Shown here: positions 1 through 48,172 of the stretch, one piece after another
How positions within the stretch are numbered: the stretch's first letter is position 1
Layout: every line of letters begins with the position of its first letter
Assembly (NCBI GenBank): GCA_029864405.1
Contig: JAOTTP010000014.1
Coordinates: forward strand, 1-48,172
DNA from: Nitrospirota bacterium
GTDB taxonomy: Bacteria > Nitrospirota > Nitrospiria > Nitrospirales > UBA8639
Direction: 5' to 3'
DNA length: 48,172 nucleotides
Made by a program: the position numbers and the translations under genes
Notes under the pieces: generated by a model
What the model was told of the DNA's origin: nothing
The model's database searches: none
What the model saw: the letters and a program-made list of their open reading frames with translations, nothing else

Positions 1-231
1 TTTGAAGCCAAGTGGAAAGAGACGGACTTGGCCGACGATATGTATACCGGCCCTCATTGGGAAGGTGGCATCAAACCCGAAAAGCCAAAGCCCGTCCCTC
101 CTCCCAAACCTGCCACGGCTCCTGCAGCCAAGACAGAGGCCGCACAAGACACCAAAACCCCTTCACCTGAATCACCGGCGCTGCCGGATCCACCACAACC
201 AGCTCCCGAGGCTAAAGAAGCGGCTCCGTAA
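1..231 (+). CDS. C-terminal end of an unidentified protein with Pro/Ala-rich tail (partial)
   Basis: The frame is open from the first base of the window and ends at a TAA at 229-231, so the gene starts outside the window. About 76 residues are visible. The first 25 (around TGPHWEGG) look folded, and the rest is a low-complexity Pro/Ala/Lys/Glu tail such as follows the globular domain of many envelope proteins. A TTG at 28 could be read as a start but has no clear ribosome site, and the open frame to its left argues for a truncated view of a longer gene. I do not recognise the family. The next feature to the right is on the other strand, so this is the end of a plus-strand unit. Confidence 0.6.
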   Translation, partial: FEAKWKETDLADDMYTGPHWEGGIKPEKPKPVPPPKPATAPAAKTEAAQDTKTPSPESPALPDPPQPAPEAKEAAP

Positions 232-313
232 GAACCCCCAGTCCTCTTCCCCGTATTGGGTATTCTCTTTCGTAAAGATTTGGTGGGAACCAAGGCAAAA
301 TGGCCTGGACAGG

Positions 314-632
314 CTACGTTCGGCTGGCGGCAAACTGTCTTGCGGCTTGTATCAGGGCTGAAAATAGGCGTTTCTGTATCGCGTCCTGACGGTACAAATA
401 CTCGGGAGATGCCATTGAACCCCAAGCCAAAATGGATGAGTAGAGGCTTCAATGGCCTCAATGACCCCATCTGGAGCAACCGCAGTGACCTGGAAGGACG
501 ACGGGACGGATTTGACGGATTGGTGGTGCGAACTATTAACCGGAATGCTTGGCCTCTTGGCGATCCGCCGAAGCAGGCTTTTGGGTTCAATGTGAATCTG
601 ATGAGCTGTTTTAGTCGCCGACTTCGTAGCCT
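314..632 (-). pseudogene. Decayed copy of the 3' end of a class I glutamine amidotransferase gene
   Basis: Read on the minus strand, this stretch matches roughly the last 100 codons of the intact amidotransferase gene at 4949-5734 (its residues about 151-248), at an estimated 80-85% DNA identity judged by eye. It keeps the segments KSATKTAH, NSSHHQS, FQVTAVAPDGVIEAIEAS and HPFWLGVQWH. A 2-bp insertion near 401-410 shifts the frame directly after the catalytic histidine. The shifted frame continues as EYLYRQDAIQKRLFSALIQ and stops at 314-316. The first 150 codons, including the nucleophile cysteine, are absent. At its upstream edge it merges with the start of an epimerase gene (611-700). It is in the same orientation as the intact gene, making an imperfect direct repeat on either side of the 0.6-4.9 kb foreign segment. 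Confidence 0.8.
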
Positions 633-700
633 TCTTTCATGAAAAAGGGGGGCAGCACGCAGCCGATATAGCCGTCGACGCCGGTGACAAAAACGTGCAT
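611..700 (-). pseudogene. N-terminal fragment of an NAD-dependent epimerase/dehydratase (extended SDR)
   Basis: A 29-codon frame begins at ATG 698-700 with a GAGG ribosome site 7-8 bases upstream and stops at 611-613. It reads MHVFVTGVDGYIG and continues to EGYEV. The TGxxGYIG segment is the dinucleotide-binding turn of extended short-chain dehydrogenases such as UDP-sugar epimerases, which are normally about 300-350 residues. The rest of the gene is missing: near base 620-632 the sequence changes into the decayed amidotransferase copy. It lies 17 bases after the stop of the FG-GAP gene, so it was probably the next gene of the same exopolysaccharide-type operon before truncation. Confidence 0.7.
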
Positions 701-717
701 TGCGAACCTCTTTCGGG

Positions 718-3042
718 TTAATTACTCTGATTCAGTGGCTCGGCCGGGAGTAATAAGCGCCCGTACGTGCGATTGCCGCTAGGCCTACAGCGATTCACTC
801 GATTCTCGTAAACTAGAACTCGACTATGGCCCCAACCGATCGACACGATATCGAGGTCCCCGTCCTTGTCCAGGTCGACCAAATGTGCACCATCATGGTG
901 TTCGTCGCCTACGAAGACGAGATGCTCCGCCCAGCTGGTGCCGGAGCCGTCGGCATTCTCAAATACTAGCATCCGGGCGCGCGCCGGGTCCGCGAGGTTG
1001 TGCTCTCCTACCACTACATCTAGGTCGCCATCGCCATCCATGTCCCCAACGCCGAGACTCATCGGCCCCACCACGGTGGCAATAACGTGCTCCTTCCACT
1101 GGGCGGTCGGATCGCCGCCGTGGCTGTACCACGCGAGCTTACCGGGCTTGCTGATGGCCTGGTAGCCAACAACGGCATCGAGTCGACTGTCTCCGTTGAT
1201 ATCTGCCAGAACGTTGCGGTCCGGTGCATCCGGGAAGGTCGTTATTCGGCGTTTCGACCACGTTTCCCCATCATTACGGAGCCAGACAGTCCCGAGGAGG
1301 ATTTCCTGATCTCCATCCTTGTCAATATCGCCGGCGCTCAGGGCCTCGTCCTGTGAGAAACGAGACAGAATGGACCACTCCCATGGTTGCTCAGTTGGTC
1401 GTGCCGGAGAAGTGAGCATCTGCACTCCCATGTCTGCGGTGTGCCATGACAAGGCAACCTGAATGCGTCCCGGCGACGTGAACTGACCTACGGTGACGCC
1501 CTGCAGGAAGTCACCCCTCCCCCGAGCGATGTTCTGAATTTGGAAGGAGCCTGCGCCCGAGTTATGAGCGAGCACGAAGTCTGCGCTGTCGTTAGAACCT
1601 TTTCCAGTTGTTGCAAGCACGTCCGGGCGATTGTCGCCGTCAACGTCCACGATTGCTGCCATGTTGTTCGCGCCGCCCCCAATTCTGTGTCGCTGCCAAT
1701 GGCCGTCGAGTTGCCCCGGGTTGCGGTACCACCAGCCGCCCGAGACGATATCGATGTGCCCGTCGGAATCGATGTCTGCGCTGGCGACGAAGATGGCCCT
1801 CCACGGTCGCTCGCCGTCGACGACATGTCTAACCCAGCCGGTCCCATCGGACGGACAGGTCAGGTTTTCCCAAAGCTTTACCTCCTGGTGCTTCCCCGAC
1901 CAATTGGCACCGAAAACGTCCCAATCCGAGTCTCCGTCCACATCCACCAGACGCATGCTGTGAGAGCCCCGAAAGCTTATTGGTTGCTTTGACCAACGCC
2001 GTCCCTCATCAATGTTGAGATAGACGGTAACTTCATGGGGCGCAGAACCCTGGTGCATCGATGCGGTTATGATATCTGTATTTCCGTCGTTATCCATGTC
2101 CGCCACGGCGACAAAATGGCGAACGGTTTCGACGTCGCCGTCGACGATGTTTTCCGGCCACTCGGCACTGGTGAGGTTTCGTCCGGAAAACCATGACACT
2201 CGATAGCGTTTTCCGGCGGGTTCAGAGGGTGCGAGCACGATGTCTCCATGGCCATCCCCATCGACGTCGCCGACGTCGATAAACGCGTGTGGCCACGACC
2301 AAGTGGACGTGTAACTGCGGGTCTGCCATTCTTGCGCACTGAGCGCACCGGCGTTCTGAAACCATACTCCGTTCACAACTATATCCGGCCTACGGTCGCC
2401 GTTGATGTCGGCGACCTTCAAACCTTCTCCGTCTGGGCACGAAAGCCCGTACCTATCCCAACGGCCGGTTCGCTGCAGGTAGACAAGCACGCTGTTCCCC
2501 GAGCCCCCGAAGGCGCTTTGATTTCGTGCGACGATGTCTAGCTTCCCGTCACCATCGAAATCGGCCAGTTCGAGATCATGCAGCCTTACATTATCGATTA
2601 CAGAAAACTCCCACGCAGGATTGCGAAGCCAGAATATCTTTTGGTCTGTAAGGCCGACGACATCCAAGCGGCCGTCACCGTCGATATCCCCCACCTCAAA
2701 ATCGGTGCCGAATTGATGACCCTTGAGAAGAACTCTTCTTATCCATGAAGGATTCTCATACCAGACGAGCTCTCCGGACTCATGCCCGCCAACGATGAAG
2801 TCGGGCCTTCCGTCGCCGTTCAAGTCTCCTACGGACTTGCCCCAGGGATCCACAGGACCCTGCGCGTCGATCACTCTGCCCAAGAATCCATTCTGGGGAG
2901 TCGGCGTGTCCCTGGTTTGGGGCAAAACGGCAAGCAGCGGGATTACGAGAGCCCCAGAGACCGCCGCAGTTATGATAGCGATACCGAGTCTTGACCATCT
3001 ATCTGTCCTGGCTGGGGTTAGTCGCGAAATTCGATGCGGCAT
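718..3042 (-). CDS. FG-GAP/VCBS-repeat protein, membrane-anchored or secreted
   Basis: The 774-residue product has a basic N-terminus and a hydrophobic segment (about residues 19-42), a signal peptide or anchor. The rest is built from about thirteen Asp-rich loops of the type GDxDGDGRxDIVxG, for example GDIDGDGRLDVVGL and GDMDGDGDLDVVVG. These are the calcium-binding loops of FG-GAP/VCBS beta-propeller repeats seen in integrin-like and surface proteins, so an extracytoplasmic binding role is likely. No enzymatic domain is apparent. It starts 7 bases after the end of the methyltransferase fragment (stop 3050-3052), with a GAG-rich ribosome site, and is followed 17 bases later by the epimerase fragment, which suggests a polysaccharide-related operon. 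It is visibly more GC-rich than genes to the right. It appears intact while both neighbours are broken. Confidence 0.9.
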   Translation of the reverse strand: MPHRISRLTPARTDRWSRLGIAIITAAVSGALVIPLLAVLPQTRDTPTPQNGFLGRVIDAQGPVDPWGKSVGDLNGDGRPDFIVGGHESGELVWYENPSWIRRVLLKGHQFGTDFEVGDIDGDGRLDVVGLTDQKIFWLRNPAWEFSVIDNVRLHDLELADFDGDGKLDIVARNQSAFGGSGNSVLVYLQRTGRWDRYGLSCPDGEGLKVADINGDRRPDIVVNGVWFQNAGALSAQEWQTRSYTSTWSWPHAFIDVGDVDGDGHGDIVLAPSEPAGKRYRVSWFSGRNLTSAEWPENIVDGDVETVRHFVAVADMDNDGNTDIITASMHQGSAPHEVTVYLNIDEGRRWSKQPISFRGSHSMRLVDVDGDSDWDVFGANWSGKHQEVKLWENLTCPSDGTGWVRHVVDGERPWRAIFVASADIDSDGHIDIVSGGWWYRNPGQLDGHWQRHRIGGGANNMAAIVDVDGDNRPDVLATTGKGSNDSADFVLAHNSGAGSFQIQNIARGRGDFLQGVTVGQFTSPGRIQVALSWHTADMGVQMLTSPARPTEQPWEWSILSRFSQDEALSAGDIDKDGDQEILLGTVWLRNDGETWSKRRITTFPDAPDRNVLADINGDSRLDAVVGYQAISKPGKLAWYSHGGDPTAQWKEHVIATVVGPMSLGVGDMDGDGDLDVVVGEHNLADPARARMLVFENADGSGTSWAEHLVFVGDEHHDGAHLVDLDKDGDLDIVSIGWGHSRVLVYENRVNRCRPSGNRTYGRLLLPAEPLNQSN

Positions 3043-3162
3043 TTCTCGCTCAATCTATCACACGGACTTCCGGGATAGGCACGACAAACTTCGCGCCCCA
3101 TTCCCGCGCATAACTGACCTGTTTTACTATTTCTTGTTTGAGATTCCATGGCAGTATCAGTA

Positions 3163-4427
3163 GGGCATCTCTACAAAACCCCTGACAATTTGTGCGGCCT
3201 TTGCGATACTGCGGGTCCAAGGAGGATTGCTCATGCTCATGCCCACACCCAGCCAACTCATTTTTTTTGACCTTGCCACTCGCTATGAGGCCTTGAGTCA
3301 CCACGGGGATCCCTTAGAATCGCTCGCCGCCCATGTGCCTTGGGCGGAATTTCGTCCGGCCTTGGAACGAGTGCTTCGCCGCTCCAAGCGGAAACAAGGC
3401 AGTCGCCCCCCCCTTTGATGCCGTGCTGATGTTCAAAATCCTCGTCCTGCAAGCCTTGTATAACTTGTCCGATGAGCAGACTGAGTACCAGATCCGTGAC
3501 CGTCTGTCCTTCATGCGGTTCTTGGGGCTCGATCTGGCTCAACGCATCCCCGATGCCAAGACGATCTGGTTGTTTCGCGAAACCCTCGCTCAGGCCAAGG
3601 TCGTCGAGGCCCTCTTTACGCAATTTGAAACCTATCTGGCCGAACACGGCTTACAACCGCGTGGCGGCCAATTGATTGATGCCTCTCTGGTCCCCGTACC
3701 CAAGCCACACAACTCGCACAACGAACATGCCACGATCAAAGCTGGCACATGCCCGACGGAGTGGGAGAGCGTCCGCCCGCCAAGCGGCGGCAGAAAGACA
3801 CCGAGGCCCGCAGGACCGTGAAGCATGGTGAGAATCATTATGGGTACACAAACTAGGTGAACGTGGATAAGACGCACAAGCTCATTCGGCAGTATACGAT
3901 CACCGATGCGGCGGTCCATGAGAGTCAGGTGCTGGAAACAGTCCTGGTGTCCGCAGAGGCCGGACGGGATGTCTGGGCCGACTCCGCCTATCGCTCCGAC
4001 GCGATCGAAGCCCATCTGAACGCGACAGGCTTGCGCTCCAAGATTCAGCGCAAAGGCTATCGCAATAAACCTCTGACCACTCAACAGAAGACCCACCACC
4101 AGCGCCGCTCGCGCATTCGAGCGCGTGTCGAACATGTCTTCGGCCATCAGGTCACCGCGATGGGCGGCAAATGGATTCGAACCGTCGGGCTCGTGCGAGC
4201 TCGCCTCAAGATTGGGCTGAAGAATCTCACGTATAACTTCCAACGATTTCTGCTCCTCTCCGCTCCACCGAAGAGACAGGAGTCCTGAGGTAGAGGCAAA
4301 AGGTGAAGCACATGCCTCACCCCCCCCACTGAGGCCGCTGCGTACTCTCTGCTTCCAAGGCCATCCCAAATTTTCGAACCGAGACAGCCGGGTATTCAGG
4401 CAAAACTGGGGGTTTTTAGAGGTTCCC
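3163..4427 (+). mobile_element. IS5-family insertion sequence, about 1265 bp, decayed
   Basis: The ends form imperfect terminal inverted repeats: GGGCATCTCTACAAAACCCC at 3163-3182 and, on the other strand, GGGAACCTCTAAAAACCCCC at 4408-4427 (16 of 20 matching). The 4-bp sequence AGTA is found immediately outside both ends (3159-3162 and 4428-4431), the target-duplication length typical of the IS5 family. The interior carries one transposase reading frame in three broken pieces on the plus strand. Excision in silico of the element and one AGTA restores the reading frame of the methyltransferase on the opposite strand, which fixes the boundaries independently of the inverted repeats. Confidence 0.9.
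3233..4288 (+). pseudogene. IS5-family DDE transposase, inactivated by two frameshifts and a stop
   Basis: The start is ATG 3233 (or 3239), after an AAGGAGG ribosome site. The text MPTPSQLIFFDLATRYEAL, DAVLMFKILVLQALYNLSDE, GQLIDASLVPVPKP, DVWADSAYRS and GLKNLTYNFQRF is characteristic of IS5-type transposases (about 350 residues). The pieces lie in different frames. An extra C in the C-run near 3407-3413 shifts the first frame, a second shift occurs between about 3740 and 3777, and a TAG at 3854-3856 interrupts YGYTN-VNVDK. The element should not be able to move with its own protein unless the shifts are sequencing errors in homopolymers. The final frame ends TGA at 4288. Confidence 0.85.
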
Positions 4428-4431
4428 AGTA
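4428..4431. repeat. IS target-site duplication AGTA (partner at 3159-3162)
   Basis: AGTA directly follows the right inverted repeat and is repeated directly before the left one at 3159-3162. The pre-insertion methyltransferase sequence needs only one copy. Confidence 0.85.
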
Positions 4432-4948
4432 TGTAATACGACTGGGTTTCTCGGACCTTGGCTGGATGAAATATCGGTATTCTGTTCCCGCTAGTGAACT
4501 TGCCGTGTTTATCGGTGTTCCTGTCGACTGTGTAGTCCAGAAAATCCGTTCCAATCCCACAATAGTTTAGCAGCGTGTTCCCCTTGCCAGAGGCGCCATA
4601 CCCCACGACAGTCTTGCCGGCTTCCTTTGCCTCGATCAAGAACTTCAGAAGCTTTCGTTTTGTCGCCCTGACTTTTTCGTCGAAGCCAAAGTATGTACCG
4701 AGTCTGTCGAAACCGCTTTCCTCTTCTCTGCGAAGTAAAGCTTCAACGCGAAAGCTGACCTTATACGTATCGTCCTCGGCATGGCTGCCGAAGATTCGCA
4801 GAGAGCCGCCGTGCGTTGGAATTTCTTCCACATCGAACAGCGTTATGTCGAGCGCCCGAAACACGTTCCTGGCCGTCATGAACGAATAACCATCGTGGCT
4901 CCTTTCACATACTAGGATGAGCCAAAAACTTTACCTTAACAATCCCCC

Positions 4949-5734
4949 TTATTTTTCCACTTTCTTCTGAAACGATACACGCCGGGTAACAAACTGTCTG
5001 GCGGATTGTATCAACGCGGTAAATAGGCGTTTCTGTATCGCGTCCTGCCGGTATAAAAACTCCGGATGCCATTGAACCCCAAGCCAGAATGGATGACGAG
5101 AGGCTTCAATCGCTTCAATGACTCCATCTGGAGCAACCGCAGTGACTTGAAAGGACGATGGAATAGATTTGATAGATTGATGGTGGGAACTATTCACTGA
5201 AATACTTAACCGCTTAGCGATGCGCTGAAGTAAGCTGTTGGGTTCAATGTAAATCTCATGGGCTGTTTTGGTTGCCGATTTGGTGGGCCGATGTTGAATT
5301 TTTGTAGACAATTGAGAGGAAATATCCTGTAGCAAAGTTCCTCCCAGGGCCACGTTCATGGATTGCATTCCCCCGCAGATGCCTAGGGTCGGCAGGCCCT
5401 GGCGAAAAGCCAACTTGGATAGTCCGAGCTCAAGTTGAGCGCGCTCTTCGCTCATCCGCTGAAAAGAATACCGCTGCTTCTCCCCGTATAACTCAGGGTC
5501 TAAATCAGATCCGCTCCCGGTCACCAAAAGCCCGTCCAGCCGTTGTAAAAGATATTTCTGCTTGGCCAGGCCACGAACCAAGGGAAGCACTAGGGGCACT
5601 CCCCCGGCGTCTTGGATGGCCTGAAGGTATCTGGCTCGCAAAAAATAGGTGGGCTCTTTCCCACCCATGTCCTTCCGATTTCCGGGGTTAAAATCCGGTG
5701 TGATTCCAATGATAGGGTTGACCATGCCAGTCAA
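4949..5734 (-). CDS. Class I glutamine amidotransferase-like hydrolase (peptidase C26, gamma-glutamyl-GABA hydrolase type)
   Basis: The 261-residue protein has the complete C26 layout. GITPDF is near the N-terminus, DGLLVTGSGSDLDPELYGE is at about 68-85, the nucleophile elbow GICGGMQSMNV carries Cys120, and VQWHPE carries His223 and Glu225. The closest known functions are PuuD-like hydrolases that release glutamate from gamma-glutamylated amines such as gamma-glutamyl-GABA in the cytoplasm; the substrate here cannot be read from sequence. The start is ambiguous: TTG at 5734 or ATG at 5725, neither with a good ribosome site. There is no adjacent polyamine gene. Its 3' third is duplicated in decayed form at 314-632, and a foreign segment begins within about 45 bases of its stop. 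Confidence 0.85.
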   Translation of the reverse strand: MTGMVNPIIGITPDFNPGNRKDMGGKEPTYFLRARYLQAIQDAGGVPLVLPLVRGLAKQKYLLQRLDGLLVTGSGSDLDPELYGEKQRYSFQRMSEERAQLELGLSKLAFRQGLPTLGICGGMQSMNVALGGTLLQDISSQLSTKIQHRPTKSATKTAHEIYIEPNSLLQRIAKRLSISVNSSHHQSIKSIPSSFQVTAVAPDGVIEAIEASRHPFWLGVQWHPEFLYRQDAIQKRLFTALIQSARQFVTRRVSFQKKVEK

Positions 5735-5761
5735 TTCAGGCGGGTGTTATCATCTTTCGGT

Positions 5762-6157
5762 CTAAAGCGCTGTTTCCTCGTATGCGGAGATCCCAATGAA
5801 TCGAACGGGTTCATTACCCTTCAGATGATCAGGAGTGATGACATACGTGCCATAGAAGCTCGGTTCCCATACGGCTTTTGCCGTTTCAAGGTCGCCACCC
5901 GTCAATCCATAGGTAAAGGTTCCCACAATCCCACCCAAGATGGCATAGGCCAACTTGCAAGGGAAATACACCAAGGTCAGCAATGCACTGCCCATCCCGA
6001 GGGCCGCCTCATTGCTTGGGCTCGATAGTTCTTGCTCTGCAGCCAGACTCACGCCCGTGGCACCCAGGCCTACGACCAGGGAAAAAGATAACAACACGCA
6101 CACCCCTCTTACTTGTTTAAACATACCTCTAAAAAAATCCTTGGATTGCCGCATCAT
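5762..6157 (-). CDS. Exported small protein with a hydrophobic segment, function unknown
   Basis: The 131-residue product starts with a basic stretch and a hydrophobic core (VCVLLSFSLVVGLGATGVSLA), followed by AAE, a typical signal-peptide cleavage context near residue 40. A second hydrophobic Gly-rich stretch (ALLTLVYFPCKLAYAILGGIVGTFTYGL) follows, then a soluble tail with VWEPSFYGTYVITPDHL. The pattern fits a small periplasmic or membrane-associated protein. I recall similar proteins in Nitrospira but cannot assign a role. It is in the same orientation as the amidotransferase downstream, 27 bases away, so the two may be co-transcribed. Confidence 0.75.
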   Translation of the reverse strand: MMRQSKDFFRGMFKQVRGVCVLLSFSLVVGLGATGVSLAAEQELSSPSNEAALGMGSALLTLVYFPCKLAYAILGGIVGTFTYGLTGGDLETAKAVWEPSFYGTYVITPDHLKGNEPVRFIGISAYEETAL

Positions 6158-6277
6158 AAAGAATACTCCTCCCTGTTTAATTTTTATGCAAACCTTCTTG
6201 TTGTTATTCTCAACCTGAATGATTCGTCAATCTTCTTTTTTGAAAGCAAGAAAGATTATAGCAAATTTGATACCTTA

Positions 6278-6748
6278 TCATAGTGACTGGGGGCCATCTT
6301 CTGTTTCTACCAGATCCAACTCGACATAAATCTGCCGTTTGATTTCATCGGCTTCCCGCTGAACCGCCTCATCGGTTTCAGCAATAAGAGCGTCTCCAGA
6401 AACTTGGATATTCTCCTGTCGGATTCCCTGATGAATAAAGGCATGAAGCTTGTGGAAACACAGCAATTGCACCAGTAAATCATGACTTTTTTCTCGATAG
6501 TCTCCCCGGTCTTCCACCGGAACGCCACTCAAAAGGACTTCCAACCATGACGGATGCTGAAGAACTCCCTCAAGCCTGGCTATTTGTTTCTTCTTCATCA
6601 CCACCTCGACTTGCACTCCGCCCTTCCAGCTGCGTTTTTTGACATTAAACACACAGTGTACTGAATCTGAGGCACCCTCGACGGCTTCAGGGCCATAATA
6701 CAGCGTGATCCGAAAAAGGGGAATTTGCGGCGGTGAGAGTAATGACAT
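6278..6748 (-). CDS. Conserved-looking hypothetical cytoplasmic protein, 156 residues
   Basis: No signal peptide or membrane segment is present. The N-terminal half alternates hydrophobic strands with basic residues (FRITLYYG, CVFNVKKRSWKGGVQVEVVMKKKQI). The C-terminal half is helical and acidic (LLVQLLCFHKLHAFIH, EADEIKRQIYVELDLVE). Codon use resembles the neighbours and the frame has no rival, so I take it as real. It is transcribed away from tatA; the 170-bp gap between them probably holds both promoters. I do not recognise the family. Confidence 0.65.
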   Translation of the reverse strand: MSLLSPPQIPLFRITLYYGPEAVEGASDSVHCVFNVKKRSWKGGVQVEVVMKKKQIARLEGVLQHPSWLEVLLSGVPVEDRGDYREKSHDLLVQLLCFHKLHAFIHQGIRQENIQVSGDALIAETDEAVQREADEIKRQIYVELDLVETEDGPQSL

Positions 6749-6841
6749 CTGGGTCTACTCACTTCTTAAGGGCATATCACAAAGTGAAGGATTTGCAAAA
6801 ACTGAGGTTGGGCCTTGCGCTCCAAGCCTACCGCATTTGGG

Positions 6842-6871
6842 TTGACACTCGTCAATATTGAAAGATAGAGT
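6842..6871 (+). promoter_or_regulatory. Candidate sigma-70-type promoter of tatA
   Basis: TTGACA at 6842-6847 and TAGAGT at 6866-6871 with an 18-base spacer. It lies about 50 bases before the tatA start and its AAGGGAAAGG ribosome site. The -10 box is a weak match. Confidence 0.4.
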
Positions 6872-6921
6872 CTTTTTAGCTGAATATTTTCACAGTGAGC
6901 TGAAGGGAAAGGTTTTTCTCT

Positions 6922-7710
6922 ATGTTCGGAACCATGGGGTTTTCTGAACTCATGATCATTCTGGTGATTATCCTGATTATTTTCGGGGCAGGTCGCCTCC
7001 CGCAAATCGGAGAAGGTGTGGGGAAAGCCTTAAAAGGCTTTAAGAAAGAGGTTGCCGATATCCCCCAATCTGTGGACCCCAATGAGCCAGAACCTACTGC
7101 ACCACCCGAACCAGCACAAGCTCAATCCCAACCGACTACCCCAGTAGGCACTCCGACAAATCAACCATTCCAGCCTGGTCCTGAACAAACACCGGGAACC
7201 ACGGCGGCATTACTTTATCAGGGAGCCGGACCTCAGGTGGTTCAGGCATCAGGTAAATCTACCGGAGCAGCTAACTCTCCTCAAACCACGGCGGCTGCTT
7301 CTACTCCGCCACCGATGTCCATGGAGGATCGTCAAGCTCAGCCTGCCCCTATAGCTTCGAGACAATATCCTGCTCTCCCGGTTGGGGCACAAGCGAAGCC
7401 CGTGCTGAAGCGACCTGCGGCTGTTGTGAATAAACAAGCCGTGGCCCGCGTCCAAGCCCAACAAGCTGCCATGAAAGCCCAGACTTCCCAGCAATCCGGA
7501 TTAGCGCCACGAGATATGCAATCTTTGGGAGAGGGTCTGGGAAGTGCAGTACGAACCTTTCGGGATGCCGCGGCGGATATTAAAAATTCGATCGATCCTC
7601 AAATGCGCACCATTCAAGCCGAACTGGAGTCTGCCGAAAAAGAGATGCAAAACTCCATCGAAGTGGCCAAAGAGCCTCTGACTCCAAAAGAACCTTCCGG
7701 ATCTGCATAA
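6922..7710 (+). CDS. tatA: Sec-independent translocase subunit TatA/TatB-like with long tail and a second amphipathic-helix motif
   Basis: The 262-residue protein opens with the canonical TatA core: a short N-terminus, transmembrane segment LMIILVIILIIFGAGRLP and the amphipathic helix IGEGVGKALKGFKKEV (residues 29-44). Usual TatA length is 60-100 residues and TatB about 100-200. Here a Pro/Gln/Ala/Thr-rich linker of some 140 residues leads to LGEGLGSAVRTFRDAAADIK (202-221), followed by NSIDP and an acidic coiled segment. That second block repeats the first helix and its following sequence (VADIPQSVDP versus AADIKNSIDP), an internal duplication. It would form or modulate the pore of the twin-arginine export system in the inner membrane. 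The HEAT lipoprotein gene starts 7 bases after the stop, so they form an operon; no tatC is in the window. Confidence 0.85.
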   Translation: MFGTMGFSELMIILVIILIIFGAGRLPQIGEGVGKALKGFKKEVADIPQSVDPNEPEPTAPPEPAQAQSQPTTPVGTPTNQPFQPGPEQTPGTTAALLYQGAGPQVVQASGKSTGAANSPQTTAAASTPPPMSMEDRQAQPAPIASRQYPALPVGAQAKPVLKRPAAVVNKQAVARVQAQQAAMKAQTSQQSGLAPRDMQSLGEGLGSAVRTFRDAAADIKNSIDPQMRTIQAELESAEKEMQNSIEVAKEPLTPKEPSGSA

Positions 7711-7717
7711 GCCTTTC

Positions 7718-8491
7718 TTGCTGCCCTTCTCTACCATTTCTTCTACCGTTATCGGAGTAATTGGTTTCTTTGGACTCATTGGGTGTGTCATTGAATCCCC
7801 ACCTGAATCACCCGAAACGGTCACCGAACGACTTATTCCACTCCTGACAGATGTTCAGCCTGATACTAGACGGACCGCCGCCTTATCCCTTGGGAAAATT
7901 GGTGATCCCCAGAGCATACCAGCCCTTGTTCTCGCGTTGTCGGACCAAGATGACCAGGTTCGACAATCGAGTGCCTGGGCCTTGGGAACGATGGGCGATT
8001 CGTTATCAGATCAGTCCCTAGTTGCGTTGGTTCAGCACCTTACGGATCCCTCTGATTCAGTCAAACAAGCTGTGGTATTGGCCTTGGGTCGGACAGCTGC
8101 GCAGGAAGCATTATTGCAAGTATTAACCGAAGCCTACCCTATTTCCACCATTGACACCCAAAGAACCATTATCCAATCTCTTGCTCACTTTGAATTTCCC
8201 TTTTCCTATTCCGTGTACCTCCAAGCTCTGGAAAGTCCAGATTCTCTCACTCGTCAATCCGCAATTGCAGGGCTCGGTGAATTAGGCGACCCCCGAGGAC
8301 TCCCGGTCTTGCGCACGCATCTCCTCCAAGATACAAGCGTGGGCGTGCGATCGGAAGCCGCCTTTCGTTTAGGTAAATTGGGAACCAGCGCGGATGTGCT
8401 TGCTCTGAAACAGGCCATGGAAACAGACCCGACTCCCAACGTACATTTTTGGGCCTCCTGGGCTCTTGTCCAAATTGGGCAGGATACCTAA
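7718..8491 (+). CDS. HEAT-repeat lipoprotein
   Basis: The 257-residue product begins at TTG 7718 with a hydrophobic segment ending FFGLIGC, a lipobox-like site with Cys23 as the lipidated residue, so it is probably anchored in the membrane facing the periplasm. The rest consists of about five to six HEAT/PBS-lyase-type helical repeats: TRRTAALSLGKIGDPQSIPA, VRQSSAWALGTMGD, SVKQAVVLALGRTA, TRQSAIAGLGELGDPRGLPV and VRSEAAFRLGKLGTSADV. Such repeats serve as protein-binding scaffolds or regulators and carry no known catalytic residues. The 7-base distance from tatA suggests co-expression and perhaps a role near the Tat translocon, which is inference only. Confidence 0.85.
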   Translation: MLPFSTISSTVIGVIGFFGLIGCVIESPPESPETVTERLIPLLTDVQPDTRRTAALSLGKIGDPQSIPALVLALSDQDDQVRQSSAWALGTMGDSLSDQSLVALVQHLTDPSDSVKQAVVLALGRTAAQEALLQVLTEAYPISTIDTQRTIIQSLAHFEFPFSYSVYLQALESPDSLTRQSAIAGLGELGDPRGLPVLRTHLLQDTSVGVRSEAAFRLGKLGTSADVLALKQAMETDPTPNVHFWASWALVQIGQDT

Positions 8492-8646
8492 CCTCCACAC
8501 ATTTCGCAGGGCGTCTTCTCCTCTTTCCTCTCGGGCTTCCACCCAATGTTCTGCTTGATCAGGATTTTTTATGATTAATGCGCCTGATTGAATACTCGAG
8601 ATAAAATCATTACAATTCGCCTTCTTTTTCTTTGCATGGGAAAAAA

Positions 8647-8892
8647 ATGAAGAAACTGAAAATAGACTTGATCATAGGGCTTATGGCAATTCTCACGGCC
8701 GTGAGTTGTGCTTCAGCCTCGGTGAAGTGGTACAAGCCCGGTACCTCCCAGGCGACCTTTACCCGTGATAAAGCTGCTTGTGAAGAAGCCTTGCTCTCAA
8801 CAGGAACCACTCAAAGGACCAAAGAGGTTTATTCCTTAGAAGGGTGTTTGGAGGCGAAGGGTTATACGGCTATCCCTCTTTCTTCTCAATAA
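8647..8892 (+). CDS. Small lipoprotein, function unknown
   Basis: I take ATG 8647 as the start (an in-frame TTG at 8632 would add five residues ahead of the signal). The 81-residue product has MKKLK, a hydrophobic core and LTAVSC with Cys21 in a lipobox position. The mature part KWYKPGTSQATFTRDKAACE resembles small outer-membrane lipoproteins in which W-KPG is followed by a conserved D-x-x-x-C pattern. A second cysteine at EGC could form a disulphide. A 9-bp inverted repeat AAAGACCCT/AGGGTCTTT follows at 8895-8949, with a large loop and no T-run. Confidence 0.75.
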   Translation: MKKLKIDLIIGLMAILTAVSCASASVKWYKPGTSQATFTRDKAACEEALLSTGTTQRTKEVYSLEGCLEAKGYTAIPLSSQ

Positions 8893-9062
8893 CCAAAGAC
8901 CCTCATGATGAAATTGCAGGAATCCTGGGGAGGATGAACTCAGGGTCTTTCGGTTAAAGGGAAAACGGCTAGTCTCTTAGAGGGATGGACAATGTAACGT
9001 TCTGATGACCTAAAATGAGGGGCAAGAGTTCAAAATTTAGCAACCGACAAGTGAACGAGAAC

Positions 9063-9431
9063 ATGAAAAAAGTTCTGCTGGTAGATGATGATCTCAATGC
9101 TCGGGAAGCGCTTCGGCTGGTCCTGGAATCCCAGCAATTAGAATGTATCGAGGTCGGTAATGGATCAGAAGCCATCGCCTGGCTATCCACCCAACAGGCT
9201 GATCTGATTATCTCCGACAACCAAATGCCGGTGCTGACAGGGCTGGATTTTATTGACCATATCAAACTGCAAGAGAAAGATCCCATTCAAACCCCCATTA
9301 TTCTACTTAGTGGCCATCTCGAAGAACAGGATAAACATCGTGCGCGTCAGGCAGGAGTCTTTGCTATTTTGGATAAACCCTGTAATTTCAGCCAATTCCT
9401 TTCTATGGTTCAGCTAGCGTTGGACCAGTAA
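9063..9431 (+). CDS. Stand-alone response-regulator receiver domain (CheY-like)
   Basis: Starting at ATG 9063 the product is 122 residues, the size of a single receiver domain; an upstream ATG at 9015 would add 16 residues with no domain value. The acidic pocket is VDDD (residues 7-10), the phosphoacceptor is Asp52 in IISDNQMP, the switch Ser83 is in LLSGH, and Lys105 is in LDKP. There is no output domain, so it must act by binding a partner or as a phosphorelay member. No histidine kinase lies next to it. Gaps on both sides suggest a single-gene unit. Confidence 0.9.
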   Translation: MKKVLLVDDDLNAREALRLVLESQQLECIEVGNGSEAIAWLSTQQADLIISDNQMPVLTGLDFIDHIKLQEKDPIQTPIILLSGHLEEQDKHRARQAGVFAILDKPCNFSQFLSMVQLALDQ

Positions 9432-9722
9432 GTATTCCTTGTCTTAGGAATCCTGCTCCCCCCTTCGAACGGCGTTCTCGTCATACCTCAAGCCCTCGTA
9501 TCAGAAAAAATTCCTCGTTATCTAATTTTTTCCAGCCCAGTACTCGACAGCTAATCCTTTAGCGGTATTTACGCAACAACCTTCTTCTCGATATCTCTTC
9601 ACTACGGTGATGGTTTCATCTGGCCACAAAAATCCATTCCCCGTCTTGGGAAGAAGTGGTGGACCCAAGAAATCAAAGAAATATTCTGTGTGGCCTTCGT
9701 CTTCAACAAAAGGAGCGCTCTC

Positions 9723-9977
9723 ATGCTGAAAATATTCGGAGGAATGATCATTGGGTCCCTCATGACCATGATGCTCTTGGGCGGCGTATCTGCTGCGGAC
9801 CAGGTTCTTGCGAATGTGAAAACCTTATATTTTGACCAGATACAGCGACCAGACACCACCACCACTCTTTTACTACTTGTCATATTAAGTATCTTCCTAG
9901 CTTCCCTGACTCTATGGCCCTCCAAACCTGTTTTGGACACCAAAAGTATAACCAAACAATTACGCCGACACTGTTAA
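9723..9977 (+). CDS. Small membrane protein with signal-like N-terminus, unknown
   Basis: ATG 9723 follows an AAGGAGC ribosome site by 8 bases, better than the GTG at 9690. The 84-residue product has a first hydrophobic segment (MIIGSLMTMMLLGGVSAA) resembling a cleavable signal peptide, a short polar part, and a second hydrophobic segment (LLLLVILSIFLASLTLW) followed by a basic tail. A single membrane-spanning protein with both ends short is expected. No family recognised. Confidence 0.6.
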   Translation: MLKIFGGMIIGSLMTMMLLGGVSAADQVLANVKTLYFDQIQRPDTTTTLLLLVILSIFLASLTLWPSKPVLDTKSITKQLRRHC

Positions 9978-10529
9978 AAAATCAGAATCCTTCAACCCTA
10001 AGACAGCAAAACATTGGTGGACCAACCACCGGCAGGGAGGCATTATTCGACTTGAGACAGTCAAGTGTACCCCCAGAAGAAACAATATTGGCAAATCTGC
10101 CAGAGAAAGTCTTATTGTGGACATTGGCAATCAACACACTTGCACTTTGTGAGATGGCACGCTGCTTAAAAATCAACGTGTCATTTGAATGTTTTTCATC
10201 TCTACGAAATACTCTTAAGCATTTGCTTTTGGTTGACGGGAAAGCGCCATCTCTTCACACTATGTCCAATAATGGTCTTTGACAATTTGTTCTTTCCGCG
10301 CGAATCCCAAAGGGTTCAGCCAAATCTGCGTTGAATTTCCTATATTTCTCAATTAGCCTCTTGTTGTCTCACCAGAACGTTCACACCATTTTCCAATCTC
10401 GGTCTTCCTGAGCTTCCCGGCAAAACATTTCCAAGAAGTGCTATTTCCATGCTTCATCCATTCCAATTGGCAAAAAAGAGTTAATTTATCCCCAAAAAGT
10501 CCGAAATTGATGAGTATAGGCTACCTATA
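9978..10529. other. Gap without a convincing gene
   Basis: A 122-codon frame crosses 9914-10282 but it overlaps the previous gene, lacks a ribosome site and has no domain-like text. I see no RNA gene. Near the right end TATAAT at 10526-10531 overlaps the next start codon. Confidence 0.4.
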
Positions 10530-11033
10530 ATGAATATTTCCCCTTCCCCTCTTTCACTCCACAATCCTCCAATAGGCCTGCAGAAACATTCACGCGGGCC
10601 TGAGTCCAACCAATCACAAGGAACTCTCTCCACCGGGGAAAATGATATTGTGGAACTACAGAATCGCGATCGTGAAGTCCGAAATCACGAACAGGCGCAC
10701 ATAGCCGCATCCGGAGGACTATCTAGAGGTGGGGCCAGTTTTTCCTATCAACGAGGGTCTGATGGAAAACTCTACGCTGTCGGAGGAGAAGTCAGTATTG
10801 ACACTTCTCCTGTCCCAAGTAATCCACAAGCCACCATTCAAAAAGCCCAACAAATTCGAGCTGCAGCCTTAGCACCCGCAGATCCTTCAGCTCAAGATCG
10901 GGCGGTGGCCACGTCCGCCAATTCCATGGAAGCGACAGCCCGCCAAGAACTTCAACAAAAGGCCAAAGAAAACGGGACTCCCTCTGAAAGACCAAGCGAA
11001 GCCTTGTCTTCTCGTATTGATCTGTTCGTCTAG
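10530..11033 (+). CDS. Putative zinc metalloprotease-related protein (SprA-related/PF12118-like, HEXXH)
   Basis: The 167-residue product has a disordered N-terminus, then LQNRDREVRNHEQAHIAASG with the HEXXH motif at residues 53-57, and GASFSYQRGSDGKLYAVGGE followed by alanine-rich helices. This order matches small proteins annotated as putative metalloprotease or SprA-related family. A third zinc ligand is not obvious. No signal peptide is present, so the site of action is unclear. The ATG at 10530 has no Shine-Dalgarno sequence, and TATAAT overlaps it, so the true start may differ. Isolated on both sides. Confidence 0.7.
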   Translation: MNISPSPLSLHNPPIGLQKHSRGPESNQSQGTLSTGENDIVELQNRDREVRNHEQAHIAASGGLSRGGASFSYQRGSDGKLYAVGGEVSIDTSPVPSNPQATIQKAQQIRAAALAPADPSAQDRAVATSANSMEATARQELQQKAKENGTPSERPSEALSSRIDLFV

Positions 11034-11789
11034 TACCCTTTCGTTCCCCCCCCATTCCAATCCAACGATTTCACTCTTCGTAAAAATCCGTTATTTTTTA
11101 CTGCTAACTTTTAAATAAATACGTCCGACCTATTTCATACACAGCTTGCTCGAGAACAACTTTCCTATCAATATCTACCCCTAAGGCCTGACCCCTAAAG
11201 CTGGGCATTCCTTTCCACTCCCAAGAATCTCTTGCCCATCGTCAGCTCGACATTGAATGACCTCCTTCGTTTCTAAAGAACACATTTCACTAGGGCATTC
11301 TGAAAATTGCGTCCTCAATACGCTGACGGTGCCCTCTCCAAATAGTTGGCAACGGATTTGCTGATTCTCATGTTCCAAGACAAAGCATGGAGGACTTATT
11401 CCTAACCAAGCGAAGTCCCTCATACGGATGTCCCCATAATACAAGCAATAACTAATCACAGCACGTACACACGCAAGGAAGCCTCGAACGTTAGTCCCAT
11501 GACAGGCAGAATTCCAGACATTCAGCCAGGGAACCACCAAAGGCTCTGGATACACCTGATAAGGGAGTATAAAGAAAACACGTTAAGTTTCATCGCCCGA
11601 CATTGTTCCTGGTATTTCATTGATTATTGGAGCAAATGGTCACGGATGTTCTCGCAAATGAATTCCGCAAAAACCCTGACAACCTTTTGCTCTCCAGTTA
11701 CCCTCTCGCCGAGGATTCCTTACACACCACCATTCACCAACATACCATCAATATCTCTTACTGAATGAGACAAGGAGAGGAGGAAACGC
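11034..11789. other. Long AT-rich gap with one doubtful minus-strand frame
   Basis: Apart from the doubtful frame at 11181-11555, I find no coding pattern, RNA or strong terminator in these 756 bases. The promoter of the following methyltransferase must lie at the right end. Confidence 0.4.
11181..11555 (-). CDS. Doubtful hypothetical protein, cysteine-rich
   Basis: A 124-codon frame from GTG 11555. The text (VRGFLACVRAVISYCLYYGD, IRCQLFGEGTVSVL, SECPSEMCSLETKEVIQC) has eight or more cysteines and a plausible folded C-terminal part. There is no ribosome site and the N-terminal third is unconvincing. It may be the remnant of a longer gene or a chance frame. Confidence 0.3.
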   Translation of the reverse strand: MYPEPLVVPWLNVWNSACHGTNVRGFLACVRAVISYCLYYGDIRMRDFAWLGISPPCFVLEHENQQIRCQLFGEGTVSVLRTQFSECPSEMCSLETKEVIQCRADDGQEILGSGKECPALGVRP

Positions 11790-12884
11790 ATGAATATTGT
11801 GGACAAAATGAAACAAGACTGGAACGAACGAGCCCAACACCATGCCCGATTTTGGATTGCCACCGAGGATTACCACACAGAAGAAAAATTTGCTCAATCA
11901 GGAAAAGATACGGCCCAGGCCTTGTTGGCAACCCTTCCTGGCTCTCATCAACCGTCATGGAAGGTCTTAGACATCGGATGCGGCATTGGCAGGGTCCTCA
12001 AAGCCCTAGCTTCTCATTTTCATCATTTAGTTGGGGTCGATGTCTCTTCGGCAATGATTGCCCAGAGCAAACAATGGTTAGCCGACTATCCCCATATCCA
12101 CACACATGAAACCTCTGGGGTAGATCTTCGGGAATTTCCTCATTCCTCCTTTGACCTGGTGTATTCCTACGTCACCTTTCAGCATATGCCCCGTTCTGTG
12201 TTTGAACGTTACCTGAGAGAAATCCACCGCGTCTTAACTCCCAATGGATATCTGGTCTTTCAACTGCCCATAGGCCCTTTCAAAGATGTTCCTCTAGAAG
12301 ACACGATTGGGATACGTTCATACCCTCTTCAGGAAATTGAGGAAAATCTTCATAGAAACGGCCTGGGATTTTTTCACCGCACACCATCCGACACCGAATG
12401 CACGGACCTATCTGACCCACTTAGCCACCAGTTTCGTCTGGCACAAAAGATCGGTCCTCTACAACCCGTTGTTTCAGTAGACTGGGTCGAGTTGAAACGA
12501 CCTCACTTTGTCTCTGCATTAGATTCCCATCTTTATGCCACCTATGCCGAGAATTGCGCACGTGCAGGCAACCATCAAGAAGAGATTCACACGTTGCAAA
12601 TCCTGGTGAGGAAAATTCCCGATTACCTAGAAGGATGGCTACGGCTAGCAGCCTTGTTGATTGAAACCGGACAACTGCCACAAGCTGTCGCCACCATGAA
12701 AGAAATCACCATCCTCCATCCTCGATACGAAGAAGGCCACCGCGTGCTCAGGCAACTACTTCAAAAATGTCCGAATCCAAATCATTCTAGGATCCCTTCC
12801 TTATCCACAACCAGCCAGCATTCTCCATCTGATCCAACACGAGATACTCACGCTTTGACAGACAGGGAATATTCAACCACCTAA
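11790..12884 (+). CDS. Class I SAM-dependent methyltransferase with C-terminal TPR-like helices
   Basis: The start has an excellent purine-rich ribosome site (GGAGAGGAGGAAAC) before ATG. The 364-residue product has motif I VLDIGCGIGRVLKAL at about 56-70, the acidic end of strand 2 in LVGVDVSSAMI, and the post-motif FDLVYSYVTFQHM with HRVLTPNGYLVFQLP, all typical of class I methyltransferases of the Methyltransf_11/25 kind. Residues about 245-320 form helix pairs (YAENCARAGNHQEEIHTL, WLRLAALLIETGQLPQAVAT) like tetratricopeptide repeats, suggesting a protein partner. The last 40 residues are Ser/Thr-rich and disordered. The substrate cannot be inferred. Monocistronic. Confidence 0.85.
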   Translation: MNIVDKMKQDWNERAQHHARFWIATEDYHTEEKFAQSGKDTAQALLATLPGSHQPSWKVLDIGCGIGRVLKALASHFHHLVGVDVSSAMIAQSKQWLADYPHIHTHETSGVDLREFPHSSFDLVYSYVTFQHMPRSVFERYLREIHRVLTPNGYLVFQLPIGPFKDVPLEDTIGIRSYPLQEIEENLHRNGLGFFHRTPSDTECTDLSDPLSHQFRLAQKIGPLQPVVSVDWVELKRPHFVSALDSHLYATYAENCARAGNHQEEIHTLQILVRKIPDYLEGWLRLAALLIETGQLPQAVATMKEITILHPRYEEGHRVLRQLLQKCPNPNHSRIPSLSTTSQHSPSDPTRDTHALTDREYSTT

Positions 12885-12967
12885 ACTTTTAACACAAGAA
12901 TAAACCGCTCACAGGCTCTCGCTTGACCCGACAATGAGGGGGACGTAAATTCATGTGTAAATTTTGC

Positions 12968-12995
12968 TTTCCAATTGCCTTATTTTTGTTATAAT
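12968..12995 (+). promoter_or_regulatory. Candidate promoter of the DUF3015 gene
   Basis: A perfect TATAAT at 12990-12995, with only a weak -35 (TTTCCA at 12968-12973, 16-base spacer). The leader to ATG 13056 would be about 55 bases and contains the GAGGAGGAA ribosome site. Confidence 0.4.
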
Positions 12996-13055
12996 CATTT
13001 TCACAAGTCGTATAGCAATTCCTTTTTCTCTAATCACCAAATGAGGAGGAACAGT

Positions 13056-13574
13056 ATGGGAAAGCAAACAGTTGTCGTATTCGCAGCCCTCGCATTAATG
13101 CTAGGTGGAGCAGGGGTGTCCTTGGCCGGACCCAACCCAGATAACGGACCTGGCTGTGGCCTTGGGAAACTGGCTTGGAGTGATTACTCTGAGCAGAAGC
13201 ACATTGCCCCACAGGTCCTGATGGCTACCACCAACGGAACCTTCGGCTCTCAAACATTTGGGATTAGTTCTGGAACATCAGGCTGTACAAATGATGGACA
13301 AATTGCTCAAAACGAAAAAGTTAACGTGTTTGCAGCTTTTAGCTTCGACAATTTGTCTCAAGAAATGGCTCAAGGGCAAGGCGAGCATCTCACGTCATTG
13401 GCCACACTGATGGGTATCCCCGTTGGCCAACAGCCCGCGTTCTTTGCCATGGCCCAAGAGAAATACACCACCCTGGTTCAGGATGGCGAAACCTCTCCAA
13501 AGGCGGTGGTGGAAGCCATCCATGCTGCCATGGTTGACCATCCACTTTTAGCTCAAGCCACGACATCGAAATAG
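13056..13574 (+). CDS. DUF3015 family exported protein
   Basis: ATG 13056 follows GAGGAGGAAC; an upstream in-frame ATG at 12975 lacks a ribosome site and would overrun the promoter. The 172-residue product has a clear signal peptide (VVVFAALALMLGGAGVSLAG) and then GPGCGLGKLAWSDY, APQVLMATTNGTFGSQTFGI and SGTSGCT, the hallmark of DUF3015. The family is periplasmic or outer-membrane associated with no known biochemical role. A strong terminator follows, and the DUF4105 gene begins about 60 bases after the stop, a pairing that suggests a shared envelope function. Confidence 0.9.
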   Translation: MGKQTVVVFAALALMLGGAGVSLAGPNPDNGPGCGLGKLAWSDYSEQKHIAPQVLMATTNGTFGSQTFGISSGTSGCTNDGQIAQNEKVNVFAAFSFDNLSQEMAQGQGEHLTSLATLMGIPVGQQPAFFAMAQEKYTTLVQDGETSPKAVVEAIHAAMVDHPLLAQATTSK

Positions 13575-13582
13575 ATTCTTTC

Positions 13583-13617
13583 AGGCTCCGGCTGTTCAAG
13601 CCGGAGCCTTTCTTTTC
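13583..13617 (+). terminator. Rho-independent terminator after the DUF3015 gene
   Basis: AGGCTCCGGCT at 13583-13593 pairs perfectly with AGCCGGAGCCT at 13599-13609 around a 5-base loop, followed by TTCTTTT. It sits just before the DUF4105 start, so read-through or a separate promoter must serve that gene. Confidence 0.85.
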
Positions 13618-13635
13618 CTTCCTGGTTCCTGGCAT

Positions 13636-15540
13636 GTGGTAAACATTCTCCTTCTTTTCCTTGTACTGCTGTTCTTCCCCTTTGAGCTCAAGGCCCAAGA
13701 ACCCCCCTCTCCCTATCTGCAAGAACTCCTTCAGCAAGCCATCGTTGGAAAACTCCACCACGATCGCTACTGGCATCTCTTACTCCACTACCGAAAAGAA
13801 TCTTTTGGTGGCCACACCAGCGAGGTCGATGATCCAGGCTTTTTCCTTTCACCAGATGGAAAAACTGATCCAGAAGCTGAATTACAAGCAACACTGACAT
13901 ATTTTTTTTCTGATACATTAGTTGGCCGCTCCAAACAGCCGGCACAATGTGCCTTTATTGCCCGGTATCATTGGCTGAAAGAGAAACTACATTTTCAGGA
14001 CTCTAAACTTTTCCCACAAGCATGTGAACGTTTTGTCAGTTGGCTTGAAGAACTGAATCCCGCCTCGATTACATTTATTTTTCCTTCCGCCTATATGGAT
14101 AACCCCGCCTCAATGTTCGGACATTCATTTTTACGAGTTGATCAAAAAGGCCAAACTGCAGAAACGAATATTTTAGCGTATACGATTAACTACGCCGCGG
14201 AGGTCCCGCCGAATGCGGGGATTGAATTCGCATATAAAGGAATATTTGGTTGGTACAAAGGGTTTTTCTCGACCATTCCCTACTATATGAAGGTCAAGCA
14301 ATACCGGGACATTGAGAATCGAGACATTTGGGAATATCGCTTGAATTTTTCACCAGAGCAATATCATAGGTTGCTCATGCATGCGTGGGAATTAGGGAAT
14401 GCCTATTTCGACTATTACTTCTTTAAAGAAAATTGTGCGTACCACATTCTCTCACTCTTGGAAGTGGCCGATGCCAATCTCCACCTAACCGACCAATTTC
14501 ATTTTGGGACGATTCCTGCCGATACTATTCGCCTTCTTGCTCGACAGAAAGGATTGGTTCAAAAAATTTCTTACCGACCCGCCCGCAGTACTCTCCTCAA
14601 ACGAAAGCGGGAAGCATTAGGAAAAGAAGCAGCCTCATTGTCCTCAAAAATCATTAACGATCCTCAGATGATAAGCCAATCCGAATTTCTTCAATTACCA
14701 CAAAACCGGAAAACATTCCTTCTGGATTTCGCTTCAGACGTCTTGCGATATAAAGGAGCAACCGATCAAGACAAGGCTGAAGACTATAAGGCCCAAAATC
14801 GATCCATCTTAGTGGCACGCAGTCACATCCCCATCCCATCGGCCCCCTTTCCCGTTGAACCCTTTTCCCTCTCTCCCGAACACGGACACCAAACGATCAG
14901 AGTCGGAGGTGGAGTCGGATGGAGGAACCATGAAATATTTGAAGAAATCAGCTTCCGAGGCGCCTATCACGATCTCCTGGACCCTGACCCAGGGTATACC
15001 CAAGATGCCCAAATAACATTACTTGATTTGAGGTTGAGGCATTATCACCGACGAGATCAATTTCGAGTAGAACGGTTCACCTTTGCCAATGTCCTCTCGC
15101 TGGCCCCTATTGATTCGCTATTCATGTCGCCGTCATGGAAACTTAACGTCGGGATGGACACCGTCAAGACATCGACTTGCGACCTCTGTTCAAATGGGAA
15201 TGTGAATGCCGGAGCCGGAGGAGCCTTGGAAACGAAGATGTTTCAGCGAGAGGTCTTTTTTCTCTTTGGCGAACTAGACGCCAACGTCAGTGGCGCATAC
15301 AAAGAAAATCACCGGGTGGGGGGAGGAGTATCTGGCGGCGTGATGGCCACCATCACTCCGAACTGGAAATGGCTCATGTCAGCAGGATATCTGTACTACC
15401 CCCTGGGAGATCAATCGGATGATATCCCTATCTCGGTGAGTCAACGATGGACATTTGCAAAAAACTTCGCTGTACGAGCCACATTCACCCACCATGATCA
15501 AGACAATGAAGTTTTGGGTGTATTTCATGGATACTTTTGA
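13636..15540 (+). CDS. DUF4105 (Lnb N-terminal periplasmic domain) protein with C-terminal barrel-like region
   Basis: The 634-residue product starts at GTG 13636 with a signal peptide ending in KAQE. Residues about 80-300 form the DUF4105 domain: FIFPSAYMDNPASMFGHSFL with His163, and FFKENCAYHILSLL with Cys267 and His270, the presumed catalytic residues of this papain-like fold. The family name comes from Lnb, a lipoprotein-modifying transacylase of Gram-positive bacteria; whether this homologue does similar chemistry is unknown. Residues about 410-634 alternate aromatic strands and end in YF, as in outer-membrane proteins. A decayed paralogue of the last 50 residues lies at 16506-16697. Confidence 0.85.
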   Translation: MVNILLLFLVLLFFPFELKAQEPPSPYLQELLQQAIVGKLHHDRYWHLLLHYRKESFGGHTSEVDDPGFFLSPDGKTDPEAELQATLTYFFSDTLVGRSKQPAQCAFIARYHWLKEKLHFQDSKLFPQACERFVSWLEELNPASITFIFPSAYMDNPASMFGHSFLRVDQKGQTAETNILAYTINYAAEVPPNAGIEFAYKGIFGWYKGFFSTIPYYMKVKQYRDIENRDIWEYRLNFSPEQYHRLLMHAWELGNAYFDYYFFKENCAYHILSLLEVADANLHLTDQFHFGTIPADTIRLLARQKGLVQKISYRPARSTLLKRKREALGKEAASLSSKIINDPQMISQSEFLQLPQNRKTFLLDFASDVLRYKGATDQDKAEDYKAQNRSILVARSHIPIPSAPFPVEPFSLSPEHGHQTIRVGGGVGWRNHEIFEEISFRGAYHDLLDPDPGYTQDAQITLLDLRLRHYHRRDQFRVERFTFANVLSLAPIDSLFMSPSWKLNVGMDTVKTSTCDLCSNGNVNAGAGGALETKMFQREVFFLFGELDANVSGAYKENHRVGGGVSGGVMATITPNWKWLMSAGYLYYPLGDQSDDIPISVSQRWTFAKNFAVRATFTHHDQDNEVLGVFHGYF

Positions 15541-15669
15541 TTTTTGAATGCCATTACTTTCATGACCAAGTCATAGGATCCATTGCTCCATCCAACTTCG
15601 CAGAACCACTCAACCGCAATTAGGTATGAGAAAAACCCTGGGAGTTGCAGAGACAAGTTGGAAGCAACA

Positions 15670-16314
15670 TCAAAATAGATATCCGATTCCGCCTAAAAAA
15701 TATTCACTTCGAAAATTCAGGGCGAGTTGGTTCCAATGGTAATTCGCAGCACTGTATTTATACTCCCCAAAAACAAACCAATTGTCAGCAATTACCAACT
15801 GAATTCCTCCAAAGAACTGATACCCCGGAGCTGATGCCATTTCTGTATTGTTGTCTAATCTACCGGGAATATCCGCATGGCGGAGGATCCCATTTGAAAG
15901 TCCCCCTCCTATTCCCATATAAGGCCGTATATACCTGCCTGGATACCGCAACAGCAGGTTGACCATCGAACTGTACGTGATAAGTCCGCTCTTACCTTTA
16001 CCCGTTGCTATACCATTTTCTTCGACGGGAAACCTCAGAGAATTATTCTGTCCAAATGATTCCAATTCAATGCCTAGGTATCCACCAGCAAAATGCGGGA
16101 ATAACCCTATCTTAAATCCCAAACCCGGATCTCCATTGATCGTTTCGCCTGAAACCCCTCTGCCTTTAAACGAAACCCCCTTACTTAAGGGTTGTGAGGC
16201 CATACCATAGCCTGACAGATAAATCTCAATGTTATCCAAAGCCTCTACACGACACGGAAGTAAAGTGGCCACCATCCAAGTAAGGAGCAACACAGATTTT
16301 ATGGAATAGTACAA
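15670..16314 (-). CDS. Outer-membrane beta-barrel protein
   Basis: The 214-residue product starts at TTG 16314 after GGAGAAGGA. It has a signal peptide (SVLLLTWMVATLLPCRVEA) and alternating strands with Gly and aromatics (GFKIGLFPHFAGGYLGIELE, YIRPYMGIGGGLSNGI, FGGIQLVIADNWFVFGEYKY), ending GGIGYLF with the terminal Phe that the BAM complex recognises. The pattern matches small eight-stranded OmpA/OmpW-like barrels. Function unknown. It converges on the DUF4105 gene. Confidence 0.8.
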   Translation of the reverse strand: MYYSIKSVLLLTWMVATLLPCRVEALDNIEIYLSGYGMASQPLSKGVSFKGRGVSGETINGDPGLGFKIGLFPHFAGGYLGIELESFGQNNSLRFPVEENGIATGKGKSGLITYSSMVNLLLRYPGRYIRPYMGIGGGLSNGILRHADIPGRLDNNTEMASAPGYQFFGGIQLVIADNWFVFGEYKYSAANYHWNQLALNFRSEYFLGGIGYLF

Positions 16315-16505
16315 ATCCTTCTCCGAGAAAATCCTAAATCAACATATTTCACAAAAAAAGGGCCCATAAAATACTATTTCGGGTTCTATTTCATAAAATG
16401 TCAAGAAAACTGGCTAGGCAATTTAACTCACCTCTTATGGTGAATAGGGTTGCTGCATGGGAATGCCCCATGATAGGTCCATGAGGCAACTTCACTAGTA
16501 GCAGA

Positions 16506-16697
16506 ATGCACAAAGGGGATGCCATGGTCAGCGGGGATTTTGATCATCATCGAATAGGAGGTGAGAACACGGGAGGGTCTTCGCCCAAGGTAAAGGACCA
16601 ATGGAAAGCATTGCTCATGATAGGATATTCAGGCTATCCCCTGGGTCGTCAATCTGAGGACATGAGTTTTTCGAATACGCCACGCTCAACCCTTTAG
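16506..16697 (+). pseudogene. Remnant of a DUF4105 paralogue (C-terminal barrel part)
   Basis: The translation contains HHRIGGENTGG, KDQWKALLMIGYSGYPLG and RQSEDMSFS, which align with HRVGGGVSGG, NWKWLMSAGYLYYPLG and DQSDDIPIS at the end of the intact DUF4105 protein. The N-terminal 90% is missing and the frame runs out soon after the match. The intact gene lies about 1 kb to the left, so this is a decayed tandem duplicate. Confidence 0.65.
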
Positions 16698-16805
16698 GAA
16701 AACTTATCCCTCCTTACCGAACACACCCTGCAACAACCAGATCCCAGGGAACATTCAAATGGCTGTGTCGGCCGCCTCAAAGATTGTACCTCCGCAAATG
16801 GTGCA

Positions 16806-17002
16806 CATATTCAAGAGTTTCACGGGCCAAGGGTGCTTCGAGGGAAACCGGCGTTCAAGAAAGAGTTGTGGGGCGGGAAGTTTTGGTCGTCTGGCCATTA
16901 CATGAGGGCAGTGAGGAAGAGAGGAAATGGGGGGTTGCCTTACAGTATGTTCAAGAGCTAGACAAACCGCGAGGGGAACTTCGCCAGTTAACTCTTTTCT
17001 AA
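16806..17002 (+). pseudogene. Remnant of an IS200/IS605-type TnpA transposase
   Basis: The first part reads VLRGKPAFKKELWGGKFWSS and GHYMRAV, the second, in another frame, EEERKWGVALQYVQEL and then RGELRQLTLF before TAA at 17002. KELWGGKFWSSGYY followed by a short helix is the C-terminal signature of Y1 transposases of the IS200 type. The catalytic HUH part and element ends were not found. The frameshift lies near 16910. Confidence 0.55.
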
Positions 17003-17183
17003 TATCCCGTGGTTTGGCCAAGAGGGTCTTTATGCAAAAAAGACCAATCCTTTTGGAAGGAAATACCTTTTCTGACAATGAAGGCCCGCATGGTAGTTCG
17101 AGAGCCTCTCCTAGACGGTAACAATTGCAATCAATATAATCTTATGACCATTGGTTTTTCACATATTTCTACAAAAAATAATA

Positions 17184-17216
17184 GGGATTGTCCTAATTTA
17201 TTCTTAGGACAATCCC
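17184..17216 (-). terminator. Terminator of the TRL-like lipoprotein gene
   Basis: GGGATTGTCCTAA at 17184-17196 pairs perfectly with TTAGGACAATCCC at 17204-17216. On the minus strand the hairpin is followed by TATTATTTTTTG. Confidence 0.85.
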
Positions 17217-17242
17217 CATAAGGAAGTCAATTTACTAACCGA

Positions 17243-17560
17243 TTACGATCCATGCACGATAGTACAGTACTCACCCCAGATTCCAAGGATATTTTTTGCG
17301 GAATGATCAACGTACGTAACCTGAGTGATTCCGCCATTCGCCATGGCCCTTTCCTGACTAGCATCACCTGTCCCAACCATAGTAAGAATTGATGTGGCAC
17401 AGGCTGTTCCTGTTTTAGTCGCAGCAGCCCCATCCGTAACTTGGTTGCCGAATTTTGCGTCAGTATAAGCCCATCCCGCAACCGGTGAGGCTACTCCCAT
17501 ACATCCGGTCAGATTGAGTAAACAAAACCCCAAAAAAACCGTGATTAGCCCACTTTTCAT
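17243..17560 (-). CDS. TRL-like family lipoprotein
   Basis: ATG 17560 follows GGAGGCAGAAA. The 105-residue product has a lipoprotein signal ending LLNLTGC (Cys20). The mature part ATKTGTACATSILTMVGTGD and GGITQVTYVDHSAKNILGIW, ending EYCTIVHG, is the TRL-like pattern: small glycine-rich outer-membrane-type lipoproteins occurring singly or in tandem. Role unknown. It is followed by its own terminator, so monocistronic. Genes on both sides are remnants or mobile modules. Confidence 0.85.
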   Translation of the reverse strand: MKSGLITVFLGFCLLNLTGCMGVASPVAGWAYTDAKFGNQVTDGAAATKTGTACATSILTMVGTGDASQERAMANGGITQVTYVDHSAKNILGIWGEYCTIVHGS

Positions 17561-17813
17561 TTTCTGCCTCCGTTTAAAATTTTAGGTTTGTGAATGCCAC
17601 TTTCAAACATACTAATTAGTTCCTCTTAAGTAACGTATTCCCACAATAATGTCAATGGAGTAACCACCCCTCGTTTGGGCATAAAGCCATTGAGGTCCCC
17701 ATTAATTCTTGGTGGTTTCTGGCTATCCAGTATTTATTCCCCCCCTCAGGATGCAATCACCCATTGTTATTTGCAAAGGGTCATGACTCGTGGAGCCAAA
17801 TTCTCCATCCTGA

Positions 17814-18020
17814 AGAAGTGACTTATGTGGAGGGCTACTCCTTTTTCATCGCAAAACACTCTCCCTCTCACAAGAACATATTGAATTGTTCAAATGCCCA
17901 GAATCGGAAATAGACAGATACCCCATTCCTCAGACCCCTCGTTTTTGCCTAGATGAAGCAGGCGATCAAGACAGAGTGTTTCCGATTCTTACGGCCAACC
18001 CCAGAATGAGTGTCCGATGA
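17814..18020 (+). pseudogene. C-terminal remnant of an unidentified gene, overlapping the next by ATGA
   Basis: An open frame of 69 codons without a usable start ends LDEAGDQDRVFPILTANPRM and stops at TGA 18018-18020, overlapping the ATG at 18017. Text such as LCGGLLLFHRKTLSLSQEH and YPIPQTPRFCLDEAG looks coding. The last 40 codons recur just before the intact metallo-hydrolase at 19317-19441. Family not recognised. Confidence 0.5.
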
Positions 18021-18145
18021 GTTTAGAAGACGAATTCTGCGATATCATGAAAAAAGTCAGGTTCTTGCTAGGCCCTGCCTTAATAAGAGCCATGGCCGGG
18101 ATAGCCAAGATTGAACAAGCCGACTACAGGGGAGAGACCTCAAAT
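17897..18145 (+). repeat. Diverged direct repeat, left copy
   Basis: About 250 bases that match 19317-19570 in order and orientation, by eye about 70-75% identical, best between GATACCCC and GAAGACGAATT. The repeat covers the end of an unidentified gene and the first 40 codons of the metallo-hydrolase. Confidence 0.75.
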
Positions 18146-18169
18146 GCCTTGCATTTAACCCAAAGGTGA
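18017..18169 (+). pseudogene. Remnant of the N-terminus of a metallo-hydrolase gene (paralogue of 19442-20293)
   Basis: The frame reads MSLEDEFCDIMKKVRF and then AKIEQADY, against MSLEDEFCDIIKKARF and AKVEQADV in the intact gene. It drifts and stops at 18167-18169 after 50 codons. Only the DNA-binding-like N-terminus survives; the metal-binding domain is absent. Confidence 0.75.
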
Positions 18170-18252
18170 AGCAGATATTCCTGCGACTAAGGAAGATTCT
18201 TTCAAGAGGAGGAAAATTGAAGCTGCCGTCCTGCCTCCCCGCCCTACTTCTA

Positions 18253-18582
18253 CTACTCAGGAAGATCCAATGCTATACGAAGAGCTTGATTGAGGGCATC
18301 GATTTTTGAAGGAGACAAGGTGCCGACGTAGTTGGTCAAGACGGTTCTTTGCAAACTGATCAGCTCATCACAGTGAATGCTGCTGTCATGCTTTAAACCC
18401 TCATCGGTTCCAACCAGCACTTGAGTTGAAAGCCCATCATGACTTGAGTAAATAGGGGCACATACAACCGTCGACAGACGAGAATCAATCACAATCTGAC
18501 GGCTCACGATCACAAATACCCTGTGCTTACGTGGATCTTTGGCGGAAGGATGGACTACACGATAGAGTTCGCCTCTCTTCAC
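18253..18582 (-). CDS. MazF/PemK-family toxin (type II toxin-antitoxin)
   Basis: The 109-residue product begins [10 protein letters not shown], continues [15 protein letters not shown] and [12 protein letters not shown], and has [17 protein letters not shown] near the end. This is the beta-barrel layout of MazF-type endoribonucleases, which cleave mRNA when their antitoxin is degraded. Its start overlaps the antitoxin stop by 4 bases (18579-18582), the standard coupling of such pairs. The size is normal and the frame intact, so the toxin is probably functional. It sits between the two copies of a duplicated sequence. Confidence 0.85.
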
Positions 18583-18809
18583 GAAATAACCTGATAGCCC
18601 AGCACATCGTCAGCTTCCTTATTTAATTGGTCTGCCCGTCGATTGATGATGGCCAGATCTTTCGCGTTCTGCTCCTGCCGTGTTATGTGGGCAATATAGG
18701 AACGGACGGCTGTCTCAATAAAATCTGACCGGTTCTTGAACTGGCCGGAACGCCGATCGATGGCTTCCATAAGGCCTTCTGATAGGGTGATAGACGTCTT
18801 CGATTTCAT
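18579..18809 (-). CDS. Ribbon-helix-helix antitoxin
   Basis: The 76-residue product starts [18 protein letters not shown], the N-terminal beta strand and first helix of an RHH (MetJ/Arc/CopG) DNA-binding domain, followed by [13 protein letters not shown]. The C-terminal 35 residues form a charged helix that would wrap the toxin. It is upstream of the toxin and overlaps it. Autoregulation at its promoter is expected for the family. The ATG has no Shine-Dalgarno sequence and the promoter lies almost on top of it. Confidence 0.85.
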
Positions 18810-18815
18810 GCTACT

Positions 18816-18844
18816 AACATACTACTTACTTGAAGGCGTGTCAA
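18816..18844 (-). promoter_or_regulatory. Promoter of the toxin-antitoxin pair, possibly giving a leaderless mRNA
   Basis: On the minus strand, TTGACA (18839-18844), a 17-base spacer and TATGTT (18816-18821). The -10 box ends 6 bases before the antitoxin ATG (18807-18809), so transcription should begin at or within a base or two of the start codon. The spacer holds AGTAAGTAGTATGTTAGTAG, a repeated AGTA pattern that could be the RHH operator. Confidence 0.65.
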
Positions 18845-19088
18845 GATACTGAAGAGGCTCTGCGAGGGTTTGGCGGTAGATCGTTCGCGTAGGGCTCCGC
18901 TCACCATAATGCCGTCTGCATCATTTCATCGGACTCTCTTTCGTTCTCAAATTCCCCTCTCGAAAAACTCCTTTTAGTTCATTTTCACGGGACCGGAATA
19001 TGGAACGGCCCGTGTTGTTGCTGAAAAAAGTATGGCCAAATCTCGGCATTCACTCCCTCGAGTGGGTGGGTAGAGATCCGGCCATAAT

Positions 19089-19240
19089 GGGAATGTTGAA
19101 AAATGCCGCCAGCGGTTGTTCCCCTCGCTCGAAACCCCTCCCCGTACCCACAGGTACGCCTCGGGTTCCTCGCTTCATGTGACCTTGCTGGACCTGTCGG
19201 CGTACGCCGCACAGGCAGGCTGGCCTTTTTCAACATTCCC
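19089..19240. repeat. Inverted-repeat element (MITE-like or palindromic intergenic repeat), 152 bp
   Basis: The ends are a perfect 15-bp inverted repeat, GGGAATGTTGAAAAA at 19089-19103 and its complement at 19226-19240. The pairing extends imperfectly inward (GCCGCCAGC against GGCCAGCC). The interior is GC-rich and contains further partial palindromes. No coding capacity. I recall similar TTTTTCAACA-ended repeats in Nitrospira genomes, which needs checking. Confidence 0.65.
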
Positions 19241-19316
19241 ACCTCCTCTTGGTAGGCCATTAGCCATTAAGTGTGTCAAATAGAATTCCTATTTGAAAAA
19301 TAAAGAATTATTCCAC

Positions 19317-19570
19317 AGGCCCATAATCGAAATCCGGCAGATACCCCCTTTCCTCAGACCCCTCTTTTTTGCTTAGATGAAGCAGGCAACCGAGGTAGAG
19401 TGCTTCCGGTTTCTTTCGTCCAATCCCCATATGAGTATTCAATGAGCTTAGAAGACGAATTTTGCGACATTATTAAAAAGGCTCGCTTTGGACAAGGGCT
19501 GGGGATTGAGACCCTGGCGGAATTGGCAAAAGTCGAGCAGGCCGACGTGGAGCACCTTGAGAAAGGCCAC
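19317..19570 (+). repeat. Diverged direct repeat, right copy
   Basis: Partner of 17897-18145. This copy runs into the intact metallo-hydrolase. A 1-base difference about 15-25 bases before 19442 removes the stop that ends the upstream gene in the left copy, so the upstream remnant now reads into the metallo-hydrolase frame. Confidence 0.75.
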
Positions 19571-20293
19571 CGGCTTCCGACCAAAGGCGAGATACAAGGG
19601 ATCAGCCAGGCCTTGCACCTGCGTGTTGCCCCGCTGGTGAACCTGACTTTGGACGGATGGTTGCCTCAGCCTCAACCGGAGTGGACGACCGAACACGATC
19701 TTGTTCAGACCATCAAAGGTGACATTGGCGGATATGAGGTCAAAGGCTACCTGTTAACTGATCCCAACACAAAACAAACCCTCATGATTGATACAGGGTA
19801 CAATGCCAAACAGATGCTCACAAGCATCACGCAACGAAACTTAACCTTAATCGGCGTCTGTCTCACCCATGGGCATGCCGATCATGCGGGAGGACTGGAA
19901 GAAATTTTGGCTAAATGGCCAGTGCCGGTTTATCTGGGAAACGGGGATCTCGACCTGCTCCCCTGGAGGCCATCTGACGCCTCGATAAAAATACCTGCCG
20001 ACCATCAGATGATTGCCCTGGGAGAGCTGACGGTTGAATGTTTGGCCACGCCCGGCCATACCCCTGGAGGATTTTGCTATCTGTTATCGCTCAAAGGCCA
20101 GGCGCTGTGCTTTGTGGGAGATACGCTCTTTGCGGGGTCGGTGGGTCGCTCCAACCCTTTTTCGTTGTATCCTCAGCATTTACAATCCGTTCGCCACACC
20201 CTGTTACACTTACCAAAAGACACGGTCTTGTTCCCTGGCCATGGCCCCTCCACAACAGTGAGTGAGGAACAAGCGCACAATCCATTTGCTTGA
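19442..20293 (+). CDS. Metallo-beta-lactamase-fold hydrolase with N-terminal HTH-like domain
   Basis: I choose ATG 19442 because the same start in the decayed copy (18017) overlaps the stop of an upstream gene as ATGA; GTG 19400 would add 14 residues derived from that upstream gene. The product is 283 residues. Residues 1-65 resemble a Cro/CI-type helix-turn-helix (IETLAELAKVEQADVEHLEK). The hydrolase domain carries LTHGHADHAGG (HxHxDH), GHTPGGFCY, FVGDTLF and a final PGHGP. These are the metal ligands of glyoxalase II-like enzymes. The fused HTH suggests DNA binding or dimerisation; the substrate is unknown. Confidence 0.85.
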   Translation: MSLEDEFCDIIKKARFGQGLGIETLAELAKVEQADVEHLEKGHRLPTKGEIQGISQALHLRVAPLVNLTLDGWLPQPQPEWTTEHDLVQTIKGDIGGYEVKGYLLTDPNTKQTLMIDTGYNAKQMLTSITQRNLTLIGVCLTHGHADHAGGLEEILAKWPVPVYLGNGDLDLLPWRPSDASIKIPADHQMIALGELTVECLATPGHTPGGFCYLLSLKGQALCFVGDTLFAGSVGRSNPFSLYPQHLQSVRHTLLHLPKDTVLFPGHGPSTTVSEEQAHNPFA

Positions 20294-20341
20294 TATTTTG
20301 TGTCGGACCACCTCATGGCTTGATTCAATAAGGACGTTTTG

Positions 20342-21454
20342 ATGGATCACGAGCCTCCTACCTCTTCAGCCCATTCGGAGGACAAACCAAGTCCTCCCCC
20401 TTCTCTGTTGAATCCTGTCCCCCCAGCCAACCAGACTGCTCCTCCGCCCCTGATCATGCCTATCTCCAAAGACGACATTCTTCGAGAACGGATGCTGAGC
20501 ACTCCCTACCACGGATCAGATCGTTGGCCATTGTTTCAACCTGAACCGGTGGAAACTTCGGATGAGATGGACGAAGTCCCTTCACCAACTCCCAGCGCCT
20601 TTTCTCGATGGGGACTTCCCATTCTGCTCTTTGGGCTCACCGTGTTTACCACACTCTGGGCAGGGGCGTTTCAAGTTAATACGAAACCCGTCAACGGAGC
20701 CTGGGATTTTTTGATTCGGTATCCTGGCTCATTAGTTAATGGGATCCCATTTGCCGCCACCCTTTTAGGAATCCTTGTTACCCATGAATTCGGGCATTAC
20801 CTCTTGTCCCGAATTCATCGTGTGCCTGCCTCATTTCCGCTATTCATCCCTGGACCTCCACACTTCATCGGAACCTTTGGGGCCGTCATTCGCATGCGTT
20901 CGGCAATCATGAATCGGCGCGCGCTTTTTGATATTGGCGTTGCAGGTCCCATTGCCGGATTTATCGCTGCGGTCGTCGCCATTATTATCGGACTCTCTTT
21001 TTCTCATATCGTCCCACGATCACAAACGTATGGATTACAGTTGGGCGAACCTCTCCTACTGCAATGGTTTGCTTGGATGATGTTTGGACCGATTCCACCC
21101 ACGCACGATGTTGTGCTCCATCCCATTGCCTTTGCGGCGTGGTTCGGGTTTTTCGTGACCGCGATTAATTTATTGCCCTTGGGGCAATTGGACGGAGGCC
21201 ATGTGGCATTTGCGGTATTAGGCCGTCGGCAACGCTCACTGGCCTTGGCCACGATCCCCATCCTCATTTATTTGGGCCTCACGGGTTGGCCTGGTTGGAT
21301 TCTCTGGGTCGGTCTGGCTAGCCTTGTCGGCATTGCCCACCCGCCGGTGATGGACCCTCACACGGTATTGGGCAAACACCGCCAATGGGTCGCCTGGGCG
21401 GCCTTGGCTATTTTCATTGTGACCTTCGCCCCAGTGCCGTTTTCCGTTGGATGA
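20342..21454 (+). CDS. Site-2 protease family (M50) membrane metalloprotease
   Basis: ATG 20342 follows AAGGA by 6 bases; the preceding TTG is less likely. The 370-residue product has a Pro-rich cytoplasmic N-terminus of about 85 residues, then several membrane segments. The active site is HEFGHYL (HEXXH) in one helix and LPLGQLDGGH in a later helix, the two-part zinc site of intramembrane S2P proteases. FNRRALFDIGVAGPIAGF-like text (MNRRALFDIGVAGPIAGF) is also typical. No PDZ domain is seen, so it belongs to the compact subgroup. Substrates unknown. Confidence 0.9.
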   Translation: MDHEPPTSSAHSEDKPSPPPSLLNPVPPANQTAPPPLIMPISKDDILRERMLSTPYHGSDRWPLFQPEPVETSDEMDEVPSPTPSAFSRWGLPILLFGLTVFTTLWAGAFQVNTKPVNGAWDFLIRYPGSLVNGIPFAATLLGILVTHEFGHYLLSRIHRVPASFPLFIPGPPHFIGTFGAVIRMRSAIMNRRALFDIGVAGPIAGFIAAVVAIIIGLSFSHIVPRSQTYGLQLGEPLLLQWFAWMMFGPIPPTHDVVLHPIAFAAWFGFFVTAINLLPLGQLDGGHVAFAVLGRRQRSLALATIPILIYLGLTGWPGWILWVGLASLVGIAHPPVMDPHTVLGKHRQWVAWAALAIFIVTFAPVPFSVG

Positions 21455-21568
21455 CAGACATGCTAGCCTTGCCCATGCTGTGGTTGTTCACGGAATATCA
21501 CCCGTGTTTGCCACCTTCGTGCTCTTGCTTGCACCCTAAGCCCACTCACGAAAAGGAACCGTCATCTC

Positions 21569-22972
21569 ATGAGTGACTATCAATCCCAATTACGCACCTA
21601 CATTCAGGATCACCGCGCCAGCTTTGAAGACCTCTTGGGGCAGATGGTGGAAGTGCCATCCGTGAGTTCAGACCCTGAACATGTTCCCGATATGCACCGG
21701 ATGGCACAATTGGCCGTTCAATACCTGGAACGATTTGGAGCCAAGGCCTCTATTGTGAACACCAGTGGTTATCCCAGCGTGTCCGGAGAATGGGTAGCCG
21801 GGCGACAATATCCCAGCCTGACCATTTACAATCATCTAGACGTCCAACCCGCGAAGGAACCGGAATGGCGTCAGCCCCCCTTTACCTTTCATAAAGATGG
21901 TGATCGGTACTGTGGCCGTGGGGCAACGGACGATAAAGGTCCAGCCTTAACCGCCCTCTTTGCTGCCAGATTTGCGAGAGAAGCCGGCATTCCCTTGAAT
22001 ATTCGGGTCCTCTGGGAGTTGGAAGAAGAAATTGGCAGCCCGAACTTTTCCGAGGTCCTTCAGAACCGTAAAGCCGTCCCTCCCTCCGATTCGGTCCTGG
22101 TGTCCGATACGATTTGGGTGGCGAAGGATCGCCCGGCTCTCTCCTGTGGCCTTCGCGGATTGTTAGTCGCCAAGTTGGTGCTTCGCACAGGGGAAACCGA
22201 TATTCATTCCGGGCTCACGGGAGGAGGGGCGCGCAATCCCTTAGCCGAATTGTGTGACGCCGCCTATTCCTGCTTGGACGCGAAAACCGGGCGGGTGAAA
22301 ATACCTGGATTCTACGATGATGTTATCCCGCCCACCCGCACCGAAATGAAAAATTTTCTGGCATCAGGATTTCAGGTTCGTCTCTTTAAAGAAGCCTATC
22401 AACTACGATCACTCCGAACCTCCGATCCTCAAGATTTACTCAAACGGATCTGGGCCTCTCCCACCTTTGAAGTGCATGGGTTAACGGGCGGACACATGGG
22501 GCCAGGGGTCAAAACCATTGTGCCTGCCTGGGGTGAACTCAAAGTGAGTATGCGGTTGGTTCCCAATCAACATCCCCAAAAAGTTTTCCGGCTCCTGAAA
22601 AAACACCTTCGTGCCCGCAACCCTGATATTGAGGTGATTAATGATGGAGAACTGGAACCCTATCGTGGAATTTCCGATGGCCCCTATGCGGAGGCGCTGC
22701 AAGAGGCTGTAGCCAAAGGCTTTGGACGCCGACCGGTGTTTGTGCGGGAAGGTGGATCTATCGGAGCCATTGCGGTGTTAGAACGTGCCTGGAAGGTCCC
22801 GATTCTGTTTATGGGCCTCAGTCTGCCGGAACATGGGTATCATGCACCCAATGAATATTTCGATTGGGGACAAGCCTCAGGGGGGATACAAGCCTTCGTC
22901 CACTACTTCGATCACTTGAGCCAGATGCGACCGGAAAATTCCAAGGCCCGCTTTAAGCCGACAAAGAGCTAA
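21569..22972 (+). CDS. M20-family metallopeptidase (dipeptidase-like)
   Basis: The 467-residue product has the M20 metal and catalytic motifs in order: YNHLDVQPA, GRGATDDKG, LWELEEEIGS with the general-base Glu pair, a dimerisation domain with IHSGLTGGGARNP, and SLPEHGYHAPNEY near the end. This is the pattern of ArgE/DapE/carnosinase-like dipeptidases acting in the cytoplasm. The two-metal site is complete. Its stop overlaps that of the convergent cytochrome gene by 4 bases. The substrate is not determinable; DapE activity is unlikely because the large dimerisation insert resembles carnosinase-type enzymes. Confidence 0.9.
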   Translation: MSDYQSQLRTYIQDHRASFEDLLGQMVEVPSVSSDPEHVPDMHRMAQLAVQYLERFGAKASIVNTSGYPSVSGEWVAGRQYPSLTIYNHLDVQPAKEPEWRQPPFTFHKDGDRYCGRGATDDKGPALTALFAARFAREAGIPLNIRVLWELEEEIGSPNFSEVLQNRKAVPPSDSVLVSDTIWVAKDRPALSCGLRGLLVAKLVLRTGETDIHSGLTGGGARNPLAELCDAAYSCLDAKTGRVKIPGFYDDVIPPTRTEMKNFLASGFQVRLFKEAYQLRSLRTSDPQDLLKRIWASPTFEVHGLTGGHMGPGVKTIVPAWGELKVSMRLVPNQHPQKVFRLLKKHLRARNPDIEVINDGELEPYRGISDGPYAEALQEAVAKGFGRRPVFVREGGSIGAIAVLERAWKVPILFMGLSLPEHGYHAPNEYFDWGQASGGIQAFVHYFDHLSQMRPENSKARFKPTKS

Positions 22973-23379
22973 GGCCCAGGAGAGGGAAGCGGAGGGGAAG
23001 GTGGGTCTTGAAAATGCACGAGAGTTCGAACATAGGCGAGGACATTGCGCCGTTGATCCACCGACAATTGATCACTCCACCCACGCATGGCCGTTCGGGG
23101 AACTCCCTTGGCAAGAATCTCGAGGAGTTCTTCATCAGTTTTGGTAGAGGTAGCTGCCGAAACTAAATTTCCGGGGCGAGGGGCCAACAGAGCTGCCCGT
23201 GGGCCATCACCCCGTCCTTCCGTCCCATGACATTCCAGACAATGAATCCGGTAGAGGTCTCGTCCTTGCTCAATATCGGGTTGCGCAGCAGCATCTCTCG
23301 ACTCATGGGAAGCGGCTAGGCCTGAGATGACCAAGCCGTTGATGAGGATCAGGGCGCCCATCCAAAAAAGACGATTCAT
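22969..23379 (-). CDS. Periplasmic c-type cytochrome, single heme
   Basis: The 136-residue product has a signal peptide (MGALILINGLVISGLAA) and one heme-attachment site, HCLECHG (CXXCH), with AMRGW supplying a likely axial Met. The C-terminal VLAYVRTL is the usual last helix of class I cytochromes. The tail is Pro/Ser-rich. It would carry electrons in the periplasm. It converges on the peptidase gene, with which it overlaps by 4 bases. Confidence 0.9.
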   Translation of the reverse strand: MNRLFWMGALILINGLVISGLAASHESRDAAAQPDIEQGRDLYRIHCLECHGTEGRGDGPRAALLAPRPGNLVSAATSTKTDEELLEILAKGVPRTAMRGWSDQLSVDQRRNVLAYVRTLVHFQDPPSPPLPSPGP

Positions 23380-23479
23380 GCTTCAAATTGTACTGCATGA
23401 ATGGCGGAACTTCAAAAATTTCCCGCCCTTCGGACACAGGATGCTTCAGCCAGGGAGCTTAGGCGATTGCCAAAATTCT

Positions 23480-24898
23480 TTATTGACTGCGCAACAATAT
23501 CCGGAGCGGAATGCCCTCAAAACCATATTCCGTCCTGATAGAGTTTTCTAGATAACGGAGGTAGGAGGCGGGAACTTTGGGCGCGGATTTGACAAATAAC
23601 GCAAAGGTAGGCGGCTTGGTCGCCACCTGCGTGATAAACACAGACTTTTTGGGATTGCCTCTGACCAACGTCATGGGATTTTTTTCCAGGAGTTCCTGGA
23701 CATACAGATTCAGCTTACGGGTCTGAATGCGTTTGGAAAAATTTGCCACAACTTGATCAATTTTAGGGAAGAGCCGCGTGAGCGTCTCCGGGTGAACTGC
23801 GGCCACAAAGACAACCGGCACATAGGCAAAAAACGGAAACCGCCGAGCTAATTCGAGATTGTAGGCGGGGTACGCCTCACGATCTCCTGCCCGCAAGTCC
23901 CATTTATTTACGAGGATGACACAGCCTCGCCCTTGTTTACTGATTAAGCCGGCAATTTTCGTATCTTGTTCCGTGACTCCTTCTACCCCATCTAATACCA
24001 GCACAGCGACATCAGACCTTCCCAACGCGCGAATGGCACGCACCACGCTATAGCCTTCAATCCCCCGCTCGATCCGCCCCCGTCGTCGGAGACCTGCCGT
24101 ATCCGTAAAGATATACCGTCGTCCATGAAGGCTGACCATTGAATCAATTGGATCGCGTGTGGTTCCGGGAATATCACTGACAATGAGTCGTTGTTCACCG
24201 AGAATGGCATTGACCAACGTCGACTTGCCCACATTGGGTCGTCCCACCACCGCGATCCTGGGAACCTCCTCTTGAACCTGATCCTCGGGGGCTTGAGGAA
24301 GATAGGGCAAGAGCGCCTCAAGGAGTTCGTCTACCCCTAATCCTCCCTCAGCTGAAATAGGGAAAATGGCCTTCGCCCCTAATTTGTAGAAATCCGCCAA
24401 GAGCGGTTCAGCCTGTGGAGTATCAATCTTGTTCACCGCCAGAAAAACCGGCTTCGTTACCGGTCGCAACAGCTTAACGAGATCGACATCCAACGGCGAC
24501 AACCCCACCCGACCATCCATAACCGCGATCACCAGATCGGCTTCCTCAATAGCTGCTTGGGTTTGATATTTGATCTGCTCCACAATCACATCGTCAGTAT
24601 TCAGATCCAGCCCACCGGTGTCGACCAGCGTGAATATCCGATTCTGATAATCACAGTCTGCCGTGTTTCTATCCCGGGTGACTCCGGAAACATCATCCAC
24701 AATTGCCGTGCGATGGCCGACAATCCGATTGAACAACGTGGACTTGCCTACATTCGGCCTTCCCACCAGAGCCACCAAGGGCCTATGCGGGGGTGGCTCC
24801 AAGGGAACTTCGACCGGCAGATCCGAAGGCCCTTGTGGCACTTCAGGAGATGGTGTGGTGCGAGGACGAGTGGTGCGAGAACGGGAAGATCGAGCCAT
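23480..24898 (-). CDS. der: Ribosome-assembly GTPase Der (EngA)
   Basis: The 472-residue protein has two tandem GTPase domains, each with GRPNVGKST (P-loop), DxxG (LVDTGG and FTDTAG) and NKxD (VNKID and VNKWD), followed by a KH-like C-terminal domain. This double arrangement is unique to Der, which is needed for assembly of the 50S subunit. A basic Arg/Thr/Pro N-terminal extension of about 30 residues precedes domain 1. There is no Shine-Dalgarno sequence before ATG 24898, but a coding-like frame ends 14 bases upstream, consistent with former translational coupling. Confidence 0.95.
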   Translation of the reverse strand: MARSSRSRTTRPRTTPSPEVPQGPSDLPVEVPLEPPPHRPLVALVGRPNVGKSTLFNRIVGHRTAIVDDVSGVTRDRNTADCDYQNRIFTLVDTGGLDLNTDDVIVEQIKYQTQAAIEEADLVIAVMDGRVGLSPLDVDLVKLLRPVTKPVFLAVNKIDTPQAEPLLADFYKLGAKAIFPISAEGGLGVDELLEALLPYLPQAPEDQVQEEVPRIAVVGRPNVGKSTLVNAILGEQRLIVSDIPGTTRDPIDSMVSLHGRRYIFTDTAGLRRRGRIERGIEGYSVVRAIRALGRSDVAVLVLDGVEGVTEQDTKIAGLISKQGRGCVILVNKWDLRAGDREAYPAYNLELARRFPFFAYVPVVFVAAVHPETLTRLFPKIDQVVANFSKRIQTRKLNLYVQELLEKNPMTLVRGNPKKSVFITQVATKPPTFALFVKSAPKVPASYLRYLENSIRTEYGFEGIPLRILLRSQ

Positions 24899-24912
24899 TG
24901 GACAGCAAACAA

Positions 24913-25032
24913 CTAAATAGGGTGATCAAACAGGTACGAAAATTCGCTTTCAGGCGTCCGGTCGTCTACCAGATCCATAAGACGGAAAATCGAAAGAATC
25001 CGATCAGTGATAGCCTGGATAGAGTCCCCCAG
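24913..25032 (-). pseudogene. Coding-like remnant just upstream of der
   Basis: A 39-codon open frame ends TAG at 24913-24915, 14 bases before der. The text DSIQAITDRILSIFRLMDLV and TPESEFSYLFDHPI is amphipathic and looks like a protein C-terminus. A stop lies in frame directly upstream and there is no good start before the internal ATG at 24978. It may be the end of a deleted gene of the der operon. Confidence 0.35.
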
Positions 25033-25352
25033 TCAACCATCCCGCAATAAAGCCTCATCACGAGGCTTGGGTTGGCCGCAGCGCTCCCAGCAATTTATCG
25101 AGGAGGATCTCTCAAGCAGTCCGGAGGGATCATGAAGAATGGATCCATGCGAGAATCCAGAAGCATCCCGTATCATCTAATGATCAGAAAACACGCCGGT
25201 ATTCCCAAACAGCAGGCGGTTTTTCCGTGGTCCACCAGCCATTCCCACTGGTGAATTCGATTCATGAGAAAATTCAGAAGATAGATGCTGAGGAAAAGGC
25301 GAGAAAACTACGCCAGGCAAGACTCAGTGAAACCAGGGTGAGCTACACATGA
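25023..25352 (+). pseudogene. Coding-like remnant without a start codon, 109 codons
   Basis: The frame is open from 25023 to a TGA at 25350-25352, with no ATG and no early alternative start. The text HEEWIHARIQKHP, SQTAGGFSVVHQPFPLVNS and IHEKIQKIDAEEKARKLRQA is strongly coding-like, ending in a charged helix. It overlaps the 3' end of the convergent CopD-like gene by 10 bases. Family not recognised. A hairpin AAGCCTC/GAGGCTT lies at 25050-25068 within it. Confidence 0.4.
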
Positions 25353-25870
25353 AGATGTTTCATCGCCGCCGCACAAAGAATGATAAAGACGCCCATCCAT
25401 AATGCCACACGCTGAAATGGAACTGGCTCTAAGGCCATCTCTTCCAATTCATCGCTTGTTTCACCACCGGTGGGTTCATTTTTAAAGATGATGGTGTACA
25501 GAAAGATGGTCAGAATTCCTAGCACCAACGCCAATTTAATGAAAAAGACTGTGAGGTATTTGGCATGATAGGCGACATTTTCCCCGGACTGCATAACCAT
25601 GCTCTGACTCACATAATGAAGATTCGCTCCTCCAGTGAAAAGAATGACCACCAAGAGAATCCCGACTACCCGTTTATATTGCTGATAGAAGGTTTCAGAT
25701 ATCGGTCGGATAAATTCTCTGGGAATAGCGGTTTTGAGACCTGGCGTCACAGCCATGACAAGAAAAGCCAGCCCCCCAATCCACACGACGGCAGATAAGA
25801 GGTGCAGCCAATGCACCAGGATAGGAATAATCTGATTAAGGTCGGTGAGGACTCCGAGGAGGGATTCCAT
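25343..25870 (-). CDS. CopD-like/HemJ-superfamily membrane protein
   Basis: The 175-residue product has four predicted membrane helices: VHWLHLLSAVVWIGGLAFLV, VVGILLVVILFTGG, TVFFIKLALVLGILTIFLYT and VALWMGVFIILCAAAM. Conserved-type histidines in the first helix (HWLHLL) and in AYHAKY are those that bind copper or heme in the CopD/HemJ/DUF4149 group. It is the last gene of the three-gene operon and its ATG overlaps the radical SAM stop (TAATG). Given its partners, a role in heme or electron transfer is as plausible as copper handling; sequence alone does not decide. Confidence 0.75.
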   Translation of the reverse strand: MESLLGVLTDLNQIIPILVHWLHLLSAVVWIGGLAFLVMAVTPGLKTAIPREFIRPISETFYQQYKRVVGILLVVILFTGGANLHYVSQSMVMQSGENVAYHAKYLTVFFIKLALVLGILTIFLYTIIFKNEPTGGETSDELEEMALEPVPFQRVALWMGVFIILCAAAMKHLHV

Positions 25871-27252
25871 TAGAACTTAAACACAGGCTTTTCATTCCCG
25901 AACCGACGCTTCCGAAGTTCTTCCATTAACTCAATCGTCACGACTGGAATACCTTCTTCGGCAGCATGACGCTCGACGCCTTTTTTGACCATGGCGCGAA
26001 GAAAGTACGGGATACGACTGAGCCGCTCTTCCGCTGCGGCCTCCCATTCCACGGACGAGGCTTCCGGCACATTGAAGGCCACTTGGATTTTCTCCCCCCC
26101 TTTCGGGGTGTACAGGCACCATTCGTCCTCATCCATCCAATCCCCGTGGTCCACGTAGGGACGGGCACGGCATCCACCACAGATTTCACTGTATTCGCAA
26201 TCTCCACATTTACCCTTGAGGTGAGGATAGCGAAAGGAATTAAAAACCTCTGAATTTTCCCATAAATCAACAAAGCTCGTTTCGCGGATGTTTCCTGCAG
26301 ACAAGGGCATATACGGGCACGGCGTGAGATCACCGTTTGGTGTCACTCGCGCATAGTTAGTCCCTGCCAGACATCCTCCACCCATGTACCCTTGTGCTTT
26401 GGTGATGGGAGAATTTGGGTCCTTTTCATAGGCCAGGCGCTTAAAATGCGGCGCACAACGCGCCCGAACCAACATATCCTGGTATTTATCTTGGCTTTCC
26501 ACTAAATAGGTCAGGACTTCTTCATATTGTGAAGGAGTGATGTCGGTGAGCTCTTCACCTCGTCCTGTACACACCATGAAAAAGACATTTAAGACCTTGG
26601 CACCCAATTCGTGTGACCAATCGATGACCGCTGGTAATTCCTTGTAATTCATGGGCTGTGCGCTGAAATGTACTTGAAATTGAAGGCCATTTCGCTTACA
26701 GGCTTCAATACCGGCCATAGCCCCTTCCCATGCCCCAGGTAAACCTCGAAACGCATTGTGTGTTGCTGAATCCAGGGAATCAATACTAATGCCCACCCCC
26801 ATTACGCCAATGTCAACCATGGCTTTGGCCATCTTGTCGTCAATCAGCATTCCATTGGTGCCAAACACGACCATAAATCGTTGCTCGACGGCGTGACGCG
26901 CGATTTCAAGAATATCCGGGCGAACCAACGGCTCTCCCCCGGTAATAACAAGGAGGCTCCCGGCATTGACTTCGGCAATCTGATCAATGAGACGAAAACA
27001 TTCTTCCGTCGTCAATTCATCCTGCCCCCCGCCCAGTTTTGTCGTGGCATCCAGATAACAATGGTCACATTTGAGATTACATCGCTTGGTTAAATTGAGG
27101 GCCACTAGGTAGGGTTTAAAATCGTCCACGGTTCGGCCGTCTCCAGGCGCTCCGGAATCGGGGCGCAAGGATTCAAACCTCGATACTGCGCTGGATCCTA
27201 GCGAGTTCAGCGTATTGATGAATGAACTGAGAACAGGGAGTGACTTACCCAT
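25870..27252 (-). CDS. Radical SAM/SPASM protein with C-terminal PCP-reductase-like domain (NirJ/Ahb-like)
   Basis: The 460-residue product has the radical SAM cluster motif CNLKCDHC (Cys58, 62, 65), GGEPL, and a SPASM region with CGDCEYSEICGGCRARPY that holds additional iron-sulfur clusters. The layout resembles NirJ and AhbC/AhbD, which modify tetrapyrrole side chains, and also PqqE-type enzymes. Residues about 402-455 (WEAAAEERLSRIPYFLR, VERHAAEEGIPVVTIELM) form a PCP_red domain like that at the end of light-independent protochlorophyllide reductase subunit B. Its ATG overlaps the stress-protein stop by 8 bases and its own stop overlaps the next ATG, so the three genes are translationally coupled. 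Confidence 0.88.
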   Translation of the reverse strand: MGKSLPVLSSFINTLNSLGSSAVSRFESLRPDSGAPGDGRTVDDFKPYLVALNLTKRCNLKCDHCYLDATTKLGGGQDELTTEECFRLIDQIAEVNAGSLLVITGGEPLVRPDILEIARHAVEQRFMVVFGTNGMLIDDKMAKAMVDIGVMGVGISIDSLDSATHNAFRGLPGAWEGAMAGIEACKRNGLQFQVHFSAQPMNYKELPAVIDWSHELGAKVLNVFFMVCTGRGEELTDITPSQYEEVLTYLVESQDKYQDMLVRARCAPHFKRLAYEKDPNSPITKAQGYMGGGCLAGTNYARVTPNGDLTPCPYMPLSAGNIRETSFVDLWENSEVFNSFRYPHLKGKCGDCEYSEICGGCRARPYVDHGDWMDEDEWCLYTPKGGEKIQVAFNVPEASSVEWEAAAEERLSRIPYFLRAMVKKGVERHAAEEGIPVVTIELMEELRKRRFGNEKPVFKF

Positions 27253-29341
27253 TGTGGCCAGCTCCGGATTGGGCTTCAGAGGGAGCGCCCGTGCCGGTTA
27301 ACTTGGCGACGATATCTTTGACATTCCCAGTTTTCATGGCTTCTTCCATGGTGTGCTTGGCTTGCTCAATCCCCTGGTTAGCGACGTCAAGAGTTATGGT
27401 GGTGGTTCCAATTTTTTCGGCATGCTTGATGATTAACGCTTTAGTGCAATCCCGCATAAATCCGGCAGGAGCTTTTTCTAATCGTTGCAGGGCATCCGGC
27501 TCCCACATGTATGGATCTGCTCCATTCGCGTTGCCAGCATCTTCATTGTTGGATTCAGAGACCATAGTTGATGTCTCCCCAGCCGTTTTATTGGCAAAAA
27601 TTGGTGTGTAGTCTTCACTTGCCGCTTCTTGGATCATCGGTCCCGAATATTCCAACGTAATTGTGGTCATCCCGAGCTTCCTGGCAGTTTTTTCGATTTT
27701 TGCTTTTGCCCGTCGGCGTTGAAAACCAGCGGGAACTGCTCGAATCGCTTCCCGAGCGTCTTTGGTCCACTGCATGGGAATATCGTCATACGCCACTTGC
27801 GTTTCTAGGCCACCTTCCGCCTGCGCTGCCGCCTCAAAAATAGATTTATCGACTTGCTTGAATTGTGCTCCATCCAGCCCACAGACGGGACACATAACCG
27901 GATGATCACCTTTCCCAATATAGCCGCATCCCCCACACACATAATAATCTCGGGACATCCGATCCAAATAATTCTGGTTCACGGCACTCATGGGACTTGC
28001 AGTAACCGGTTTTTCTTCCACCACCTGAGACATCATGCCGCTCAACGTGGAACCCATTAAATCCTGGGCGACTTCATTCCCTGCTTGCATGGCATTCCGA
28101 TCGACTCCTGCCGCATCAAGAGTACCGCCTAATGTTTTCATCGCGTCCATGGCACCTTTGGGCAAAATATCACCAACCGCATCATCAATGACCGAATTAC
28201 TGATGATGGTATGCCCCTTTTCAATGGCGTATCGATGAATCGCAGTCTTTGCCACTCCCCGTGCAAAGACGGGGATCTTCTCCATCCGTCGCAAGGCTTC
28301 TTCCGTCCAGGCAATCGTGTATTCAGCCTGTGTGTCAATCGGAGGAACGAACTTTCTGTTGGATACCAAGACATTGCAAGGAGCTGAACGCAAGAGATTT
28401 TCGGCATTGCTGCCAATATCCATATCATCATCACTATGCACACCAATCCGTCCAACGATGAGCAACCATGGTTGCTCTTTTCGAACGTACTGAATAATTT
28501 TCTCAAACGCTTTGCCGTCGAGAAGAGTTGTCTTAATATCCGCACCCTCGTCTTGTGCGACATCGCGAGAGACATCAAGATGAGACTGGTAAATTTTCGC
28601 TAACCCGCTGTCGATGACTTCTTCGTGAAGCTTTTCCTGCTCCTTAAATCGAAACACCTTTCCAGCCTCTTCATTCAAGACACCGGAAATACTGTGAAAC
28701 GCCGCATAGTGAAAATAAGGATCGAATGCTGAAATCGCTTCCACCGGCTTATTAAGGGCCTTCCCCAAGGCCAGAGCGGTCTTCAATCCTCCAAAAGAGT
28801 AATGGCTCCCATCAACGGCTACCACAATTTTTCCCCCGTTCATGGGCTTGGTATCTTTCACAATAAACATGTCCGAATTACGAACCCGACGGATTACCCG
28901 CTCCGTGTTACTCCCGATAACAGAGTCTTTTACCGCTCCAACCCCCAAAGCCCCCATAATGGTCAGGTCATACCCATTTTTTGTAATATCTTCGGCAAGT
29001 GCTTTCCAGTTTCGTCCCTCAAGTGAACGCCGCTCCAGGGGAATGTTCGCTTCCGCACATTTCTGGTCGACAAAATCCAAATACGAATCTGTGATAATTT
29101 GTAAGCCTCTGGTGATAAGGGAGTCATGAATTTGGCGTTGGCGATCTAACTCTTTTTCGTCATGATATTCCTCGGGAAGACCTGCCTCCATCTGCTTAAA
29201 TCGCTTATCATGCATCTTCGCGGCATACACATGGCTTCCCACAATTTTCGATCCGAAAACTTTAGCGAACTGCACTCCCAGTTCTACAGCCATATTCGAA
29301 TGGTCTGAATTATCAACCGGGACATATATTGTTTTATACAT
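27245..29341 (-). CDS. Tandem universal stress protein fused to a zinc ribbon and three PCP-reductase-like domains
   Basis: ATG 29341 has a perfect AAGGAGG at a 7-base distance (the TTG at 29344 is too close). The product is 698 residues. Residues 1-165 and 168-330 are two UspA domains, each with the nucleotide-binding signature G-2x-G-9x-GSN (from 130 and 297). Residues 345-390, 524-568 and 613-657 are PCP_red-like modules (WTEEALRRMEKIPVFARG, WTKDAREAIRAVPAGFQRRR, WEPDALQRLEKAPAGFMRD). Between the first two, VCGGCGYIGKGDHPVMCPVC (468-487) is a rubredoxin-like four-cysteine ribbon. It probably senses nucleotide or redox state and binds an iron-sulfur or tetrapyrrole partner. It leads the operon. 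Confidence 0.85.
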   Translation of the reverse strand: MYKTIYVPVDNSDHSNMAVELGVQFAKVFGSKIVGSHVYAAKMHDKRFKQMEAGLPEEYHDEKELDRQRQIHDSLITRGLQIITDSYLDFVDQKCAEANIPLERRSLEGRNWKALAEDITKNGYDLTIMGALGVGAVKDSVIGSNTERVIRRVRNSDMFIVKDTKPMNGGKIVVAVDGSHYSFGGLKTALALGKALNKPVEAISAFDPYFHYAAFHSISGVLNEEAGKVFRFKEQEKLHEEVIDSGLAKIYQSHLDVSRDVAQDEGADIKTTLLDGKAFEKIIQYVRKEQPWLLIVGRIGVHSDDDMDIGSNAENLLRSAPCNVLVSNRKFVPPIDTQAEYTIAWTEEALRRMEKIPVFARGVAKTAIHRYAIEKGHTIISNSVIDDAVGDILPKGAMDAMKTLGGTLDAAGVDRNAMQAGNEVAQDLMGSTLSGMMSQVVEEKPVTASPMSAVNQNYLDRMSRDYYVCGGCGYIGKGDHPVMCPVCGLDGAQFKQVDKSIFEAAAQAEGGLETQVAYDDIPMQWTKDAREAIRAVPAGFQRRRAKAKIEKTARKLGMTTITLEYSGPMIQEAASEDYTPIFANKTAGETSTMVSESNNEDAGNANGADPYMWEPDALQRLEKAPAGFMRDCTKALIIKHAEKIGTTTITLDVANQGIEQAKHTMEEAMKTGNVKDIVAKLTGTGAPSEAQSGAGHNG

Positions 29342-29960
29342 CAACTAGCCTCCTTACAGATTTCCGCTCTAGAAAAAGCGGCACCACACCCTCGTCTCAA
29401 TCACCAGGAAATGCTTATAAACAGACGTTTTTTCAGATGAAATCAGTGCCGATCTTACCACTGGGAATTCTAGGTACGCAACCCAGCAACCATTTACACC
29501 TTGGCATAAGCAACATCTATAAAATCATATATTTTTCAAATGCATTGAAAGTCGTTGTTTGCGTTTTTCCCGGTCTTATAGAAATTCATGACAAACACGT
29601 AAAAGTACTTATTTTCATATTACGTACTTCTAACGTATCGTATCAGGATACTTGGCAACACGATTTCACTAAACAAAACCAAATCAACATTCCCATTAAG
29701 AAGCGACACAAGCCTTTTCATTCGAAAAGCAAGCCTCGTAAGTGACGGCTAGCAATCAATACTGCAAATTGCGTCACTGACTGAGGATCGATAGATAGTG
29801 TCTCCAGGCAGATCAATTGAAATGAAGAAAATTATCCAAGAAATTGCGTAAATCAACTTAATTCGGTTATGTTTGATAGTTTTGTGTTTTGCTTTATTCA
29901 CCAAATGAGACCATGCCCATGATGGACATACGGCTCAAGCAAGTTGGTTAGGGGGATTCG
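29342..29960. other. Divergent intergenic region between the stress-protein operon and metK
   Basis: About 620 AT-rich bases with no convincing gene. A 138-codon plus-strand frame (29329-29745) has no ribosome site and random-looking text. I looked for a SAM riboswitch before metK and did not see the conserved core. A weak TTGCGT/TATGTT pair at 29844-29873 may be the metK promoter. Confidence 0.4.
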
Positions 29961-31112
29961 ATGAGACAGACCAATTTTCTCTTTACCTCGGAATCGGTCA
30001 CGGAAGGGCATCCCGATAAGATTGCCGATCAGATTTCCGACGGTATTCTTGACGCAATCATTGCAAAAGATAAGAACTGCAGGGTGGCATGTGAAACCAT
30101 TCTGACCACCGGAATCGCCTTTGTGGCAGGAGAAATCTCCACCCGAGCGTATGTTGAAATACCCGATATCATTCGGGAGACTATTCGGGAAATTGGCTAT
30201 ACTGATGCCACATGGGGATTCGATTACAATACCTGCTCCGTATTGACCTCCATTCATAACCAATCAGGTGACATTGCCATGGGGGTGGATTCAGGAGGCG
30301 CTGGCGATCAAGGACTTATGTTCGGGTACGCCTCAAATGAAACTCCTGAACTCATGCCGATTCCCATTATCTTGGCCCACCGGCTCACCAGAAGACTAGC
30401 AGAAGTTCGGAAAAAGAATATTCTCCCCTGGGTTCGGCCTGACGGGAAATCACAAGTGACCGTCGAATATAAAAACGGGAAACCCATTCGAATTGACACC
30501 ATCGTGGTTTCCACTCAGCACAGCGATGCCGTCACGTTAAAGAAAATCGAAAAAGATGTGATGGAAAAAGTGATTATTCCCGTCATGCCTAAGAAATTTT
30601 TCAATCCAAAATCTATCAGATTCCATATTAATCCCACTGGCCGCTTTGTCGTCGGTGGTCCCATGGGTGATACGGGACTGACGGGACGAAAAATCATCGT
30701 AGACACTTATGGCGGGGTTGGAAGTCACGGAGGAGGTGCGTTTTCGGGGAAAGACCCCAGTAAGGTGGATCGGTCAGCCTCATACATGGCCCGTTACATT
30801 GCCAAAAATGTCATTGCCGCCCAATTAGCAGAAAAATGCGAAGTGCAATTAGCCTATGCCATTGGGGTCGCGGAACCGGTTTCCGTTTTGGTTGATACAA
30901 AGGGCACCGAAAAAACGTCCATTGAGCGAATCGAAAAACTAATTCTCAAACATTTCCCATTAACCCCAGGGGGTATCATCGAGCACCTCAAGCTGCGACG
31001 CCCCATCTACAAAAGAACCGCTGCATACGGCCATTTTGGCCGGAACGAACCGGGGTTTACCTGGGAAAAAACAGACAAAGCAAATTTGCTCCGAAAAGGG
31101 GCAGGTCTATAA
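29961..31112 (+). CDS. metK: S-adenosylmethionine synthetase
   Basis: The 383-residue product has [17 protein letters not shown] at the N-terminus, [13 protein letters not shown] in the middle and [17 protein letters not shown] near the C-terminal third, the ATP, magnesium and methionine-binding motifs of MetK. Length is standard. It makes SAM from methionine and ATP in the cytoplasm. The ribosome site is AGGGGG. ahcY follows 100 bases later behind a terminator-like hairpin, placing the two halves of the SAM cycle together. SAM is also the cofactor of the radical SAM protein and methyltransferases nearby. Confidence 0.97.
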
Positions 31113-31137
31113 TTTCCAACAGCCTACATGGCCCATT

Positions 31138-31171
31138 GGGGAGGATGAGGGCAAGCCTGCCTCCCTTTTTT
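31138..31171 (+). terminator. Terminator-like hairpin between metK and ahcY
   Basis: GGGAGG at 31139-31144 pairs with CCTCCC at 31160-31165 and is followed by TTTTTT; an inner AGGGC/GCCT pairing shortens the loop. It could attenuate rather than stop transcription into ahcY. Confidence 0.6.
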
Positions 31172-31212
31172 CTAGGGGCTCCATCAATCATTGACAAGGG
31201 GAAGAAATTTCT

Positions 31213-32595
31213 ATGAGCACTGCAACTATGACCAAAACCGCTTCGACTGACTACAAAGTTGCGGATATCCGTCTGGCTGATTGGGGGCGTAAAGAATTAT
31301 GCATTGCCGAAACAGAAATGCCGGCATTGATGGCTCTTCGAGAGAAATATCACGACTCCCAGCCATTAAAAGGCGCCAAAATTCTTGGCTGCATTCACAT
31401 GACTATTCAGACCGGCGTGTTAATTGAAACGCTCATCGAACTGGGAGCTGAAGTCCGCTGGTCTTCCTGTAATATCTTTTCAACACAGGATCATGCCGCT
31501 GCTGCCATCGCCGCAAAGGGCATTCCGGTATTTGCCTGGAAGGGTGAAACAGAAGAAGAATATGAGTGGTGCCTGGAGCAAACCATTGTAAAAGATGGCC
31601 AACCGTGGGATGCCAACATGGTGCTGGACGACGGTGGCGACTTAACAATGATGCTCCACAAAAAATATCCAGTCATGTTGGACCGAATTCATGGGATTAC
31701 TGAAGAAACAACCACTGGGGTCCATCGTCTACAGGAAATGTTAAAAAATGGCACGCTAAAGGTTCCAGCCATTAATGTGAACGATTCGATCACCAAATCA
31801 AAAAATGACAACAAATATGGTTGCCGACATAGCTTGAATGACGCCATCAAACGCGCGACTGACCACCTCCTGTCAGGGAAAAAGGCCCTCGTGATCGGGT
31901 ACGGCGATGTCGGAAAAGGTTCGGCCCAATCACTCCGCCAGGAAGGCATGATTGTCAAAATTTCAGAGATTGATCCAATCTGTGCCATGCAAGCCTGTAT
32001 GGATGGCTATGAAGTCGTTTCTCCCTACAAAAATGGCATCAATACGGGCAAGATCGAAGATGTCAACTCCGCCCTTCTTCAAAACACGGATTTAGTGGTC
32101 ACGGCTACCGGCAACTTGAATGTCTGCAATTCAGCCATACTGCAATCACTGAAATCTGGGGCGGTCGTGTGCAATATCGGGCACTTTGACAATGAAATCG
32201 ATACTGCCTTTATGCGTAAGAACTGGGAATGGGAGGAAGTGAAGCCTCAGGTGCATACAGTGTATCGTGACAAAGCCAGCAAGAATCACCTCATTTTGCT
32301 GTCTGAAGGGCGTTTGGTGAATTTGGGAAATGGGACCGGGCACCCTTCCCGAATCATGGATGGTTCATTTGCCAACCAAGTCCTCGCTCAAATCTACCTC
32401 TACGAACGGAAATTCGCAGACCAAAAAGGTGGGACAATTACCGTGGAAGTCTTACCGAAACATCTCGATGAAGAAGTGGCTGCCCATATGGTTCGTGGGT
32501 TTGGAGGGGTTATCACTAAACTCACTCAAACTCAGGCTGACTATATTCACGTACCAGTCAATGGACCGTTCAAAGAAGACAGCTACAAGTATTAA
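31213..32595 (+). CDS. ahcY: S-adenosylhomocysteine hydrolase
   Basis: The 460-residue product has [37 protein letters not shown], the NAD-binding [19 protein letters not shown] and the C-terminal PDHYKY-like end replaced here by KEDSYKY. The enzyme uses bound NAD to split SAH into adenosine and homocysteine, removing the product inhibitor of methyltransferases. The length fits the bacterial form that carries the extra roughly 40-residue insert. It follows metK and ends at a strong terminator. Confidence 0.97.
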
Positions 32596-33030
32596 TATAA
32601 CTCCCGGATCTCTGTTTTTCTTCCTAGTGACTCATCCAGAGCCCATAGCAAAGGAGAACGGCGCTGAAAAAGATGATGCGAATTCAAAAATAACCACCTG
32701 CAGTAGTATTAGGGGGGCCTTGTCTGCACAGGGCCCCCTAGCTTTTTCCCATAAATCTGGTATCTTATATTCGTGAAGAGTATCAATGTTGAATTCTGCC
32801 ATGTACTTTCCTTTTTTCATCTAATCTGTTAGCGTATATTTTCAACCCACTCTTTTACACAGGCATATTCAGGTCTGTGTTAGTCGGTTCCAACAACCCG
32901 CTTTGTAAGTATGTAAAAGAGATACCAATTCCAGGTTTCATTTCACTAACAAATCTCTCACCGTGGAACTTCCTTTTTCATGGGAAATCTCCTCTATGGT
33001 GATGGAGATATTAAGAGGACTTAGATCGCT
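32596..33030. other. Intergenic region between ahcY and the desaturase
   Basis: About 435 bases holding the ahcY terminator near its left third. Small frames on both strands (for example 32632-32820 minus) cross the terminator and are not credible genes. The desaturase promoter presumably lies in 32800-33000; no clear boxes seen. Confidence 0.45.
32710..32747 (+). terminator. Strong terminator after ahcY
   Basis: TAGGGGGGCC at 32710-32719 pairs with GGGCCCCCTA at 32731-32740 (one mismatch), then GCTTTTT. Confidence 0.85.
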
Positions 33031-33885
33031 ATGTCACGAACGTTAGACCCCTCCTTAGCCGGAACTCCACAACGAGATTACCCCACAATGATTCTGTTTG
33101 GGTCAATTGTGATAGCCACAATCGTCGGGCTCCCATTGTATGCCTATTTTTATGATTTTTCCTGGGTAGACTGGACAATGTTTGTCATCCTTTACCTGAT
33201 CACAGGATTAGGCATTACAGTGGGCTATCACCGGTTAATCACCCATCGGAGCTTTAAGTGCCCCAACTGGATCAAAGCCGCCTTCTTAATCGCCGGGGGG
33301 ATGGCGTTAGAAAACTCAGCGTTACGATGGGCTAGTGATCATGTCAGGCATCATGCCCGGTGCGACCAGAAAGAAGATCCCTATAACGCCACGCTTGGAT
33401 TTTGGCACAGCCATTGTGGCTGGATTTTTTGGAAAGATCCCAATCGTGATCCAAAATATGCCACACGCCTTCAGCAGGACCCTCTGATTTTGTGGCAAGA
33501 TAAATATTACCTTCCCATTCTCCTGTCTGGACTTCTATTACCATTCGTAGTGGGACTTTTGTACAACGGGTGGATTGGAGGTGTCGGGTGCTTTCTCTTG
33601 GCTGGACTCGCACGTACCTTCTTTGTCCTAAACTCAACATTCTTCATCAATTCCATTTGCCATATTTGGGGTGATCAACCCCATGGAACAGCTGATTCGA
33701 GCCGAGATAGTTGGTGGATATCATTACTCACATTTGGGGAGGGATATCACAACTATCATCATATGTATCAAAGTGACTATCGAAATGGGATCCGCTGGTA
33801 TAATTTTGATCCATCCAAGTGGCTCATTTGGACGTTGAGCAAATTGGGCTTGGCCTACGACCTTCGGCGTCAGTCTCCTGACTAG
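33031..33885 (+). CDS. Acyl-CoA/acyl-lipid delta-9-type fatty-acid desaturase
   Basis: The 284-residue product has the three histidine boxes of membrane desaturases: HRLITH (67-72), HVRHH (104-108) and HNYHH near residue 240, plus four hydrophobic segments arranged in two pairs. These ligate the di-iron centre that introduces a double bond in stearoyl-type chains using oxygen. The absence of a cytochrome b5 domain is normal in bacteria; an outside electron donor is needed. Monocistronic; likely adjusts membrane fluidity. Confidence 0.92.
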   Translation: MSRTLDPSLAGTPQRDYPTMILFGSIVIATIVGLPLYAYFYDFSWVDWTMFVILYLITGLGITVGYHRLITHRSFKCPNWIKAAFLIAGGMALENSALRWASDHVRHHARCDQKEDPYNATLGFWHSHCGWIFWKDPNRDPKYATRLQQDPLILWQDKYYLPILLSGLLLPFVVGLLYNGWIGGVGCFLLAGLARTFFVLNSTFFINSICHIWGDQPHGTADSSRDSWWISLLTFGEGYHNYHHMYQSDYRNGIRWYNFDPSKWLIWTLSKLGLAYDLRRQSPD

Positions 33886-34053
33886 CCGTATAGCCACACT
33901 CAGCATTAACGGCACGCTCTAGCCTGGATTGGAATCTCGGACGAAGTTTCTCCTGCTTTTCCGCAATCCGATCAATCTCCCACCCGGAACCTCATTGCGG
34001 ACCTAAGAAGTCGTGTGATAAATTCGCCTGCATTCACGCGGGGTTTTCCCAAT

Positions 34054-35247
34054 ATGCTCACAAGTGAACTCCAAGAAAATACGGGTAGATATCTGATGAA
34101 TACCTATACCCGTCTCCCCATTTCGCTGGTCCGAGGAAATGGATGTCTAGTGTACGACGCGGAAGGCCGGGAATATCTCGATTGTCTCGCAGGGATTGCC
34201 GTCAATATCCTAGGCCATGCCCACCCGGATCTTGTGGAGACCATCACACGACAAGCCCGGCAACTCATTCATACTTCCAATCTGTTTTATACCGAACCAC
34301 AAGCCAGTCTGGCCCAACGCCTGATAGAACTGTCCTTTGCAGACAAAGTGTTCTTTTGTAATAGCGGCACAGAGGCCAACGAGGCCGCCATAAAATTAGC
34401 CAGGCGGTATGCACACAACGCCTTCGGTCCGGAACGGTTTGAGATTCTGACCATGGTGAATTCCTTTCATGGACGAACATTGGCCAGTCTCACCGCAACC
34501 GGCCAGCCAAAATTACAAGAAGGATTCGGGCCGCTTGTTCCTGGATTTCGATACGTTCCCTTCAATGATCTGGAGGCGTTGAAAGCCAATATCACTCCAC
34601 AAACGGCAGCTGTGATGTTAGAACCCATTCAGGCTGAAGGTGGCGTCATAGTTCCCCATCCTTCCTATCTGAAAGAACTTCGAGAGTTCTGCACAGAGAA
34701 ACAAATCCTCCTGATTTTTGATGAAGTCCAAACCGGGATGGGACGCACGGGAACGTTGTTTGCCTATGAGCAGTTCGGAATTCAACCTGACATTATGACG
34801 TTAGCCAAAGGGCTGGGGGGAGGCGTCCCCATCGGGGCCTGTCTGGCCACAGACAACGTCGCAGCGGCATTTGAGCCAGGCACTCACGCCTCCACGTTTG
34901 GAGGTAACCCTCTAGCCTGTGCGGTAGCCTTAAAAGTCTTAGATCTCCTCATTGAAGGCGGAAAACTGGAACAGGGACTGGTTGCCGGTCGCTATTTAGC
35001 CAAAGGACTCGGCTCCCTGAAAGAACAATTCTCCTGCATTCATGAAGCCCGAGGCATGGGACTGCTCCAGGGTTTAGAATTAACCATTGACGGAAAACCC
35101 CTGGTCCTGGAATGCCTTGAACGCCGGGTCCTGATAAACTGCACCATGGGACGAGTCCTCCGATTTGTGCCTCCCTTAATCATCAGCAACTCACAAATTG
35201 ATCGACTCCTGTCCGTCCTCTCTGACATTCTTTCCAAACATCGATAA
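34054..35247 (+). CDS. argD: Acetylornithine aminotransferase
   Basis: The 397-residue form starts at ATG 34054; a GTG at 34015 would add 13 residues without family match. It is a class III PLP aminotransferase with NSGTEANEAAIKLAR, IFDEVQTGMGRTG and TLAKGLGGGVPIGA holding the PLP lysine. Its position ahead of argF identifies it as ArgD, converting N-acetylglutamate semialdehyde to N-acetylornithine; many ArgD also serve as succinyldiaminopimelate aminotransferase, which would suit the downstream lysine genes. argF begins 3 bases after the stop. Confidence 0.93.
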   Translation: MLTSELQENTGRYLMNTYTRLPISLVRGNGCLVYDAEGREYLDCLAGIAVNILGHAHPDLVETITRQARQLIHTSNLFYTEPQASLAQRLIELSFADKVFFCNSGTEANEAAIKLARRYAHNAFGPERFEILTMVNSFHGRTLASLTATGQPKLQEGFGPLVPGFRYVPFNDLEALKANITPQTAAVMLEPIQAEGGVIVPHPSYLKELREFCTEKQILLIFDEVQTGMGRTGTLFAYEQFGIQPDIMTLAKGLGGGVPIGACLATDNVAAAFEPGTHASTFGGNPLACAVALKVLDLLIEGGKLEQGLVAGRYLAKGLGSLKEQFSCIHEARGMGLLQGLELTIDGKPLVLECLERRVLINCTMGRVLRFVPPLIISNSQIDRLLSVLSDILSKHR

Positions 35248-35250
35248 GTC

Positions 35251-36246
35251 ATGTCATCACCAAGTCAGCCCTCTCGTACCCGAAAGTCCATGCCTGTCCC
35301 ACCACACAAGAAGACAACGGCTCTTCCCAAGGACTTGCTGACGGTGGCCGATATTCCTCGGAATACGATTCACCATTTGATTGCCCTTGCTCAAAAGATG
35401 AAGGCTGCCCGAAGACAGGGTCGTACCACCTTTCCGTTGAAGGGAAAAACGCTGGGGCTTATTTTTGAAAAACCCTCTACGCGGACCAGAGTGTCGTTTG
35501 AAGCCGGCATGAATCAGCTGGGTGGACAAGCCTTATTTCTAGCCTCCGAAAAAATCCAACTGAGCCGTGGAGAAAGCTTAGCAGACACGGCTAAAGTCTT
35601 AACGCGCTATTTGGATGGGCTCGTTGTAAGAACATTCAACCAAGCCTCTTTAGAAGAATGGGCACGACATACCTCGATTCCTGTCATCAATGGGTTAACG
35701 GACGATTGTCATCCCTGCCAGGCTTTAGCTGATCTGTTGACCATTGTCGAACACAGGGACCACGCGAAAGGCTTAAAGCTGGCCTATATTGGAGATGGAA
35801 ACAATATCACCCACTCCCTTCTCGAGGTCGGGGCCAAGGTGGGTATGCACGTGGCGGTAGGATGCCCAAAAGGCTATGAACCTGATCGTCGCATTGTTGA
35901 AGCGGCGCAAAAAGAAGGCCAACAAACAGGTGCCAGGATTGAAATCACCCACGATCCTAAAATTGCAGCAACGGACGCTGACGTGATCTATACAGATGTC
36001 TGGATCAGCATGGGCCAGGAACACGAGCAGCAACCACGCATGGCCGCTCTGACCCCCTATCAGGTCAACAGTCAGCTAATGAAACAGGCAAAACCCAATG
36101 CGCTGGTCATGCATTGCCTGCCGGCCCATCGGGGAGAGGAAATAACCGAAGACGTGCTGGACGGCCCACAATCGGTAGTTCTAGACCAAGCCGAAAACCG
36201 CCTTCACATCCAAAAAGCTATTTTGCTTGAATGGTTAGGAAAGTAG
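35251..36246 (+). CDS. argF: Ornithine carbamoyltransferase
   Basis: The 331-residue product has the carbamoyl-phosphate motif STRTRVSF, HPCQALADLLTI for ornithine binding and MHCLPAHRGEEI with the catalytic Cys. A basic N-terminal extension of about 25 residues precedes the usual start of the fold. It makes citrulline in the cytoplasm. It lies 3 bases after argD and slightly overlaps the longest possible argH frame, so the arg genes are one operon. Confidence 0.95.
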   Translation: MSSPSQPSRTRKSMPVPPHKKTTALPKDLLTVADIPRNTIHHLIALAQKMKAARRQGRTTFPLKGKTLGLIFEKPSTRTRVSFEAGMNQLGGQALFLASEKIQLSRGESLADTAKVLTRYLDGLVVRTFNQASLEEWARHTSIPVINGLTDDCHPCQALADLLTIVEHRDHAKGLKLAYIGDGNNITHSLLEVGAKVGMHVAVGCPKGYEPDRRIVEAAQKEGQQTGARIEITHDPKIAATDADVIYTDVWISMGQEHEQQPRMAALTPYQVNSQLMKQAKPNALVMHCLPAHRGEEITEDVLDGPQSVVLDQAENRLHIQKAILLEWLGK

Positions 36247-36251
36247 AATTC

Positions 36252-37742
36252 ATGAAGAAACGCGCCGGCGTCATCTCGCCCAGCATTCGATCCCTTTCTG
36301 CAGCACCCTCTCAACACATTCCGACCCCAAAAACCGGAGATCAAAAACTCTGGGGAGGGAGGTTTCAAGGCCAAACACACAAACTGGTGGAAACGTTCAC
36401 GGCCTCGATCAGCGTTGATCGCCGTCTGTACGAGTATGACATCGAAGGCAGTATCGCGCACTGTAAAACGTTACAACGGGCTAAAGTCTTGCCCCAGCGA
36501 GAATGCAAAACCATCATTCGAGGACTCCTGACCATTCGGGAGGACATTCGCGCAGGCCGTCATCAATGGAAGACCGAAGATGAAGATGTGCATATGAGTA
36601 TTGAACGGCGGCTGACTGAGCTCATTGGGCCGGTTGGCGGGAAACTCCACACCGGCCGAAGCCGGAATGATCAAGTCACCCTCGATCTTCGACTCTATCT
36701 CCGGGATACCCTGCAACACTTGCGCAATGATCTCCAACGACTTCAACAGTCTCTCGTGACCCTCGCTGAGCGGTATATGGGCGTGATCATGCCGGGCTAT
36801 ACACATTTACAGAGGGCACAGCCCGTCCTCTTTTCGCATCATGCCCTGGCCTATGTTGAAATGGTCGAACGGGACAAAGGGCGGCTCCAGGATGCCTTGG
36901 TACGGATTAACGTCATGCCGCTAGGCTCGGGCGCGTTAGCTGGAAACAACTACCCAATTGACCGACACTATACCGCTTCCTTGCTACACTTCCCTCTCGT
37001 GACCCAGAATAGCCTGGATGCCGTTTCGGACCGGGATTACGTCATCGAGGTGCTCAGCGCCTGTGCCATCGTGATGATGCACCTCTCTCGTTTAAGTGAG
37101 GAACTGATTTTATGGTCCTCGCAAGAATTTCACTTTACTGATCTTCCCGACGGATTTTGTACGGGCAGCAGTATGATGCCACAGAAAAAAAATCCAGACG
37201 TCCCTGAACTGATCCGTGGAAAAACTGGTCGAGTGTATGGGCATTTGTTCAGCCTCTTGACCACCTTAAAAGGATTGCCGCTCAGTTACAACCGAGACCT
37301 TCAGGAAGACAAAGAACCATTGTTTGATACATTGGATACCGTGACGACATCGGTTAAAATCTATGCGGAACTCATGGCTCAACTGACGGTGCGATCTGAG
37401 CCTATGAAAGAGGCCGTATCTGAGGGATTTCTGCTCGCCACGGAGTTAGCCGACTACCTGGTTCAAAAGGGGATGCCCTTTCGTGAATCTCACCATGTGG
37501 TGGGCAATCTGGTTCGCGAGTGTTTAGCTAAAGGGAAAGATTTGCGACAACTCACGCAACAGGACTTACTGAACGCCTCATCGTTTTTTGATGCCAAGGC
37601 CTTTCAAGTTTTAACCCCGGAAGCCGCGATTAACAGTAAAAACATTATAGGGGGCACGGCTACGGCCCAAGTTACAAAACAGATCAATGGTTGGAAGAAA
37701 TCATTACAGGCCGAAACGAAACGTTCGGTGAAAAAGAAGTGA
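36252..37742 (+). CDS. argH: Argininosuccinate lyase
   Basis: I choose ATG 36252, which has AGGAAAG 9 bases upstream; ATG 36231 would overlap argF by 16 bases. The 496-residue product has LWGGRF, the catalytic SRNDQV and HTGR segments, and GSSMMPQKKNPDVPEL, the superfamily signature. It splits argininosuccinate to arginine and fumarate. It has roughly 30 extra basic residues at the N-terminus. The gene for the preceding enzyme, argG, is not between argF and argH, where many genomes have it, nor elsewhere in the window. Confidence 0.96.
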   Translation: MKKRAGVISPSIRSLSAAPSQHIPTPKTGDQKLWGGRFQGQTHKLVETFTASISVDRRLYEYDIEGSIAHCKTLQRAKVLPQRECKTIIRGLLTIREDIRAGRHQWKTEDEDVHMSIERRLTELIGPVGGKLHTGRSRNDQVTLDLRLYLRDTLQHLRNDLQRLQQSLVTLAERYMGVIMPGYTHLQRAQPVLFSHHALAYVEMVERDKGRLQDALVRINVMPLGSGALAGNNYPIDRHYTASLLHFPLVTQNSLDAVSDRDYVIEVLSACAIVMMHLSRLSEELILWSSQEFHFTDLPDGFCTGSSMMPQKKNPDVPELIRGKTGRVYGHLFSLLTTLKGLPLSYNRDLQEDKEPLFDTLDTVTTSVKIYAELMAQLTVRSEPMKEAVSEGFLLATELADYLVQKGMPFRESHHVVGNLVRECLAKGKDLRQLTQQDLLNASSFFDAKAFQVLTPEAAINSKNIIGGTATAQVTKQINGWKKSLQAETKRSVKKK

Positions 37743-37747
37743 ACGGC

Positions 37748-37999
37748 ATGAGTCATTCTTTTAAGACTCCTGCCCAGTATTTCCTCGCTTTTGGCCTGAT
37801 GGCACTGCTCTTCTCTCCAATAGGTTGCGGAGCGGTCGGTCCTCCCATTCCACCCGAAAAAGTTGGCATTGAAGCTAAGGTAAGGAAACAGCAACAGGAT
37901 CAGGCCAGAAAAGAAGGAATGCCCGTCGAGGACCAAATGGCTTCCCCGGAGGAAGAGGCAGTGGAATTACCGACCGTGTATCCCATCGATACCCGATAA
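37748..37999 (+). CDS. LptM-like small lipoprotein
   Basis: ATG 37748 starts 6 bases after argH. The 83-residue product has a lipoprotein signal with LLFSPIGC (Cys27) followed by GAVGPPIPPE, resembling the CG-x-KGP-x-x-x-P start of LptM (YifL), a lipoprotein that helps the LptD/E lipopolysaccharide translocon mature in gammaproteobacteria. The location between argH and the lysA region is the usual place of that gene. The rest is a charged helix and acidic tail, longer than classic LptM. Functional identity is likely but inferred. Confidence 0.65.
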   Translation: MSHSFKTPAQYFLAFGLMALLFSPIGCGAVGPPIPPEKVGIEAKVRKQQQDQARKEGMPVEDQMASPEEEAVELPTVYPIDTR

Positions 38000-38081
38000 T
38001 ACGCACGGATTTGTCCAGGGAGAACCTCGCGGAGTACAATAGGGTCCCCCACTGTCCATCTGTTTGTGGAGGATAAAAAGA

Positions 38082-38450
38082 ATGGATACCACTCTCCCCG
38101 ACGATGAAATTCGTCCCAAACTTCTGTTGCTTGATCCCTATCCCCGAAATAATTCCTATCACATGACCGTTAGCGAACGCTGGTCGATCTGGTTTCCGAA
38201 TCTCAGCTTACCAGCCATTGCAGCCTATACTCCGACAACATGGGATGTTGAAATCTTGGTCAACGTTGAGAATCTCCAACAAGCGACCCCCAAAGCTATC
38301 TACACTTTATTTGATGGGGAAATTACCTGGGCCATCATCCCCCATATGGAGTTATGGTATCGAAACTTCAAAGAAGCCTTTCAATCCATTGTTTCAGAAA
38401 TCGCTCTTGAAAATTTGGACTTGTTTGATGAGGATATCCAGTATGCATGA
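38082..38450 (+). CDS. Small protein with N-terminus like a B12-binding radical SAM protein, unknown
   Basis: ATG 38082 has GGAGG about 11 bases upstream. The 122-residue product begins KLLLLDPYPRNNSYHM and continues WFPNLSLPAIAAYTPTTWDV, close in style to the N-terminus of B12-binding-domain radical SAM proteins (which are about 450-500 residues). The second half (WAIIPHMELWYRNFKEAF, ENLDLFDEDIQYA) does not continue that fold, and no CxxxCxxC is present. It could be an internally deleted gene or a short protein of its own. It overlaps lysA by 8 bases, so it is translated with it. Confidence 0.6.
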   Translation: MDTTLPDDEIRPKLLLLDPYPRNNSYHMTVSERWSIWFPNLSLPAIAAYTPTTWDVEILVNVENLQQATPKAIYTLFDGEITWAIIPHMELWYRNFKEAFQSIVSEIALENLDLFDEDIQYA

Positions 38451-39705
38451 TTTTCACTACCAAGGGGACGAGTTATTCTGTGAAGAGGTCCCCATTCGCC
38501 AAATTACTGAACAGGTGGGCACCCCCTGTTACATTTATAGCCACCGGACGTTGATTCGGCATTTTCATGCTTTCGATCAGGCCTTCATTGCCATTCCGCA
38601 TATCGTGGCCTTTGCTATGAAATCGAATTCGAATCTGACCGTTCTGCGGCTCCTCGCCAAGGAAGGGAGTGGCGCAGACATCGTCTCTGGTGGAGAACTC
38701 TTTCGCGCATTAACAGCCGGAATGCCACCCAACAAAATTGTCTTTGCCGGAGTCGGCAAATCCAAAGAAGAAATTCGATATGCACTGGAATCGGATATTC
38801 TGATGTTCAATGTTGAATCTCCTGGTGAACTCCAGCAGATCAATGAGGTCGCTGGCTCTATGGGCCTGCGTGCCAAAGTGGCGTTGCGCATCAATCCTGA
38901 CATTGATCCCCAAACCCATCCATACATTTCTACCGGATTGAAAAAAAGCAAATTTGGGATTGGGGCGGACCGGGCTCTGGAAGAATTTGACGCAGCTGGG
39001 AATCTTCCTCATATTGAAGTGGTAGGTGTGCACTCGCACATTGGCTCCCAATTAACCCAGGTCACCCCATTTGTGGATGCCTTGAAAAAAGCTATCGCCT
39101 TAATTCAGACGCTACAAGCTAAAGGCGTCCATATTCAGTATCTCAACATAGGCGGGGGACTAGGCATTACCTACTCGGATGAAACCCCTCCCCATCCCAA
39201 ACAACTGGCTGAAGCCATTTCCCCGTTGCTACAATCCGTCTCTTGCAAAATCATTATGGAACCCGGCCGGTCCATTGTAGGGAACGCGGGCATATTGGTG
39301 ACCAAGGTGCTGTATAACAAAGAAGGCACGGACAAGCATTTCGTCATTGTCGATGCCGCAATGAATGATCTGTTGCGACCAAGCTTATATGATGCCCACC
39401 ACGATATTCAGCCGGTATTAAAGAAAGAGTCGTCCGTGGTCAACACCGTTGATGTGGTGGGACCCATTTGCGAATCAGGAGACTTTTTGGCAAAAGATCG
39501 AAAATTGCCCCACTCTCAACCTGGAGATCTCCTCGCGGTCATGAGTGCTGGAGCGTATGGATTCACTATGGCCTCAAATTATAATTCCCGGCCACGAGTG
39601 CCCGAGGTACTCGTAAAAGGGAAGGACACCACGGTCATTCGAAAACGAGAAACCTACGAGGACCTGATCCGAGGTGAATCCATTTCAGAAGCCTTCTCGA
39701 ATTAA
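38443..39705 (+). CDS. lysA: Diaminopimelate decarboxylase
   Basis: ATG 38443 gives 420 residues, the family's usual size. It has the PLP lysine in AFAMKSNSNLTVLRLL, GADIVSGGEL, HIGSQL, GGGLGITY, EPGRSIVG and, near the end, the active-site CESGD and AYGFTMASNYNSRP. It removes CO2 from meso-diaminopimelate to give lysine, the last step of the pathway. Ribosome site GAGGAT lies within the preceding gene. dapA follows 97 bases later. Confidence 0.96.
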   Translation: MHDFHYQGDELFCEEVPIRQITEQVGTPCYIYSHRTLIRHFHAFDQAFIAIPHIVAFAMKSNSNLTVLRLLAKEGSGADIVSGGELFRALTAGMPPNKIVFAGVGKSKEEIRYALESDILMFNVESPGELQQINEVAGSMGLRAKVALRINPDIDPQTHPYISTGLKKSKFGIGADRALEEFDAAGNLPHIEVVGVHSHIGSQLTQVTPFVDALKKAIALIQTLQAKGVHIQYLNIGGGLGITYSDETPPHPKQLAEAISPLLQSVSCKIIMEPGRSIVGNAGILVTKVLYNKEGTDKHFVIVDAAMNDLLRPSLYDAHHDIQPVLKKESSVVNTVDVVGPICESGDFLAKDRKLPHSQPGDLLAVMSAGAYGFTMASNYNSRPRVPEVLVKGKDTTVIRKRETYEDLIRGESISEAFSN

Positions 39706-39802
39706 CTTTTCGATCTAATCTTGTGTTGATTCGCCAAGGCGTTCTTCGTTTTTATAGGCAAATAACTCCAAATTCACCACACCAGATATTGAGGCCATAA
39801 TT

Positions 39803-40675
39803 ATGTTCAGCGGTTCCTTAGTCGCCATTGTCACCCCATTTTCGAAGGGAAAATTTGATGAAAAGGCCATGGCCGAACTTATCGAATCTCAAATTGCTTC
39901 AGGGACCCATGGCATTGTGCCTTGTGGGACAACGGGCGAATCAGCCACCTTGACTCCTGAAGAGCATGAACGGGTCGTGTCGGTCACTGTCGAAGTAGTG
40001 AATAAGCGGGTTCCTGTGATTGCCGGAACAGGCTCGAACTCTACCGATGAAGCAATTATCTTTACGAAACATGCTAAAGCCGTCGGTGCCGATGCGGCAT
40101 TGCTCATCACGCCGTATTATAATAAGCCCCCGCAGGAAGGGCTCTATCGTCATTTTGCCGCCATCGCCAAAGCCGTCGACTTACCTCAGATCCTCTACAA
40201 TATCCCTGGGAGAACTAGTATCAACATGTTGCCGGCCACAGTGAGCCGTCTGTCTGAGATCCCGAATATTGTGGGCATCAAGGAAGGCAGTGGATCGCTC
40301 CAACAAGTGTCCGAAATCATACAACGATCCCGCCCTGGTTTCCTTGTGCTCTCAGGCGATGATCCCTTGACACTCCCCATGATCGCCCTCGGCGGGAAAG
40401 GCGTTATCACCGTCACCGCGAACGTCGCCCCGACCGATATGGCCAACATGGTCAACGCCGCCCTAAAAGGTGACTACGAAAATGCCCGGCTCTTTCACTA
40501 TAAACTCTCTCCCTTATTTGGAGCATTATTTTTGGAGACTAATCCCATTCCCGTGAAAGCGGCTCTGGCCATGATGGGAACCATGTCAGAAGAGGTTCGA
40601 CTGCCGCTTACCCCGCTTGCTGCGGAATTTCGACCAGCACTCCAAGAAGCCTTGCAACAAGCCGGAGTGCTCTGA
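39803..40675 (+). CDS. dapA: 4-hydroxy-tetrahydrodipicolinate synthase
   Basis: The 290-residue TIM-barrel protein has GTTGESATL, YYNKPPQEGLY with the catalytic Tyr, GIKEGSGS with the Schiff-base Lys, and VLSGDDPLTLP. It condenses pyruvate and aspartate semialdehyde, the committing step to lysine and cell-wall diaminopimelate. It is followed 13 bases after its stop by dapB. Confidence 0.97.
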   Translation: MFSGSLVAIVTPFSKGKFDEKAMAELIESQIASGTHGIVPCGTTGESATLTPEEHERVVSVTVEVVNKRVPVIAGTGSNSTDEAIIFTKHAKAVGADAALLITPYYNKPPQEGLYRHFAAIAKAVDLPQILYNIPGRTSINMLPATVSRLSEIPNIVGIKEGSGSLQQVSEIIQRSRPGFLVLSGDDPLTLPMIALGGKGVITVTANVAPTDMANMVNAALKGDYENARLFHYKLSPLFGALFLETNPIPVKAALAMMGTMSEEVRLPLTPLAAEFRPALQEALQQAGVL

Positions 40676-40688
40676 GGAAATAGAACAC

Positions 40689-41492
40689 ATGATTCGAACA
40701 ATCATTACCGGCGCGGCCGGTCGAATGGGCATGCGGTTAGTCGCGTTGACGCAGGACACCCTTGGGCTACAACTTTCCGGTGCAGTCGAAGCAAAGGGCC
40801 ACCCCGCTCTTGGGAAAGACGCAGGCGAAGTCGCCCAAATCGGGCGGGTGAACATCCCCATCACCGACGATCTCCACACCTGTCTCTCTCAGGGTGATGT
40901 GGTGGTCGATTTCACGGCTCCCTTATCCTGTCTGGCCAACCTCCAGCATGTCGTCAAATCCACCAAGGCCATGGTCATTGGAACCACGGGATTCTCTGAA
41001 CAAGAATTAGCCCAGCTTAAGACATTCGCACTCAAAATCCCCTGCGTGTTTTCCCCCAACATGAGTGTAGGCATCAATGTGCTCCTCAGCACCGTCGGGA
41101 AAATCGCCAGGTCTTTAGGAGAGCAGTACAACATCGAAGTGATCGAAGCCCATCACAATAAAAAAAAGGACGCACCTAGTGGAACCGCACTGAAACTGGC
41201 TGAAGCCTTAGCGGAAGGAATGGAATGGGATTTACAAGAAGTGGGCGTCTATGCACGGCATGGCATCACCGGCGAACGGAAAACCCGTGAAATTGGAATG
41301 CAAACCATCCGCGCAGGCGATATTGTTGGCGATCACACTATTTTATTGGGTGGACCAGGAGAACGCATTGAAATCACCCATCGCGCCCACACTCGCGATA
41401 CCTTTGCACAGGGCGCACTCCGGGCTGCTGAATGGGTGGCCCAAAAACCACCTGGCCTCTATTCCATGGCCGATGTCTTGGGCTTATCCTAA
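40689..41492 (+). CDS. dapB: 4-hydroxy-tetrahydrodipicolinate reductase
   Basis: From ATG 40689 the product is 267 residues with the nucleotide-binding GAAGRMGMRLV, FTAPLS, GTTGFSEQEL and the catalytic EAHHNKKKDAPSGTA. It reduces the DapA product with NAD(P)H. Upstream in-frame codons overlap dapA and are not part of the protein. No dapL, dapF or dapD follows, so later steps are encoded elsewhere. Confidence 0.97.
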   Translation: MIRTIITGAAGRMGMRLVALTQDTLGLQLSGAVEAKGHPALGKDAGEVAQIGRVNIPITDDLHTCLSQGDVVVDFTAPLSCLANLQHVVKSTKAMVIGTTGFSEQELAQLKTFALKIPCVFSPNMSVGINVLLSTVGKIARSLGEQYNIEVIEAHHNKKKDAPSGTALKLAEALAEGMEWDLQEVGVYARHGITGERKTREIGMQTIRAGDIVGDHTILLGGPGERIEITHRAHTRDTFAQGALRAAEWVAQKPPGLYSMADVLGLS

Positions 41493-41837
41493 ACCAACTT
41501 CCCCAATTTATCAGTCGTGCCGGCAGGCAGGCCGACATCCATCAAAAATTTCTATGACGCCCTATTTATAAATAATTCCTTCTCAACAACAATCGTGTTG
41601 GACCTATCCCGATTCAAGATGCCTCCAAGCCAATCGAAGCCTAAAAGACTTCACCCAGCCTGTCGATACACAATTCTTTCATTGACAAAGCCGAAGAGCG
41701 CGTGGTCTTATCGAGGAAAGTTCGAGGACAACATTCGTTCTTCGAACCTTCCCTTTAATTCCCCAATAACAATAAGGATCAAGGTAAGGGGATTAAGAAG
41801 ATTCATCAGATTCATGTAGCCAAAGGAGACCGTTTTC
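41493..41837. other. Gap after dapB
   Basis: 345 bases. A CCGGCAGGCAGGCCGAC stretch at 41520-41536 can form a small hairpin. A 100-codon frame (41517-41819) has no ribosome site and reads as random basic text. The right end carries AAGGAG for the next gene. Confidence 0.4.
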
Positions 41838-42074
41838 ATGGATATGTTTGGAAAGATTCCCCTCTTGGAAATTCCGGTTCATGTGACCCCGGATCAGAAG
41901 AAATGGTTGGACAGAATGGTGGATGAAGGAAAAATCGCGATTCCTCCTGGGGGGACTTTAGAAAAAGGCTCGGTTATTTCTATGTTCATGAGGATGCTCA
42001 TCCACAACGCCATGGAAGAGCAGATGCGCCAGGCCGCCATCGACGCCGAAGACGAAGATGACGATGATGAATAG
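41838..42074 (+). CDS. Small acidic-tailed protein, unknown
   Basis: ATG 41838 has AAGGAG at a good distance. The 78-residue product reads IPLLEIPVHVTPDQKKWLDR, then a helix rich in Met (SVISMFMRMLIHNAMEEQMRQ) and a tail of eight consecutive acidic residues interrupted once. No membrane signal. The compact size, strong ribosome site and ordinary composition support a real gene; PVHVTPDQKKWLDRMVDEG resembles an RHH-like strand-helix, but this is weak. Confidence 0.65.
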   Translation: MDMFGKIPLLEIPVHVTPDQKKWLDRMVDEGKIAIPPGGTLEKGSVISMFMRMLIHNAMEEQMRQAAIDAEDEDDDDE

Positions 42075-42289
42075 GGAGAGTGCCTCTTCTCTGTAAGGTC
42101 CATTGAGTATTCATTAACATCGAGGCCTGTGTACCGGATACTCGTTGCAAGAAGCTAGAAGCATTAACAAAGGCTTTTGTTGTTAACTTACCCGTAGTAG
42201 GTATTTTTCAACCCAAATGAGGACAATCTGATTATTTTTGAAATCTCCTCTTCAAATAGTTCTTTGATTTTTCCTTCCAAACGAAAAGT

Positions 42290-43096
42290 TTATACAAATT
42301 TAGTACCTTCCATTGCCGACCCATCCATTTCGGCATATTGATTATCAAAAGCTTTTAATTGTTCATCGATATTGAGCTCAAAAAGTTTATTTATAAATGA
42401 CATTCCATAAATCAGGAATCTTGAGGCTTCAAGCAATTCAACCCGCAAGTCTTCGCCTCCTTTTGGCCCCCATTCAAAACCAATGAATTCGTGTTCTTCG
42501 TTTGACATGAAATACTCATTAAGAGCTCTGGGCGACGAATGGACTTCCTGGGAAAACAATCGATAAGCACCAACATAAAGATGGTGAAGGTTTATATCTC
42601 TTGCCCATTGTTCTCTATTACTAGTACATTCCGTACCCTCTAACGTCTTTTCAATTTTCTTTATGAGTTCATCCGTTAGTTCCGGTTTAATGTCATTGAA
42701 TACATTCGTGGATACGCTTCTAATCGATCGAACCAGCTTCAATCGTTCCTTTTCGCCAATTTTAACGTACCCATGGACAAATTCATAAGATTCACAAATC
42801 TTACCCAACACGATTAGACTTTCCAGCGCAACTCTTAACATCGAACATCCTTGCGATACCAATCCTTTTTCAAAAAGAATCACTGCTGCTTGGACATCAT
42901 TTAACAATTTGACCAGCAAACATCCAGCAAAAAGCTGTTGCCCATCACGATTATGGATTTCCAAACGATATTTTGTTTGCTGACAAAACCCATTGAGATC
43001 TTCGACTAATTTAAAAGAGGGTTGGTTTTTTGCCCGAATCTCCTCGCGATATTTCTCTATTTCCGGGGAAAGAAAACCCTGATCGTCAAGGCTCAT
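42290..43096 (-). CDS. DUF5677-like protein
   Basis: ATG 43096 follows GGGAGGGTCAGTTGT, better than ATG 43123. The 268-residue, largely helical protein has a central segment ILFEKGLVSQGCSMLRVALE, then SLIVLGKICE, which with later HHLYVGAYRLFSQEVHSSPR is the typical pattern of DUF5677 (a family with conserved E and H positions, sometimes near defence or mobile regions). It is AT-rich compared with its neighbours, stands alone between two plus- and minus-strand metabolic genes, and may be acquired. Function unknown. Confidence 0.7.
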   Translation of the reverse strand: MSLDDQGFLSPEIEKYREEIRAKNQPSFKLVEDLNGFCQQTKYRLEIHNRDGQQLFAGCLLVKLLNDVQAAVILFEKGLVSQGCSMLRVALESLIVLGKICESYEFVHGYVKIGEKERLKLVRSIRSVSTNVFNDIKPELTDELIKKIEKTLEGTECTSNREQWARDINLHHLYVGAYRLFSQEVHSSPRALNEYFMSNEEHEFIGFEWGPKGGEDLRVELLEASRFLIYGMSFINKLFELNIDEQLKAFDNQYAEMDGSAMEGTKFV

Positions 43097-43212
43097 ACAA
43101 CTGACCCTCCCGCTATAATTCACCCTCTAGTTCCCTACTAATTTCAATATTTTATCCAGAGGCTTTGTTGAAAAGTTTCCACGAAATTTGAGCAGGTTAT
43201 AATGCCCTAATT

Positions 43213-44721
43213 TCAGGCCAGTTTGGCACAGACCGATTTGACTTCCGTATAGAGACCCAATGCCTCGTGTCCCATTTCACGCCCCCAACCGGATTGTTTG
43301 TATCCGCCAAAAGGAAGCGAGGCATCAAAAATATTATGGCAGTTGATCCAGACCGTTCCGGCCCGTAATTGGGCTGCAATGCGATGCCCCATACTCAAAT
43401 CTTTGGTCCATACCGCTGCAGCCAATCCATAAATATTGCCATTGGCTTTGGCGATCACATCTTCCACATTTGTGAAGGGTTCAGCACAGACCACGGGACC
43501 GAAAATTTCTTCTTGTATAACCTTCATGGTTGAGTTGGTATTGACCAACACGGTCGGTTCAACAAAATACCCTTTGTCCCCTGATCGCTTTCCGCCCACT
43601 ACCGCTTCGGCTCCTTCCGCAAATCCCGATTCCAAGTATCCCAACACCCGGCGCTGTTGTTCATCAGACACCAACGGCCCCATCTGAGTGGAAGGATCCA
43701 ATCCATGTCCCATTTTAATTTGTTTCGCTTGATCGGCCACCCCGGCAACGACCTTATCGAAAATACTTTTTTCCACATACAGCCGGGAGCCTGCACAGCA
43801 ACATTGTCCATGATTAAAGAAAATGGCACTGGCCACACCGGGAATGCTTGTTTCCAGGTCGGCATCAGGTAAAACGACACTAGGGGATTTACCCCCCAGT
43901 TCCAGCGTAACTTTTTTGAGATTTCCCACAGCTGCATTCACTATGAGTTTGCCAACCTCGGTAGATCCGGTGAACGCAATTTTATCTACATCGGGATGCG
44001 CCGCTAAGGCCGCTCCTGCGGTTTCGCCATATCCGGGAACAATGTTCACGACTCCTTCAGGAAATCCCGCTTCCACAAACAACTCTCCCAACCGCAACGC
44101 CGACAAAGGGGTTTGTTCGGCCGGTTTCATCACTATAGTACATCCCACGGCCAAAGACGGGCCGAGCTTCCATGCCGCCATTAACAGAGGGAAATTCCAG
44201 GGAATGATTTGCCCGACGACTCCTACCGGCTCACGAAGGGTATATGCCAGGAATTGAGACCCAGGCATATAGGGAACTGAAATGGGAATGGAATTGCCTT
44301 CAATTTTGGTCGCCCATCCCGCCATGTATCTAAACAAATCGACAGCCAACGGTACGTCGGCTGCCCGCGCAATGGTTAACGGCTTACCGTTATCGAGAGA
44401 CTCTAACTGGGCAAATTCTTCCAGGTTCGATTCCAGAAGGTCCGCCAACCGCCATATGAGTTTGCCGCGTTCGGATGGGGTCATCTTTCGCCAAGGTCCT
44501 TCTTCAAAGGCCTTTCTGGCAGCTCGCACGGCGAGATCGATATCAGCCTTGTCGCCTTCCGCCACCTGGGCCATCACTTCACCCATCGCAGGATTGTAGG
44601 TGGGGAATGTCTTGCCTGATTGTGCGTTGACCCACTGGCCATTGATCAGCATTCTTCGTGGATGGTACACAAAGCATTGGACATCAGGATGAAGCCGTTC
44701 GGTTGAAGTCGCCATACTCAT
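43213..44721 (-). CDS. NAD(P)-dependent aldehyde dehydrogenase
   Basis: The start has AAGGAGG 7 bases upstream. The 502-residue product is a complete ALDH: IIPWNFPLLMAAWKLGP for cofactor binding, FTGSTEVGKLI, the catalytic Glu in TLELGGKSP, the catalytic Cys in FFNHGQCCCAGSRLYV, and EEIFGPVV. The text is closest to ALDH1/2 and betaine-aldehyde-dehydrogenase types. It oxidises an aldehyde to an acid in the cytoplasm; the substrate is not readable. Monocistronic. Confidence 0.92.
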   Translation of the reverse strand: MSMATSTERLHPDVQCFVYHPRRMLINGQWVNAQSGKTFPTYNPAMGEVMAQVAEGDKADIDLAVRAARKAFEEGPWRKMTPSERGKLIWRLADLLESNLEEFAQLESLDNGKPLTIARAADVPLAVDLFRYMAGWATKIEGNSIPISVPYMPGSQFLAYTLREPVGVVGQIIPWNFPLLMAAWKLGPSLAVGCTIVMKPAEQTPLSALRLGELFVEAGFPEGVVNIVPGYGETAGAALAAHPDVDKIAFTGSTEVGKLIVNAAVGNLKKVTLELGGKSPSVVLPDADLETSIPGVASAIFFNHGQCCCAGSRLYVEKSIFDKVVAGVADQAKQIKMGHGLDPSTQMGPLVSDEQQRRVLGYLESGFAEGAEAVVGGKRSGDKGYFVEPTVLVNTNSTMKVIQEEIFGPVVCAEPFTNVEDVIAKANGNIYGLAAAVWTKDLSMGHRIAAQLRAGTVWINCHNIFDASLPFGGYKQSGWGREMGHEALGLYTEVKSVCAKLA

Positions 44722-45273
44722 GGGTTGCCTCCTTATTCTTCAGAAGAAAATTACCTGGGTCGGATTTCAAGAATCAGTCCTATGAAGGGCTTCATAGAAA
44801 TAAAGGGTAGCAAATCTAATATGGATAATAGATTTTACCACTGTTTCCCCCCTTGTTTTTGATTTCGCCCATGGCGGGAAGGATTCAGGATTACCTCTTA
44901 TTATGGCGACGCCTCAATTTCTCTTGCAACTTTTGGTCTCTTTGGGTATGTCCTTCAGTGATTTAGAGCAAACCACTTTTGATCATTCTTTTGAAATTGA
45001 TCACCGTATGATGCCCCCTTCTCTCATGCGAACGCCTACACAAAAACTATGTCTTTCACTTCCGATAGATACCTCTAGTACAACCAGTGGCGGTGAAAAT
45101 TAAATACTAAATGCCCCCTGATACCGCAAGCATGACAAAAGGACAAAAGTTGGACACCCCCGCTCTGCTATCCGAGGCAAGGGCAGTAGGTAAACGGTGA
45201 GTTTAACTGAATTGGTTTGGATATTAATGAAACAAGAGCCAAACGAGATCAGGGCCTTGCAACAAGAAGAAGG
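44722..45273. other. Gap between aldehyde dehydrogenase and hemL
   Basis: A 66-codon plus-strand frame at 44903-45103 (MATPQFLLQLLVSLGM start) has no ribosome site; a 24-codon frame at 45228-45302 overlaps the hemL end. Neither is convincing. No RNA or strong hairpin seen. Confidence 0.4.
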
Positions 45274-46560
45274 TTATCGCAGTGTCGGAAAGACCTCTTG
45301 AGCGGTAGTGATCGTCTGACGAATGTGCCTGCTGGTGTGTGCCGTTGACAACAACATGGCCTCAAATTGAGAGGGAGCTAAATAGATTCCATGATTGAGC
45401 ATGCCATGGAAAAATTTAGCATATCGTGCGGTATCTGACTTTTTTGCACCGGCATAATCTGTGACAGGCCCATCGGTAAAAAATCCCCCCAACATGGAGC
45501 CAACCCGAGTTTGATAGAAGGGAATTTTTGCCTTCTTAGCCGCTTCGCCTAAGCCTTTGGCCAAATCCTTGGATCTTTTTTCTAAATCTTTATAGACTCC
45601 AGGGCTTTGAAGGAGTCGGATAGTCTCTAGTCCAGCAGCCACTGCCACTGGATTTCCGGAGAGAGTTCCGGCCTGGTACACTGGTCCAGCCGGGGCAATC
45701 ATTTGCATAATGTCCTTGGTCCCTCCATATGCTCCAATGGGTAAGCCTCCCCCGATGATTTTCCCCAAACAGGTGAGATCCGGAATGACTTTATAGAGAG
45801 CTTGCGCTCCACCCACATGAACTCTAAATCCGGTAATGACTTCATCAAAAATCAACAGAATATCGTACTTTTTTGTAATCATTCTAAGCCACGGAAGAAA
45901 TTCATCCGATGGAGGAATTACCCCCATATTCCCTGCAATAGGCTCCACAATAATGGCCCCCAAATTTTTGGCATGTCTATGAATGAGTTTTTCGGTGGCT
46001 TTAATGTCGTTATAGGGCGCGGTCAATGTATGGCGGGCAAACGATTCTGGTACGCCAGGGCTATCAGGTATCCCTAAGGTAGCCACTCCTGATCCGGCTT
46101 TAACGAGCAAATGGTCGGCATGTCCATGATAGCAGCCCTCGAACTTCAAAATGGAGTCACGTTTGGTGTAAGCCCTGGCTAAACGGATTGCGCTCATAAC
46201 GGCTTCCGTCCCTGAATTCACGAGGCGGACTTGTTCAATTGAGGGAACCGTCTTGACAATAAGCTCAGCTAATTCAACTTCACCCACGCAGGGCGCTCCA
46301 TAGCTAGTCCCACGTTTGGTCGCACCGATGACAGCCTTTAACACTTCCGAATTGGCATGACCAAGAATCATAGGCCCCCAAGATAAAACATAATCCACAA
46401 ATTTATTACCATCCACATCCTCTAACAGAACTCCCTTGGCTTGTTTTATAAAGAGCGGATCTCCCCCCACCGAGCGGAAGGCTCTGACAGGACTATTGAC
46501 CCCCCCAGGAATAACGGAAATCGCTCGTTTAAAAGACGCACGGGATCTTATTGTTTTCAC
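45274..46560 (-). CDS. hemL: Glutamate-1-semialdehyde 2,1-aminomutase
   Basis: I take GTG 46560, 8 bases from GGAGGA, over TTG 46566, which is only 2 bases from it. The 428-residue product has PGGVNSPVRAF, NSGTEAVMSAIRLAR, FEGCYHGHADHLLVKAGSG, LIFDEVITGFRV and LGKIIGGGLPIGAYGG with the PLP lysine. It makes 5-aminolevulinate in the C5 pathway, the precursor of hemes, siroheme and cobalamin. No other hem gene is adjacent. A long AT-rich gap lies upstream. Confidence 0.96.
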   Translation of the reverse strand: MKTIRSRASFKRAISVIPGGVNSPVRAFRSVGGDPLFIKQAKGVLLEDVDGNKFVDYVLSWGPMILGHANSEVLKAVIGATKRGTSYGAPCVGEVELAELIVKTVPSIEQVRLVNSGTEAVMSAIRLARAYTKRDSILKFEGCYHGHADHLLVKAGSGVATLGIPDSPGVPESFARHTLTAPYNDIKATEKLIHRHAKNLGAIIVEPIAGNMGVIPPSDEFLPWLRMITKKYDILLIFDEVITGFRVHVGGAQALYKVIPDLTCLGKIIGGGLPIGAYGGTKDIMQMIAPAGPVYQAGTLSGNPVAVAAGLETIRLLQSPGVYKDLEKRSKDLAKGLGEAAKKAKIPFYQTRVGSMLGGFFTDGPVTDYAGAKKSDTARYAKFFHGMLNHGIYLAPSQFEAMLLSTAHTSRHIRQTITTAQEVFPTLR

Positions 46561-47312
46561 AGACAAATTCCTCCACTATTACATGAGAGTTTACCGGTTC
46601 GTTTGGAGCTTCTTTAATCATAAGAGAAAATGTACTCTTAACATTCCATCAAACATTACTATTTGGAATCATTCAAGAAACGTATTGTTTCCGCCAAATG
46701 GAAAAGTCTAAATTCTCAGAAAATTTTGGGAATTGCTTAATTTTTTCCTAAGTCCAACTACCATTTTTGCATAATCGCCATGGGCCACAACTATTGTTTT
46801 ACTGCAAAAGACTTCATCAGTCCAACTACACCCCAGCATTTATAATCCTAATTTTTCCCTTAATACCCGAAGTTTCTAACAATAATTATAAAAAACCCCA
46901 CGATTCAGCTTTCAAGAAAACTATCCCTAAAATTCTTTACATTTTAGTCAGAAACAGTCTTACGGGATTTTAAAATTTTTCCGATAAATCAATTGCCTTA
47001 TTTCTTTTACCCACCGGAGAACACCCAAAAAACTCAAAAAGGTAACTGGCAAAACATTAGCCTCCTCTTTTATAAAAATCTGGGTTATTCGGCCAGAACA
47101 ATATCTTTATCGTCTCCCCAACTAACATAGAATTCATAACCCCACAACAGAAGTTAAAAATTCCCAAGAAAAACACGATTGGGAACTAATTACCTAACAG
47201 GTAAGATTTAAGGAATTTTAATGGATTAAATTTTAGCTATTTATTTTTAAAATTTTTGACCGAAAATCTTCAATATAGGTATAGCAGTTCTTGATGATAA
47301 CTGGATGTACGT
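46561..47312. other. Long AT-rich gap upstream of hemL
   Basis: About 750 bases, very AT-rich with many A/T runs. Frames at 46767-46973 and similar have no ribosome site or protein-like text. It must hold the promoters of hemL (minus) and the STAS gene (plus); I could not single out boxes with confidence. Confidence 0.45.
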
Positions 47313-47672
47313 ATGTATTGTGAACAACGAAAGAAAAATGGAACAACGATTCTTGATTGTTTTGGAAGATTTGATGAAGGTGACACAAATCAATTTATTC
47401 AGCGGCTTGAACAGTTACAAAACCAGGGCATTCAACACCTAATATTAAATTTGTCCCCTTTGTACTATTTGGATCCTAAAGTTGTGAATCTCCTTTTTTT
47501 TGGGCAGCAATTTCTTCAAGCCCATTCAGGGACATTTTCATTGGTAAGCCCACTTAGTTCTGTAAGGAATGAACTTGTTAGAGGGAAAATTCCTAATACC
47601 ATACCCACCTTTGATAACATGTATGATGCGATGCATCGCCCACACTGTGCTTATCAAGAATGTTCAATTTAA
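47313..47672 (+). CDS. STAS-domain protein (anti-sigma-factor-antagonist-like)
   Basis: The 119-residue product reads GTTILDCFGRFDEGDTNQFI, HLILNLSPLYYLDPKVVNLL, then a helix and VSPLSSVRNELVRGKIPNTI, the beta-alpha order of a single STAS domain. In SpoIIAA-like regulators the loop after the second strand is DSSG with a phosphorylated Ser; here it is DPKV, so switching by a serine kinase is unlikely at that position. A non-phosphorylated adaptor role is inferred. It ends at a shared terminator before the rRNA operon. Confidence 0.8.
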   Translation: MYCEQRKKNGTTILDCFGRFDEGDTNQFIQRLEQLQNQGIQHLILNLSPLYYLDPKVVNLLFFGQQFLQAHSGTFSLVSPLSSVRNELVRGKIPNTIPTFDNMYDAMHRPHCAYQECSI

Positions 47673-47692
47673 TATGGACTTTTTGGAAAAAG

Positions 47693-47725
47693 AAAAGCCC
47701 AGAGATGAAATATCCCTGGGCTTTT
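47693..47725. terminator. Bidirectional terminator between STAS gene and rRNA operon
   Basis: AAAAGCCCAG at 47693-47702 pairs perfectly with CTGGGCTTTT at 47716-47725, with T-rich flanks on both strands. It ends the plus-strand STAS transcript and the minus-strand 5S rRNA transcript. Confidence 0.85.
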
Positions 47726-47737
47726 CTTATTTAAATC

Positions 47738-47853
47738 TCGGCAACGACCTACTTTCCCACAGCCTCGCGGCTGCAGTATCATCGGCCCTGGAGGGCTTAA
47801 CTTCCGTGTTCGAAATGGGAACGGGTGGGACCCCTCCGGTAAGGTCACCGAGA
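47738..47853 (-). rRNA. 5S ribosomal RNA
   Basis: On the minus strand the sequence begins TTCTCGGTGACC, contains CCCATTTCGAACACGGAAGT and ends GGTCGTTGCCGA, with complementary ends as in all 5S RNAs. Length about 116. End positions are good to a few bases. Confidence 0.93.
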
Positions 47854-47962
47854 AACTGTTATTGAGTATTTATTTAATTTAAAAATAATGAATTAAATCA
47901 TTTTTTTAAACTAGTATTATCTCACATACTCGTTAAGACCATGTCTATCAAGAACAAATGTT

Positions 47963-48172
<210 letters not shown>

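Follow-up and report, generated by a model that had tools for sequence, protein, structure and literature searches.

AhbD, a radical SAM enzyme, carries a SPASM cysteine motif with two auxiliary clusters (PMC10452713; this and the other PMC papers are cited from excerpts). In Bacillus, the CopD-domain protein YcnJ and the DUF420 protein CtaM aid oxidase metallation or assembly (PMC13344008). According to PMC6606698, none of the Nitrospira genomes analysed up to then had a canonical heme-copper terminal oxidase, and a cytochrome bd-like oxidase may take its place; later, seven bd-like genes and a cbb3 oxidase were reported together in N. marina (PMC8115632). The NXR cluster's bd-like protein has been termed enigmatic (PMC3578206).

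The locus described here lies in a contig of 48,172 nucleotides from a Nitrospirota bacterium (the window, meaning the whole stretch of DNA analysed), whose host is a relative of nitrite oxidizers. It is a three-gene operon that is the subject of no paper among the matches listed from the open-licence literature, and it is divergent from metK/ahcY in the window. Its features are as follows.

25343-29341, minus strand: three-gene operon, with coordinates as in the sequence-only reading
29349..29355, minus strand: Shine-Dalgarno sequence AAGGAGG of gene 1, upstream of the ATG at 29341 (sequence)
27245..29341, minus strand: gene 1, 698 amino acids, tandem Usp domains, three PCP_red copies and a rubredoxin-like knuckle (ORF, Pfam, motif search)
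28910..28954, minus strand: first putative Usp nucleotide-binding motif, GALGVGAVKDSVIGS, residues 130-144 (motif search)
28409..28453, minus strand: second putative Usp nucleotide-binding motif, GRIGVHSDDDMDIGS, residues 297-311 (motif search)
28178..28309, minus strand: PCP_red copy 1 of gene 1 (DNA-level profile search, 53.2 bits)
27881..27937, minus strand: rubredoxin-like CxxC...CxxC knuckle, residues 469-487 (motif; RUBY_RBDX below cut-off)
27650..27769, minus strand: PCP_red copy 2 of gene 1 (DNA-level profile search, 41.1 bits)
27377..27505, minus strand: PCP_red copy 3 of gene 1 (DNA-level profile search, 31.1 bits, slightly below cut-off)
25870..27252, minus strand: gene 2, 460-residue radical SAM/SPASM protein with a C-terminal PCP_red (ORF, Pfam, family profiles, tree)
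27058..27081, minus strand: radical SAM CX3CX2C motif, C58, C62, C65 (motif search)
26116..26457, minus strand: SPASM region, C266, C294, C312, C349, C352, C358, C361, C379, with AhbD-type spacing (motif from PMC10452713)
25912..26046, minus strand: PCP_red of gene 2 (DNA-level profile search, 57.4 bits)
25343..25870, minus strand: gene 3, 175-residue CopD/DUF4149-like membrane protein (weak profile matches)

Genes 1 and 2 overlap by 8 bases (TAA stop at 27245-27247, ATG start at 27252) and genes 2 and 3 by 1 base (TAATG; stop at 25870-25872, gene 3 start at 25870); rechecking against the sequence found these overlaps and coordinates correctly given in the sequence-only reading. Its remark that no chlorophyll gene is present refers to the window alone.

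The gene 1 product has a Usp domain (115.4 bits, above cut-off) and two G-2x-G-9x-GS motifs. The motif calls follow the pattern G-2x-G-9x-G(S/T), which we take to be the nucleotide-binding motif of ATP-binding type Usp proteins. By domain and motif it is a Usp of the ATP-binding type, with nucleotide binding itself predicted, which agrees with the nucleotide-binding sensor proposed earlier. The CxxC...CxxC knuckle is seen by motif search, with RUBY_RBDX at 22 bits, below its cut-off of 26.5; this knuckle and the two Usp motifs were absent from the earlier description. A plasmid search with this protein returned 10 records, all matching the Usp part alone. The claim that the first two genes both carry PCP_red modules holds, as PF08369 (cut-off 32.5) reaches 108.4 bits in total over three stretches of the Usp protein and 53.4 bits over one stretch of the radical SAM protein. 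These stretches match solved BchB C-terminal domains (e.g. 2kru, E 3.9e-6), and the BchB whole-protein equivalog TIGR01278 gives the Usp protein 63 bits against a cut-off of 490. Carriers of PCP_red include Usp, radical SAM and Cys-rich proteins, with up to 12 copies per genome, and elsewhere the domain is also fused to HemQ/chlorite-dismutase-like proteins.

The gene 2 product has a Radical_SAM domain (87.1 bits, above cut-off), the CX3CX2C motif, and the full AhbD SPASM cysteine motif as given in the excerpted PMC10452713. It falls short of the curated cut-offs of these enzyme families: 320.1 bits for the AhbD model TIGR04545 and 329 for NirJ2 (both 500), 180 for NirJ (515), and 177 for AhbC (650). 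A phylogeny, as had been suggested, was built from 48 of 68 search matches plus the window protein, with near-duplicate AhbD and a few distant rows dropped. The radical SAM proteins of the system form their own clade beside AhbD and NirJ2, outside the AhbD clade; the NirJ/AhbC clade is separate, and NirJ2 is a single long branch nearby whose placement is unsure. The system clade groups with AhbD, TIGR04053 and NirJ2 and not with the two peptide-type rows, the only such rows in the tree. Profiles, tree and cysteine spacing thus bear out a resemblance to tetrapyrrole-tailoring enzymes, the nearest being of the AhbD/NirJ2 type. Two AlphaFold runs gave weak models (mean pLDDT 53 and 64).

The gene 3 product can be assigned only weakly to CopD/DUF4149, with DUF4149 at 19 bits (cut-off 24.6) and CopD at 32.9 bits (cut-off 195). 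Among 23 aligned relatives, weak matches at E 0.01 occur to DUF4149 in 22 and to CopD in 19, and H20, H23, K104, K112 and H174 are invariant. No match to solved-structure profiles was found up to E 1. Of the earlier label "CopD/HemJ-like", the first half survives, weakly and below cut-off, and the second does not, with HemJ missing from the Pfam matches of all 23 members.

The neighbourhood comparison called for in the sequence-only reading shows that the gene order holds well outside this strain. Of the loci fetched for the best 80 of 185 relatives, 74 have the Usp gene ahead of the radical SAM gene, and the other six start no more than 162 bases from a contig end; the relatives beyond these 80 may include members of other phyla. 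The distribution was followed in a sample within the phylum Nitrospirota, many of whose genomes are MAGs. The Usp protein occurs in 84 of 198 genomes and the bd-like oxidase in 84 of 196, with both in 82. Two oxidase-bearing genomes are missing from the Usp list: G163 does carry the radical SAM gene, and G187 has neither system gene. The system is thus found in 83 of the 84 oxidase-bearing genomes, and about 110 genomes have neither. G008 has the system with no oxidase detected; G197 also has it and is not shown in the oxidase listing, possibly lying outside the 196 genomes. In a 100-genome set, with kinship handled by within-family contrasts only, phi between system and oxidase is 0.98; with matches above curated cut-offs it is 0.47 for MpqE, 0.34 for HemQ/Cld, -0.12 for AhbD and -0.32 for HemN. 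On the assumption that identical genomes were drawn, system and oxidase differ together between G150 and G134 (one genus), G156 and G122, and G111 and G093, and in family f17 g52 and g57 differ from g36, g41 and g47 in both traits, G008 (g30) being discordant.

The genes are also repeatedly placed in or beside the oxidase cluster, which they adjoin in six families. In G049 the order on one strand is bd, cytC, gamma, usp, rSAM/PCP331 and HemY; in G069 it is bd, cytC, gamma and usp; and in G054 bd, cytC, two gamma genes, Mrp and PCP263. About 17 kb of one contig of G131 holds usp, rSAM and copD, then PCP331, PCP263, Mrp, DUF420, gamma, cytC and bd. A PCP331-like gene adjoins bd in G007, usp/rSAM adjoin bd in G111, G174 and G176, about 6 kb separate rSAM from the bd cluster in G025, and an additional PCP_red gene lies beside bd-like and DUF420 genes in G000 and G094. 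Counting against the link, the system lies away from the oxidase in G083 and G150, the genes that precede the operon in Nitrospiraceae-type loci are MpqE and a B12 radical SAM gene and not an oxidase, and in the window its neighbours are the divergent metK/ahcY. In several fragmented MAGs the two sets are on separate contigs. Neighbouring genes were assigned from the longest ORFs, an approach that puts genes in the wrong place where GC content is high; in L283, L286 and L288, for example, antisense ORFs hid the oxidase frame. Co-occurrence and linkage, which we take as the criterion for a bd-like oxidase maturation system, are both observed, and the link of the system to the oxidase is strong. 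The sequence-only reading overlooked this association, which supplies a likely target.

HemY (304 bits, cut-off 97.85) adjoins the radical SAM gene in f17 and is a paralog with 39-44% identity to the hem-operon HemY. A tetrapyrrole role is indicated by this association together with that of HemQ. A swap of HemJ for HemY, with gene 3 in Nitrospiria taking the part of HemY in f17, is left as a mere idea because gene 3 has no HemJ match.

Because the operon is found almost exactly where the oxidase is found in the sampled genomes, it probably helps to build the bd-like oxidase. We lean, with modest confidence, towards the operon forming the core of the machinery that matures the cytochrome bd-like oxidase complex of Nitrospirota, probably by way of an iron-tetrapyrrole that the radical SAM enzyme makes or modifies. 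In this view the AhbD/NirJ-type enzyme, with three predicted [4Fe-4S] clusters, would produce or alter this iron-tetrapyrrole (heme) for the oxidase, and the PCP_red domains may hold it or pass it on, or else serve as docking sites for partners. The Usp-rubredoxin protein would gate the step with nucleotide and may carry electrons, and the CopD-like membrane protein would serve heme or copper insertion. The tetrapyrrole- or metal-related system envisaged earlier is partly supported, by PCP_red content, conserved order, radical SAM kinship and the Usp motifs, though not in HemJ, and the tie to the oxidase was missed. A wider proposal, possible but distinctly tentative, is that nitrifiers and related chemolithotrophs have an undescribed or unusually attached heme in the bd-like terminal oxidase, for which the operon, PCP331, PCP263 with the Mrp ATPase, and PCP166 would form a dedicated biosynthesis and delivery pathway; PCP_red would be a general tetrapyrrole-handling domain that chlorophyll biosynthesis took over later, or the borrowing would have gone the other way.

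Maturation could also proceed without a tetrapyrrole, the SPASM enzyme modifying or crosslinking a residue of the bd-like complex or of its cytochromes, with PCP_red as the docking module for a Mrp/NifH-type Fe-S ATPase that loads the enzyme's clusters. BchB works with BchL, a model for such docking, and eight-cysteine SPASM enzymes modify peptides too. PCP263 (Cys4 plus PCP_red) adjoins an Mrp/ApbC-type ATPase in f1, f4, f11 and f17, that of f1 having CxxC and 243 bits to MrpORP (below the cut-off of 450); PqqE is the best solved-structure match, and peptide substrates are common among SPASM enzymes (PMC10452713). The clade's place away from the two peptide-type rows and the HemY and HemQ associations speak against this alternative, which we consider unlikely. 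That the radical SAM enzyme is the organism's heme b synthase, in the role of AhbD, is suggested by its TIGR04545 score and identical cysteine spacing, but that score is below cut-off, the clade is separate, and AhbD above its own cut-off coexists with the system in three genomes (G002, G021 and G030), so these proteins are not simply heme b synthase. Moreover, all of the 18 same-order genomes have HemQ/Cld-family proteins and 17 of them have HemY, and in f17 G008 and G049 carry HemN and hem-operon HemY; we reject this role as extremely improbable.

Two further assignments look to the neighbours. In Nitrospiraceae-type loci two genes lie directly upstream, as if the operon were part of methyl-plastoquinone biosynthesis: MpqE, at 415 bits against a cut-off of 335, and a gene for a Slr0320-like, B12-binding radical SAM protein, at 446 bits against 775, which is present in 41 of the 80 fetched loci. 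This adjacency is real but co-occurrence fails: in the 100 genomes, MpqE above cut-off is missing from 12 of 34 with the system and present in 12 without it, and it is located elsewhere in G000, G065 and G081, the three that represent the window's family in the MpqE comparison. Such a role was rejected as very improbable. Service to an NXR-type nitrite oxidoreductase (e.g. its heme b gamma subunit) instead of the oxidase would fit the presence of a NXR/NarG-like molybdopterin subunit within that cluster in G111, G174 and G176, and the conservation of the bd-like/alt-NxrC cluster described for Nitrospira, Nitrospina and anammox bacteria (PMC3578206, PMC6606698). However, a search at E 1e-60 finds NXR-like alpha in 56 of 196 genomes, with none in the nine same-class genomes of f3-f9; system genomes of f11, f15, f16 and f17 fall outside these 56, and G041, G064, G122 and G134 have NXR-like alpha without the system. 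It is also unseen in ten same-order genomes, where assembly gaps may be responsible. The association is weaker than that with the oxidase across the 196 genomes, and this service was set aside as quite unlikely.

Genes whose presence follows that of the oxidase bring its cofactor and assembly within reach of direct testing. As far as our searches reach, they also place PCP_red for the first time in a functional setting other than chlorophyll synthesis, and they are a marker set for the bd-like oxidase in environmental genomes.

Compared with known systems, several patterns emerge. The enzyme shares radical SAM and SPASM domains with AhbD and NirJ/AhbC, and with AhbD also the eight-cysteine spacing with two auxiliary clusters and a CAPH segment. 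It differs in forming its own clade, in its extra C-terminal PCP_red and its scores below curated cut-offs, and in coexisting with AhbD and being tied to the oxidase, not to the heme pathway. The PCP_red domain is common to BchB, although by Pfam scan the system proteins are without its nitrogenase-like catalytic domain. As with CtaM and YcnJ of Bacillus, the operon includes a CopD-type protein, and DUF420 is represented in the bd-like clusters of G000, G094 and G131; the Bacillus proteins, in contrast, serve heme-copper oxidases, and neither a radical SAM nor a PCP_red partner is mentioned in the excerpts of PMC13344008. The system's partner here is the bd-cytC-gamma (alt NxrC) set known from Nitrospira, Nitrospina and anammox bacteria; the excerpted PMC3578206, PMC6606698 and PMC8115632 call its function enigmatic or putative and name no maturation system. 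Dedicated oxidase-cofactor systems are already known, and the operon would be one of this kind.

The operon reads as three overlapping genes:

29341 to 27245, minus strand: gene 1 (usp), encoding a 698-aa protein and preceded by a strong ribosome-binding site
27252 to 25870, minus strand: gene 2 (radical SAM), encoding a 460-aa protein
25870 to 25343, minus strand: gene 3 (CopD-like), encoding a 175-aa protein

These coordinates confirm the three-gene operon of the sequence-only reading, with overlaps of 8 bases (genes 1 and 2) and 1 base (genes 2 and 3), and the PCP_red domains (PF08369) it had assigned to the first two proteins both exceed the curated cut-off. By Pfam, gene 1 encodes two Usp stretches, three PCP_red domains and a rubredoxin-like stretch below threshold, gene 2 encodes Radical_SAM, SPASM and PCP_red domains, and gene 3 matches DUF4149 alone, below threshold. 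Translations read by eye place metK and ahcY upstream in divergent orientation. About 2 kb downstream on the same strand is a small cytochrome c gene (22969-23379; Cytochrome_CBB3, 42.8 bits), separated from the operon by a gene that looks GTPase-like by eye; transposase-like ORFs in two frames at 3333-4288 are, also by eye, apparently a broken insertion element.

The gene order is conserved beyond this strain. A search of genome contigs with the radical SAM protein confirmed 185 relatives, and among the best 80 of these, all with Nitrospirota-type titles, usp is directly upstream in 74 and a CopD-like gene downstream in 78. Where usp is missing (L010, L013, L014, L037, L050 and L052) the radical SAM gene starts 162 bases or less from a contig end; of the two loci with no CopD-like gene seen, the gene runs off the contig in L085, and L082 has no match at 1e-10. 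The Usp protein is present in 84 of 198 sampled Nitrospirota genomes, matching at full or near-full length in most members of the window's class and, in deeper families, over roughly its N-terminal 400 residues or the Usp portion; in these families the partner genes recur in altered form. PCP331, with four PCP_red repeats, lies inside the operon in L154 and L157, and in L161, L162 and L165 it forms a single fusion protein with radical SAM. Three deep-branching genomes have a 219-244-aa protein after usp or the radical SAM gene (L211:11560-12291, L216:8326-8985, L279:5051-5785); of these, only the L211 copy was tested, and Pfam gave no match for it at E 0.001. In Nitrospiraceae-type loci (L152:4282-6845 in genome G094; also L057, from Candidatus Nitrospira defluvii) the operon is immediately preceded by MpqE, of methyl-plastoquinone synthesis, and by a B12-binding radical SAM protein with similarity to cyanobacterial Slr0320 (446 bits, cut-off 775). 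This second protein is a candidate quinone methyltransferase, as passages of PMC8065906 propose for Slr0320.

The distribution of the system closely follows that of a cytochrome bd-like oxidase. The 623-aa neighbour of PCP166, another PCP_red protein, matches Cyt_bd_oxida_I (60 bits, cut-off 26.2), and with this protein as query the oxidase was found in 33/100 genomes and in 84/196 of a larger sample. The Usp and oxidase lists share 82 genomes, and the system-oxidase association has a Fisher's exact p of 7e-52, a value that ignores kinship. In within-family contrasts the two change together, once within a single genus (G150 vs G134), the exception being G008 in family f17, which has the system and no oxidase match. 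G163 and G187 have only the oxidase in this pair of searches; G163 nevertheless carries the system's radical SAM gene, at 58% identity. No system was found in G187 (95% complete), whose four listed congeners have it. The system is also present in G197, which does not appear in the 196-genome oxidase search and may not have belonged to that sample. MpqE, HemQ, HemN, AhbD and NXR-like alpha all co-occur with the system more weakly than the oxidase does. Genomes of the window's order mostly have at least four bd-like matches each (three in G181).

Physical linkage is also seen, with an oxidase cluster (bd-like, cytochrome c and DMSO-type gamma/alt-NxrC genes) adjoining system genes in families f4, f16, f17, f25, f26 and f30. 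It is fullest in G131 (f4, in the window's class), in which a single contig (about 2.2 to 19 kb, with L155 and L291 as adjacent parts) carries usp, radical SAM and copD on one strand and, in order on the other, PCP331, a heme-oxygenase-fold protein, PCP263, Mrp, DUF420, two gamma genes, cytochrome c and the bd-like gene. The heme-oxygenase-fold protein between PCP331 and PCP263 (L155:8566-9252) matches PF14518, and CADD-like below cut-off. The radical SAM gene is about 6 kb from the oxidase cluster in G025 (f15), and a gamma-type gene is about 6 kb from the system in G156, in which the oxidase was not located. System and oxidase are not adjacent in G083, G150 and G119, nor for the operon itself in the window's order, and adjacency could not be judged in fragmented MAGs. 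In the window's genome and G094 the oxidase is adjoined by PCP166 and a DUF420 protein. This CtaM-type protein in the window's genome lies together with a methyltransferase (top NCBIfam match BchU, 79.6 bits, cut-off 276) at L119:7468-9271 (contig C175), beside PCP166 and the oxidase.

The PCP_red family is expanded, with 11 or 12 matches in all 17 other same-order genomes among 100 searched and seven in the window's genome, which is incomplete (66%). Those of G094 and the window's genome trace to the operon's two genes, PCP331 (G094 only), PCP263 and PCP166. PCP263 (Cys4 plus two PCP_red) adjoins an Mrp/ApbC-type Fe-S ATPase in the window's genome (L118:7338-9157, contig C82), a pair also seen in f4, f11 and f17. 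By coordinates, all 12 f18 genomes with a PF06778 match have PCP_red and a HemQ/chlorite-dismutase domain in one open frame, and Pfam bore out the fusion in both proteins tested (L217:7036-8061, L218:6091-7254); the 84 genomes with the Usp protein include none of the 12.

The top NCBIfam models for the radical SAM protein are NirJ2 (329 bits) and AhbD (320 bits), both below the cut-off of 500. In a tree of 49 proteins, with several long branches flagged and the position of NirJ2 unsure, 15 operon proteins form one group (support 92/86). Its sister group consists of three proteins that partner Usp proteins lacking PCP_red (90/88), and it is separate from AhbD plus TIGR04053 (100/98) and from NirJ/AhbC (100/98). 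AhbD is over cut-off alongside the system's radical SAM gene in G002, G021 and G030, the operon gene being truncated by the contig end in the latter two. A second AhbD-like radical SAM protein, lacking PCP_red, is also encoded in the window's genome (L221:2941-4062, contig C116; TIGR04053 member, 461 bits, cut-off 395). The system sits atop differing heme routes: HemQ/Cld-family (18/18 genomes) and HemY (17/18) in the window's order, with HemN over cut-off in none of the 18; HemN and HemY in f17, whose hem operon by eye includes HemE and HemH; and AhbD in f11. In f17 the radical SAM gene is followed by a gene for a second HemY-type protein (304 bits, cut-off 97.85), which shares 39-44% identity with the HemY of the hem operon, and HemY is about 5 kb or less from the oxidase in L288 and L291.

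Our strongest inference is that the system's target is assembly of the bd-like oxidase, and we rate the operon as a probable dedicated cofactor or assembly system for a respiratory oxidase. Its chemistry would probably involve iron-tetrapyrroles, because the related enzymes AhbC, AhbD and NirJ act on these (passages of the review PMC7242693 and of PMC10452713) and because PCP_red occurs on BchB, HemQ-like proteins and the operon proteins. Passages of PMC6606698 and PMC8115632 assign putative sites for heme b and copper to one bd-like oxidase of N. moscoviensis and N. marina. Several N. marina Usp proteins are reported to increase at low oxygen, the passages of PMC8115632 not saying which. No paper on the operon was found in the open-licence literature searched, and the earlier description of the system as undescribed holds within that scope; the component parts are known, and their combination and the oxidase link were not found in the literature examined. 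Like AhbD, for which the SPASM cysteine motif is given in passages of PMC10452713, the operon's radical SAM protein fits the full spacing C-27-C-17-C-36-C-2-C-5-C-2-C-17-C. In Bacillus, tested roles in metallating or assembling oxidases are described for YcnJ, which has a CopD domain, and for CtaM, a DUF420 protein (passages of PMC13344008); such roles would be compatible with copper and also with heme.
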